Shown here one piece after another: positions 1 through 64,000 of a stretch of DNA of 64,000 bases. The stretch comes from Kalaharituber pfeilii. Taxonomy: Eukaryota > Ascomycota > Pezizomycetes > Pezizales > Pezizaceae. How positions within the stretch are numbered: the stretch's first letter is position 1; each line of letters opens with the position of its first letter. Position numbers and translations under genes: made by a program. The notes beneath the pieces are model-generated. The model was not told the DNA's origin and searched no databases. It worked only from the letters and a program-made list of their open reading frames with translations. The stretch is taken from NCBI GenBank assembly GCA_015179045.1, contig WHUZ01000063.1, positions 124,001 to 188,000 of the forward strand, in the 5' to 3' direction.

Positions 1-1263
1 CGTATTGCATGCATATCTACCATTTTATAGGATGGATAGCGGATAGCTGACGCAGGAGGGTACACTTGTTGGTGGATCGTCGTGGTGTCGCGGAAACAGT
101 CAATACCCTGATGCACAAATCATTGCGAATGATCTGTCGCCAATACAACCAAAGAATGTGCCTCCAAACCTGACGTTTGAGATCGATGATTGTGAAAGTA
201 TGTGATTAACTATTTTAAGACTCCATCTTGATGGACTCAGTTGATGTTAATATATGATGCTGAAAACTAGGTTTATGGCCCTATTCAAGGCCATTTGATT
301 TGATCCACGCCAGGACATTAGCAGGGTGCGTATTTCAATTCATTTTGTATTTAAGAATGGGGATTTGGAATTTTGACGGCATGATGCAGCGCTATACGGG
401 ACTGGCCAGCACTATATGCACAGGCTTTTGAACATTTGAAACCAGGTGGATGGATGGAGGTTTCGGATTGTGAGTCTCACCCTCCATCACTCTGTGCCGA
501 AATTTAGCAGATAGCTAACAACGATCCTTTAGTCCGGCAAAAAACATATTGCGTTGGAGGACATAAGCCTGGGGCCGCCTGTGTTCAACTGTAAGTCCTT
601 GTGTTGATAACCCTTTTCACCTACCAATACATTTTCCTTCAAACTAACTTCAATCTCGCTCCCCTTTCCAGCGCCCATCTGTGGAATAAAGCCGTCACTA
701 GCCTCGGCAAACACTCGAACCCTGCCGCCTTGCACAAGCAATGGATGATTGACGCGGGTTTCATCAATGTGCAGGAAAAAATAGTTCACCTTCCCCAGAA
801 CCCATGGCCGGCAGACAAGAGAGAGAAGGAGCTAGGCGCCTATGTCATGTACTTCATTCTAGAATCTATTCCGTCATATGGCACCGCGGCGTTAACCCGG
901 ATACTGGGCATGCAGAGGGTCGAGGCGGAGGCCCTGCTAGCGTCGGCGAGGAGGGATGTACAGGATACTTCGAATAAGTTTTATTCGATTGTGTAAGTCT
1001 CCCACCGGTCCTCTTCTTCCTTTGGGCTGTTATTGCTGTTACAAGATGGGCTTGTGCTTGCCATGGTTGCAGTCTACTGCTCTGCGGATGTTTCGCGGTA
1101 GTCTACGAATTGCACTTTGTGGAATTGCGCAATTTTGTCCAGACGTCTAGTATGTCAAGCGTCATATTTGCACCGCTAACATAACTGATTTCTTGTACAC
1201 AGACATTTCGTCATTGGTCAAAAACCACCTGCTTCAACTAGTGACGGGCCATTGGCATCGTGA
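1..1263 (+). CDS. SAM-dependent methyltransferase, LaeA-type (5' end outside window)
   Basis: Partial gene, spliced as exons ending at 197, then 271-325, 390-469, 533-590, 672-992 and 1203-1263, all joined in one frame. The product reads ...SQYPDAQIIANDLSPIQP (the acidic-loop region after motif I), PFDLIHARTLAGAIRDWPAL, then HLKPGGWMEVSD, and ends HFVIGQKPPASTSDGPLAS. This order is characteristic of fungal LaeA-like class I methyltransferases, which transfer a methyl group from S-adenosylmethionine, often in regulators or secondary-metabolite genes; the substrate cannot be predicted. Odd points: the glycine-rich motif I upstream of SQYPDA reads GGSSWCRGN rather than a recognisable GxGxG, the 533-590 exon does not resemble the family, and the last intron (993-1202) is long at 210 nt. 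The gene may be diverged or recently decayed. The family call is firm; functionality is uncertain. Confidence 0.8.
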
Positions 1264-2892
1264 GAAAAAAAAAGGAAAAAAAAGCAATCAAACGACCCAA
1301 TAATTTCTGATTCCACACTGCATAGCATTTTGCCCTGTTCTAACCCCCCTGCCCCTCACCATTCTCCGTTCCTCTAACCGTTATGACCCTCCTTCATGCT
1401 TATACAATCATGCCTCTGTCCATACGTTTCTTGTTCCCATACTCTTAGTTTTCGTATTCATATATGTGTGCATCCCAGTCCTAGTCCTCTCATGCAATTG
1501 AATTCACTTAATTTCATCAACCATATGCTCACCATACCCTCGATCACCAACACTCCATACTTTCTACTAGTCACTTTTTCAGACACTCCCTTTGTCTCTT
1601 TCCTTCCTAGATTTTCTCTTCCATCAGTACCACCCTCTAGCATTTTTTTCAACTGTATTTATCTTACTTGAAGCACAACCATATATGCACGTGACGTTTT
1701 GTTCTCTTTGCCCTTTTCTTTTTTTTTTTTTTTTTCTATTTTATTTTGAGATGGTATATAGGAATTTCCCCTTTCCCCCTAGCAGCTCGCAATATTTGTA
1801 TTCAAGTTGCATTTTTCATGTGAATGCAATATCTTCAATGACTGCTGGAAATCCATTTGTGCCTGTCCATCGTACTTAAAATAAGCTCCTTGGCGTTTAT
1901 GGAAGGTTTATGGTGTTTGAAGTTTTGGAGGAATCAAGCTTGACAAATAAATTCGCAAGGAAATATCACATGTGAAAAGTACCTGCATGATTGTTTCACT
2001 AGCACGCAATTGCGAAAAACTGACCGATATTCAAGTACAACTGAGTATACTCTACGCGCACTAAGCAATAACTGGAACCAAATCATAGGAACACAATACT
2101 ATACTTGCACATCTATGCGAAAATAACTGTTTCTTGTTATCAATTCCGGCCATCAAGAACTTTCATTCCCTGGAAATGGAAAGTTTATTGCCTACTGCCA
2201 TCTTTTGCGCCACAAAGCCTCTTAACTAACCAAACTTATTTTTCTCATTTCCTCAAACTAAAACCAAATTCAGGCATTGTCTCATTCCGCGCAGTCGATA
2301 GGCATGCCACATTCCTCTCCAGCACACTGGAATTGTGACTCACAAAATCGATAAGGTTTATGCTGTTTGTAAGATTTCCTATTGAGTCTCGCACAACACC
2401 ACTTACCTAACGTTGACTAGCAATTTCTTACATTGTGATTTAGATATAGGCAGGTAGTTCATGGCAATCGTTCGACTAAGATGTTCATCCTACACCTTCC
2501 TGCCATTTGCAAATTTGCCCGTGAGACATATTTTGTATTCAACCTACTATTCGTTATGAAAGTTACATGTTTCAAGTATTTGTATGTATCTATCTCTTGG
2601 GTGGGTCAACCTCGCCTAATCTAACACCAGTTGCGCTCACGTATAAATCTGCACAGTCACTGGCTGGAATATCCAGATATCTGCGCGCTAAACAGCTTTC
2701 TGTGAAATTTGTGGGAAAATTGATTGATATTCTTGAAACTACAATAGTGGAAGGAAGATTGAGGGCTACCTTTGCAAATGCAAGGCACTCTACCTACTCC
2801 AGAGGCCCGTGTCTCGGTTGATGATGAAGTACTGGTATGATCCCTCTTTTATTTTATTTTATTTTATTTTTTTTCAAATATATATATATACA
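1264..2892. other. Intergenic, no gene seen
   Basis: AT-rich spacer with homopolymer runs (for example T-rich near 1720-1745). The open frames are short, overlap on both strands and match no family I recognise. Confidence 0.6.
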
Positions 2893-2921
2893 TCTAATAC
2901 CGCCCTAATGGCTATGACGAG
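2893..2921 (-). repeat. Decayed type-1 LINE 3' hairpin
   Basis: Read on the minus strand this is CTCGTCATAGCCATTAGGGC followed by GGTATTAG and a TATATA run. It matches the 3'-terminal hairpin of the LINE copies elsewhere in the window, with an imperfect outer stem. No flanking target duplication is visible. Confidence 0.55.
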
Positions 2922-3485
2922 ATTAGTTACAATAGAGATAATAGAAATGACATAAGTAATAAAGATCACTACAGTATAGAACAACGAGCTGTGGTTCGCG
3001 CTTTCCGTGCATCACAATACATACGTCGGTACATATTGCTTTTGTTTTGTATGCTGCTATGGAAGACACTGTATACAATTACATTTAGTTCATCTTATAC
3101 GGGCAAAACATTTACCGTTCTATCCCACCCTTTAGCTGTAATCGCAAAATTTGGCAGTGGACTCGGCACCGGTACATATTCGCTTGCGCGAATACCGTAG
3201 CGGTACCGAGACTAGCAGTGAACCTCTCCCCCATCCAAGTCAGGCACGGTCGGCACGGCTGCCTAATGCATAAAAAAATTATGTAATGCATACAGCTCAT
3301 AATACTGTGAAGTACAAGTAAGTATGTATAAACCCAGGTCCAAGACTATAACCCCTCATTTCATGCCCGCAGTCATTATCTCCTGAAACTATCCACATTC
3401 TAGTCTTTCGCTGTCTGTCCCTGTTATTGGGTGCTTGCTAGTTGCACAAAATACGAGGTACAGTAAGTAAAATAATAAAGTAGCT

Positions 3486-4014
3486 ATGCAGTTGCTAAAT
3501 ATACTAGTATGTAGGTATGGAGGTCACACCAAAAGAAGAGCTCTAATACTTAGCTTGCGATACGTTAATGTATCCTACAAGACTATTTCTACTATACTAG
3601 ATGTACCTAAAGCTACGTGTTATAATGTTATACAGCATGCGATTGCAGGAGCTGCAAATAAGGGCTCTAATTTGGAATTTTATCTGAGTCTCTTAGTGGG
3701 ACATCGTCTATACCTAATATGAGATCAAGCTTTGCTCCAAACTCTTCAGATAGAAAGTATCTGGAATTTTATGAATAAAAGAATTTTGAGGCACTCAGAA
3801 AAAAATCATGACAGTCAGTGAGATGGAGCAGGTTTGGTTGTGGAATGAGATTACTGAGGATGAGATCAATCAGCAGACCTCCACTCTTCCTGAGATTATG
3901 GCTCACTGTATTAGAGCTAAGGGTGACAAAGATATATATCCTTCTCATTATACTCTATCACTGAATTATTTGTACGACGCCGCGTGGACAGTAAAAGTGG
4001 TGCGCAAAGTATGA
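3486..4014 (+). pseudogene. Tc1/mariner-like transposase remnant, catalytic core deleted
   Basis: The first open segment (3486-3722) carries a helix-turn-helix-like stretch (KRRALILSLRYVNVSYKTIS, then TILDVPKATCYNVIQ), as in the DNA-binding domain of Tc1-like transposases. About 40 nt later an out-of-frame piece reads IESIWNFMNKRILRH, resembling the N-P-I-E-N-x-W region near the end of a DDE domain. A third frame (3808-4014) looks like the C-terminal tail (WNEITEDEINQQTSTLPEIM). The middle DDE domain is missing, so this is an internally deleted, frameshifted copy. Terminal inverted repeats were not located. Family assignment is by pattern only. Confidence 0.5.
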
Positions 4015-4879
4015 GCGTGCGCAGGGAGTAGGCGACTATTTTTGATTATGCAATATGCAAGTACTACATAAATTATGCCATACCCAAATACTTTTCGAAC
4101 GAGCGAGTTTATTCCATTATACCCGAGTTGGCGGATGATCGGCTTAGCTTTATTGGGAAAGCTAATATATCCGGCAGCAGGTAGGTTTGGCAAGGTTTTT
4201 GGAGCTTGAGGACAGGCGCAGATACCGATACTACCAAGGAGATCTGTGCTGCAGGCCGAATGATCAGGCCAGTGACGAAGTTAGGGATCTAGTACTGAGA
4301 CAACTTGTATCGCCTCCATGTCCTATTTGAACAGTCAGCAGCTGCTATAGTCTTTCCTCTACTTCCATTTCTCGGATGTTTTTCTTCTTTTTTTGTTCAT
4401 CACTTGCATCCCGACTGATTCTCGGACACCGGGACTCCCCGAGTCTCGGTGCTTCCATCAATACAGCTCACATGCATTGATTATCGCTGTTGCATTCTCA
4501 CGATTCCCATGCATGAAACAATACGATAGAACATGGAACGATCCAGCTCTGACTACGTAGTGGCATTGACCACGTTCAACACTAATGTAGAGTAGATGCA
4601 GCTTGAAGATTTGCATTTGTCCTAGAGGGGATCGATGGAGTTGGCCCGTGCATGATGTGTGGAGGTATTCACTTCCAAGCCCAGGATTAGAAGCGACGCA
4701 CCATTTCAGAGGCCCGGGCGCAATACACGGTACTTTCATTGCGACTACCTAGAGGCTGGGGTTCCGCAAGGCTCTGAGAGAGCGCCAACTGAGGAATGGC
4801 ATCTGGGCTTCTACTAGTACTCGAAAAGGTACGGGTGACAGTTGCATGCACCAAGAAAAACGTGGCTTTAATGGAGCAA
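4015..4879. other. Intergenic, no gene seen
   Basis: No convincing reading frame. A short self-complementary CTCGG/CCGAG stretch lies near 4422-4450. Nothing else was recognised. Confidence 0.5.
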
Positions 4880-4984
4880 ACTCGGGTCTGGGATAAATTA
4901 TTGCAGGTTGCGCAGTCCGTGCGACAGCCGGTGAAGGGGAAACAGAATACGTGGGACCTGCAATAATTTATCCCAGACCCGAGT
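4880..4984. repeat. Perfect 29-bp inverted repeat with 47-nt loop
   Basis: The arms are 4880-4908 (begins ACTCGGGTCTGGG) and 4956-4984 (ends CCCAGACCCGAGT). They are perfect reverse complements over 29 nt. The flanks do not extend the pairing. It could be a hairpin in DNA or transcript, or a small foldback element; nothing nearby gives it a function. Confidence 0.9.
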
Positions 4985-5256
4985 ACACAGGTCGTTTTGA
5001 GAAGATTAGTGGACGTCGAACGGTTTTTAAAGGCAGACGAATGGTAACCCAACGTCATCTAGCGTGCATATTCAAGTGGTGAAGATTATCAATAGTAAGT
5101 CTAAACACATTGCTAATTCATGACTTGAAGTACCCCAGAATCTACAGTACTAGCTTCCCAATGTTGTAACGTTACTATATTCAGGGTAAAATTAACCTTA
5201 CGATACACTGTCCATACGTCGCATTTTCTCTTAACATGGTGCGACTCGCGTAGACC

Positions 5257-5607
5257 TAGAGTGTAGTACCTACAGAGACTAGGACATAGGACCGCCACCC
5301 TGGCGGGCATCATCGGAGGCAAGGGCCTACGGGATAGCGGACAGCCCAGATTGCCGCTGGTGCGGCGAGGACGCCGAGAGGACACAACACATACTGACGA
5401 ACTGCCGGGTGTGGAAACAGAAGTGCCCCCGAGGCATTGACGACCTCCGCCACCCAAAGACAGACAAGGACGAAGACAGAGACAACTAATGGAATGGGCA
5501 GGGGGGTAGGAAACAGGGCCATTTTTATTCTCTTTACTTTTCCTTATATACTCAATTTCATGTATTTAGTACCTCGCCATAGCCCATAGGGCGGCACGCG
5601 AGTAATG

Positions 5608-5638
<31 letters not shown>

Positions 5639-5651
5639 TAGAGTGTAGTAC
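5257..5651 (+). mobile_element. 5'-truncated LINE (type-1 tail) with 13-bp target duplication
   Basis: The insertion is 5270-5638, flanked by a perfect 13-bp duplication TAGAGTGTAGTAC at 5257-5269 and 5639-5651. It encodes the end of a LINE ORF2, with a CRWCGED-type cysteine/histidine knuckle that is visible but frameshifted. A 3' UTR follows, then the hairpin CTCGCCATAGCCC...GCGAG at 5573-5602, TAATGATATT and a 26-nt poly(A). The C-terminal knuckle and the neighbouring copies with RNase H indicate a Tad/I-like clade, consistent with fungal LINEs. The intact duplication implies a fairly recent insertion. Confidence 0.9.
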
Positions 5652-7382
5652 AAAGCTTTGTATTACTTCCACTACACATTATAGCCGGCCTTGCTTCGGA
5701 GTGAGGTGCACTCAATGCCCCTTCTAAAATAGTTAGTCTGGTTATAAAAGATAGGTTACCAACCTCACACGTTCCCTCTGGAAATAAAACGGGGCCCCTT
5801 TTTTGCTACTCCCACTCTAGGACCCGACATAGCTACCTTTTCCGACAATCAGGTCAAACGGTAGCGCTAAACAAGATTAAGATGTCAGCGACTGTAACCA
5901 GAAAAGTAAAGAAAAGATAATTGCAACCCTAAGGCGTGAACACGTACACATAAACCCAAAGCTTGTATCATGCGTCCTACTGGTATATCGAATTTGCAAT
6001 CTGCTGCAGCAGCTGCATTCATTGTACCGCCTGCGTTCTGGTTCTGAAAGCCCATGAAATCGTGGCATGAGACTCTGCTCTACGTAGTGGCATAGCTTGG
6101 AGGCCCGGGAAGCGCGAGAGTTTGTGGGAAAAACACATGGGTGGCTGGACGCCGCAACGGTTCCAAGAGATAAATGTGTGCACCTTTGGTCGTCGTAATA
6201 GCTGATACCGTACTTAATGAGGATTTTGAACACTCGAGGCCAGATTCGGGTCAGGAGGCGGTTTTGCCTCTGAAGCAGCTGCAAGACTCCCCGGAGCACG
6301 CTCCAGTGCTTCTCCCATATTTCTTTTTGTCAAAGTCTTTTTTGTGTATAATTCTCCGCTTAACGATTAGTCATGACGAGTTCCTGGGCGGAAGTTCTTG
6401 TAGCTCGGAGACAGTCTTCGTGAATTCTGTGATCTTGTTCCCGAGCCTACTAAGTACTTCATACCTACAAAGCATTTTTTGTACATCGATCACAAATATC
6501 AACTTCCGTCTGTTAAACAGGATTTCGGTGTTTGCAGCACATTTTTGAACAGCTGTAGCAGATGTACCTACCACTACCGAAGAGATCCAGTCCGCCGCAC
6601 CCACACTCTGTTTTGCCACTGACACTTACGCAATTAGCCCACCCACTTCACCCACTTCTCCTTTATCCTTTCTGTCCATCCTATTCCACTCATATAATGA
6701 TAGGTGTGACATCTTTCTTGGTAACTGGTCTTTAACTATTCGATTCTACCTTTCCTTGCTTTCCCTCCTCTCTTGATTGAAAGAATTCCCCCTACTTACG
6801 GATTTGCCTTCTCCATCCTGTTCTTTTCCCCTTATTGGTGTTGTTGCAATTCCATGCAGAGTACAAAAAATTGCGAGCCTCGATTGTGAGAATGGTTGAG
6901 GCTCCAGTCCTCTAAGGCTCCCTTTTGCTCTTTTTTATAGTATATGGTGCCCTTTACGATGGTGATATCCGTATGTACCTAATTGAAGATGCACAGTTTG
7001 ACGTGTCATCCCTCTTTTCTCTCCATACCTACCTTGCACTTTCAGTCAAACCATTCAAAAAGATCATATAGCTCAGTTATGCATTGTTCTGCCCTAGTTT
7101 TCACACGTACCAGATCTCTTCGACCCATCTTCTCCGTCTTCATCAGTTCAAAAGCCAAATCCTGCCACACAAGATGGCCGGGGAACAGTGTACTTTTCCA
7201 CAGCTTCCATCTGAATTACTTTGGCAGGCGAGAGTGCCACTCAGGCCGGTTTTGCTAGCAGGATCACTTATACTGCCCGTACTGCTTCCTTCACTATCCG
7301 CAAGCTTGTATTTTTGATTCCCATTCGTTTTATTGACGCTAATGAAGCATAATTACTCGTAATCTAATTGGCGTTCCAAGTA
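5652..7382. other. Intergenic, no gene seen
   Basis: No reading frame here has recognisable protein character. The opposing frames at 5877-6299 and 6174-6548 overlap and look like chance. Confidence 0.5.
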
Positions 7383-8237
7383 TTCCAGGATGTTTGACCT
7401 GGAGCGGCGAAGGGTGCGGAGAGCGAATGGCATAACAATTCAGGGGCTGGAGACTGTGGCACTCCAATCCAACCCTCATGACGCGGAACTGATTGCCATG
7501 GAGGATGCCCTCACAAGCCAATTCACTGAACTACTGATCATCACAGACTCCAAGACCGCAATAACCAAGCTACAAAGGATCGCCGAAGGGGAACCAACAC
7601 ACAAAGGGGCAGCACAGCGAGTAAGGGAGGCTTGGGACCGGAGAAACGAAAGGGGTGACCTTGACATAGCGGTAATGTGGGTCAAAGGTCATAAAGGAAT
7701 CCCAGGCAACACCGAGCAGCCAAGGTTGGAACACAGCTACCATAACAAAACGAGATTGTCACGGAGGACGGGATGAAACAAGAGGCCAAAGCAAGGAGAG
7801 CGGCCGAAAGAAACAGACTGCATATATCGTATAGGCCACTACGCAGACTAGGCAATAGGGTCGCAACGCTAGCTGGCATCCTTGGAGGCAAGGGCCTCCA
7901 GCGCTGGAAATTCAAGGTCGGCACAGCTGACAGCCCGGAATGCCGGTGGTGCGGCGAGGCTGAAGAAACGACCCTTCACATATTGTCTCAATGTAGAGTC
8001 TGGAAGCAGAGATGCCCAAGGGGTGAGGATGGATTGTGCAGACCCTTGGATGACCAAGATGAAGGGGAGGGCCTTCGGGGAGTGATAGGAATCTTGGAAT
8101 GGGCGAGGGGTTAGCCCCGGGGGATTTACTTCTATTTTTCCGTACTTGTACTTTGTTTTGATGTAACTAGACCTCGCCATAGCCCATAGGGCGGCACGCG
8201 AGTATTGATATTAAAAAAAAAAAAAAAAAAAAAAAAA
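7383..8237 (+). mobile_element. LINE ORF2 3' fragment: RNase H plus Cys/His knuckle, frameshifted
   Basis: Frame 1 (7390-7776) encodes a LINE RNase H: DAELIAMEDAL (catalytic Glu), LIITDSKTAI (Asp), then VMWVKGHKGIPGN (His), but the last GNExxD motif is corrupted. Frame 3 (7773-8114) continues with the C-terminal region and the knuckle CRWCGEAEETTLHILSQC, ending WARG and a stop. A frameshift therefore separates the domains. The 3' UTR ends in the type-1 hairpin at 8173-8202 and poly(A) 8213-8237. The 5' end is approximate because the first RNase H motif (TDGS) is missing, and no target duplication was found. Confidence 0.85.
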
Positions 8238-8300
8238 GTCCAACCCTCTCCCATGCCCTGTTATATTTGGAGGTACCAGTTTAGACGCGGACTAGTGAAC

Positions 8301-9140
8301 TACTGTGTTTCACCACATCTCGACGCACACCACAATTCGACACACTTTCCCACCAAAACTGAGCGAATGCGAACCTGTATATCCCCACGCACAGAACCTA
8401 CTTTTCTATACGCCTTTCAGGAGGCTTAAAGCAAGCATCATTCTTCAGATCCTGCATCTCTACTTTTAAAAACAAGTAGGTATGAATGAATTATATCTGT
8501 GCAGATTTTCACATAAGTCTTGGCATATATTTTTGCAGTAAAATTGCAGATATGGAAATCTACCTGCTGCACCTGCAATTAAAATATTTAAACATTACAT
8601 TTAGATAACCTATCCCTATGGAGATATACTTGAATGCCATCAACATAATCCTTGAAGTAATTGTTGAGTTGTTCAAAATATTTTCATTCCCATAGAAATA
8701 TTGCATATGAATAGTATCGGAAGAGCACCTGAAAATATATATCAGCATGCCAACTATGCAATATACCAAAATGGACTGAATAAAATCAAGTGAACCAATA
8801 TACAACTAGGGGAGGCCCTTTGATCACAAGACAATTGCCATTGGTGTGATAGTGCTAAAAAAGAGTAGTATGTTCAGTCCGCTGAAATATTGTATGAGAG
8901 TCCATACAAATAGATGCCAAGACATTGTTACAAAGTTTGCGGTGCCGTAATTTCTTGAGAATGCTTTCTTTGAGCAGGCAGAGGTGCTAAACATGAAGAA
9001 CAAGTATTTATTTAGTGTCTCTAAATACCGCTTACAAAATTCTGCTTTAGTGGTTGAGGTACACGCTCTTCTGCGTGGCTAGTTTTGGTGGGAAAGTGTG
9101 TCGAATTGTGGTGTGCGTCGAGATGTGGTGAAACACAGTA
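8301..9140. repeat. Perfect 60-bp inverted repeat, arms 720 bp apart
   Basis: The left arm 8301-8360 (TACTGTGTTTCACC...CACCAAAACT) and right arm 9081-9140 are exact reverse complements over 60 nt. Pairing stops abruptly at both sides. The 720-bp interior is AT-rich without a gene. The outer edge of the right arm directly abuts a minus-strand type-2 hairpin (9141-9174). The perfect identity suggests a recent duplication or conversion in an otherwise decayed region. Confidence 0.92.
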
Positions 9141-9174
9141 ACCCCGCATACAAGCTACAAGCCTATGGCAGGGA
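9141..9174 (-). repeat. Type-2 hairpin unit, minus strand
   Basis: On the minus strand it reads TCCCTGCCATAGGCTTGTAG then CTTGTATGCGGGGT. The outer stem is CCCTGC/GCGGGG with one G-U pair, and the inner stem is AGGCT/AGCTT around TGT. It begins at the same base as the other type-2 units. Its 3' side runs into the 60-bp inverted-repeat arm instead of poly(A). Confidence 0.75.
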
Positions 9175-9266
9175 CGAACGTCATGATATCATAGCAAGAC
9201 AGACAACAGATGGAAGGCATGCAGGTGCAGGATTGATTAAGAAGGGCTAGCAAGAGCTGCTCTTTC

Positions 9267-9315
9267 GAAAGGTCAAGCACCTCGCCATAGCCTTTCAGGC
9301 GGCATGCGAGTAATG

Positions 9316-9346
<31 letters not shown>

Positions 9347-9360
9347 GAAAGGTCAAGCAC
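9267..9360 (+). mobile_element. Hairpin-only insertion (type 1): 42 nt plus poly(A), 14-bp target duplication
   Basis: A perfect 14-bp duplication GAAAGGTCAAGCAC (9267-9280 and 9347-9360) flanks only the hairpin CTCGCCATAGCCTTTCAGGC plus GGCATGCGAG (9281-9310), TAATGATATATT and a 24-nt poly(A). No other LINE sequence is present. The inner stem is GCCT/AGGC where most copies have GCCC/GGGC, so pairing is kept by a double change. Integration therefore used little or nothing beyond this hairpin and tail. Confidence 0.95.
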
Positions 9361-9479
9361 TAAGCGTTGTCCTAAGTTACACCCTCATATTTATTACATT
9401 ATCGTAGAAACCGTAACAGGAACTGCTGGTTCTCACAGATTTCCAAGTGGCAATTAACAGGCTAACCAAATTGGCACAA

Positions 9480-10410
9480 GGGAGATGAATACCAGACTAT
9501 GGCAGCAATGCCTGCAAAATAACGTTACAGAACAGAGTAGCTCAAGGACTAATGGATGTAGCAGTAATGTGGGTTAAGGGCCATAACGTATGAAGAGAAA
9601 TGAAGAGGGAGAGAAGGCAGCGCAGCAAGGCACCTACTTGACCTATCAGGAGGAGGTGGTACAGTAACTGAGGAAGGCATGAGGATGCAGGCCAAGAGGT
9701 GACGAGCAGAAGAGAAGAACATGGTGCGGAGAAGCCGAGGAGACGAAAGCCCATTTACTGGGGGAGTGTAGGGTTTGGAAGAGGAGGTGGCCAGGGGGGG
9801 AAGAGCACGTGAAGAATCCCCCGAAGAAGGGGGAAGGGGAGAGAGACAAGTTAGACATAATTCTTCAAATGTTGGAGGAGTGAGGAGGGTGAGCAGGGGA
9901 GCGACGAAAGGGAAAAGTCTAATCACTTTTTATGTAACTAGCACAACATCGCCATAGCCCATAGGGCGGCAAGCGATTAAATGATATAAAAAAAAAAAAA
10001 AAAAAGAAGAGAAGAACAGGCTACAGTTGACCTACAGGGTCCTTCAGCGGTTAGGTTGACTGGCAATCACGTTGGGAGAAATGCTGGGTGGAAAGGATTG
10101 AGGGCATGGAGACATGATAGAGAAGGCAGATGGGCCAGGGTGTAGATAGTGTGGCATGGAAGAGGAGACATCTGCACACATCTGGTCCAGGTGCGAGGTT
10201 TGGAGGAAGAGGTGGCCAGGAAGGCTGGAGGTAATAAGGAAGCCCACAGCAAACAGCGAAGATGAACCAGACCTCCTGTTAGAGCTCTTGAGAAGGCGAG
10301 GGAGGTGACATTGGCTTGCCTAAAAATTTTCTCTTCTGATTTTCTTCTTTGTTATTATTTCCTTTGTATTTAGTCTCGTCATAGCCACACGGTTGCATAC
10401 GAGTACTGAT
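9480..10410 (+). mobile_element. Old LINE copy, interrupted by a younger LINE
   Basis: Degraded ORF2: AVMWVKGHN of the RNase H domain near 9555-9590, and a corrupted cysteine-knuckle region near 10150-10215. A tail hairpin CTCGTCATAGCCACACGG plus TTGCATACGAG lies at 10375-10403 and lacks a clear poly(A). Its outer stem is CTCGT/ACGAG instead of CTCGC/GCGAG, again a compensated change. Many stops and frameshifts. The 5' boundary is approximate. Confidence 0.75.
9709..10018 (+). mobile_element. Younger LINE fragment nested in the older copy, 13-bp duplication
   Basis: The insertion is 9722-10005, bounded by a perfect GAAGAGAAGAACA duplication at 9709-9721 and 10006-10018. It encodes only the cysteine-knuckle end (WCGEAEETKAHLLGECRVWK), a short tail rich in Glu/Lys, and the type-1 hairpin (9948-9977; outer stem ATCGC/GCGAT) followed by ATGATAT and poly(A). 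Removing it rejoins the older LINE sequence. Confidence 0.93.
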
Positions 10411-10636
10411 ATATATTTTCTTGACAAAGAGAATCACCTTCTATAAAATTACTCTAGCAAATGAATCGTTGGAGTCTCCAATTATTTCTAAACTGGAGAG
10501 TATCTGAAGCTGCAGCTTGATGACCATTACTTATACTCTGAATACCCATAGGTTGTTAATTTGGGCAACTATTATATACTCAAGCTGCAAACCCATCCCT
10601 GCCATAGGCTTGCTGCTTGTATGCAGGGTTATGTGA

Positions 10637-11654
10637 ACAAACACTGATAAAAGAGGAGGAACCCTGAACCATAATGACCCACTCCCCCTAGTAACGCTCC
10701 CTTCCCCCCCGGCAACCGCAGGGAAGGAGGAATGGGAAAGGGCCATTGCAGATGCGGAAGACGAAGGGTGGGAAGGGACCTACACAGACGGCAGCAGAGC
10801 GGAAAAGAGAACAGGAGGAGGAGGATGAAGGGCCGGGAGCAGGATGTCTCTCTACATGGGGACCAGAGCAACAGTCAACGATGCAGAATTGACAGCAATG
10901 GCAGAGGTTCTGGGAGCTGGGGACGGAGAGTTACTCATAATCTCAGACTCCAAAGTGGCCATCAGCAGACTACAAAAAATTGCAGAGGGAATGCCGACAC
11001 CAGTCGGGCCAGCCAACGCAGTCAGGAGGACCTGGGAAGGCAGGATAGCGAGAGGGGGTTTGGGCGTGGCTGTGATGTGGGTCAAAGGGCGCTGGGGCAT
11101 AAAGGGCAATGAGGCGGCAGACAAGGCGGCCAGGGTTGGCACATTCATGCAGTACCAAGACGAAATAGTCACGGAAGCAGGAATGCGCCAGCACGCCAAG
11201 GCACAGCGAGCGGAGGAAAGGAATAGGCTGGAGTTGAGCTATAGGCCCTTACAATGGCTGGGACATGAAGTACGAACGTTGGCCGGTCTAATGGGCAGCA
11301 AAGGCCTGCAAGCGTGGAGTTACAGGCTAGGCAAGGCGGATGGGCCAGAGTGCAGGTGGTGCGGGGAAGAGGAGGAGACGACGACACACGTATGGGGCAG
11401 ATGCAGGGAATGGAGAAGGAGATGGCCAGGCGGACTGGAGGCGCTACTTCGCCCACCAGAGCGGGGCGAATGAGAAGGGGACTCGCTGGCGGAGCTGATG
11501 CGACGGATGGAAAGCTACGGATGGGACTGGCTGTTAATTTTCTATGTTAATTATTTTTCTCTCCTTCCTATCTTCAATCTCCTATGTACTTAACATCGCC
11601 ATAGCCCTCAGGGCGGCATGCGATTAATGATATAAAAGGAATAAAATAAAAAAA
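10637..11654 (+). mobile_element. LINE copy (RNase H to 3' end) nested in the type-2 unit, 8-bp duplication
   Basis: Flanked by TTATGTGA at 10629-10636 and 11655-11662. The body carries the beginning of RNase H (EGTYTDGSRAEKRTGGGG, frame near 10770-10830), the open frame at 10844-11473, a 3' UTR, the hairpin ATCGCCATAGCCC...GCGAT at 11595-11624, TAATGATAT and an impure A tail. It is 5'-truncated at about 1 kb. The 8-bp duplication is short and its right neighbour is A-rich, so the exact edges may move by a few bases. Confidence 0.85.
10844..11473 (+). pseudogene. LINE ORF2 C-terminal fragment (RNase H + Cys/His knuckle)
   Basis: The longest uninterrupted LINE frame in the window, 209 residues. 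It shows the RNase H motifs NDAELTAMAE (Glu, residues 11-20) and LLIISDSKVAI (Asp, about 30-40). The histidine motif reads VKGRWGIKGNEAAD (about 84-97), so the usual catalytic His is replaced by Arg. The knuckle CRWCGEEEETTTHVWGRC (about 172-189) follows and the frame ends PPERGE-stop. The upstream TDGS motif is in another frame. It encoded the retrotransposon polymerase's RNase H and nucleic-acid-binding end, and is inactive here. Confidence 0.85.
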
Positions 11655-11920
11655 TTATGTGAGGAAAAAAAAAAAAGGGCTGCAAACCCAAGAATTTTCC
11701 TGGGGAGGGCGAAGATTTATTGTGAAACTACAGTAGCGCATTGAGCGTTCTTATGCTCGACAGGTGAGGCACAAGTGCCAGTGGCTTAGTCCAAATAGGA
11801 ATTTGATCCGTTGGGGTCGCAAAAGGTTTTCTCTCCACAAGAAATTGGAAGGGTCACTACTATCGCCAGTCATCTTCCTGATAGGCATTGTAGCGAGCAA
11901 AAGGTTGTTGACCCGAACCT

Positions 11921-11953
11921 ACGTGGAGGTAGTCTCATAACCAGACGTGGAGG
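11921..11953. mobile_element. 15-bp MITE-end insertion with perfect 9-bp duplication
   Basis: ACGTGGAGG (11921-11929), then TAGTCTCATAACCAG (11930-11944), then ACGTGGAGG (11945-11953). The 15-mer is the end of the MITE seen whole at 31403-31502, with one substitution. Only this end is present. Confidence 0.8.
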
Positions 11954-12063
11954 AAGTATATCGGGTGATCTCGAACATGTCACTGCCGAGGCTAAGGAAA
12001 GCAATCAAGACTCGCCAGGGCCGATTGGGGTAAGGAGGAGAAAGTGTCCTGGAAGCGAGATGT

Positions 12064-12098
12064 ATCGCCATAGCCCTCAGGGCGGCATGCGATTACTG

Positions 12099-12129
<31 letters not shown>
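12064..12129 (+). repeat. Type-1 hairpin plus poly(A), probable hairpin-only insertion
   Basis: The hairpin ATCGCCATAGCCC...GCGAT (12064-12093) is followed by TACTGATATT and poly(A) 12104-12129. Upstream sequence does not look like LINE 3' UTR. A candidate duplication is poor (GCGAGATGT versus GACAGATAT), so a solitary insertion is suspected but not shown. Confidence 0.6.
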
Positions 12130-12202
12130 GACAGATATACAACCACTTGGGGCAGAGATTGAGGTCATCTACCTCAAACTGGGCAAGGAGGATGCCCAGC
12201 CA

Positions 12203-12283
12203 AGTGGGAAAAGGTCCCTGTCATAGGCTGGTAGCCTGTATGCGGGGTTACGTGATTAAAAAAAAAAAAAGAGTGGGAAAAGG
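12203..12283 (+). mobile_element. Hairpin-only insertion (type 2): 43 nt plus poly(A), 12-bp duplication
   Basis: A perfect 12-bp duplication AGTGGGAAAAGG (12203-12214 and 12272-12283) flanks TCCCTGTCATAGGCTGGTAG plus CCTGTATGCGGGGTTACGTG, ATT and about 13 A. The outer stem is CCCTGU/GCGGGG with two G-U pairs; the inner stem AGGCT/AGCCT surrounds GGT. It interrupts the RNase H region of an older LINE; excising it restores GTGGGAAAAGGCCATCAGC. Confidence 0.93.
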
Positions 12284-12756
12284 CCATCAGCAAGGTTGGA
12301 GGCAAATCAGTAGCCATATTCACAGATGGTAGTCACAGGGAGGATGGAGGAGTTGGAGGTGGATGGTGCTGGAGGCAGGTAATAGCAGGAAAGTCAGAAG
12401 GGTCCCGTGGGTACGCACCAAAGCTACTGTGTGGGACGACGAGGTCTCAGGCATGAGGGGTGCCCTCGAAGCGGCTGATGGCAAACCGAAGGTGTTGCTG
12501 CTTGCAGAGTCTCAGGTAGCCATTAGCATAGTCAAGAGAGCAGGAAATATCGGCAAGGCGAGTCCTGTAGACCTTGTTACGGTGTCTGCGATTGCAGCGA
12601 AATGCAGGTGTAACTTAGGACAACGCTTGGAACTTGACCTTTGTATAGAGGCCGTGTAGGCCTCTATATATAGGCGTCTAGCGTGTCGGTTATTTGCATT
12701 ATTCTATTTAACATTGAGTGCTAATTAACAAGCTTCTCTCTCATCATCATAGCATC

Positions 12757-12945
12757 ATTGATAACTATTTCTCCTTCACACAGGAGGTTCCAGGGATTTC
12801 TACTCTCATCTGTTACTGTTATTGTTAGTCTCACGTCCCCATCACGCAGGAGTTTCCGGGGATTTCTACTTTGATATCTACCTTTCCTTATATTTCATAT
12901 GTAACTAAACATCGCCATAGCCCTTAGGGCGGCATGCGATTAATG

Positions 12946-12988
<43 letters not shown>

Positions 12989-12993
12989 ACTAT
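12757..12993 (+). mobile_element. 5'-truncated LINE 3' UTR, 11-12 bp duplication
   Basis: TTGATAACTAT flanks the insertion at 12758-12768 and 12983-12993, with one further A possibly shared. The inserted 214 bp is LINE 3' UTR with two diverged copies of a roughly 65-nt unit (CACACAGGAGGTTCCAGGGA and CATCACGCAGGAGTTTCCGG). The type-1 hairpin is at 12911-12940 (ATCGC/GCGAT; inner GCCC TTA GGGC), and a 32-nt poly(A) follows. Confidence 0.9.
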
Positions 12994-13964
12994 GAATGGC
13001 ATAGTTACCATGCGTTATCTCTCATCACAATGGCATCATTGATACTTTGTTCGGTCACCCTGATAGACCTGGCATAGGTAGTAGAGCTTGTGGCAGAAAG
13101 GCGGTGAAGGCTGAGGGATGCTGGGGTGGTGAAGCGTGCATGGGTTAAGACCCATGTGAGGATAGAGGGCAATGAGAAGGCAGATGAGAAGGCGAAAGAG
13201 GGTGCCAGATGCCTAGGGTATGACGGGCAGGCTAGTGAGGGCAGGCTACATCAGGAGTTAGTTCGAAAAGAAAGGAGAGGGGAGAGGGGACGAGCTGTCT
13301 TTGGGAAGGGAAAGTTTGTGAAGTGGTACAGGAGAACCCTCACGAATTAGACTTGGCCTGCGGGCCACTGGCAGGGAGAATGGTCATGAATTCTCCCTAC
13401 AAGCTCACATATGAGTGGCCTCGAACCTCCTGCAACTTACGGCGGAATCTGGTCCTGCTTCTCCGCAACTCTGACGGAAGGTGTATAAACCAGCCATACA
13501 GCACCTAGATAGGACTCGTTCCACTGAATTCGGCGTACATCGAAGCCAGAATCGGAGCCACAATTCTAGTAAGACCCCTAGTTGATATCGATTCAGCGAG
13601 ATGCCTCACAAGTGTACGAAATTCCCACTCACAGGTGTGATTACATCTCAACTCACATATTGTTGCTGGCGAGAACAGTCTGCTTTAGTGCCAAGCAATC
13701 AAAGCCCCTAGTGGCACTGATGCACCTTTTTTTCTTGATAAAAGTGATCCTATCAAGGCATATCAAATGAAAAAGTCTTCCTCAAACACTCATTGCAATG
13801 TTCTGGCCCACCGACGAACATTTTCCGGTTCGCGAACCGGCCAGCCGATTCGTGAACCGGCCGGCCCGTGAAAAACATATGGTGTTTTTCACGGGGCCAG
13901 CCCAGCCACGAACACCTGGCCCAGCGGCGAACATGAATGTACCTCGATGTACCTATATGTAATA

Positions 13965-14168
13965 TATATACTCGCTTATTTTTTTTTTATATATATCATT
14001 ACTCGCATGCCGCCTTGCAGGCTATGGCGAGGGTTTAGATACATGGATGATAATCAACGGAAAAATAAGTAACAGATAAGGAGATAAAGTGAAAATATGA
14101 CCGGTTACTCCGCCGCCCAGTCCATCACCTCCGCCAACGTTCTCTCCCCCCCCCTATATACTCGCTTA
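13965..14168 (-). mobile_element. 5'-truncated LINE, minus strand, 14-bp duplication
   Basis: TATATACTCGCTTA occurs at 13965-13978 and 14155-14168. Between them lies a minus-strand LINE end: poly(T), TATATATATCATTA, the hairpin (14002-14031; on the minus strand CTCGC/GCGAG outside and GCCT GCA AGGC inside) and about 120 nt of 3' UTR. It is inserted within the inverted-repeat element at 13799-15454. Confidence 0.9.
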
Positions 14169-14262
14169 TGATTTAATGTAATAGTGATCTATCATACAGC
14201 CAGCTAAGCAATTTCCACAGTCTCCTATCCCCCTATGCAGTCATCTATGTACAAACAATAGA

Positions 14263-14318
14263 ACTTTTTTTTTTTTTTTATATCATTACTCGCATGCCGC
14301 AGTATGGGCTATGGCGAG
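14263..14318 (-). repeat. Type-1 LINE tail, minus strand
   Basis: A poly(T) of about 16, TATCATTA and hairpin 14289-14318. The outer stem CTCGC/GCGAG is intact but the inner stem is broken (GCCCATACTGCGGC). The 5' extent of the copy and its target duplication are not identified. Confidence 0.7.
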
Positions 14319-15161
14319 GTATTTATTAAAGAAAGAAAATTAACCGTCACTAAATACATGTGGTGCCCGCAATACTCATACATGGTGCGGGTAGAATGTA
14401 CACACTGGTCAATACAGCCTATTTCCTCCGTCTGTCCGGCTCGTATTGAGTGGTCCTCAACCATTTCCCACCTAACCTAACTCTGTCTACGCCCGTCGCT
14501 GCCTCCAAGTACACACGACCGAGCTGGTCATTTTTCCTTCTTCAAGTAGCGCGGTCTTTCGTCTCAGCCACCTTATCCCCACGGTCTTGCCTAGCCTATC
14601 ATTCCCGGACTCCAACCATTTCCGGACCTTCCCTAAATATACATCACTATGTTCACTCTCATTCTCCTGGTTGGTACATTGACCAGCATTGCTTTTATTA
14701 CAAGAATAAGAACATTTAACCGTTTGACATATGCATGTACAACGAAGAGAAGAACAGGTACCTAGACAAGAACATGAAATTTTGTCTTGACAAGTTTTAT
14801 CATGATGAGGTTGCTTAAAGTGGGTACTTGGCACTTGCAGGGCTCTTATTATCTACTGTTTCTGGTAATACAACCACCAAACTTTTCATTCTTGGCATCA
14901 ACGCAATCCCTGTTACTGCCACAATATAATACCAGAATGGCGGAGGATTCCGGAAATCTCTACCTATGAAGATAACACTCCAAAATTTCGCTTAGAGTAA
15001 GAAGAATACTAGAAGCATATCTAGTAATTTTCTTCTAGTGTTTCGGTTAACAATAATTAAGTTATGATTACAAATTGGTATTCTTAACTATAGCAGTCTA
15101 GAAGCGTAGTGAATTATTAATTAAACTGTCTGTATTATCTTCTAGTATGTGGGTAAGAAGT

Positions 15162-15240
15162 AGCAACTTATCACCGACAGCAACTTATCACCGACAGCAA
15201 CTTTCAAGTGGCAACTTGTAGGTGGCAACTTGTCAGTGGC
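15162..15240. repeat. Short tandem repeat, 17-bp unit then diverged units
   Basis: Two perfect copies of AGCAACTTATCACCGAC (15162-15178, 15179-15195) are followed by diverged units beginning GGCAACTTGT. Confidence 0.8.
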
Positions 15241-15821
15241 AATAGGGCTGTGCTAGCACACAGTAACTGGCTTATCAATTAACGCTGGTAGCAGAATGTT
15301 TCTCTATACTCAATCACTGGTAGTACGTAGAGGTACCTAGTGGTACTTGTACTAAACCAGTGTTCGTCGGTGGGCTGGCCCATTCGCGAATCAGCCAGCC
15401 CACCGACGAATTGGCCGATTCGCGAACCGCAATGTTCGTCGGTAGGCCAGAACAGCAACATCAAAGTTACTTTAATGATACCGATTGTAAAGCAGACAGA
15501 CGAAAGCTATTTGCTTCGAGCGTAAGGTCTGGGAGGATAGTGTAAGGCCGTGTTTGGTCGCCATATTCAACCTAGTTTTTGAAGCTGAAACCAAACGATC
15601 GTTTCGCGAGATACTAGGTATGTACTGTTCTCGTGACCAGACTCTGATATGTACTAGAGTACTTGTAATGTGCGGCGCTCCCAGCAAAAATCGAAAGTAT
15701 GCAACAAAACCTCACTATGGAATATATGCCTATTACATATAGTTTCGATGCAACGCTACATGCGTATGTCCAAACTCAACCCATGGCCCGCCTACATCCA
15801 AGAAATTACCGGTGCTGAAGG

Positions 15822-15908
15822 TATGGAGGTGCCCTGCCATGGCGAACAGCTGCACGCGGGGTCACGTGAAAGGAAAAAAAAAAGAAAAGAAAAAAGGATA
15901 TGGAGGTG
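15822..15908 (+). mobile_element. Hairpin-only insertion (type 2): about 38 nt plus A-rich tail, 10-bp duplication
   Basis: TATGGAGGTG at 15822-15831 and 15899-15908 flanks CCCTGCCATGGCGAACAGCT plus GCACGCGGGGTCACGTGA and an A-rich, G-interrupted tail. The outer stem is CCCTGC/GCGGGG. The inner stem GGC/GCT surrounds GAACA, retaining pairing although the sequence differs from other copies. It is the third independent type-2 unit starting at the same base. Confidence 0.9.
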
Positions 15909-16693
15909 TGCAAGTTGTCAGCAAACGTGGTTTCGCGTCTTGGCATTTGTACGGAGTAGCTATGATCGGATCCACACGTTTGAAAACCTACTAGCGCAGA
16001 GATAGATGTTCTGGTCCTGTCGTCCGCTGCCCAGTTCCTGAAAGGACCGGGTATCTGATGATGCACTCAACCCTTTCGCTTTGTTGCTATGGTAGACACA
16101 GGCACTATGACAGCCATGAGGGTGTTACATGAACATTTCCTTTACATGCGACGACTGAGTTTGCAGAATTTATTTTTCTTTTTTCCGTTTATATCATTAT
16201 TCGTATGCCGAAAATATGTACATAGTTGATTATCAATAAACGTGGAGGCTGCCATGTATTTAATTCCTGAGCTGTAGCTGTGAAAATGCTGATTCCCGAG
16301 GGTACTTGTTCTCGTGCCCAGACTGTTATTTTCGGCCTTCGCGGCCGTAGAGCGTACCGAGGGCACCAGAGCATATACATGCTTACTAAATACTTAGTTC
16401 TCACTTGCATTAATGCTCAATATTAGGGTCAACATTCTGGAATTGTCGATAGAAATAAAACCCGGTAAACCATACCGCCATTCATCGATTCAATTCACAC
16501 AGCGTGGGCAGGAGGAGCGCAAGAATCTAGTTCATGGTCAAGAGATGTTAGTATGTACATCACCGTACCAAGAAATGTTTAAGAAGTCTGTAATAGCAGT
16601 ATTTGCATGTAATAGCAGCCCACCTAGCAAGGGAGAATCTTAACAAAAATGGATCTTAATTTTGCATGGTCGGTGCGGAGATTGTAAATTGAT

Positions 16694-16730
16694 GTGGGAA
16701 GATAGTCTGGTTACGAGACTAGTGGGAAGA
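16694..16730. mobile_element. 19-bp MITE-end insertion with perfect 9-bp duplication
   Basis: GTGGGAAGA (16694-16702), TAGTCTGGTTACGAGACTA (16703-16721), GTGGGAAGA (16722-16730). The insert equals the terminal bases of the MITE at 31403-31502 and is itself nearly palindromic (TAGTCT/AGACTA). Confidence 0.85.
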
Positions 16731-16847
16731 GGCTTTACTAGTTGCAGAATTAACAGTTTCCCACCTTACATGATGGAGGAATTCACCTGCATCTCTCCTG
16801 TTAAGTATCTTAAGTAAAACCCTACTAGTAACCAGCCTCTAAACACC

Positions 16848-16880
16848 CCCAACACCCTGGTTACGAGACTACCCAACGCC
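16848..16880. mobile_element. 15-bp MITE-end insertion with 9-bp near-duplication
   Basis: CCCAACACC (16848-16856), CTGGTTACGAGACTA (16857-16871), CCCAACGCC (16872-16880); 8 of 9 duplicated bases match. Confidence 0.65.
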
Positions 16881-19194
16881 CACGAACATCCAAATACACC
16901 TTTCTAGAACTTCTATTGAAAGTTGTAGCAGTTGACAGGAAGAATATCAGGGCTCGGCTCTGGATTCTAATGACGCAAATGCAAGACCATTCTAGCGATC
17001 CCAACCCAGGCTCCAATCTCAACCTGCACAGCAAAACTCTTGAAGGCAGACCGCCTAATTCATGAAAGTTATAAAATAGAATGGCGACATTTCCAAATAT
17101 CGATATAAGAGTGCCTTCATTTTCGGAATACGATTTTGAGCATTCCATGGAACCCCAGCGGCCAATGGGTGGTTGGGTTGCAACTGTTACGCCTTCAGTA
17201 GCGGCTGGGCACGAGACTACCTTCAATGGTAAATGTGTGTATTTACTACCTAGTACTACTAGTAGTTGTATTGCGGATTTTGGGACGGTAGTCTGGTATT
17301 GGGACGGAACATTCCTTTAAGTAAATCCTGGCAAGGCTGCGAAAGTACAACCGCTATGATAAAACATTTCTTATTATCGCCCACAGAAGTACCGGTGATT
17401 AGTGCTTCGAGTGATTTCTATCATTCACGTTGCGGCGGCAACAAAATTAGGTTTGCTGGTTCTACCGTGAGGCAAATACTGTATATCAATTTATCAATTA
17501 AACCACTGCGATTGGAGGAAATTTCTGCCTTTATAATAACTATATTCATGCTCCCATGAACAACAGGCACCAAAACTTTACATTTTACCCTGTGCCATTT
17601 ATGAAACTCCACCAAAACAGCTTATGGCTGGTTACCACGTAATTTCAAGTTAGTAGAATAGTAGTATAGCAGTGGTAAGCGAACTGCGAGAGGTTTTTTC
17701 CAAAGATAAGAAGATACAAGTAACTAGTACAAATTTATCAAGTAAGAGGATACGGTCATCTGGAAGAGACGTTAAAGTGCGCTCGACAATTATTTCTTGA
17801 CGGGTACAAAACCAACTTCAAAGGAAAAGGGAGGGGAATTTCACTTAAGTAATTACTTTATACTTGACTTATAACTGAGGAGCAGAGACCATGTGGGATA
17901 TGTGAGAGGTTACCTTTTGGGTGATTTGGGTGGACTCGGACTCATGGAGGAGCGCAAAGCACTTGCGACATCCAGGATTGCCTATTATGGAAGGCTAAAT
18001 TTTGCCTGCATCACCCTCCCCTTTCTCCTCTCCCGTTTTCTTTTCCCTTCTCTTTTCCTTATCTTCCTGCCTTCTTCTCATATTTTTAATTCTGAGGAAG
18101 GCATCTTGACGTCTATAATTCGCTACAGATACGACAATTCGGTACGAGAATGCATATATCAGACAATTTCATGCATGACGATGCTGATTCCACTTTCTGC
18201 AGGAATTTTGCGTACCATTCCTGGAAATTGAGCTACTGTAGGCATCCCTGCCCTGTGTCAAGATCATCAGGTCCGCCACCCCAAGGCAAAAGAGCACTCT
18301 TGGCTGTTATTTTTTCTTTACCTATCATTCTTGCCTGCTTGGTTGCCTTCTCATCGTGATGCGCAGGCAATTTCCAAATGGGACCTTTGATAACTTGTGC
18401 TGTTATCTCGCCAAGTCATGGCTAGGCTACATTTGGACAGTGATCAACACTGGTACGCTCTCACCTACATCCAGGAAGCATGGCAACCTAAATGATGGTC
18501 AGGAATACCTACGCGGCTTCCCCTCCTCTTTAGATCTACCGCAGATGTGGATCAATGCTGCGCCGCTCTAATTTATCTATAAGCATATCGCCAGCTCAGT
18601 TCATCTTCTCTCAGCCTTGCCGATCCTCAATTCGCCTCATGCTTGGTAGATTTGCGGCATATCCTGACTGCGGTTAAAAGGAACGTATCACTATCTGCTG
18701 TAAGGCTGTGGCTCACCTCCTGTGGAACGAACAAGCTTGGCCGGTCTCCCAAATAGTATTTTCCCCACGATTACCTGGCCATCGCGACAAACAAGGTACC
18801 ATTACTGTTCCAGTCTGAAACCGCATGACGCTGCGCATGATGGAAATATTTCGCCCCCACTGCCGGCCTGGCGGTCCCGTGACTGTCGGGTTCATGCAGA
18901 GCGGGCCTGAGCCGCACTTTGGGATATTCTCTGGGGTTTTCTAAACCTTAGTATAGGCTGACCTGATTTGTGTACCATGAAGTCGAGTCATAGTGCTCAC
19001 TACATTATTCCCTCTACTTTGTTTTTCTGCATTGCTGCCCCTTGACTTGAACATCTACATACACCACTCAAATATTGAGCGAGCATATCAAAATTGACCC
19101 GAAACGCAACATATTCACAAGGAATTTGAACGAAACTCTTTCACACTCCAAGTTACATCGTAATTGCATTTCTTTGTTTATTGAGGTTGTCGGC
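16881..19194. other. Intergenic upstream of the giant gene
   Basis: No family is recognised. The frame at 17081-17320 (MATFPNIDIRVPSFSEY...) has a normal-looking amino-acid composition and a possible donor GTAAAT at 17230, but no continuation could be found. The rest is spacer and promoter sequence for the gene starting at 19195. Confidence 0.45.
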
Positions 19195-22100
19195 ATGGCA
19201 ACCTTCAGATGTACTGCATCCCTACCATATTTTGGTGTTAAGTTGGCGAACCTGTGTGAATTTACTAATCCACTTCATCCGCTACAGTTGACATCGAGCT
19301 TGAATCCCTCACCTTCATTATCAATCATATATTTCTGCCACCAAAGCTCCCCCAGAAAGCCGATGCGGATCCCGGCGAGCACAATTCAGTTCTTTTGAAA
19401 CTTTGTCTCGTTGTGGCGGAAGAATACCAATCACGCAGCCTCGATCCACAAGGGCGTGGCTCATGGGAACTCCACGAGATGTGGGTGCCAGCGGTAAAAA
19501 TGTTGGGGAATTTCTCGCGGCTAGATAATCAGAATTCCCTGGATGCGCATGCGTTTAGAAGGGCGGTGAAAGATATGAGGACAGGAGGTACGTTTTGAAC
19601 CTTTGTTCGCTTAACGGCTTAAAAAAATTCATCGGGCTAATTGGGGGAATGCCTTTGTAGATGTGGTGGCCTTGCACATCGCAGCCCAGAATGCTGGGTT
19701 GATTCTCCACGAAACCAGAGAGCGCATGATATTCCAATCGTTTGAAGCCTCCCCATTGACTGCAGAGGTTTTGAAACCCGTCGGCAAACTTCGCTGCTCC
19801 TACCCTGGCCCCGCTATTGCTGTGAGTTTGAGCAAAGCCAAAAACAAGACCTTCCTGCGAGAGCTTTCCTCCTTCCTTGAGAAAGTGAAGCGAGACACTG
19901 CGCTAGCCCAAAACAAGCACACAAAAGGAGCATCTACTGTCAATGAGGAGCGAGAAAGCGCGCACCCTAAATTCATCTCCGAATTGCTCACTGGCATCTT
20001 ACGTGGGATCGGAGAACCCGCCACCGTGCAGCGTTTTGAAAAGCGCATTGGGGATGAGGTACTATGGGATAATGCGCGTATTCCATGGCGCCGGTCACCG
20101 TTATGGTTAGTGTTGAGAGTTGCGCTGCAAACAACTATGATGATTCACGGCAGTCAGATCCAGTATAAACTCTTCATGGTCTACCTGATAACAAAGATTC
20201 TGCAGCTAGCTATGCGGCAGAATCTAGGAAGCGATATTCTTTTTGTCATGAACGCAAAGCTCAGCCGGCGAGTCTCAAAGATGATGGGTAGCACAGGTGA
20301 GAAAGCTGCACATGTGGAGGGATCGAAGTGGGTTTTTGAGGAGGCCCGCCTAGTTGGTGATAGTTGTGCTCGAAAGCTAGAGCACAGGTGGAACGAGACA
20401 CGCACGTTTTACTCTCGGTCGCTGTCGTGGAGCCCTTGGACTTTGAAGCCAGCAGCTGACACGCGTCTCTCAATGCCCAATTGTGAGGAGTACATCAAGT
20501 GGGCACGCTCCTGGGGCCATGCGAAGCCTGAAAGGAAACCGTTTAACCCACAAGAGGGCTACCGAGTTCTCCAGTTTCCACAAATCCTCCCTGCCATGGA
20601 GAGTCTCAGCCTAGCCCCAGAAGGCCCTGAAATGGAACTTGCGCTAGCGGACGTGGAGTTATGGGTTCGAGACCATCTTGGCTACTGGGTATCCCACGTC
20701 GCAATGTTACCGAATGTGGACGCCACATGTGACGAGCTGGGGCGGCTAATTCAGCAATATATCAAATCTGCAAAGGTGATATACAACGGAAATCCGGAGA
20801 GAATGTCGGTATTTTACCTGACATTGATGGAGATGTGGATTGCGCTGGACACGCTGGTGATTGAATTGTATCCTCTATTGGCGGATTATTCACCGTATTA
20901 CTTCACTGATGGCTTCTTAAACCCACTGCTCTTGCCAGAGCCTCAGCAGCGGGAAAGGCTTCAGCGAATCGAAGAGTACCTGAGAACTAGAAAACAAAAC
21001 TCCCAACAGTTTGACGTTCAAGACAATGTGTTCTCAGATACACCAACATCCAAGTCCTTCTCAGTAAGATATTTCGACCAAAATTACCAATTTGAAGCGT
21101 TACGACAAAGCATCATCGAAAACGCCTTCGCCCGCAAACAGCAGAAGAGGATTGAGCTACAGTCAAAGATTTTACAACAGGAGAATCTGAAGGAACAAGC
21201 GCATCACATGGAATGCCAGTACTTTACTCATTGGGAACAAGGATGGACGCGACACCATAATCGGTGCCAGAAATGCTTGCTCATCAAGGACGCAGAAAAG
21301 ATCCGTGTGGAGGTTTTTGAATGGCCACTGCCAGAAGACGAGATCAAGAGCAAAGCCGCTGTTTTCGAGCTCTGCTGTCCGCAAGGTTTCTCCGTCTGGC
21401 GAGACACCACGTACCGCATCCTTGCAGAAGTGTCAGCAAACCTCCAGTCCACAACTGCGAAGACAGACTCCCAACAACAGCCGCCGTTTGAATATCTTGA
21501 AAATTTTGCTGAACTGCGAGTATACCATATGAGTAATCGTGTACTGGGTGATGGGCAACAGCTTCACTGGGCGTCTTCCACGAAATCCTTTGCGCATTCC
21601 CATTATCGATTCGCAAAATTGCCCACAGATCTGAATAGTGTTTGTGTCAAGAATAGTCTAACATTCGGGTTATATGATCAACAGAGTAAGCGCTGGGTTG
21701 ACAAGGACTTCGGTGACAGTAACATTCGTGGAGACTGTACCTACAAACTACCCGATGGCCCATACAAGCATCTACAATTTTCCCTCCGCTACTTGCCGTA
21801 CTCTCCAAACCAGATTATTGCGAAGCAATCGGATTGCCCTCCCGAGATTCAATTAAATGAATACATCGCTTTTGGTCTAGTTCGGTCCGGTAGGCGGGTT
21901 CAATGGTTGAATATGCTGCGCGAGCTCAGGACGAAGACCTTGACATTCAATAATGAAGCAGTCAACATGCTTTTCAATCTTTGTGCATGGCAATCGGGCC
22001 CACCTGGCGATGGAGGGGGGCATAGAGAGGCACACGTTCACTTGAAAGAGGAAGAGTTTAGACAGAAGTTGTTGACTGAGTTATACAGTATGCTTGAGAG

Positions 22101-25100
22101 TATTAAGTCAAATTGGCAAGAGGCGGTTACAGCAAGGACGTTGATAATTCTAGCATGCCAGCTTCTGATGTTCTCCAACGATACAACTAATAGATTTTAC
22201 TTTCGCAACGAGGTAGTTTCATTTCTCAGGCGGGCAAGGGCAGTATGCGTTGCTTGGGCCCGCGACCTCGCCAACACCTTACACGATTGCGAGAATCCAC
22301 AGGAGATCCGAAGCCTGCAGCTGCGAGTAGTTCAAATCGCCGCAATATGTAGGGAAACGTACAACGTCGCAGCGGATTTTCTCAACTTACTGTTACATAC
22401 GAAGGAAGATTTTGCCATCCTAGTCGAGTGTGCAACAATAATTCATGATAACATTTCTGGGGTGACATCGAAGCTTGAGCCACCGATCCGATTTTTGCTA
22501 GAACGGGATAAGCGCCTCGCTCATGCTATTGAGGGCTATGTTCGGCAGATGATAATTGATTGTGAGGTCAGACTCGATTTATCTCGAGTATGGGAGTCCT
22601 ATGATGGCAGCAGTTGCAAATGGCATGCATTAGAAAACCCAAACCAGCGGTGGATAACAGCATCTGTAATGACTGGATCCGGGGCGTATCAAGAGGCGCA
22701 CTATAACATTCTTACCGGACGACTGTTGGTAGATGGATTACCATTAGGGAGAATGCCGTCGGAGTATATCTCTGATCCGGTATATAAGGAGCTTTTAGGA
22801 GAGGTGCATAATCTGGTCTGATTGTTGCAAAGGTTTTGAGCTAATATATACTTCAACTTTAGAAATTACTCGATGTGTACCCTGCTAGTATTCCTGGAAT
22901 GACGTTTCAAACTAGACGCCCGATAAACGGAACAGAGGTGTGTATATCACCACATCAATATCTGATGGGCTTCATATATTGGCGGCCGCTGATAACTCTA
23001 TTTATGTACTTCTCAGGTAGCATTTGCGTTGGATGAATCAGAGCTTGTTATACGTAGTATTACTAAAGAAAGGCAAACCTACCACCTGATTCCCAAGTCA
23101 AAACTCAAAGGCGAATTTCCGGCGCACATCATCGATCAATATGTCTTCTGGTATCACCTAGGAACAGGAAAAATCGAATTACGTGAAAGAAATAAAACTG
23201 CCGTATGGTTTACTTCTATGTACCCTTACATCTCCTCTCCCAACGACAGTAGCACCGGCCATAGGCACCTTTACTTTACATTCGACAATAAACTCATAGA
23301 TGTCAATAGTGACACGGCCAAGATGATACACTCGGTTTTGAATCCTCTTGAATACAATCGACACATTGAGGTCCGTTGGGGGAAAGGACAGTTCAGTATC
23401 AAGGAAGTATCAGCCAGATTACCAAGACTCAAGCTAGATTTTTTCGTAAACAAAACCCATGATCTGGAATGCCGACAGTTTTCCCGAATGGTGGTCGATA
23501 GAAACCAGAACTTAGACACCCTTATAGGCCTTGATACTAAATTGATTGTACGGCAAGGCTCTGTTCGCAGTCTCTTCGTTCCATACGGCACAGTAACCTT
23601 CCGCCCGGATGACAAAAACCACGTTAGTGTCGAGATAAGCACAAATCGCAAAGGTTTTGACAGAGTAAAATATCATATCTATACTATTGACGATACTCTC
23701 GGGCGGCTTGTTGCCAATGGAAGCTTAGCAAGTCACCTTTATAAAGTGTTTCTCCATGCCGTTACGTCTTCATGTATGCCCGATCCATTGACCGGGCGAA
23801 CCGGGACGGAAGAAGCGTTAGCGTTGCTTCGATCCGCTGCGACATGGTCCTTTCAGCGACTTGACAAGGACGGAGTTGAGGCTGAGCTTCTGAAGCTCAT
23901 CGCAGGTCTCTCACCTACGCGTGTCTTTTATCCCAGACATCTGAAATGTATGCAGCAGATTACCTGGAATCCTTTATCACCTCTGTCGCAACATGAGAGC
24001 TTTGAGGTCCTTGCACAGAGCGTGTTTTACCACGCGGAGTCGTTGCATATGTTTACAGAGACGCAGGAAGATCAAAAGTACTATAAACCCAGCAGTGACT
24101 ACCACCTTTCCAAACGGGCGGCATTTCGCAACACCAAATTCCGGCGGGACGAGTTCTTACACACAGCAGAGAAACACGCGAGCAAATCTGTTGCAGACCA
24201 CCATTATACAGCTAGGGACTCACGGGAGTCACTAGAAGAAGCGAGGGTGCACTATACTGCGACACTTGTGGAAGCATGGCCGACCAGATTAACAATCTGC
24301 GAGAATTTGCTGCGGATATTCATGTCGTGGACACATTTGGATAATCAGCCGTTGGATCTCGGATATGATGAAAGGCTTCTTGAAATTGAACTTGCGGATG
24401 TTTGGTTCGACTTGCAACAGTCACTAATAGATTGTTCCTACGAGCAAGATATGTACAAACTCATGTTCACCTTTAGCACTCTGGCGTACTCCGGGCGAGT
24501 GCCACAGCATCTGATTGAGACTTTATTGGCCTTTGCTACGGTGCCGGACTTGAGGCGGCTGGGACTGCCCAAGCTGACGATTTATGACTTGTCAGACGGA
24601 TTCGTACCAGATCCGGAGTTGCTGTTTGCAAGGTTGAGAGAATGTGCCATTGACTTCATGGAGACCGACGAAGCGAATTTCCCGCCATTACCATTCGAAA
24701 CAGATCAAGCGTTGGCACTGAGGCGGTCGGAAGCTTATAGGAATAACCTCCACCAGCAGATATCCTCCCTAGTAGACAGGCTTGTCGACCAATGGCCGTG
24801 CGAATTTGTGACGATACCTGCCCAGTCAGAGTTCCGACTCATATCAATGGACGCAGTGGGACTAATCGTGCGCCCTCTCTTCCTGGCCTGGTACGAGAAC
24901 ATGGGATTCGAGGAATATATGGCAGTGGTGCAGTATAATCTCAACCGCATTAATGTCAACAAGCCAGTGCACCTGCAGCACTACAGATTCACGCCGTATA
25001 GAGCCTTGACGACCTCAGAAGACGAACATTTGCAACACGAGACTGTGCTCGCAAGGCCACACCCCATTCTACCAGCGACAAGTGTCATATACACTCCAAC

Positions 25101-28100
25101 AGCCGCGGATGCCAGAGGGGATCAAGAACCAAAATTTCATTCAAACCACGGCCGGATCATCCATGACCTCAGTTTGCTCTTGGAAAGCTTTTCGAAACAC
25201 TCACCAAAAGGCGATTCCAACCGATTCGTGCAAGAGTATGCATCGCATTTGGACAATAGCTTTCGGGCGCTCAGGTCAACAAAGGTCAGTGGCATGCCCA
25301 CAAATTTGCTTGCAGCTGTAGCCATGTTGGAGCAGTATAAAGCTGCCTGCGCAGAGTATTTGCGGACTATCTCTGGAGCAATTCAAGATGCAGTGGTTCC
25401 CAAGCCGTTCGAAAGCGGATGGATGATACACAGGGCCGGCTTGTGGCCACAACTCTCACCTGTCGCACTACTACAGCGCTTAGCGGCTTCGACCTTTGAG
25501 AAGCTAACCGACGGATGGAAGGAAGTTTTGGTGCAGTATGGGGTTGCAATCACGATGCTGCAACGAGCAGAAAGATTACTTCGCCTTGCACCAAGAGCGC
25601 AGCAAAGCAGAGGAAGTTCAGATTTTCTTCGCGAACTGGATAATATAGGGCATCAAGGCTGGGACCCACGGGAACGCCCGGACTGGCTTTTGATGGAGAT
25701 CGAGAACAACGTCCTAGTACGTTCAGTTCAAGCAGAGGTTGCTCGGACCATGACCGCTCCACCAAAGAATAATAACACCATTATGCAGCTATTAATGGGT
25801 GAAGGGAAGACATCAATTATCGTCCCCATAGTCGCTACTGCGCTTGCAGACGGGACAAAATTGGTAAGAGTTGTTGTACTTAAACCGCTGTGTGGACAGA
25901 TGTTTCAGACGCTTGTCCAACGACTCGGCGGGTTGGTTAATAGAAGGATATTCTATATGCCTTTTTCACGGAAACTCAATCTGAGTTCGCTTGACGTCAA
26001 GAGAATTCACAGCATGTTCGAGCATTGTAGGTCAACTGGGGCGATACTCGTTGTGCAGCCAGAACACATCTTATCATTCAAGCTGCTAGGTCTGGAAAGA
26101 CTCTACAACGCACAGCACCGTGAGACCACCGTCAATGACGGTCACCGGGACGCCAGTGAACAAACTTCTGTTGCACAGCTTCTGATAGACACGCAGCTTT
26201 GGTTGAAAAAATATTCGAGAGATATACTTGATGAGAGTGATGAGATTCTCAGCAGCCGGCATGAGTTGATATACACCATTGGAAATTCGAAGCCAATTCA
26301 ACATCATCCCCAGCGATGGCTTGTTGTACAGGAGATACTGACGCTGGTAGAACAAACGTTGAAGGAGAGGAGGGAGGAGCGGAGGATTAGTCCACATAGT
26401 TTTGAAATTGAACAGTCTAAGTATTCTCGTGTTGGCGGGTTTGACTCAATCAGAATCCTTGACTTGGCGGCCGGTAGGGAGTTGTTGGAGTCTGTTGCAA
26501 AGAGAATCATAGCGAGTATATTCCCCGTCTTTCCATTGTGGCTGCAAGTAGTTTTGTTCTCAAAGTTCTGACTTTTCTCCAGGCCAGCTTCCAATCATAT
26601 CCTTCCGGCATTGGAATGAGGAGAAACAAGGGCTGGCAACCAAGTTCATCACCAAACCAAAGCTAAGCCGCGAAGAGATCGAGGAGCTGCTCACCGGGGA
26701 TAGTGATCTTGATAACACACTCCTACTCCTTAGAGGACTAATTGCCCACAACATCCTCTTGTTCGCATTGCACGAGAAGCGGTGGAAGGTGGACTACGGC
26801 TTGGACTTGAAGCGTTCTATGCTCGCGGTCCCATACCGTGCTAAGGACTCTCCATCTGGTCAATCGGAGTTCAGCCATCCAGATGTTGCTCTCACCCTGA
26901 CGTGTCTTAGTTATTACTACGGTGGTCTCACGGAAAATCAGCTGGAACTCACCTTCCGGACGTTATTCAAAACGGACAACCCAGCTTTGGAATACGAGAG
27001 ATGGTGGAAAAGAATGACATGCACTGAAAACTACGACCTGAAGCATCTCAACGCTGTTAACCTGGAAGATATGAAACAGTGGAAAGACCGGATTTTGCCC
27101 ACGTTCAGGTTTAACAAGGAAGTTATCGATTTTTATTTGTCAAGGGTTGTGTTTCCATTGGAGGCTAAGGAATTTGAACATAAATTATCGTCTTCTGGAT
27201 GGGATATTGCTGAACGGAAGACGCATCCAACAACAGGATTTAGTGGGACGAACGACAATCGATTTCTTCTTCCACTGTCGATAACCCAACACGACACGGA
27301 TCAACAGCTGAATACAAACGCAAGCGTCCTCAGCTATATTCTCCAAGATGGAAACCGCTATGTTCCCATAAAGACAGATAAGGATACCCGCCTTGGTACT
27401 GTAGACCTGCTCAAACGTCTAGCAACAAAATATGCTTCAAACGAGATCCACGTCCTGCTAGATGTTGGTGCGCAAGTGCTTGAACTCAATAATGAGGAAG
27501 TCGCACAGCAGTGGCTGCGCATGGTGTCTCCAGATCGTGTGCGGGCAGCAGTGTATTTCAACGAAGACGACGAATTGACGGTGCTTACCAGGGAGGGGGT
27601 GAAGGAGCCGGTGATGATCAGTGCATTTGCGGAGAGACTGGATAATTGCGTGGTGTATCTTGACGAGGCACATACTAGAGGAACGGACTTAAAATTGCCT
27701 CCTATCTGTAGGGCCGCGGTGACTTTGGGTCCAAATTTGACCAAGGATAGATTGGTTCAGGGTGAGTCCTTACGATTTGCACTGTGCACACATATTCCTC
27801 CCGTCCGGCCGGTTCTGACATAAAGCAAAACTTGCAGCATGCATGCGAATGCGCAAACTGGGAAATGGTCATTCAGTCCTATTCTGTGGGCCCCCAGAAA
27901 TCGATCGAGAGTTGCGCAACGTAGCGAGAAGGCACAAACGCGACAGAGTCGAAGTTCGCGATGTGATTCACTGGTCCATGCAGCAAACCTGCCACAACAC
28001 ACGCAAACTTGTCCCAATCTGGGCGAAGCAAGGGGTCAGTCACCGACAACGTTCCCTTGCCATGAGAGACTCTAGGTTAGGTTTCCCTGAAGGGCTACTA

Positions 28101-29273
28101 GAGCAGGAAGCCAAGACACTGAACCAGCATTACGGCTTCGAGCGGTCCCAAGGTAGCCTTATAACATGGGGAACTGGCGCTACTGACTCTTCCATCAAAA
28201 GGATTGTAGATGAGTGTACGAAGTTTGGGGTGAAGAGCTCTGCTGGAGCACCAATGTTGGAAGAACAGGAACGCGAATTATGCCATGAAATTGAATGCGA
28301 GCGAGAAACTGAACGTCCTCCTCCTGCGGAAGCCCTGAAGCACCGTGTTTTAACTCAGGTGCGGCAGTTTATCGAGACTGGCAAACTTCCTCCCGCCTCC
28401 TCGCGGCGCGAAGCTTTCATACCGGCCTTTGAGATTCTTTCCCATACTGCCGCTGCGGAACACTTCGAAAGGGGAAGCTGGCCACAAGATCTTCTGGCAA
28501 CGGCGGACTTCGCGAACACTGTAGAGAAGAAACGGAACAAGGGGATTGATGACTATCTAATGCCTGTAAACTGGGTCATCTCTAGCGGGACAGACCCCTC
28601 CATCTTAGTTATTCTCAGCCAATGGGAAGTCAACAACCTCCTTACACGCATACGAGTCTCCAAATCCGTCAGACTACACATGTTCGTTCCAAGGGCGACA
28701 AAGGCTAGTCCCTCCTACAACAGGCTAGACTACTATACGCTTCCTCCAGTAACTCCATATGCGCCGCTCCTTATCTCTCCTCACGACCCAGTCATAGACC
28801 TACTCAGCTTGTTTTCCGGACAGCTATACTTCCATGACTATGCCTCATACGAGCGGATTTGCGGTTTCTTAGGACTGTATTTCAAGGATGCACCAGCGGG
28901 AAAGGGGATTGTGATTTCTCCAGATGGGCACGTGAAGAACCCAGATGCAAGAAGGGCATTGGGGATGCCGTTGTCGCCATTTGAGAGGAGTCCATTGCCA
29001 CTTTTGAGGGTGCTGGTGGGGCTAAGGAGGAAGGGGCAAAGTTACTTGGCGACTCATGTGGGGTGTATGCTGCATGGGAGACAGTTGAGGGAGCAAGATG
29101 TGGAGGAGGTAGATGAGGAGCAGGAGTCGGAAGAGGTGTCGGATGTGCAATCGGAGGAGGGAGGCGATATGGGCCTCATGGAAGACTCAGATGAGGAAAT
29201 ACGAGGAATGATGGGCGGAGTACAATTGCTGGAGGAGGAATATGCAGCGGGAGGACCGCAGACGCTGAATTAA
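19195..29273 (+). CDS. Giant DUF6606-DUF3638-DUF3645 P-loop protein (3215 aa)
   Basis: Seven exons join without a stop: 19195-19210, 19288-19587, 19661-22803, 22863-22937, 23017-26515, 26583-27761, 27838-29273. The N-terminus INHIFLPPKLPQ and the following 250 or so residues match DUF6606. The centre has LLMGEGKTSIIVP (Walker A, GEGKTS at about 2106-2111) and DESDE (Walker B, about 2250-2254), the core of DUF3638. Next come VYLDEAHTRGTDLKLP (about 2703-2718) and RLVQACMRMRKLGNGHSVLF, typical of the DUF3645 part. The C-terminus is an acidic tail. The family is eukaryotic, about 3000 residues long, and is sometimes auto-annotated as ubiquitinyl hydrolase; its biochemical role is not established, although the motifs suggest an SF2-like NTPase. 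The 16-nt first exon is the least certain part. No break was found, so the gene appears intact. Confidence 0.9.
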
Positions 29274-31393
29274 AGAAGCCGGCCTTATTTATTTCCTAAT
29301 TATCTGTTTTTTTCACATTGATTCAAAATTTTGTTCTCGTGAATATTTGTTGGTTTGAGTTTACTTCATTTCATTTTTTCTTATTTTTCACCGTTTTCTT
29401 TGGGCTGACCTTCGAAACAGTTCATATCACCGCTTCCCCTTGTGTTTGGATATTTTCCACCTTCTAGAGCAGTATGTTTCCTGATCATTGTTGCAACACA
29501 GTAGTTCTTTTTTTCCTTTTTTGTATTTTGACATTTATATGGTATACATATTCGATGTCAGCATGTATCTACTAGCAGCTTTTTGGATAGTTGCCTGATG
29601 TTTTTTATCCCGCTCCCCCGTCCCGACAACCTAGCCCCCAGCATTGGAATTCAAATAAGGCCCCGTTCTTCAAACGTTCCTGTATTATGTCTATCAATTA
29701 GTATCTTATGTAACTCCGTAAGGAAGTACTTATTGTTTACTTTATAGACTAGTCCACTACTCCGAAGGTAAGTATGAGGTAAAGCAAAAAACGCGCTAAC
29801 AGCAGCTAGCGGCAGCCAGGCTAGATCACCTCGCATTGGTAAAATCTCTCGGCTTGTGGGGAAAAGTCGGGGAACGGGAATATTTATTTCAGTGTTTAAG
29901 CAGAATGGTCCCGTGGCGGAAGTTAATGATCAACATTGCCAGCCAGCATTAGTAAGCAGCACCACATGTGTCTTTTTGCTGCCAGCAATCGGTAAGCAAT
30001 CGCGCAACCTTCAGCCACTTTACACGGTCACTTTACACGGTCGCTTTACACGGTTGGATTACATATTGTTTTATTTTATCCTCAATTTCATTGTGAATTG
30101 AATGTCATAGAACTATATTGAGGTGCAGCAAAGAAATATGTCCATGAGACCTTCTTCGTATTATGCCGGCATATAAGGATGGTCATCAATATGGTACAGA
30201 GGCCTTCAGGTTCGAGGCTAATAAGAGTCACCGGCAGGAACCTCCCTTCGATGACTAATCCATTTGTATGGGGCTTGGCATGTAACACTTTCTACAGTTC
30301 CTAAGAACGTAAAAAAACTTTGAACCTTTTCAGTTTTACAATGAATAAAGATTTTGCCATGAAAATATCATAGAATGAATACAGTGTCTCAGATCATATA
30401 ACTTTTATGATATTTCTACCTTAGTTCATATCCGGTTGTGGTTGCTGATAGGTTTTGCGCTGCGTTGGTTGTGTCGCAAATTTCCTGTTGATTATTAACT
30501 TCCGGCACCATACCCGTCTGGAGTGTTCTCATGCAGAGTCTGGGCACTGTGGTGGATGGAAAAGGAGGAGTCTGTGGCGGTGGAGTTGTGGCAGGAAGTT
30601 TGTATAGGACGAGGGCATGGGGAGTGGATGCCTGTAGCTGAAGTAGGAATTATGCAATGTACCATGTCTATCTGCAGGGAGGGCAGGACGGGAGTCCTAC
30701 TCCCCCCCCCCTCAACTTACATTATACTCGAAAAATTCTCTTTAAAGTTTCCAACCCTCGAGAGGCAGAGAATTCCTCCCACGGCACGAGAACAAATCTC
30801 GACATTGGCCAAAACCGGCTAGCTGTCAGAATCCCATCCTCTTGCCAAGCTATGCGCCAATGTATATGCAAAAACTCCTTGCAGAAGATCGCATTTGTAG
30901 CCTCTCATCTCACTACGGAGTTACTCACCTCCGAAGAAATCCTCGTCAGTCTCGAACTGCCTTATCCTACCGGTAGTCGCCGTCCACCATCGCATGCATT
31001 TACAGTCACCGAGCAAAAGTCTTAGTGACGCCACTTTTCTTGGCAACCTTTGAGTGCTGCCAGGACCAACAGTGCCGTTACCAAACTTGCACCTGCGGTT
31101 TGTAGAGCTTTGCCCCATAGTATCACAAGGAGGAACCATGACAATAACTGCAGTCAAATATATACATCATTATTGAAAGAATAAATAATAGCGATTTTTT
31201 CTAAAATTTGTACTGCATAGTAATTTTGCTCTCCATGAGGAAAACCTTATTGTCCCTGATATGCTCTGGCATGAAAATATAGCCTGATTCAATCCTATTT
31301 CATATTTTCAGTATTCTTTCTATGATATGGATTCTGTGGAGAACTATTAATATTTATGTTACCAATTTTATATCTCAAAACGTCAAATTTGTA
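29274..31393. other. Intergenic, no gene seen
   Basis: AT-rich. A triplet of TTTACACGGT-like units lies near 30018-30055. Frames at 30523-31025 overlap in different phases and match no family. Confidence 0.5.
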
Positions 31394-31511
31394 TGGGAAT
31401 TTTAGTCTCGTTAGACTAAGCGGCATGAATGTGCTCCGCTAGTTAGTCTAGCGTCGCCACTCCGATTTCATGCGACGCTGACTAAGTCTGGTTACGAGAC
31501 TATGGGAATTT
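31394..31511. mobile_element. 100-bp MITE with 9-bp target duplication (MULE-like)
   Basis: The element 31403-31502 starts TAGTCTCGTTAGACTAAGCG and ends GTCTGGTTACGAGACTA, giving inverted termini TAGTCTCG/CGAGACTA. TGGGAATTT flanks it at 31394-31402 and 31503-31511. Nine-base duplications are typical of Mutator-like elements. Related copies lie at 46482, 50160, 57161 and 58517, and bare ends at 11930, 16703, 16857 and 50056. Confidence 0.85.
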
Positions 31512-32014
31512 GATAGTCTTGGCATTTTCAAGGTTTGTTTGCTCGCCAACCCCAGAGCTCGAAATGCAGTTCTACCACTGGAATTATAAAATTCTAGGTA
31601 TCATCTGTTATATAAAAATTCACCTTTATATATCTGATCATAATAGCAGCAGTGTATAAAGCTTAAAAAGTAGTGGTTTTTGTATGCAGACTTCAGTAAC
31701 CAGGCAGTTTCTTGCAAATGCTGCCATTGTGCTATCCCTTAAGCTAGTGAGACCTTGCATTAGTGGCCCTTGGCAATGTTGTCAAATTCAACCTTGATTT
31801 TCCAACGGGTTTGTACTTAGTCAAGAGGTTACTTATGTGTGGTTGCTACCTGAAGAGTGAACACAATTAACTTTGTGGTGAAAACTATGTGCTTAATTAT
31901 CATCAAGAGCTATTAATGCAAGGCTAGTTGAGTCTTACCAGCTGAAGGGATAGTTCCTTCCTCCATCGTAGCTTTTTTCATACCGTATACTACTGCCTGT
32001 TCAAGTTATACATT

Positions 32015-32647
32015 GGGTGCCTTCCTCTAAGGATTTATGTGAAATTCAAACCCTGGCTTTGAAATAAAACCGGGGTCCGTATCCCTGTTTTATTGTTTGG
32101 TAGAGCGTTCGAAACAATTTTTTGAAAGAGGGGTACCCCCCCCCCCTTTCAAAATACTCACTTGAATAAACAATAAACAATAAATTTCAAAAGCAGTTAG
32201 TTAGAGTACACTACTGCTGAAGTAGCATAGTCTACAATACCTATACCATATAGAGGATATTTAAATTCACATTTGCCTGCTTGCATATGTAATACCCAGT
32301 AATGCATTCTTGGAAAATTTTCACTCCGAGAGTTCAGCCTCCTCTACTACTACTCTTTCGCTTTTTAGATATATTGATACCTGACTGCTATCTAGTGCCG
32401 GCAGAACTTGACTGCTGTTTCTTAAGAGCTTGAGAGTTCATGCTGTCTTTTGTAGTAGATTAACAGCTTGTTTACTGGCTTATAATTTCTGCATTTAAGG
32501 TGTAAATGTCTGCATAATAAAAGGTTTTCTAGATTTATTATTTACTCACGTCCAAGTGCTTAGAGAAACTACCCCCTGCTTGCGGTGGAAATGTACCCTG
32601 GTAAAATTTGGTTTGAATTTCACATAAATCCTTAGGGGAAGGCACCC
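32015..32647. mobile_element. 633-bp element with 38-bp terminal inverted repeats
   Basis: Termini 32015-32052 (GGGTGCCTTCCTCTAAGGAT...) and 32610-32647 are reverse complements with one mismatch. ATT abuts both ends (before 32015, after 32647), a possible 3-bp duplication. The interior has no gene. It could be a PIF/Harbinger-type MITE; that is inference from size and duplication length only. Confidence 0.75.
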
Positions 32648-32918
32648 ATTAATCGGGTCACTGATGGTTGAGATATTTCAATTTTTGTTCATATGGACCC
32701 TGTCACTGCGTGCGCTCAGATCGCTTTCACTAAGACTTTTGTTCAGTGACTGTACGTACTTGATGCTATCACAATACGCACCAGTATGTGGACCTGTGCT
32801 CTACAAATACCTAGATAGCTACATATTCAGCGTGGCTGATGTAATCACATGATGCAAGCACTGATATATGCCTTCAGTTGCTTGCAGCGCTTGCTGTGGC
32901 ATTGGCATAGTGGTTATT

Positions 32919-32966
32919 TAATTAACTATTTATTTATTTATTTATTCATTTATTTATTTATTTTTA
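32919..32966. repeat. TTTA-type microsatellite
   Basis: Repeated TTTA units with single interruptions, ending in a T-rich stretch. Confidence 0.85.
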
Positions 32967-33057
32967 TATATGACATTTTATCTCAATCAATGTTTTTCTT
33001 TCCTTTTTTTTTTTTAGTTTTAGAATAGAGCGAAGAGAACACATAGCATATAGGTAA

Positions 33058-33630
33058 CGAACCAACACCTTGGCACTTCTCCCGGCACCAAGTTTCTAGT
33101 TTTAACACTCCATAACTCCCAGAATATATCTCTGATATATGTGATGAATTAATTCTCTACTAAATCAATAGTACTGATTCTGAATCTGAAGAAAATTCCA
33201 AAAAAGGTTACATCTAAGTATCTATAGTTGTATTACATCCTCTTTGTAGCATATAGCTACTAGTAATATATATCTTTTTTATGTACAGGAATGTACAGTC
33301 CTATATTGTAGATCTGGAGCTTCTACGAACCATGTATGGCAATATAGCACTGGTAGTACCATTGCCACTATTGCGTGAGCAGGTGAAGTGTTATAGCAAG
33401 TGGTATTTACTTAGAGGTACCAGAGGGGGTTATTTCACAGAGTATAGAGGTAATACAACTATAGATGCTATACTAGTAGATGTAGCCTTTTTGGAATTTT
33501 CCTTCAGATTCAGAATCAGCACTATTGATTTAGTATAGAATTAATTCATCACATATTTCAGAGATATATTGTGTGAGTTATTGAGTACTCAATTGATGCC
33601 GGAAAAGTGCCAAGGTGTTGGCTCGCTACC
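33058..33630. mobile_element. Foldback element with arms of about 185 nt
   Basis: 33058-33246 and 33440-33630 form a long imperfect inverted repeat. For example CCAACACCTTGGCACTT at 33062 pairs with AAGTGCCAAGGTGTTGG at 33605, and GATGAATTAATTCT at 33143 pairs with its complement at 33538. About 190 nt separate the arms. The open frame in the centre (33281-33538) runs into the right arm and has no recognisable domain. A transcript would fold into a long hairpin. Confidence 0.8.
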
Positions 33631-34197
33631 CAAAACGCAGCTCGTTACTACTACCGGACTGGTAACAGTTCCCATTTGTAGTTATGCACATCGCTTTAAA
33701 GCCACATATCAAAATTTTTTTTCGCAAATCACATTTTTCGCCCAATCAAGGTTGACTTACCCACACGCCTCCATGATTGCTTTTTGTGTGAAATTCAAAA
33801 CATCACATCCCCGTCTTGTATGTACTGTTATTTTTTATATTTATCCTTCCCTCAACTTGTGAAGTTTGTTAAACTAGTTTACTTACTGCCCCGGTTTCCG
33901 CTTCGGGTATGTATTAAGCATCCAAGAAAAAGAAATATATCATAGTAAAATCTTGGCTCATGCGAAAGGCATATCATCATCACAAATAGGCTAAACGAGT
34001 CACGAGGCTATAATTCAAATATCAAGGCACTAGGTTCTTTTGGTTCTGGGGACGAGGCTATTTTTGGTTACACATAGTAGTGTAGTATTCTATTCTGTAG
34101 CCTTGTGAACTACTCAGCGGTCTACAACAAATGTAACAGAACAACGGACAGAATTTGGGTAGAATTTATATAACGAGACAACAACAACAACAACAAC

Positions 34198-34235
<38 letters not shown>

Positions 34236-34362
34236 AAGAGAGGATATGATCCAGTTTTGAACCAGATATGATCTAAATCGCATTTACTTATCGTTCTTAT
34301 TTCAAATTGAGAAAGAGTGACTGGCCTCGTGACCTAGATTGACCAACCCCCTATTATTGGCG
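33631..34362. other. Intergenic with CAA/AAT microsatellite
   Basis: No gene seen. A (CAA)n run passes directly into (AAT)n at 34179-34233, just beyond the 3' end of the NLR gene. Confidence 0.7.
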
Positions 34363-37300
34363 TCAGCCCTTCAAACTAATTCTCTTCTTTCTCTCAAACT
34401 CCTCAAAAACCACTATCACCCTCTTCTCCCTCGCCCACTCCAATGGCGTCTTCCCATAAATATCACCTTCCCTAGGATCGACGTCCTTCCTGCCCATAAA
34501 CACCCTCACAACATCCTCGAGGCCGTTCTCCGCAGCCAAACTCAACGCAGTCCTGCCGTGGGTGTCTTTGCACATCGGGTCCACCCGGGGATCGTTCAGC
34601 AGCAGCTTCACGGCATCGATGTGTCCGTGCTGTGCCGCGTACGTGAGCGCGCAGCGGCCTAGCTGGTCCCTCGCATTCGGGTCGACCGACGGTATCTGCA
34701 GAAGGAGTTGGATGGCATCCACGTGGCCATACTGGGCCGCGCGGGAGAGAGCGTCGCGGCCAAAGTGGTCTTTGGCAGCGGGATCGAATCGTTCCGGAGC
34801 CTCGGCAAGGAGCGCCCGCATGAATTCGCCCTGGCCGTACTCGGCGGCTTGGGCAAAAGGCGTACGGCCGATGCAGTCGCGCACGGCGGGATCAACTTCG
34901 GGGCAAGCCAGAAGGACCCTGATGGCTTCGACGCTCCCGTACTGGGCGGCCCGGGCAAGTGGAGTCTCTCCGTCATAATCAGGGACCGCGGCTGGGTATC
35001 CCAGTTCGGGGTTCTTACTCAGTGCCTGGCCCGATCTCGAGGCTAGCTCGCGGCATTTTGTGAGCAGCATTTGCAGAATTTGAATATGCCCGAACTCGGC
35101 GGCGTCGCCCACAGGCGTCTGACCTCTAATGGAGGATCGAGCCAGGACATCTGCACCTTCGGTTAGCAGGATCTCAACGACGTCCATGAAACCCATTTGC
35201 ACCGCCCAAGAAAGAGGCGTTTGGCCATACTGCTCGTCCCGCGCATCAATTTCAACCGCTTCACGGCCATTCGTCTTCCCCCAATCTAGAAGTACTTTCA
35301 TTACGTCAATGTGCCTGCGTATGGCTGCCTGAGCAAGAGGAGTGAAGCCGCGATAGCTACGCTGGTTGATTTTTGCGCCATGCTGGAGTAGCAGCCTGAC
35401 AACCTCAGGAAAGTTCTGTGCAGCGGCTAAACTCAACGCAGAGCGCCCATCCCTCATCACACACTCTATTTTGGCCGGTGGGTTGTGCTCAAGCAAGTAT
35501 CGTACCACCTCCATCCTGCCCTCCCCCGCAGAGACCAACAGCACATTCTCACCCTCTTCGCCTTCTTTGTGCTCAACATCAGCTCCGCGCTCTACGAGGG
35601 CTTTGACGCATTCGAGATGTCCATTTCCTCCTGCCGCAATCAACGCTGAGCTCCCTGTATAATCTCGTGAGTTCGGATTTGCTCCGTACTCTAGCAACAG
35701 GTGCACAATTGCCACATGTCCATTCTCTGCAGCATGGAATAATGGCGTCCGACCCTGTTGAGTGGACTTCTTGTCGACAAGAGCGCCATGCTCCAGGAGG
35801 ACCTCAACAACCTCCAGATAGCCTGAAGCAGCTGCCCGACATAAAGGCGTATTCCCACTTTTATAATCCCGGTCATCTGGGTTTACCTTCTCGTCAATCA
35901 GAAGTTTGACAATGTCCTTGTAGCCGCCTCTGGCGGCATGATAGAGTGGCGATAAATTTGTCATGCCCTGGTAACTCTTCTTCAGACGATCGCGATATTT
36001 CGTGAGCAATAGCCTGACTATCTCTTCGTGGCCTCCTTCACAGGCGGAGATAAGAGCATTATCGCCAGAAAAGTCAATCTCATGCGTCTTGAAGTCATCA
36101 CGAGCGAGTAGCATCTCCACAATCTCTTTGTCCCCGCCTTGAGCAGCGAGTGAGAGCATTGTCTGCCCTGCAGAATCGCGAACATTTATCGCGGAAGTGC
36201 CCTTATTTTTAGTTTCTCTCTTGAGCAGCTCCGGTAACCCAAACAAACCCGCGAGCACAATCAAATTTCGCGCTTGACTATGATATGCCCGAATTTGCTT
36301 TTGATGACAAAGCCACTGAGCAAAGAGGTCTGCACCGTACAGCGCTGCACGAAGGATTTGAATGGTGGAAGCAACATAGGACTCCTTGCGAAAGAAGGAG
36401 AGGATAAGGTCCTGCATTTTAATTTCAGAAGCGGCTTTGATGTGCTTACTCCAGTTACACGCAGCGTACTTGATCAGCGCATATTGCTCGAGTCGATTGC
36501 GAAGTGCATCTTCGTCAGTGCAGCAATTCTCTAGTCCCTCAAATAACAGGTACTGGGTACAAATTAACGCCATCTCCTGGTGGCCACTTGGGAACATACG
36601 GTCACGGTTCTGATCGAAATACTCCTGCACTGTATAGTGAACCAGGCGCACTTGGCCCACATTATCCACAGTGACGAGCCCTGCACACACTTGAACGATG
36701 CACTCGGGTTCAACCATGCCCTCAACAAGATCCTGAAGATGCCGAGATTCAGTGTCTATAGCAAGTGCATGCTGTAGCTCCTGTGTGGTAAGGGGAGTGA
36801 ACGCAAATACAATGAAATACAAGGACCGCATCGCAAGATCGCGATCATCTGGACCCATTGAGGATATTCGCTCCAAGGCAAGGTCATAAATTGATGTGAG
36901 AGAATCCGGGAGGCACTCTAACGCTTTTCGAATATTCCTAATGGAGGTTTTTGTAGCGACGGACTCCATATGGAGTTTTGCGAGCAGAAACCTATATCAA
37001 ATAATCTTTCTTAGAAACACTTTGCTATCCAGCTTTGGCTATGATCCTAAACTTACATTCCCTCTGCTTTCCGCACAATAGTATCAATAATTTCAAGTAT
37101 CAAAGCTGGTTCCTTCTTCATGTGCATTTGCAGCCGAACATTTTTTTCGAACTCGGCTCTGAGGTACGTTCTAATATCTTCTTCCCGAGCTTGAATCTCA
37201 ATTTTTGCTGCATTCTTGAATAGCTTGCTAATAGTCCCTGTCTCCCGCGACGTCACTAGTAACTTGAGTACACAGCCCCAATCCGTAACCCGTTGCTGTA

Positions 37301-39054
37301 ATCTAAATAGTTCACCCATTAACTCCTGTGGGTCCGCATACTCATCCAATGCATCGACAATGATGAAAGTTTTCGAACAGCGGTGCAAAAGAGATGCAAG
37401 GGCGTCGATGAACACTCGTTGCGGACGACTGCGCTGCAGCAGGCCGTGTTTCTCGTACAGCTTGACGAGCTCCTTAGGCATCTTCTTGCTAGCCAGCTGA
37501 GACAGGAGAGCCCCTACCAGATTGACCAATGTTTGTTGCTCCCGATCCTTGTAGTTACAATAAATGAACCCAACTCCGATCTTGTCATCTTTCTCATAGG
37601 TGGTCCACAGATGATTTACAATCAAGGAGCTGTTGAACAGATCTTCCCCCAATATATAAGGAGAATTAAGAGATGTTAATACTTCATTCTTCCAATAGGT
37701 GGCAGGTGTGCTCCTTCATATAATTCTCGAGCTTTCCAGAATTTATAGGGAAATAGGTGAACTTACGCAAATACAGTCTTGCCGGCACCGGCTATATATT
37801 GCACAATCATGTCATTAGCACCACGGATTTTCAAGCTTTCCGTTACATAAGAATAAGCTCATTCGACTGGTAGGAGATGGAATCCATGAACTTACGAATG
37901 CCGGGACAGAATAACAAATTCCCTTGACCAAAATGCCATTCCCGGAACAACGTGTGATCCAATAACCAGTCGCCCGTGCCCACCTGCCAGGTATTCAAGA
38001 TTCTGTGATGGCTTTCCCATAGATTAAGAGGGGATAGCCAGTGCATTATGCGTGCCTCCTCCAACTTCTCCAAATCTATTTAATTGTCCAGTGGTGAAAG
38101 GTCAGTTGAAAGCTTGCAGGGGTTGACGAAAATTTTGACTGTGAGCAGTAAAGTCTAATCCAGAGAGGCAACTTAGTCTATCACTTACTACTATTGGACG
38201 TCTGTACCGTGCGTATGCTAGATTTGACATCGTGAAGAATTTCTTTTGACTGTTTAACCTGGTACTGAATTTCTAGTACCCGTTTATTGAGTACCTCTGA
38301 CCGTTTATTGAGTACCTCTGACCGTTTATTGAGTACCTCTGATAAAGCGCTAGGGGGGGTTTAAAGAGTTCGGGGATCTTATGATTAGCGCATGAACTCG
38401 ATTATCTCTATTTAGTCGTACAAAAGTTCCAGCCTCCCCTCCATAGCTCCGACAGGAACACAACTGTGACAGAGCACCCATATAGCAACAATATTGATTG
38501 CCAGGCATATTTAACGGTATATTGACCAAGGGATACACTTACATGTGATCGTCAGCTAAAGCAAGTTGAACCCATTGTTTATATCGATCCAGATTTACTG
38601 CTATTTTGTAAACCTCATCGGCTGTGAATGGCCAAAATACAACCCCGGGTGTTGAAGTCCACTTCTTACGCAGCTTATTTAACCAGGAATTTCTGCGACC
38701 TGCACCCCCCAGCTGCTTAGGGCTATTCATTGTGTCCTCGATTCCCGGTTGATGCGTATCGAAAGATATTTCTCGATGCCTCATGCGACTCAGCATCTCT
38801 TCCAACAAGGTCTGAATCTGCGCAATTGGTCCATCAGGCAGACTCAAAATTTGCGTACACTCTGCCCAACCTTTGATTTTCCGCTCTTGTATTCGCATAC
38901 GCAAGATCTCCAGCATCGCTTGCATATTTTGCAGTTCGTGCAACATGTCCGTGGCCTCCCTTTTTGCATATTTGACTCTATTGAGATATCCTATTAACTT
39001 TCCAGCGACATCAACTAAAGCCATGATGCTTGCTGCCAGCCCAACTGCCTCCAT
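34363..39054 (-). CDS. NLR: Helo-like N-terminus, NACHT, 17 ankyrin repeats (1359 aa)
   Basis: Six exons join in frame: 39054-38543, 38349-38189, 38075-37896, 37791-37767, 37629-37057, 36991-34363. The N-terminus MEAVGLAASIMALVDVAGKL matches the fungal STAND N-terminal (Helo-like) domain. Residues 174-194 are three exact copies of SEVLNKR in a helical linker. The NACHT domain follows, with LFCPGIPGAGKTVFA (Walker A, about 280-293; the GAGKT core comes from a 25-nt exon) and FIIVDALDEY (Walker B, about 381-390). The usual winged-helix region comes next, with the LVHYTVQEYF motif at about 600. About 17 ankyrin repeats run from 740 to 1355 (GRTPL/AAxxGH/LLL pattern), many closely alike. Such proteins are viewed as fungal innate-immunity or heterokaryon-incompatibility sensors whose repeat domain binds a trigger and whose N-terminus signals cell death. 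No break is visible. Confidence 0.93.
38276..38345 (-). repeat. In-frame 21-bp tandem repeat in the NLR linker exon
   Basis: Three copies of a 21-bp unit (plus strand CCGTTTATTGAGTACCTCTGA), each encoding SEVLNKR. The units are identical at DNA level except at the outer edge, so copy number probably varies between strains. Confidence 0.9.
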
Positions 39055-40644
39055 ATTAGGTTTCCGGTATTGTATAAAAATCGCTTAACCTTCTTCTAGT
39101 AAAGCGCAGGAGATCGAGGGTAGGTAAATTTGAGGAAATAAGGCTGCCGCGTTGTACACTTAAGTGACTCTGTGAGCCTCCAGGTTGTGGAGAATTTCTT
39201 GGAGTGGCACAATGCATTATTAAATATGAGACATAAAAAATTAGCAACCCCTGTTTGTCATGCAGTGTGGCGTGCAACCCCACGGTCGGAGTCAGACAAA
39301 ACATGAATTATCGAAAAATAGGATAGCAGAAGGTCAGTTACCGTTTTTGTTGAACGTTGCCCAACGTTGTTAAATTGAAGGAGTTCAATATCCCTGATCA
39401 TGCAAGCTTCGGCATCTGGTTATCAACCAGAGTATTGGTACATGACATGCATGCTCCGTGATCCTCAGAGGGCTGATTCCAGGATCTAGATACGAGCAAT
39501 GTTGATGTTGGAACCGATTCTGACCTATTACCCGTGGGTCGTTTTGTACCCGGTCGGGCTGCTCCAGTGACATCGTAATTTCGCATCTGATGGCCTATAT
39601 AAATAGATATCTGCCTAGGTAGTGGTTTGCTAAGGAAAAAGCTTTATTGGTGAGAGGAAACGCAGAGCATCTGAGCTTAGGATATCGCATGAGTTATGGC
39701 TAGGAAAACTCCCCTCACAATGTTCGGTCCACCCAATGCTCACTTTAAATTTAGTATAAAGTCCTCCAGCAGCAGTTGGAGATAAATAGACAACAAAAGA
39801 AAAACAATTTTCGCTATAAATCACCCTCATTTGTCGCTCACCACGGTTGTTGGAGCTCCTCTGTATTCAACCACTTTCACCTGACACACCCATATGAGGG
39901 CAATAGGCTTCGTTTCCAGGGGCACAATAGTGGTGGATACCCAACATTTTACTTGACTATACAGGGGGTGACCGGCCATATAAAAGTATTTGTGAGAGAC
40001 TCCCTATCTTGCGTATTACATTCCACGGTTTCGTGCAGCGGGCGGTTCGATAGGAGTCCCCAACCCTCTTAATGACCTTTCTCAGCTACTAGTACAGCAG
40101 GAGACATATAGAGCAACATACTCCGAATCCCTTTCTCATTGAACCCTCTAACCGACTCAGCTTGATACGCTCTGCATGCGATATGGCGGCCTGAAGGAAA
40201 CCCGCTCACGCAACAGCAATCAACACTGCAGGAAAGCCGCAATACCAATACCTCACAATACAGCGTCCTGGATCGGAGTAATAGCCTGGACCCGCGGCTC
40301 AACATACCACGAAAACTGCGTTAGAGCCCGAGCGGAGGAGACTTCCGCCTTCCGCCTTCCGCCTTCCGCCATCCACCAAGCAACTATTTTTCGTGCCCCT
40401 ACAGCGATTATCCTGTCATTTAGAGAAATGTGAAACTCTCAGTGGTTCCAGACTGACACTCAGTATAAACTCCAGAAAATATATTTACACCACATGTTGA
40501 TGTGATATCCTACAGGCCGAGTATTACTGGCACCATACTATACCCAGGTATCTACAATCATGGAGTGAGTAATATATGCTGTGCCCCAGATCGGGTATTA
40601 CTCACAATATATTGTTTTTGTTTTTGTTTTTGTTTGGTTCAGTA

Positions 40645-40675
40645 CTAATATGCGGCTCTGCTGAACTATGACGAG
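40645..40675 (-). repeat. Decayed type-1 hairpin
   Basis: The minus strand reads CTCGTCATAGTTCAGCAGAG then CCGCATATTAG. The position of the outer arms is kept, but the inner stem is degraded. A T-rich tract on its left is the former poly(A). Confidence 0.5.
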
Positions 40676-41114
40676 AGCTACTGAGTTGCTACTTACGAGA
40701 AGATAGAAACAAGGAATGTACACGACTCATATCCCAGGACCTTCATTTTTCCTGCAGGGCCCCTGTTACGGCTGCTACGAACTCCCTTACTCTGTCCACT
40801 TCTCCCGCCTTTGGTATTGGCCACCTCCTGAGCCCTTCCCACGCTGGGGTCGTCGGTCCCTGCCGTCCTTTAGATAGATATATGACGACACTCTAGGTTC
40901 AGTCTACATTTTATGTTGGGTGTACCTATATAGTAGAGTTATATAATTTTTCCAATCTGGCTATAGTGCGTACACTAATCATTAGGCAAGCTGTTTAGCT
41001 CAACACCTTTTTCCACTTGAACGGTGGGCACTGGACCGGGCACTGAGCCGGACACTTGGAATGGACTAAAATTACCAGAACTACGTCACAGGATATCCTG
41101 TGACCACCTGTTTT

Positions 41115-41178
41115 CCCTTGCCATAGGCTGGTAGCCTGTACGCGGGGTTATGTGACCAAAAACAAACAAAAAACCGGT
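41115..41178 (+). repeat. Type-2 hairpin unit with A-rich tail
   Basis: CCCTTGCCATAGGCTGGTAG then CCTGTACGCGGGGTTATGTG, followed by ACCAAAAACAAACAAAAAA. The outer stem is CCTTGC/GCGGGG with two G-U pairs; the inner stem AGGCT/AGCCT surrounds GGT. No LINE body precedes it. No target duplication is recognisable. Confidence 0.75.
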
Positions 41179-42142
41179 ATACAACGGTATGGGAAGTTCA
41201 CTCCACAAAGGGGGCTACGTACACCATGGAGTGATTCACACCCTACGCTTATCAAATGGAGCTTAAGACTACTTAATCAAGATGCTTGCGTACTCTTATG
41301 ATCTCTGCATGCTGTGACGCAATATTTATTATCGATGATTCAGAAATAGCAAGTATATGATTGATTATGGGCAGACAAGCGTTCGCTATCCCACTACTAT
41401 CAAATTTGTCATAGCCTCAATTTGGCCTTCGGAAAAAAAATAATAAAAATTAATAGAGTCCCGCAGGGACATTTTGCCGTGCCCAAACCGGCACTAGGCG
41501 AAACCACGGGCATGACTCCCTATGAGCTGATGACGACTACTTCGCTTTTTTATTCTTCCTTGTAACACCTTTTCTCACCCACTTTTTTCCTTTTCTTTCC
41601 CAAGTGTGTGTGCATCTGCAAAAAGTGTAAACCTAGAAAGTAGCATTGTCTCCATATATGCCTCTATGGTAAAGAACTGACATTTCTGACCGCTTGGCTA
41701 GTGTGAGCAAATTTAGACTAGAAGTGGGTTGCCTTCTAACTTAAATAGGCACCTTGGCATTGTCCCCATATACGTACGTAACATAAGGCCTAAGCTTGGC
41801 GCTTATCAACTCCACCAATCTTTTCTCAAATAAAAATTGGAATTCACAGATTTGTTCAGCGCTCGAAAAGCAACAAATCTATCATATAATCATTAAAGTC
41901 AGAGTGGATTTGGTGTTGAGTTAGAAAATTCTGGTGGGCGGTTATGCCATCACCCCTATGCTTGTATGGAGCTATTCCATAACCAACCAAACTATCGCCA
42001 CTAACCACCACGACACCAACCTATCGCGACAACTACTACCACCTCCACTACCACCTCCACCTACCACCTCCACCACCACTACCACCTCCTCCTTCACCAG
42101 AAGAACAGCAACACCCACTACATTCTTTTACTGCCCCCAAGA

Positions 42143-43744
42143 ATGGTCGCCGACAAAAAACCAAAATTCACCGAAGACCTCCTCGGAGACGATCCCGTCA
42201 GCGCCGCTGGCTCCACCACGGCAGGGCCGTCAACATCGTCCGCCACAGCGCCATTTGGCCTCCCTCCTTCGCCTCCTCCTGTAGACGAGCTCCTCCCAAC
42301 CTACACAGAAGTCGCCACTGGCAGCAGCTCGCTCGTTCCCACTGGCCCACTTGTCCCCTCTGCCACCGCCGCCGCCGGTGGCGACTCCAGCACCCTCCTA
42401 CCACCAAGCTACTCCATCTACACACCCAAAACTAGCTCCCACTACCTCAACCAACACGTCATCTCGTACGACTCGCACATCAACACCTCTCCCGAAGCCC
42501 TTTACCAGTTCCTGCTCGTCGAAAACCAGCAGCCGCCACGCCAGTACGTGCAGATTCGCGGGTCCCACGAGGTCCGGCACACCCACTGGGAGCGCGACAG
42601 TGAAGGCAGGAGCAGGACCCGCACCGAGTCACGGTCCGTCACCGACTTTGAATTCAAGATCGACTTGACGTCAGGGCTATGGCCGCTTGTGCAGGCGGAC
42701 GTCGGCCTCTCGCAGGAGGTGAAGGGCAGGTTAGAAGTGCTGCCTGATGACCAGCGGGTTTATAGAGGCGGTAGAGTCAAGGCTCGGTGGTCACCGCCGA
42801 AAAACCGGGGCAAGAAGAACGGAGGGTGCGCGGGGCGGAGAAGGCGCCGGCGGTTGCAGCAACAGCAGCAGCAGGAAGAAGGGGGACTGGATTCCGAGCA
42901 GCTCGATGACAACTCCGCCCCGTTGCTCGGCCCGGAGGAACACACCGACAACGTCGATCACCCAACCGTGATCCCCGACAGTGCTGTCCCGGTCCGCGAG
43001 TGGGCAGAGCGCTACTGCCGCCTCCCAACCACTTGCAAAGAATTCATCCTCCGCAAACCCGTCACCAACCTTGACCAAAACCTCCTTACCAAACTAATTA
43101 CCAACGCCGTCCGCGACACCGGCTACCGCGGCTCCGTCTACGTCTCCTTCCCAAAGACCCATCACAAAGTCGCCATCTACCCCGACACGTGGCTCGCGCG
43201 CACCCGCCAAAACCCGTGGGTGCGCTGGTTCTTCTACCTCACATTCCTCTGGATCATCTCGTGGCCGATCCTGTACCTTGCCACACGCAAGTTCCACATC
43301 GTCGTCTCAGAGTGGGAGTGGGGCTTCGTGCGGGAACGGAGGACGGTGCAGTTGGAGGGAGGTGGAACGCAAGAGGTGAGCATGCCCGTGCCGGAAGAAA
43401 GTGAGAGGGTCTGGGCGGGCCTATGGAAGGGAGCTGTGAAGATGGCCGCGTGGCGCAAGCGGCACGACGGTAAGTGTTTGGACGAGGCGGAGAGGTTGGA
43501 GGGGATGGACTGGGAAGCGAGGATGGAGGAGGCAATGCTGGGGGGCAGGACAGCTGGCAGGGGCGCGGCGGAAAGTGGAGGGCTTCTTAGCGCGGTGAGA
43601 GGGGTGTTCGTGACTGCCAGCAACAGCGGGGGCGGCAGTGGGAGTCGAAGCGGGAGCGGAAGCTGGTGCGTGCGATTCGGAGCAGGAGCCGGCGGTAACG
43701 GCGGCGCATACGGCGAGACTTGGGGCGCAGACGAGGACTGGTGA
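42143..43744 (+). CDS. Conserved-type fungal membrane protein with PY motifs
   Basis: A single 533-residue frame with a good start context (CAAGAATGG). The N-terminal 100 residues are Ser/Pro/Thr-rich and contain LPTY (51-54) and PPSY (87-90), PY-type motifs that WW domains of Rsp5/NEDD4 ligases recognise. A middle domain (about 100-240, HVISYDSHINTSPEALYQFL) is followed by a basic, Gln-rich linker. After a second globular part comes one strongly hydrophobic span, WFFYLTFLWIISWPILYLAT (about 362-381), probably a membrane anchor. The C-terminus is Gly/Ser-rich. I recall similar fungal proteins being loosely labelled ABC transporter protein, but no ABC motif is present here. A role in ubiquitin-dependent membrane trafficking is inference from the PY motifs only. 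Confidence 0.75.
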   Translation: MVADKKPKFTEDLLGDDPVSAAGSTTAGPSTSSATAPFGLPPSPPPVDELLPTYTEVATGSSSLVPTGPLVPSATAAAGGDSSTLLPPSYSIYTPKTSSHYLNQHVISYDSHINTSPEALYQFLLVENQQPPRQYVQIRGSHEVRHTHWERDSEGRSRTRTESRSVTDFEFKIDLTSGLWPLVQADVGLSQEVKGRLEVLPDDQRVYRGGRVKARWSPPKNRGKKNGGCAGRRRRRRLQQQQQQEEGGLDSEQLDDNSAPLLGPEEHTDNVDHPTVIPDSAVPVREWAERYCRLPTTCKEFILRKPVTNLDQNLLTKLITNAVRDTGYRGSVYVSFPKTHHKVAIYPDTWLARTRQNPWVRWFFYLTFLWIISWPILYLATRKFHIVVSEWEWGFVRERRTVQLEGGGTQEVSMPVPEESERVWAGLWKGAVKMAAWRKRHDGKCLDEAERLEGMDWEARMEEAMLGGRTAGRGAAESGGLLSAVRGVFVTASNSGGGSGSRSGSGSWCVRFGAGAGGNGGAYGETWGADEDW

Positions 43745-44799
43745 AGAGAAGGCCGCATGTATTAATTATCAAAGGCTCGCAGTGTAAACTGTGGTTTTTC
43801 TTTTTCTCCTTTCTCTCCACCGAATTCGAAACCCCAACTGTGTATTTATATACAATACATATATCAAACATATACCCTCATCTATATTACGTCCCACGGT
43901 CAGTGGGAGGAAAGGAACAAATCTCCACGGCCAGTGGAGGTGGAAAGATCTCACGGTCAATTAGAAGAAAAGAAGAGTGAAGTAAATCTATTGCTGTTGA
44001 AGTAGGAAGAGAGCGAGAGAAGCCCGTCGGGCCGAAGGAAACCAGACCTGTCCCTCCTCCTTCCTGGGCGACTCCCCAATCCGACAGTCATCCCCCATGT
44101 TCCCCGTGATCCTCCAATCTCCTACATGCTTGAGAACTCAGCCCAGCAGCCCACATGTATGTAGTACATGACAATCTCGTCCTCAAACTGCTTTCCGCTT
44201 TTCATTTTTCCCAAGTTTCTTCCTCCTCCCTCCGTCCTTCCCCTTGATTTTTCTGACCTTAAAAACGAATTGGATAAAATCTCATGAAAATGATCAATAA
44301 AAATATTCCTCCAATGTGACTAAGTATCTGTCTTGCAATTATTATCTCAATGATCAAGGCGCTCGTACGCCTTGCTGTTTGCTCATCAAGGGACAAAGAG
44401 AAAAATTAACTTGTTCCTCCTGGAACATTTACCCTTCACTCTTCACTCTTGAGTCGACAAAATTTAATGTTCATTCCACAGGGAGACGAACTTACGGTCA
44501 CATCATCTTCTACTCGTGTCTAATCCATAACGCTTGCTGCGACGATGACTTGACATTGACTGCTATGGTAACATGGCTTTGTCCAATAAGCTCCCCAATA
44601 CTTCCTGTATCAGGGTAGTGTGAGAGGGGCGGTGGAGTTGATACATGTCAAATCAATTGTTGCAGCACTTCTTCTATTCATGGGATAGCAGGCGGGGAGC
44701 GCTACGAAGGGTTAGGAGCGTGTGACTGTGGGTTTCTATTTAATCATCATGTACGTACGAGTCCACAGATTAAAACGTATTGGCACTGGTTGAGAGGGG
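43745..44799. other. Intergenic, no gene seen
   Basis: Contains short repeated CCCACGGTCAGTGGAGG-like units (43894-43960). The frame at 44316-44618 has no recognisable features. Confidence 0.5.
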
Positions 44800-45208
44800 C
44801 TACAATTTTCTAAAGCTTGTAGCCAACACTCGTGATAGGAGGGGCGCGGATATGATAGGCATGTAGTTTCCCCCACGTTCCGTAGTATTTAATTTTATCT
44901 TCTCGAGCGAGGTTTGCCGTAGAACGTTAAAGCTCGGGAGCAGCAACCACATACCAGCACCCAAGACCTCAACCAGCCTCCTTAGTTTTTTGCCAATTAG
45001 CAGATATCTCTGCATAGTCTTCACCTCCAGCACTTGCTTCTCTGCTAATTCGTTAATAGACGTCGCACTAAGTATGTCTCGCCGCACCACGTACCACTGA
45101 TGAGCCAGAGAAAGCTCTCCCAGGTCACGGGCCCAATCCAGTGGTGTGTCCAGCCAGTACTCCTCAATATATGCAGCCAGGTCATTGTTCGACATGTCCC
45201 ACTTTCTG
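44800..45208 (-). CDS. Hypothetical protein fragment
   Basis: The minus-strand frame ends at 44800 and is open upstream to a good acceptor (TCTATTCCAG, exon from about 45208). It reads KWDMSNNDLAAYIEEYWLDT, PLDWARDLGELSLAHQWYVV and onward for about 135 residues. Composition is protein-like, but I do not recognise a family. No upstream exon could be fixed, so it may be the last exon of a gene or a remnant. Confidence 0.3.
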
Positions 45209-46481
45209 GAATAGACAATCCACTAGAGAGTTGGACACAACGGAAGCCGTACCGGGAGCCGCAGCCACTGCAGTAGTGGCAAGGTTTTCAACACGAAGGC
45301 TAGAAGGCACGGGGGAAGTCGACTTCTGTTGCACCAACTGCAAGGGTGAGAAGAAAGGTGCGGGAGTCAGGTGCAGAAACAAAGCGTGGAGGAGGAAAGT
45401 AATATTCTTTCTTCGTGGGCCAAGGGCATAGCAGCCTGTGTAGAAAACTAAAGTCACCCGCACTGCGTCTATCTGCCGTATCATCTAGGATCCAGAATTA
45501 GTGCAGTATCAGCAAGTTCCAGTTTGCTGCCCGCTTTCTCAGATACATATCTTATTCAACGTTACTCTTCGTTCTCAACTAGGGCAGCCTGAGGGTATGC
45601 TACTAGTACTCCTCAGGTGCTCCTGCTACCCTGCCGTGCGTTCTTTGGAAATGTGACGGGGGTCTTCGACGACCCACAAGCACACAATGCGGATCCCATC
45701 AAATTTTCCGCTACCAATCACCTTGACTCTAAATTTCTCCTCCAATCGGAATCGCTATAGCGATTATTGATTGCCATTTGTATTAGAATCACATCGAAGG
45801 GTTCTTCTGGCCGCTGTGGCCTTCACGGAGAAAACTATGGCATCTATCGAACCATAGTTCCATGTGCAAAGGACGCAGAGCACTGGCTTGATTCGCTCGC
45901 AAACTTTCTCCGGAGACTTAGAGAGCTCAGCGGGTGTTCAGCCCCCTCTCTCTATCTGAGGCGAAAGGGGAAGTCCTTGTGTATTGCCTCCCCCTTGCTC
46001 TACAGTCATGACTGTGGCAGCTCCTTCTCCCTGCTGTAGTTTCCTAATAAAGACAGTTAGTTAACCGTAATCACGACTATAGTACTAGTACGCCCTTTCC
46101 ATTTCTATGCCTGGGAGTATAGTACCTTCGAGAAAAATGAGAGGTAGGGGAGTCAGGGTGCAGAATTCTCTCTCCCTCTTGCGTTTATTTTTATTATTCC
46201 AAAACTATAGTTCAAGCAGGGTGTTATAACGCCGACACATCTGTTAGGCTTCCCTGAGTTGCGGGGGATGGGCTTTGCAAACTCTCCAGCTGACGGTGGT
46301 TGTAGTTCAGGGAGAGAGAGAAAATTCGAAACCATGATCTTGTAGTTTGGCGGTGGTTGCAAAGATACATACACATACTCCCTATTTACCAACCCAGAAG
46401 TCTCGTGACTACATCAGTACCCCTCCCCCAACAAGCTGACTAATTCAGAATTTGATATTACAACATCTCCTAGTTACGAGA
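45209..46481. other. Intergenic, no gene seen
   Basis: Short frames only. Nothing recognised. Confidence 0.45.
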
Positions 46482-46545
46482 TAGTCTCGTAACCAGACTT
46501 AGTCAGCGTCGCATGAAATCAGAGTGGCGACGCTAGGAGCGTCTG
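46482..46545. mobile_element. Partial MITE of the TAGTCTCG family
   Basis: TAGTCTCGTAACCAGACTTA at 46482, then GTCAGCGTCGCATGAAATCA, matches the right two thirds of the 31403-31502 element in reverse orientation. The bases just before it (GTTACGAGA) resemble the element's own end, as if it inserted into another copy. Confidence 0.75.
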
Positions 46546-46929
46546 GTTGATTAGCTCCCGAAATTGCTAGCACCAACTTTTGCTGGTGGATTGGTCGTCG
46601 GCTTGGTCATTCCGACATCCACAACTGTATTTACGTATCTCCAAACTCAATGACACCAAATCCAATTGAGTGCCGTAGAGGAGTTTCTTCAACAAGACAG
46701 AACTTCTGTTTTGCCAGTGTAGGTTGATCGGAGCAGAACCTCCATCCACCCTGGACATACAGAATACAACCTCCCCCCTCCGTTTCAGCAACAGCCCACT
46801 TCCGGCATCAACCCCCTCGTGCTCCTCACAACTCCCTACTCCAGTAGCAGCATACGTATACATCGCCACAGTACTCTAAATCTACTCATCTTTAACCCTA
46901 TGAGGGTAGTGTAACTAGGCCACATCTCT

Positions 46930-47060
46930 AATCTACCTTGTTACTAGCCACCTCTATAGACTATCATCACTGTAGTCTATTGCTACTATAGATTATAGTC
47001 CGCTACTACTTCTATAGTCTGCCACCACTATAGAATCTATTGAACTGTTATATATTGCAG
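46930..47060. repeat. Diverged CTATAG/CTGTAGTC repeat units
   Basis: Runs of TATAGTCTGC/ACTATAG-like words that resemble decayed versions of the array starting at 47587. Confidence 0.5.
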
Positions 47061-47586
47061 GTTACCACAACCGTAGGGTGGGCGGTTGGTAGATATACAT
47101 ACAATATACATATATACAATACATACAAGTGGGTAATGATATCAAAAAAACAAAAAAAACATGCAATATATGACAGCCAATAAAGGTATCGCATGTAATA
47201 GATCTGGTAAATACAGAGAGTTATTGGTACTATCCACTAGGTCAAAAAGATACTTGACTAGCAATGCTCACTAGTCCCCTGCATAGCTTATATAGCACTC
47301 ATTTTGTGACTGTAACGCCTTTACTGTTACATATTGCCTACGTCACATATGCATGCGTATATCCACCGACCACTCCACCTATAGTTGCGGTGAGCTCATA
47401 ACACATAAATGTACTCATGAAATTAGTACTATATGAGCTATACAGAGGACTAGTGAGGATCACTAGTCAAGTTAGTCTTGTAACTATACACTGACTAAGT
47501 AGAGTTTCATATTGGATATGCTCTACTATGATAGGAGTCTAGGAGCATCTAGGAGAAAATCAGCCACTCCGTCTAAATCATTACAA

Positions 47587-48196
47587 CAGACTACAGCTTT
47601 CCAGTGGAGGCTTTCCAGTGGAGGCTTTCCAGTGGAGGCTTTCCAATGGGCAATGACTTTCTGGTGGACTTTGAAGGTAGTAGACTATGGCTTTCCAGTG
47701 GACTGGAAAGGTAGTGGACTACAGCTTTCCGGCAGCGGACTACAGCTTTCCGCAGTGGACTACAGCTTTCCGCAGTGGACTACAGCTTTCCGGCAGCAGA
47801 CTACAGCTCTCCGGCAGTACCTACAGCTTTCTGGCAGCGGACAATAGCTTTCCAGCAGCGGACTATGGCTTTCCGGCAGCGACTATGATGGCAGTTGTAG
47901 TAGACTACAGCCTTCCGGCAGTGGACTACAGCTTTCTGGAAGCGGACTACAGCTTTCCGCAGTGGACTACAGCTTTCCGGCAGTGCCTACAGCTTTCCGG
48001 CAGCGGACCACAGCTTTCCGCAGTGGACTACAGCTTTCCGGCAGCGGACTACAGCTTTCTGGCAGCGGACAATAGCTTTCCAGCAGCGGACTATGGCTTT
48101 CCGGCAGCAGACTACAGCTTTCTGGCAGCGGACTATAGCTTTCCGGCAGCGGACTATGGCTTTCCGGCAGCGACTATGATTGCAATTGCAGTGGAC
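47587..48196 (+). repeat. Minisatellite, 20-21 bp unit (ACTACAGCTTTCCGGCAG)
   Basis: More than 25 units of (G)GACTACAGCTTTCCGGCAGC, alternating between 20- and 21-nt forms, preceded by three GGAGGCTTTCCAGT units. The 21-nt form keeps one frame, giving an apparent 171-residue frame (47687-48202) of AADYSFP repeats. The mixture of 20-nt units, which change frame, argues against a protein. Confidence 0.92.
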
Positions 48197-48867
48197 TTAT
48201 GATTAACCAATTCCCGCCTTCCCGCTCGATGCCTCAACCCGGTGGACCCCTCACCCAAGACCCCCCAGCTCCAGTCCCATACTGGCAATCAACGTACATA
48301 CTATATGCCAGTACTCGTACATGTGCAGCTGACCCTGACCCCCTTGCAACTCACCATATGTACCTCTGCTGTGAGTTCGCCCCGATGCCTGCCGCCCACC
48401 CTGTACCCAGATCCCATACCCTGGACCCCCTGAGACCCCGAATCCCGACCGCGACCAGGCCCTACCAATTTATTACAGGACTACAGCTCTCCAATAGACA
48501 ATGGCTTTTCAGTAGACTATGATATTCTAAATTTCTAATAGACTATAGCTTTCTAATAGACTACAGATTTCCAGTGGTTTTAACTGATTATGATAGTAGT
48601 AGGCTATAGCTATCTAGCAAACCATAGTAGTAGTGAACTATAGTAGTAGCCGACTACAATGGCAGTAGACTAGCCGACTACAATGGCAGTAGACTGTAGT
48701 GTCATGAATATAGTAAATGCAGAGAACTACTGTCTGCTAGATTAAAAAGATATTTGACTATAGTCTTATAACTAGTCTGCTTGATTAGCTGCCGGAATTG
48801 TTAGTACTGTTAGTACTGTCAGAAAGCTGTAATCCACTGCAACTGTAGTTTACTAGAAAACTATAAT

Positions 48868-49060
48868 CTGTGGTCCGCTGCCGGATAGCTGTGGTCCGCT
48901 GCCGGAGAGCTGTAGTCCGCTGCCGGAAAGCTGTAGTCTGCTGCGGAAAGCTGTAGTCTGCTGCGGAAAGCTGTAGTCCACTGCGGAAAGCTGTAGTCTA
49001 CTGCCGGAAAGCTATAGTCCGCCACCTTTGCAGTCCCCCGGAAAGCCATAGTCCACTGCA
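48868..49060 (-). repeat. Inverted copy of the same minisatellite
   Basis: GAAAGCTGTAGTCCGCTGCC units on the plus strand are the reverse complement of the 47587-48196 array, with about 670 bp between them. A transcript across both would form a long imperfect hairpin. Confidence 0.9.
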
Positions 49061-49484
49061 ATTACAACCATAGTATCTCGCACCGTAAAGGGAGGCCTGC
49101 CATATCTATTAAATTTAACCAAGTTATTCTGCCGTTCTTACGCCGTCAAAAGGGCCCTGGCATATATGTCGATAGACCTTATTCTGCAGTATCTCGTACC
49201 ATCAAGAGAGACCTATTAATATGTGTGAGCAAGTTGTGTTATGCCTTATCTTGCCTCCACAAGAGACCTTCATACCTCTTTGTCAGACCTCTTGAGTCTA
49301 TGAGTTAATTTCTGATTCTTCAACATATAATTAGGTATAATTCATATGCAAACTAGAAGCAGACTAATCAGCGACTTACTATGCCTAGTCTGATTGCCCT
49401 TATGGGCTATTCCAGCTGGTTCATGGGATAGCATCCAGGCAAGCTGTGATATTTCCTAATGGAGTTAATTGACCATCTTCATGC

Positions 49485-49715
49485 CATTGGGCATATTGAG
49501 CAAAGTAAGCATATTGGGCATGCACATGAGAATTTTGGGCATGTGTGAGCATATTAAGCATTTTAAGCATATTGGGTACACGCATGAGATATTGGGCATA
49601 TTGAGTATATTGAGTACATGAGTATATTGAGTACATGAGTATATTGAGCATATTGAGCATACATGAAATGTAGTACATATTGGACACATTGAGCACATTG
49701 AGCATATTGAGTATG
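49485..49715. repeat. 9-bp minisatellite (AGCATATTG)
   Basis: About 25 imperfect units of AGCATATTG/AGTACATTG. All six frames are open over parts of it because 9 is a multiple of 3; the frames carry NMLNML or QYAQY repeats and are best taken as non-coding. Confidence 0.88.
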
Positions 49716-50046
49716 CACATATTGTCTTGTGACACCAGTGACAGGATTACTTGCGTAATAGACACTGAAGGTATAAACTATGTTTTGCAAAACTATATTA
49801 CAGAATAGTTTGAACATTGCGGAAGTCCCGAGATCAGTTGCGGGTATCAACCAACTTGGCAGACCAACACTGGCATTGGATCCTATAGGCCTAGCAGTAT
49901 GTGTCCATTATGAAGTACAACTTTACAAGTTAGGTTAAATACCATGGAATAGGTGCTTGGGACATAGGTATGGAGGGTTTTAATCTTATGGGAGTGTTTA
50001 CAATTTCCGAAGTTCATTTCGAGTAGCTCAAAACATCAAAAACTGT

Positions 50047-50150
50047 GTTGCGGGATGGTTACGAGACTAGTTGCGGAAGTCCCAAAACTAGTTGCGGAAA
50101 TCCCAGAACTATCATAGTTGCGGAATCCCAGAACTAGTTGCGGAATCAAC
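50047..50150. repeat. GTTGCGGAA repeats containing a 14-bp MITE-end insertion
   Basis: Units of about 25 bp (AGTTGCGGAATCCCAGAACT) occur at 50069-50145. At 50047 GTTGCGGGA, then TGGTTACGAGACTA (50056-50069), then GTTGCGGAA gives a 14-bp MITE end flanked by a 9-base near-duplication (8 of 9). Because GTTGCGGAA is itself repetitive here, this case is weaker than the others. Confidence 0.6.
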
Positions 50151-50159
50151 CAACTTGAC

Positions 50160-50228
50160 GGAGCGGAGCACATTCATGCATGAAACTCCGCTTAGTCAGC
50201 GTCTGGTTACGAGACTAGTTACGAGACA
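50160..50228. mobile_element. Partial MITE (GGAGC...CGAGACTA)
   Basis: GGAGCGGAGCACATTCATG, then CTCCGCTTAGTCAGCGTCTG and GTTACGAGACTA. It shares the end and the GCGGAGCACATTCATG core with the 31403 element. Confidence 0.7.
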
Positions 50229-50333
50229 ACAAGATTCCATCAAAAACCCCTCAACAATTTAAATTCCTCCATATCGTACAATATCTTTCCATCACTTTTT
50301 CCACTATAATTTTGTCTTATATATATATCATTA

Positions 50334-50367
50334 ACCATATACCGACCCTACCGTACGCTATGACGAT
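50334..50367 (-). repeat. Decayed type-1 LINE tail, minus strand
   Basis: The minus strand reads ATCGTCATAGCGTACGGTAG ... ATGGT then TAATGATATATATAT. The outer stem ATCGT/ATGGT pairs throughout if G-U is allowed. Confidence 0.6.
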
Positions 50368-51998
50368 ATTAGGTATGTACAATAACAAAGTATCAAGAGC
50401 GAAAAATAACCCCAATAGAATACAAATATCAATGCATAGTCATCTTTCCCGCCCATCTCATCCACCAGTGGCTCTCTTATCGCCTTCTCCCCCTCAACCC
50501 CCCCCAAAAATCTTAGTTTAATTTTTCCTCACCTTTCATCCCCCCAAACTTCAAAACAACAACCATAGCCAAACTCTACACACTCCGTAAAAAATTCTCA
50601 CATGAATCCAAAATCATGGTGTTGATCTCTCTCTCTCTCTCTCTTTTTATTTTTTTTTTTTTATTTTTTTTTTTTCCCCCAGATTTCTTGGAGCCAGCAA
50701 TCAACTTAAAATCCCCCAAGTTTCATAACCTCTTGCTTAAGCTTTGTCCCTTTATATCGAACCTCCATTAAACGAAAAGACGCAAACGGCTTTGGAAGAG
50801 CTCAAGTTGGATCGGAGTACCAGTAGTCTCGTGCCCAGTAGTCCAGGTTGCTTTTTTTTTTTGAAACACTACAGTATTGATTCTTACGACTCTGTTTTTG
50901 CATTTTTTCTTTCCTGCTATATACAAACCTCTACCTAATCCCAATATCGTCTCATCAACAACATTCACTCTATTATATACACATTTTTTCTTATCTCTCA
51001 ATGCTTCTACCCTTATACATAACCCTCACTCAAAACTAACCTCCAAATCCCAAATCCCAAATCCCCAACCAACCCCTTCCATCTCCACCAAAACATCCCT
51101 ACATATATAATCCCTAAATTTAGTATTTTTCATCAGAAAAACTTACTTACCTACATTGATTCATCGGATAATGGAGACACATGAAGAGAAATAAACATTC
51201 CGTTGATATGATATTACAGTACCAAAACAGGTCAACCGATTGCATACTCGTGCAATCTCGGCACTCGAGGGTTGATTGCACCATCTACACTAGACTACTA
51301 GCAGTGTAGCCCAATCGCACCCTCCAGAGGGACTTGTGAACTTTTTTTTGTTCCCTCGCTTCCCAGTTAGATAAAAAACATCTAACATCATCTTCTTCGC
51401 CCACAACACTCAGTATTACCTCCCTTACATGTATGGCTTTTTTCTGATCAGATAAAAGAATTCAACTAGAATCTACCCCACTTTGAATCCCAAAACTCTA
51501 AAATACGACAACGATAACCATCATTGCAAGCAAGCAGAAACTCAAACAATAGGTCTATTCTCTCACTTCTCCTCTCCTATCCCTCTCCGACTTCTAGAAG
51601 CTATCCCCATTCCAAACCATCCGATTACGAGCTTGTAATAATTCCGATACCAAGTCCAAAGACGACGAAAAACAGCAGATCCAAGCAAAGCGAAACAACA
51701 AAAAAAAAAAAAAAAAAAAAACCCAAAGGCCACCCTGCAGCCCACTTCCTCGGGCCAGAAGTCTATTCAAATGTCTCAAAACTTCAGCAACAATACCCCA
51801 TTCCTTTGGTCTAGATGGATCCCATCCAGCGGACTCTCGGAGCAGGTAGAGGATTCGCAGGTCTAATGAGCTGCCTCAAACCTCCTTGATCATAATGCAT
51901 CTTAGGACAGTCTATCAAATGAGCAACTCCCCGAGCGACGGATATCACCCAATTCCTACTTCTCCTCTAGTTGCCAAGCCCCTTCGACGAAGTTATTT
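50368..51998. other. Intergenic, no gene seen
   Basis: Low-complexity: (CT)n then poly(T) at 50628-50675, poly(A) at 51698-51720. It lies downstream of the carrier gene. Nothing recognised. Confidence 0.55.
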
Positions 51999-53090
51999 TT
52001 ACCAATTCGTCAACGACGCCAACATATCCGCAAACAGCACCTGCAATTCCCACGTTAGCACTAAGCCCAGTATAATCGCCGTATGGGGGGATCATAGCTC
52101 ACCGTCAACATCGCATGCGGCGCAATTCTCACATAATAAGTCCCAAATCCTCTATAAAACCTTCCGATTCCCTCCTCCTTAATCACCTTTCTCACACAGT
52201 CCAGCACTCCATTATATCGTTTATCAGCTCCCTTACCCTGTTCACCCCAGGCGTCAGTCTCAGTCCCAAAGCTGCAGAACTTGATAGGGATGGTAGTTAC
52301 TAACCTGCCTCTGTAACCGCGTCTTTACGAAATCCATTGGCAAACTGAAGAAGCTTGCAAAGAAACCTGCAATAGCACTAGCGGCGAATGCCTGCGTCCC
52401 TGCAGACAATGTCCCATCAAACCTCTTCAATTGTGCCTTCGCCTCGCTGAAGAACGCTAACTGCCCAAAATTCAGCGCCATGGCTCTCGTCACGGTGGGT
52501 AGCGAGCCGTTCCATAGTGCAGGAACACCCTCAGATTTCGAAATCCGCGTCAAGGCATTCAGGACACTGGTATAATTTGCCCTCTGGGCAACAGGACGGA
52601 GCCCATCACTTTGCATCCTGATAAGAGCGAGATCCGCGGGGTTGCCTAGAATTGCACCAAGACCACCGGCGGATAAAGATGCAACTGCACGCTCGCCAAA
52701 CGTGACAGCCCTATTCTCGGACTTTGCCTTGGTGTTGAAGTGGTTCATGAAGGTACCAAAGAACCCCATCCTAGCAGTGGTGTACACTGCCTGCCGGAGC
52801 AGACCAGCAGAGAGACCACTATAGAGGTCCAGGAACCGACCTGATGCAATTATGCCTCGAGTGATGGCCAACGGGGTAGGCCTTGCGCCCCCCGCCGCAG
52901 ACCCCTCACCCGCAAGTTGGATTCGCACCTTGATCATGTCAATAGGCTGGATGATCGTGGTGGCCGCCATCCCCGAGAGTCCACCATTGACGAATGGTAA
53001 GACGGCTCGAGTCACAGGATGATGCTTCAGCGAGAACGACGAAGTCGAACTCGTATCGGTTGTGCTAGTGGATACTGTGGGGGTAGGCAT
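51999..53090 (-). CDS. Mitochondrial carrier, 2-oxoglutarate/malate type
   Basis: Three exons: 53090-52305, then 52258-52103 (or starting at 52237 with another acceptor), then 52040-51999, giving 327 or 320 residues. Three carrier repeats carry the signature: PIDMIKVRIQ (49-58), PADLALIRM (151-159) and PMDFVKTRLQ (251-260). FVNGGLSGMAATTIIQP and the second signature PADLALIRM are features of the oxoglutarate/malate and dicarboxylate carriers (SLC25A11/A10 group), which exchange these acids across the inner mitochondrial membrane for redox shuttling and nitrogen assimilation. The C-terminus (RFYRGFGTYYVRIAPHAMLT, VLFADMLASLTNW) has the family ending. Length is normal and no damage is seen. Exact substrate is inferred. 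Confidence 0.92.
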
Positions 53091-55834
53091 GATTTAGAAC
53101 AAATAAGGATGTCAAGGGCAAAAAAATCTGCTGAGGACGGGGCGAGATGGAAGGTCACAAGGAGCAAACACGCTGTTAATAGCTATTAGCACAAGAGAAA
53201 AAATGTGATCGGTAACCGAGACCCTTGCACTCGGAGCAACGGAGTGTCAATGTGGGGCGACAGAGTTATCTTGTTTCTTTGTTATTCCGTATATTTCCGT
53301 TGACGTCCTGAAGCTTTAACTTGCTTTTTTTTTCGTTGTCTCTTGCGCACGGCAATGCTGTTTTTGTGCTAGCTTAAGCAGCAGAAACCAAGTATCGGGA
53401 GATGGTAGCGGGGCGGGGAGTGTCTAGTGGAGCTTAATTATCCGAAAAAATCCGCTCCTGTACTGTTGATGACGCAGTCAAAAGCTGTCAGCTCCGTTTT
53501 CTCCGTTTATACAGACCAATTTTCAATCTCATTCAAGGGGGAAAAAAAAAAAAAAAGTCCACATTTGAGCCAATTATTTTCTTGCACCAATGTGAATAAC
53601 TCAGCATATAAAGTTTCAAGTTAACAAATTAGGAAATGGTCAAGCGAGTAAAATAAAGTGAAATCTTCCCCGTACCTGAATTCTTAGTGCGACAGGGTGG
53701 TGCGCGTGTGGTGTGCAATAGCTTCTCGGCCAGGGCACAGGCACGGAGTTCACGATAGTGTCAACGGCCGTGCTTTTGCTTGGAGGAGAGGACGATCAGA
53801 CACCACAAAAGCAGCAGGTAGAGGGAGTGCAACCGGGAGGTTAGACTGCTTTCCTTGAAAGGAACTGGGGACAGACAGCTAAGGAAATGGCTATCAGAGA
53901 TGATAAGGTTGAGTGACACGGTTGAATGGAGATTATCGAAAATCCGAAGAGCACCGAGAAAGAAGCTCGTGAGCTACGGACAGGGCGTAGTTTGGGGGAG
54001 TGGCGGGGGGGTGAAGTGTCGAGGAGCAAGTGAGTGAGAAGGGAAGGAATGGCAGTGAGCTGGAGCAGGAGAGGTGAGGAGGTGTGTCAGCTCTCTTGGA
54101 AGGGTGGGTGGTGTCCCTCCGTTTCCTGAAGAGGGTGCAGGTTGGGAGAGCTCATCCGGAAGGATGTTTTGATGCGGAGTGCGGGGGCGCAGTGGCTGTG
54201 GGCGGGTGTGGAAGGGATGGGTATGATACAGTGATGCAGTTGCGGAGGGAAGGGAAGATCATGGGTGGTGGTGGGGGGAGGGAAGAAAGTTTCTGTTGGG
54301 CCTCGCAGCCAACAAGGCTGGTCCTTCACAGCTCCCAGCTCTCCTGATGTGCGACCATAGATTTACCTGGAGGTAGTTCAATCTTCCGTTTCTACACCTC
54401 AACTCACAAAAATTGAGAGAGAGTGCATCGCAGCATTATCGCTCTGCTCATAGCAAGTACGAAGTTGCAACATCTTGACTGTGGTATCAGTGAAAGTGAA
54501 GCTCTCGATGAACTTGAAGCTCCAGCTCGAGATGCGCTGCTCTACAACGCATGCACACCCATGATAACATAAAAGATAAGATGTCCTACAGCTATGGCAG
54601 GTAGCATATATACATCAGGTGCTATCCTAAATTCCCATCTGCCGTCCAATCCCATCCACTCCGAATTCTTCATCGCGATTCCATTCAATTCAATTCAGGC
54701 TCCTGTCGCAACACACGGCAATTAGTAACACAGCCTCGAGCTCTGTGGAGCTCCGTAAACCGCCTAGTCCGCTACCCCCAGAATTACAAGATTCCGCATT
54801 CTGGTACTTGGAAACCCAATCGCGCTAATAGCTCGCTAGACATTAGCTTGTTGGGATGACAGGGGCATGGGATCACGACAGCGACAGTGATGCATGTGGA
54901 CTATGATAGTGATGGGCATTGCCGGCTGCGGGGTAACCAGCACTAGTTTAGTCTTCATTCGTGATAGTGATGTGTTGTTAGGCTATATCGGGCCTAAGTT
55001 GCAGGCTGGCGATCGCAAGGCAGAGGCATGGGAAGAACTGTAGTTCCCAAGTTCTTCTCGTCAAGATGCGAGAAGGTAGCTGACTGTCCAAGACGTGAAC
55101 AAGAGTTATATTGTGCGCAGGACAAGATCAGCAAAAAATGATAGACGCTTAAAATACCGAAATGTGGCGGAGGAGAGAGTGCTATAGGGCGTACTTCGTC
55201 AGCCTCATCATGTGAAATCCTCCTTGAAGCACCATGAGCAGTGTTTGCGTAGGTCCGGTTATCAGCGTAGCTGTTAATAGATTTCTCGTATAGACTGGAT
55301 GAGGAATGTGCATTGTTCTTCTAGCTCCTTCTCCCGTTTTGGGATGTCAGCCGACTGGAGAGTCATGGTACTGAGGGTATTGTTTCGTTAGAGATCTCAA
55401 AGACCTGTCTCTTTACACTGAGCACGAGACCAAGACTTTTAGTCAGCCCAAGGAGAACCTTCGTTTTTTTCACTGTGCTTGTTCTCATCCGTGTTCTATG
55501 ATTTGATCCAACTCACAGGTCCTGCCACCGCAGCGTACACCAAGTCCTCCTTCCCGTTCTTCGTCCTCAACACCTTCTCAGTTCCGATTTCTCAATTTTC
55601 GCATCCACAATATATTACTAAGCTGCCCTTACAAGAAATTCTGGAGTGTTGGGTACACCTTCGATATTAGTGTTTCTTTGTCTTGCGGCGATGCCTTGGG
55701 TGGGTGGGCAAGCCTTTTCGACCGATTGGGCTATTCTGCCCGGTCGCCAAGAATCGGGAATCTCCAATATAATGAATTCGACAATGAGAAGTACAGAATA
55801 AACTTACTTGTTCCTTATGATATGATGAGTAGTC
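53091..55834. other. Intergenic, promoter side of the carrier gene
   Basis: The plus strand is strongly purine/G-rich at 53690-54330. The frames there are long because of the composition and have no domain. Nothing else recognised to 55834. Confidence 0.5.
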
Positions 55835-56092
55835 TCAGCACATGCATCCCCAAAAATCATCAGAATAATACACCTCGGCTCTAGGGGTCTCCGTTGCATT
55901 CCAATGGCAATCCCCAGCATTTCTACGGATCGTATTAATGACATTATCCCTAAAGAGATATTCCACTTTGTTGGCTTGAAGGAATCTTAAAACGACTTCT
56001 TCGGTCCACTTCTTGATATCCTTGTTTTCGAGATTGTCTGGAATCGCGGAGCCCGGTAATGGGAGCTGATGGGCGCCGGTTACTCTCTTCAA
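55835..56092 (-). CDS. Hypothetical, possible SAM-domain-like fragment
   Basis: An 85-residue frame with IKKWTEEVVLRFLQANKVEY LFRDNVI-type spacing that recalls the first helices of a SAM domain (W..EEV..FL....F..N.I). No neighbouring exon was found and the rest is unrecognisable. Real coding status is doubtful. Confidence 0.25.
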   Translation of the reverse strand: MKRVTGAHQLPLPGSAIPDNLENKDIKKWTEEVVLRFLQANKVEYLFRDNVINTIRRNAGDCHWNATETPRAEVYYSDDFWGCMC

Positions 56093-57160
56093 AATAGGAA
56101 GAAGTAATGTTGTTGCGAATGCCGACCTACTGAACAGTATAGAGTGAGAAAACGGTGATACGGCAGAGCTGCAGGTATATTTGTTGACAGCACTGAGTAT
56201 TGTTTCCCATTGGGTAATTCTTGTAAAGTACCGTCAAAATTCGGCAATAAGGATGGAGGTACTCGTGTAGCCGTGAATAAGACTTTAGCAGATATCCAGG
56301 CGGGACGTGCCGTAATTAAGACTATACTCTTTTCGAGTTATTGTGGTATTCATCTTTCATCTTATATTGCCAAGGCAGTCCCAACAGTCTCACTCCACTT
56401 GACGTTGGTGAGATTCATCGTCCTTTTTCGATCCTTGAACCCTTTACCTGACCCATAGATCTATTCGATCTATCGAGCGTCAGAAGCATTTCCAAGATAT
56501 GCATCCTTAAGCATACCGACCGTGAGGGGGTGGTGCGATGTTACCCAGACATAGAGCGAGGGCCTATTAGGGGAGCAAGTATGATGCGAAAGGATAAAGA
56601 CCCAGTGTGTGAAAAAAAATGAAGCCCTTGAGGCACAGAATATTTCGTTCTCTCGAGATGTGCATTTATCCCTCCAAAATTGCTGCAATCAGACTACAAA
56701 ATTGCCATCGTTCACTTTCTGCAATAGGTAATCTCCATTAGTACCTGCAACTTCCCAATTAGGAGGATGAAGCTTAACATGCGAACTAGTCTGGTTGGCA
56801 CGACCCCCGACCGGAGGGAGGCATGCGAACTTAAGTTCAGTCACTTTCTGAAACGGCAAGGGCTGTAATCGCCAGTTCGATACTGGTAATCCCCATGACA
56901 TGCAAGGCTGAAAAGCACCCGAAAAGAGTGTGGCAAGATTGCCCTGTATGAATTACGTGTTGATTTCACAAATCTTTCCTCACGAACGGGATTTTAAGTT
57001 CTTCGAATGCCGCATCTAGCGGATCATGAAACTTGGCTACTCTCGTAAACTTCATCCACTCCTTTGATTTTTATTTTCTTCTGCCTGGCTTCCGCTGCGG
57101 TGTCCGTACAAACCTTTCAGAAACATATTAATTTGTCCAGTTGCATTATCAGAAGCCTCT
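56093..57160. other. Intergenic, no gene seen
   Basis: Short frames only, no motif. Confidence 0.45.
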
Positions 57161-57237
57161 GGTCTCGATAACCAGACGCTAACTAAGCGGAGTTTTAGGA
57201 AAACGGTTGGACTCCGCTTGGCTACATAGTAGTCTCA
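57161..57237. mobile_element. MITE relative of the TAGTCTCG family
   Basis: GGTCTCGATAACCAGACGCT, AACTAAGCGGAGTT, then ACTCCGCTTGGCTACATAGT and AGTCTC. The inner part AAGCGGAGT/ACTCCGCTT is an inverted repeat. Confidence 0.65.
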
Positions 57238-57879
57238 TCCGCTTGACCCGATGGCATCGTTCCGGTCACATACATAAGTACATATCTACAGAACATAATA
57301 GTTCCAGTTACTAGTACATATTATAATTCATACAACCATAATTGCATGTTTACATATCTCTAAACTCATCAAACACCAAATGCTCTGAATCCACTCATCT
57401 TCTATCTTGGCCCTATCAACTCTCTGCTTTGTTTCTAACCAATTGTACTGCAGCAACAAGATCAACTTTTGTTTACTGGTACCATGGTGGGCTCCAAAGA
57501 AGAAGAGCTTGCAAGAAGCAAGTCTCCAGAGGTCTATAAAAGAGGTATAGCCCTTTCATTGATTATTTAGAGTTCACATGTCGTTTGTAATGACTATATT
57601 TTGGTTGCTTGTATAGAGATATGGTAAATCTCAGGTAGCTACTCTACATATATAATTCTTCCTTCATGCGACTTTCCCTTTCTCAGTAATAAAAGTGAAG
57701 CCTGGAGTTCATCCGATTCGGTTCCAAAAAGTGAATGGAACAATTCTTTCCTGATATCGTATAGTTATATTATTTTCTTGATTTCAACTCTTAATTTCTT
57801 AAGATATAAAAACATGTTTTACGTATGTACTTTACGGACCTTAAGTGTCCTACCTCCACATGCCAGCCGCCATCCCTGT

Positions 57880-58140
57880 GGTCTACTACCACTATAGTTT
57901 GCCTAACCATTATAGTCTACTGCTATCGGGGAAAGCCAATATCGTGGTCCGTCGGAAAGATGTAGTCTATCGGAAAGCCATAATCCGCCACACCCAAAGA
58001 GCCGTACTCCGTCGGAAATCCATAGTCCATCAGAAAGCCATAGTCTGCCGCTATCACAGTCTGCCACTATTATAATCCGCTGAAAAGCCATAGTCCATTG
58101 GAAAGCTGTAGTTCGCTACAAATGTAGAGCAACAGTCCAC
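57880..58140. repeat. Diverged copy of the CTACAGCTTTCC minisatellite family
   Basis: Units such as CGGAAAGCCATAGTCCG/TCGGAAAGATGTAGTCTA are spaced about 20 nt apart. They are related to the arrays at 47.6 and 48.9 kb, 9 kb away. Confidence 0.7.
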
Positions 58141-58516
58141 TGTCATTGTAATCTACTTAACCGCCGCAGTCTACTAAACTACACTGCTCCCATAGACTGC
58201 CACTGCTGAACTGCTCTGACTTCAGCTACATCCTGAAGTTTACTAGTTCTCCATATAGATTATGTGCTACTACTATTCTGCCCCTCAGGTACTTACTTAG
58301 TTTCAAACGAATTATTCATCAGCAAGTATTATCAATGTCTATTCACAATGTCTCACCATATATCAATTAAATTGAGTGGTGGAGGGCTGGTAATGATGTT
58401 TGAGCGGAAAGCTTAGAATCGGACTGCGGAAAGCCATTTCCGCTAGCTTTGTTGCATTCCGCTTTGCCATCAGGGTTTCCGCCCAGCAAAACTTGTCACT
58501 AAGAAAAACCAGTTTC

Positions 58517-58555
58517 CATGAAGCTCCGCTTAGTCAGCGTCTGGTTACAAGACTA
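58517..58555. mobile_element. MITE end (CTCCGCTTAGTCAGC...ACAAGACTA)
   Basis: CATGAAGCTCCGCTTAGTCA, GCGTCTGGTTACAAGACTA. It matches the 50160-50213 copy with a single change in the terminal motif. Confidence 0.65.
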
Positions 58556-59639
58556 AGAAGCCTTTATGTCCTTAACCACGATATATGCTCAAGGGCAAAG
58601 TACTGCTAAAGTACTTAGCATATCTGTTCATGTCCTCTGTTGATGAACGTGAGCTCAATTAATCTAGTCTCGATCAGAGTGTTCTACGATGTTAATTTAT
58701 TTTATTTTTATTTTATTCCCTCTTCCCTCCATGCTTCCTAGATGCCGCTACCACAGTACCAGCACGTGCAAGATGCAAGTGCACTTGCATTTTTGTCTCT
58801 CATAGAAATACTGGGTTCTCCATATGGACTTTTCTTCCGCCGTTCCTCTAACTTAGCTCACCCTAGCCCTTATAACTACTTGAGAAGCTCATCCTCAGGC
58901 CTGAGTACAAGGTAAACATATGTTCAAACGGAGATTGCCCAGTCACCGAATGAGGGAGTCTATTTTTGACATAGCAAAGCTCCAATCAAAGGCTTCTGCC
59001 TATACGTAGACTTGGTGAATTGTCTGCCAGTGTGAGTCGTACCATAGAAGCGAACGTAAGGTTGTATCATTCTGCAATTCCATTGGACTCTGGGGAGTCA
59101 TATGATAGGCAGCAGTTGTCTGAAGAGTTTCCTTCAGCCCCATAAGCAGGGCTCTTGCCAACGTAAGGCGAGCCTTGGCATCATCATCAAACATTCTTCG
59201 TAACTCAGCCCGCTCAACAATCATTCCTTCAGAGGAATGTCACAGAAGTTCCCCTGTTTTATATCTTGCCTTGTACCCTTCCCTGGGGAATTGCAAAACT
59301 AGGGGTAGGGGCTCGACTTTGCTATCAATAGCCATCAGGGCAAGAGAAGCCCACCCATGCCAGCAGTGATCTACATATAGACGATTAAACCCCCTCGAAC
59401 AGTAAACCTACGCAAACAGATTGGGTTGAAGGAAAGGAATCTACACAGTACCTGCGTTGAGTGGAAACACCTGGGCCCATTTTGCTTAGGAGGCATAGTC
59501 AGACTGCGGTCTGGGGAATCTTCTGAACAAAGATAATCGATAGGATTGAAGTATCTTTATTCTCCTAAGGTTTTCACCCTAGTTTATTTTGTTCCAATAC
59601 TGAAGATAACTTCCAGCTTCAAGACCCCGCCTCTTCACA
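58556..59639. other. Intergenic, upstream of the F-box gene
   Basis: The frame at 59000-59224 (minus) has no recognised domain and no exon partner. The last 60 nt before the ATG are pyrimidine-rich, as in many fungal promoters. Confidence 0.5.
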
Positions 59640-61490
59640 ATGGCCACTTTAGAATCTCTACCCCCCGAGATTATCTTCTCAATCTACTTTTATCTTTCCC
59701 CCTTACCACCCGCAGACGAGCCTCCTTCCACTCACCCCTTCTTCGCCCTCTCCTGCACATCCAAGCACCTCCGCTCCCACCTTGAATCATACCTCACCCA
59801 TGCCATCGTCACCAGCAATGCGAGCAGTCTTGCCATGCTCAAAGAAATTCTCACCACCCCACCGACACAGCCCACGAAGAAATTGAAATCGGGTTCCTCC
59901 AAAAGGCCCCTCACTACCAACCTCCTTCTCTCATACCTCAAATGCATCTCCTCGACCTGCTTCTCCTGCGGCTGCAATTCCACCCGCCGCGCAATCATGG
60001 AGCCCAGCCTCGTCTGCTGCGCCGGCTGCGACCACAAGTGCTGGCCCACCAAGGTCACAATGTCCACAGCGCAAACAAAATATCGTCTCAAAAAGGAAGA
60101 CCTTTTTGGTGGAGCCCTGCCGCCTGAGTTTGGGGGCCCTCCTCCTCCACCTCCTCGTAAAGATGGAATTATCCCAAAAAAGCCAGGGCTCAAATATGGT
60201 CAATTTACGCACAATAATGTGTTGACTACCATGTTTTTAGAGGAGGACGTACGCATGCTGGCATGGGAGAAGCATGCCGTGGCGGATATAGATGTGTACG
60301 TGGCGCAGCGCAAGGAAAAGGTGGAAGAGCATAAGAGAAAGATGGAAGCGAATAAGACAAAGAGAAAAGCCTATGTAGATCGATTAGCAGTGAGAAACGG
60401 ACTGAATGCAATAGGGATGATAACGGGCTGGGAGGCGTCGCGAAAAAATCGTGGCATTGAAGCGATTTTAAGTCTTATCAGGCTGGAGCTGTTGCTGAAA
60501 AAACTTGGGGTGAGGCCGGCAAATGCGGCTCAGCCCTCGTGGGTAGGGACTGGTTCTGCGGTTTCGCCATTCTGGCATGCAATTACATCGCTAATGGTTC
60601 GGAACAATTTTATCTCGATGAGCCAAGTATGGGGGAGTGTAAACTACGGAACTAGGTACCTGAGAACGCAAATCCTGTATAGGCGAGTAATGTCCGATGG
60701 CAGCGTGGAGAATATGTTTCTTGGGGACATTGAAGGTAGCGAGAGAGTTGGACCACGATTTGGCCGTTCCACTTCCTCATCTCCTCCCCCCGCAATCACT
60801 GACGTGTCGCGGATTCCTCTACGGAATTTTGCAGCAAGGCCGATGGCTCCGACTCAACAGTATATGTCTACCGCGGACCTTAGCGCAATGATGTATCGAC
60901 GGACAGTCACAGTCGTGCCGCGTTTGCGCGTTCCAAGAGAGTTTGTGCGGGATGAGGTGTTTGCATTGAAATTGATGGAGTGGGTTGATCCGGTAGATTA
61001 CTTTTTGTTTCTGGAGTTTATCCAAGAGTTTGGTGAGGGAGAGGGGAATGTGGGTGATGAACTGAAGCAGCCGCGGGATCTTATTAATGAGCGGTACAAG
61101 ACGTTGAGGGAGCTGTACGTGGAGGAGATTGGGGCTGGCAGTGAGAACGAGAGGGTAGCGGCACCATGGAGCTGGAAAAGGTATCCGGTGTTGGTGCAAG
61201 AGGTGGCTGAGGAAAAGGAGGAGTGTGGTGCAATTGCATTTGGACAGTCTGGAAGTGGGACAGCCGAGGAGGTGCAGAGGAGGAATGAGAGGAGGAGAGA
61301 GGAATATGAAAGATTGTGTGCGAGGATACGGGAAGTGCTGAGAGAGAGTGGGTGGGAGGTGTTGGCTGATCCGGAAAGATGGGCGAGGGAAGTGGAGGCG
61401 GTGGTGGTTGAGGAGGGGAACGTAGTGAAAAGTGAGAAGGTGAAAAGGAAGGGGAAGGGGAAGGGGAAGGGCAAGAAAATCGCTGTGTAA
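59640..61490 (+). CDS. F-box protein with cysteine cluster
   Basis: A single-exon, 616-residue frame with start context CACAATGGC. Residues 5-50 (ESLPPEIIFSIYFYLSP ... FFALSCTSKHLR) form an F-box, the Skp1-binding module of SCF ubiquitin ligases. Residues 102-135 contain C-x5-C-x2-C-x-C and CC-x2-C-x3-C spacing, then W and VTMSTAQTKYRLKKEDLFGG; this looks zinc-binding and, with the following TxSxAxxxYxLxxxDL stretch, is seen in a family of fungal F-box proteins. A charged helical stretch (220-260) and a C-terminus rich in Glu then Lys/Gly (KGKGKGKGKK) follow, the latter possibly nuclear-directing. No substrate-binding repeat is seen. It would recruit an unknown target for ubiquitination. Confidence 0.75.
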   Translation: MATLESLPPEIIFSIYFYLSPLPPADEPPSTHPFFALSCTSKHLRSHLESYLTHAIVTSNASSLAMLKEILTTPPTQPTKKLKSGSSKRPLTTNLLLSYLKCISSTCFSCGCNSTRRAIMEPSLVCCAGCDHKCWPTKVTMSTAQTKYRLKKEDLFGGALPPEFGGPPPPPPRKDGIIPKKPGLKYGQFTHNNVLTTMFLEEDVRMLAWEKHAVADIDVYVAQRKEKVEEHKRKMEANKTKRKAYVDRLAVRNGLNAIGMITGWEASRKNRGIEAILSLIRLELLLKKLGVRPANAAQPSWVGTGSAVSPFWHAITSLMVRNNFISMSQVWGSVNYGTRYLRTQILYRRVMSDGSVENMFLGDIEGSERVGPRFGRSTSSSPPPAITDVSRIPLRNFAARPMAPTQQYMSTADLSAMMYRRTVTVVPRLRVPREFVRDEVFALKLMEWVDPVDYFLFLEFIQEFGEGEGNVGDELKQPRDLINERYKTLRELYVEEIGAGSENERVAAPWSWKRYPVLVQEVAEEKEECGAIAFGQSGSGTAEEVQRRNERRREEYERLCARIREVLRESGWEVLADPERWAREVEAVVVEEGNVVKSEKVKRKGKGKGKGKKIAV

Positions 61491-64000
61491 GGTGATGCTG
61501 ACTAATTTGATTATTAGTATTGGGGGAGGGCAAGAGTTTGGTAGGTTTTTCTAAGGATATTAATTTGCATTGTTCCAATCCAGCAGTTGCAGTGTTTTTT
61601 GGGGGGACTATGTCGGGATTTTTATGTGCTTTGCGATTTTTTATATTTATGAATACTCTCAATCTATTCAATACCACGAACTCCCAAGAAGCGCCACTTG
61701 GAAGACCATTTAAAATTCGAATATATAACGGTCCCTTCCGCTTGCATTAAGTCCCTTTTGCGCTGCAATAATATATCGGTCCTTGTCCGATGCGTAGCTT
61801 CGTAGACTAATATATGGATGCTCAATTGTTGCAATGGTTACAATTTTAACATCATGTGACTACATACGTTTGCTGTGACTTACTAAGCAAGCACCAATTC
61901 GCACACCCATATTATGGTATGAGAATCTCTCCTCCCTTTTCTCTTCCCTCATCCTCCTTCCTCCTTTCTATATTCTGCTCCCTGCGTCACCTATACGTTT
62001 TGCGGCTTCCATCTGCTTGAATCGATCGATACCCTAGAACAAATCCCGCACACACAAAATGCGACGATCACGTATGATCACCTGCCTGTCCGCCATCTTC
62101 ATTCAGTACTATGTGCTCTTGAGAAACGATTTCCGAGACCAAGAGGACTAATACTGTAAAGCTACCAAAATACCGATGTGGATGAGAGTACGAGAAGTTA
62201 ATGTCAAAGAAATCTCACTCAATTCCCGAGCCTCCGCCGGACATACGCGTTTCTCATGCATCATAGTTTTCCACTCGAATGATCTCCGATATTCTGTTCA
62301 TACATTACCTGCATGCATGGCAAAAGCCCTCGCAAAGCCAACGATCCTCACACTTGCGTCTTATAGATGTACGATATTCAATAATACAATTGCGCAGGAT
62401 AGAGCAAGCAACTGGGACCGCTCCAGCACATCCCGCACCAGAAATGCAAATTGGCAGCATGCAAATCTTCCAATTGTGGGCAGCTGAGATAAATGGAAAA
62501 ATGGAACTAGGTTCCACCATGAGACTGGTGACTCCACACGGCTGCTCAACAACTCCACTTTACAGAATACGGTAGACGACTCGTTTTCCCCCTACCAAAG
62601 AATGTATACCCGCAGTCAGCTCGCGGTCAGCTTCGAGGCACGCTAGCAATTAGTTATTAAGCACATGGACCATCGAGTTCTTACATCAGACCATCGATAT
62701 CTAGCCATGAATTTTCCCAAGAGGAATTCATACAATCTCAAGGAGTGTACCGAAAGCATCCCAGCGCGGGCTCAGCATAACCTCCGCCCTTCGTCCTGAG
62801 CAGGCGGATGGACTATGCCACTACCTTACCCGGACAAGTTACTTTCGAGACTGAAGCTCTCATACATACAAATCATTATGTAAGCCTACTTATGATTTCA
62901 TTTAGTACAGTTTGCTTATGGACGAGCCAAACTTAGTATCTGGCCTCAAATCGTTGATTTCCAGTTTCTACGATCTTGGAATGACATCAGATGGTTTCAC
63001 GCTGCGTTTATCTTCAAGCTTATTAGCCAGGAAGAAAAATTGGAAGGATGATTATCGTAGTATACTGGGCTTCCACGGCTGTCAACCTGTGTCGATGGTT
63101 TAACAGCGTCTCACTTTGCATTAGATCAATGGATGGCGACTATTCGGAACTGTGGAACTATACCCTAGGATTTATTGGCACAATTCTTGACTCCAGGATA
63201 TTACCAGCAACCTAAAACCCTTGGATGATGCAGGAACTGTGAATTACATTGCCTTTAGATAGCTGGAAAAGTGCCTTGTGCCATCGGCGTCTACCTATTA
63301 ACCAGCGACCATTGCCTATGCCGCTACCGCACACGGAATAACGATAGAATCCGTTTGAGATGAGCTTCTTGCGTTCGGCGCATCCAACCATAAGTTTTTC
63401 GTTCAGAGATTCTCCCTTACCCAACGGTCTCGAATATTTCTAGCTGGATTATTCTTTGTCTTCATCACCACTTGGGCTGGGTAAGAATGGTAAAACATTC
63501 CTAAGTGACTCATATGGCTTGCCAGTGAACTATCTATGACTTGAGCAGCAGGATGCTGGAATGGAAGATCGATGTGCAAACTTTTGGAGACATATTAACG
63601 CTTTAGAAATGGATCTGGAATTGGGAGAACCCTTCAGCATGTGCGAAAGTTACTGGAGAAACCGGAATACAGGGTATGGACATTGCAACAGTACAAAGTT
63701 CTAAGCGAATTTCAAGTTTTCTAGCTCCAAACGTGGTATCAGGACCTGGAATGAATCTCGACCCCCAACTTTTGGGCGTAGTATAAGGACCTGGGAAGAG
63801 TTTCAGTGAATATGTCAAGCCCAGGATCCCGGTACCTTCTAGACGCAACATGAAGTCAATAAGGATACTCCACATCGTTTGCAAAACCGCTATTGATCGA
63901 ACAAGTATGGATAAGGTTGCTACTTCCTTGGGTCCTACTGCACTGTCACGACACTGCGAGGATGAGGATATGAAGAAAGCATGAAATCCGACTTGCTCAT
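61491..64000. other. Intergenic, no gene seen
   Basis: Short conflicting frames only. A GACCTGGAATGAATCTC/GACCTGGGAAGAGTTTC imperfect direct repeat lies near 63742-63808. No gene, RNA gene or mobile element could be supported. Confidence 0.5.

Follow-up and report, generated by a model that had tools for sequence, protein, structure and literature searches.

The genome of the desert truffle Kalaharituber pfeilii harbours tiny retroelements, each consisting of a two-stem hairpin and a poly(A) tail enclosed by target site duplications (TSDs); these hairpin-only units were confirmed as real and are found genome-wide. The window analysed is a stretch of 64,000 nt (assembly GCA_015179045.1, contig WHUZ01000063.1, positions 124,001-188,000, forward strand), and local work on 5' ends and TSDs was carried out on a sample of about 360 kb of DNA, the window included. 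Four units with perfect TSDs, proposed in a sequence-only reading of the window, are all present: letters and coordinates agree, with 14/14, 12/12, 10/10 and 12/12 matching positions for the units at 9281, 12215 and 15832 and for the split unit, respectively.

9267..9280, + strand: left TSD of the type-1 unit, GAAAGGTCAAGCAC, identical to 9347-9360
9281..9346, + strand: type-1 hairpin-only retroelement; hairpin 9281-9310 (pattern), spacer, poly(A) 9323-9346 (scan)
9347..9360, + strand: right TSD of the 9281 unit, exact 14-bp copy of GAAAGGTCAAGCAC
10584..10595, + strand: left TSD of the split type-2 unit, GCTGCAAACCCA, 12/12 match to 11679-11690
10596..10636, + strand: 5' portion of the split type-2 hairpin-only unit; T, then hairpin 10597-10628
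11663..11678, + strand: split type-2 unit, rest of the A-tail
11679..11690, + strand: right TSD of the split type-2 unit, copy of GCTGCAAACCCA
12203..12214, + strand: left TSD of the 12215 unit, AGTGGGAAAAGG, 12/12
12215..12271, + strand: type-2 hairpin-only retroelement; begins TCCCTG; paralogous empty sites
12272..12283, + strand: right TSD of the 12215 unit, copy of AGTGGGAAAAGG
15822..15831, + strand: left TSD of the type-3 unit, TATGGAGGTG, 10/10
15832..15898, + strand: type-3 hairpin-only retroelement, starting CCCTGCCATGGCGAACAGC; TSD score 10 at the hairpin base
15899..15908, + strand: right TSD of the 15832 unit, copy of TATGGAGGTG

The unit at 15832 had been read as type 2, but its hairpin, CCCTGCCATGGCGAACAGCTGCACGCGGGGTCACGTG, represents a third type, which on LINEs reads mostly CCAGGG(G/A)CCCTGCC. 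A single type 2 common to three units is thus replaced by at least three hairpin types. Strictly, the start (T)CCCTG attributed to all three holds for two of them, since at 15832 the base ahead of CCCTG is a G, possibly part of the TSD.

The window also contains hairpins still attached to LINE sequence. One belongs to a LINE copy inserted in the split type-2 unit, with an RNase H frame at 10829-11470, a type-1 tail hairpin at 11595-11624 and an exact 8-nt flanking repeat, TTATGTGA, at 10629-10636 and 11655-11662. Judged by eye, this duplication possibly spans 13 nt with two changes.

10637..11654, + strand: nested 5'-truncated LINE copy, about 1 kb; outer limits good to a few bases
5573..5638, + strand: LINE-attached type-1 tail; insert extends 303 nt upstream of the hairpin
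9948..10005, + strand: LINE-attached type-1 tail; insert extends 226 nt upstream
12911..12982, + strand: LINE-attached type-1 tail; insert extends 142 nt upstream; counted as its copy in L001
14000..14031, - strand: hairpin of a LINE-attached type-1 tail; insert extends 123 nt upstream

LINEs of K. pfeilii terminate in such a two-stem hairpin followed by poly(A). The fold comprises an outer stem of 5-7 bp, an internal loop and an inner stem that measures about 4 bp and is longer in type 2; a spacer of about 10 nt leads to the poly(A), for a unit of about 42 nt ahead of the A-tail. A genome-wide pattern search gave 4,963 matches for the type-1 hairpin and 649 for type 2. The same type-1 pattern had no match in viral contigs and a single one among prokaryote genomes, in a bacterial contig of 69% GC (L109), which was taken as chance. 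Rfam searches for a known ribozyme or RNA family, run at E<=5 on two units, returned only four weak, chance-like matches (best E 0.2).

Pairing within the type-1 hairpin covaries: among 66 distinct hairpins 92.9% of the cells are paired, against a shuffle mean of 86.5% and maximum of 88.7%, and 0 of 2000 shuffles reach the observed value, in a custom shuffle that does not correct for relatedness. Position 1-30 is either C-G (39) or A-T (21), and position 13-17 either C-G (47) or T-A (13). Type 2 gave no clear covariation signal (95.0% versus 94.3%, 67 of 2000 shuffles), being too invariant to tell. RNase H frames lie upstream of all three hairpin types, one of the three type-3 frames scoring just below the curated cut-off, and a metagenomic relative (P0005) carries RVT_1 together with RNase H. 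The covarying type-1 pairs, subject to the same relatedness-uncorrected shuffle, correspond to the conserved 3' stem-loop, kept by selection, of a stringent-type LINE tail. In zebrafish LINEs of this type (ZfL2-1, ZfL2-2), according to PMC4176376, the 3' stem-loop is bound by the ORF2 protein and needed for retrotransposition, which was counted in favour of hairpin recognition in K. pfeilii. The hairpin is most likely the structure recognised by the LINE reverse transcriptase.

Evidence for insertion was collected from TSDs. Hairpin and tail alone stand between TSDs of 9-16 nt in 21/95 type-1, 8/33 type-2 and 19/40 type-3 unselected copies. For the tally at the hairpin base, with a score cut-off of >=9, 26 copies with repeated upstream flanks were removed, leaving 198 deduplicated copies, of which the 69 having no A-tail or no candidate match were scored as misses. 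TSDs ending at the hairpin base were found in 60 of the 198. Thirty type-2 copies had been preselected by a non-G flank and were tallied apart (12/30 with a TSD >=9); without them the count is 48/168. Flank exchange restricted to the 129 copies that had a candidate match of any kind gave 3/1278, and an unconditional swap of 175 copies, with a match allowed anywhere within 60 nt, gave 2/525. TSDs at the hairpin base are therefore more frequent than expected by chance. In addition, for at least 5 of the 60 hairpin-only insertions paralogous empty sites align at 75% identity or more with no more than one gap (L020, L085, L059, L015 and L001); the last is the window's 12215 unit, whose best empty site shows 78.9% identity and one gap. 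An origin other than insertion, be it assembly error, copying of LINE tails (tandem or segmental) or loss of LINE bodies by excision, could account for some units copied inside duplicated host DNA, such as the groups L046/L053/L056 and L036/L060/L062, which share targets. As a general explanation it is hardly credible, since flanks differ, each with its own 9-16-nt TSD, A-tail lengths vary and empty sites exist.

The 5' ends of hairpin-only units cluster, for the most part, 0-2 nt beyond the outermost base pair. For type 1, with a TSD score >=12 required of both classes, 14 ends fall within 8 nt around the hairpin base and 14 within a comparison stretch of 130 nt, located 19 to 148 nt further out, where two ends, at 121 and 123 nt, look like copies of one insertion; the Poisson probability of the spike is about 6e-13, with the rate estimated from the same data. 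Starts are less exact in type 1 (n=21: offset 2 in 8, 1 in 3, 0 in 6, others 4) than in type 2 (n=20), where 12 lie exactly 1 nt outside the stem, 3 have a 1-nt TSD overlap and 5 have 1-6 extra nt, or in type 3 (n=19: 10 exact, 6 overlapping the TSD, 3 with extra nt). The looser type-1 starts weigh against a cut or trimmed template RNA. In the type-2 set, each of the pairs L046/L056 and L036/L062 has a common target, its members probably being inherited copies. Overlaps of 0/1/2/3 nt are about as frequent as expected by chance, both in type 2 (12/3/0/0 observed, 11.2/2.8/0.7/0.2 expected) and in type 3 (10/3/2/1 observed, 12.0/3.0/0.8/0.2 expected).

These units had been suggested to differ from randomly truncated LINEs, and the data bear this out: their 5' ends form a discrete class, and the continuous distribution that would have spoken against it was not found in the 360 kb or so covered. 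Random 5' truncation does take place, as longer type-1 copies are thinly spread (27 of 101 have resolved ends 19-1,074 nt upstream) and a few inserts end inside the hairpin or spacer. That the hairpin-only copies are merely its short end is nevertheless very improbable, given 5' ends that are strongly non-uniform, rather than scattered as in 5'-truncated LINEs, and that peak at the hairpin base whichever of the three types is considered.

Reverse transcription comes to the spike only after copying the hairpin. Were the hairpin a block to the polymerase, halts would be expected at its 3' side, and in a survey of 210 poly(A) tracts inserts ending 3' of the hairpin or in it were few (9, 13, 18, 19 and 31 nt, TSD scores 12-15, and some weaker ones), which favours an explanation based on a short RNA. 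In this survey the loose type-1 pattern also matched type-2 hairpins and many type-3 tails were labelled 'none' or 'half2'; type 3 was examined anew separately. A 40-nt A-tailed insert devoid of the hairpin (L092, minus strand, around 1349; TSD score 12) was counted against the short-RNA explanation.

Hairpin-only units match LINE 3' ends, and subfamily variants are common to both. Counterparts of the short units L022 (A-CCCTGCCATGGCCAAGTGC) and L027 (A-CCCTGCCATGGCTTGGCGCTGT) are found, base before the stem included, among the LINE-attached tails of L015 and L025/L075. A TACAAG variant, with 312 counted short-unit flanks, is preceded by the LINE letters CCCAGGGG in at least 66 copies. All four short-unit variants checked, a set to which the window's 15832 variant does not belong, also occur on LINEs. 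With the same start seen in each of the three types and these four variants found on LINEs as well, one master RNA is unlikely. A separate gene for a small RNA finds no support so far, since variants of several LINE subfamilies turn up in the short units.

A related alternative is a free-living micro-SINE, in which transcription of the short units themselves, or of a few master copies, would drive amplification independent of LINE transcripts. Like SINEs, the units share their 3' end with a partner LINE, bear an A-rich tail and have a discrete 5' end with TSD, as seen from the offsets and TSDs of 60 copies. Independent amplification would agree with short-unit flanks exceeding LINE-like ones, in type 3 (787 non-GG versus 422 GG, exact matches) and in the TACAAG subfamily (312 versus 75), flank patterns being proxies only: in a local check, TSDs at the hairpin base were seen for HHR in 4/5, SS 3/3, GGR 0/2, WW 2/20, HT 17/38 and GT 2/17. 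SINE heads are usually tRNA- or 5S-related. No Pol III promoter within a tRNA-, 5S- or 7SL-related head was recognised in the units: three unit sequences lack a B box even when 3 mismatches are allowed, and A-box-like matches within 1 mismatch, present in the homologous part of all three, are only loose, type 1 fitting a loose consensus. In the window, neither a tRNA (ARAGORN) nor an Rfam family at gathering score was detected. Together with the LINE-attached counterparts of the four variants, this makes the micro-SINE an unlikely source.

Two mechanisms had been offered for the units, retrotransposition of a discrete short RNA and reverse transcription ending at the hairpin base. The former fits the near single-nucleotide start. 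The reading we prefer, at about even chances in our estimate, has LINE RNA cleaved at, or trimmed back to, the hairpin base, the remnant, with its presumed reverse transcriptase recognition site, then being retrotransposed. A fraction of LINE transcripts would lose everything 5' of the hairpin, either to an endonucleolytic cut or to 5'-to-3' trimming halted at the hairpin, which would probably be protein-bound. The remnant, an RNA of about 42 nt of hairpin plus poly(A), would be sufficient for the enzyme; target-primed reverse transcription would begin on the poly(A) and run off at the RNA 5' end, yielding a hairpin-only unit whose 5' end is fixed and whose TSD measures 9-16 nt. Recognition by the reverse transcriptase, cleavage or trimming of the RNA and run-off are steps that we infer.

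The latter mechanism stands as a serious rival and is quite possible: on an intact LINE RNA template, contact would be lost after the reverse transcriptase has copied the bound hairpin, and synthesis would stop and be followed by second-strand joining, no short RNA existing at all. It accommodates the spike, which in each of the three types lies at the distal edge of the hairpin. A short RNA has no known source; to our knowledge, no enzyme cuts at the hairpin base. Microhomology was considered as a means of telling an RNA end from a stop within the template. The 5' junctions of hairpin-only types 2 and 3 (n=39) are direct in 20 cases, with microhomology in 11 and with extra nucleotides in 8, compared with 8, 3 and 9 in longer truncated copies (20 evaluable of 32), where many 'extra' calls rest on diverged relatives. 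Because longer truncated copies did not differ clearly, microhomology was dropped as evidence for run-off, and junction types leave both mechanisms standing. Loss of grip should, on the other hand, smear stops past the hairpin, yet only three type-1 ends (19, 25 and 50 nt) are resolved 9-60 nt upstream at a score >=12, and a single position accounts for just over half of the starts in types 2 and 3, the others being near.

If cutting or trimming of LINE RNA at the hairpin base is the true origin, the LINE enzyme may need only one hairpin and an A-tail, which would be retrotransposition at its minimum. Tentatively, and with some doubt, a hairpin of about 42 nt plus poly(A) may rank among the smallest efficiently retrotransposing units; it would be freed, through site-specific cutting at the base of the hairpin, from any transcript having a copy near its 3' end, so that a transcribed short copy could itself be a donor, making it a headless micro-SINE that does without a promoter. 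Hairpin-only units are natural markers of the point at which template RNA or reverse transcription ends, and they suggest a route of SINE birth, as bare tails awaiting a head. Abundant short repeats of this sort are likely missed by annotation using length cut-offs.

A search of the open-licence literature found no description of such tail-only units, which does not establish their absence from print. They resemble 5'-truncated LINE copies in tail, A-tail, TSDs and, presumably, the LINE machinery as maker, but cluster at the hairpin base, whereas the ends of truncated copies are scattered. As in ZfL2-1, ZfL2-2, UnaL2 and their SINE partners, a conserved 3' hairpin is common to LINE families and non-autonomous copies; unlike those partners, which have a head, the K. 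pfeilii unit is the tail alone, and binding by the reverse transcriptase is putative. In fungi, LINE/SINE pairs with a common 3' stem-loop include Tad1, as stated in PMC5135761. For Aspergillus fumigatus, PMC5063351 reports that the tail of AfuSINE2-1a resembles the 3' UTR of Tad-clade LINEs and that AfuSINE2 elements have tRNA-related heads, one example measuring 140 bp. Compared with AfuSINE2 as described there, the K. pfeilii units are likewise short, non-autonomous and flanked by TSDs, but they have no recognisable head and measure about 42 nt ahead of the A-tail.

In Kalaharituber pfeilii, LINEs end before the poly(A) in one of at least three two-stem hairpins (types 1, 2 and 3), and hairpin-only units carry just such a hairpin, a spacer and poly(A) between target duplications. 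Four units of this kind had been named in the window by the sequence-only reading, and direct inspection of the sequence confirmed both their coordinates and their structure, a hairpin with an A-rich tail inside perfect 10-14-bp duplications:

9281-9346, hairpin-only unit
12215-12271, hairpin-only unit
15832-15898, hairpin-only unit of type 3
10596-11678, split hairpin-only unit of type 2, its tail interrupted by a LINE copy of about 1 kb

The unit at 15832 had been assigned to type 2, which is corrected here, its hairpin being of the third type. Further hairpins in the window include two side observations: a type-2 hairpin at 9139-9173 (minus strand) lacks any A-tail and is flanked by words, GAGATGTGGTGAAA, resembling those after the tail in L020 (L-numbers denote further genome stretches read around such tails), and a type-2-like hairpin at 41116-41150 (plus strand) has an A-rich tail and no clear duplication. 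Frames matching DUF6606, DUF3638 and DUF3645, in that order, at 19615-27823 (plus strand) are probably a single large fungal gene.

The genome containing the window (78.03 Mb, 360 contigs) was searched with hairpin 35-mers, allowing at most 2 mismatches. Type 1 gave 2513 + 2450 matches and type 2 329 + 320, while the reversed-pattern control gave 0 in each search. Among 66 distinct type-1 hairpins, standard pairs occupy 552 of 594 pair cells (92.9%), a value reached in none of 2000 shuffles (mean 86.5%); for type 2 the figures are 95.0% vs 94.3% (67/2000), the sequence being too invariant for a covariation test. One hairpin is common to LINE 3' UTRs with differing upstream sequence. Frames upstream of all three types match RNase H, above the curated cut-off in 2 of 3 type-3 cases. 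Among the best 50 of at least 7,995 candidate matches to a type-2 LINE protein fragment, the named LINE-like proteins are those of K. pfeilii, and unnamed metagenome sequences reach 47% identity. By analogy with stringent-type LINEs (PMC4176376, PMC5135761), the hairpin is a putative recognition site of the LINE reverse transcriptase.

Poly(A) tracts at least 12 long number 210 in the fetched DNA and the window; 155 of them are preceded by a loose full or half match to type 1 or type 2, and 17 of the remaining 55 are type-3 tails. At least one A-tailed insert lacks a recognisable hairpin: it lies at about 1349 on the minus strand of L092, is 40 nt long, has a duplication of 12 nt (score 12), and is possibly a retrocopy of another RNA.

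Copies were called hairpin-only when a target duplication with a score of at least 9 ended at the hairpin base, i.e. the 5' edge of the outermost pair; 198 copies were left once 26 repeated flanks had been removed. Among copies not chosen for shortness, 21/95 of type 1, 8/33 of type 2 and 19/40 of type 3 were hairpin-only, and 12 of 30 preselected type-2 copies had a duplication at this position. Swapping downstream flanks gave 3/1278 (129 copies with any candidate match), and unconditional swapping 2/525 within 60 nt (175 type-1 and type-2 copies). Duplications measure 9-16 nt (median 12-13). Before deduplication, the 101 type-1 copies comprised 21 hairpin-only units, 27 longer resolved inserts reaching 19 to 1,074 nt past the hairpin, and 53 unresolved. 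At an equal threshold of at least 12, 14 type-1 5' ends fall in the 8-nt stretch around this base vs 14 across 130 nt (19 to 148), with a Poisson P of about 6e-13. In the roughly 360 kb read, this pile-up supports the earlier proposal of a discrete class and sets the short units apart from ordinary truncated LINEs. Paralogous empty sites were found for at least 5 of 60 hairpin-only insertions (at most one gap, at least 75% identity), a count omitting 14 more queries with gappier, weaker or nested matches.

Starts lie at an offset of 0-2 nt in 17/21 type-1, 17/20 type-2 and 15/19 type-3 units. They fall exactly 1 nt outside the CCCTG stem in 12/20 type-2 and 10/19 type-3 units; overlaps into the duplication are at about chance level for both types, and 1-6 extra nt occur in five and three units, respectively. 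Type-1 starts are the least exact (offset 2, eight; 1, three; 0, six; others, four). In exact-start units the duplication mostly ends in a pyrimidine (type 2, 11/12, two pairs sharing a target; type 3, 7/10), a possible second-strand cleavage preference. Some type-2 short units (L048, L058, L042/L023, L108) carry a C run between spacer and poly(A). Since subfamily variants, base before the stem included, are common to short units and LINE-attached tails, the class seems to be generated repeatedly from LINE RNAs at one position, and not from a single master small RNA; LINE-attached copies were found for one abundant short-unit variant.

Letters just before the hairpin were counted genome-wide as proxies for short versus LINE-attached copies. 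In type 3, two non-G letters and a purine (HHR) occur 391 + 396 times and the LINE-like GG plus purine (GGR) 211 + 211; its TACAAG variant has short-unit flanks 148 + 164 times vs 45 + 30 with GGG, and 40 + 26 copies carry the LINE letters CCCAGGGG. Type 1 has two G/C letters (SS) in 24 + 28 cases and the LINE-like two A/T letters (WW) in 381 + 380, and type 2 has non-G then T (HT) in 23 + 25 and the LINE-like GT in 78 + 79. Locally, duplications at the hairpin base accompanied HHR in 4/5, GGR in 0/2, SS in 3/3, WW in 2/20, HT in 17/38 and GT in 2/17 copies. By this proxy, short units outnumber LINE-attached tails in type 3 and are a minority in types 1 and 2.

Coming in at the poly(A), reverse transcription would run into the hairpin from its 3' side. 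If the hairpin simply blocked it, inserts should end at that side, where few do (9, 13, 18, 19 and 31 nt); the pile-up is at the far edge. Four of these inserts are as follows, with lengths giving the LINE-tail part ahead of the poly(A) and positions counted along the strand named:

L013, about 2096, minus strand: 9 nt, adjoining duplication score 14
L065, about 1763: 13 nt, adjoining duplication score 13
L066, about 626, minus strand: 19 nt, adjoining duplication score 13
L076, about 2463: 18 nt, adjoining duplication score 12

Two explanations were weighed for ends at the far edge. The template RNA may truly end there, through cleavage or through trimming that stops at a protected hairpin; alternatively, the enzyme may halt after copying its own putative binding site. 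The Nimb-2_DR work (PMC4245944; see also PMC2666801) reports direct joining mostly in full-length inserts and annealing mostly in truncated ones, and a comparison of 5' junctions was modelled on it. The 39 hairpin-only copies gave 20 direct, 11 microhomology and 8 extra-nucleotide junctions, and the longer copies 8, 3 and 9 (20 evaluable of 32), so that junction types did not separate the two explanations. The tight clustering of starts, with hardly any ends in the stretch immediately further out, favours an RNA ending at the hairpin base. For these reasons belief and doubt are about level for the RNA end, and halting of the enzyme is a possible, rather doubtful reading.

In a comparative study including K. 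pfeilii (PMC7550596), the families named as abundant in Ascomycota include non-LTR I elements, and the word SINE is absent from the main text. In the open-licence papers searched, no description of tail-only units was found. In Aspergillus fumigatus, the tail of AfuSINE2-1a is LINE-like and its head tRNA-related (PMC5063351). Sharing of a 3' stem-loop between LINEs and SINEs is also reported for Tad1 of fungi in PMC5135761, and a stringent LINE/SINE pair with a common 3' stem-loop is the nearest precedent for the short units. The short unit is not a SINE by head, promoter and origin; it behaves like one in its tail, in its duplications and in the narrow range of its 5' end.
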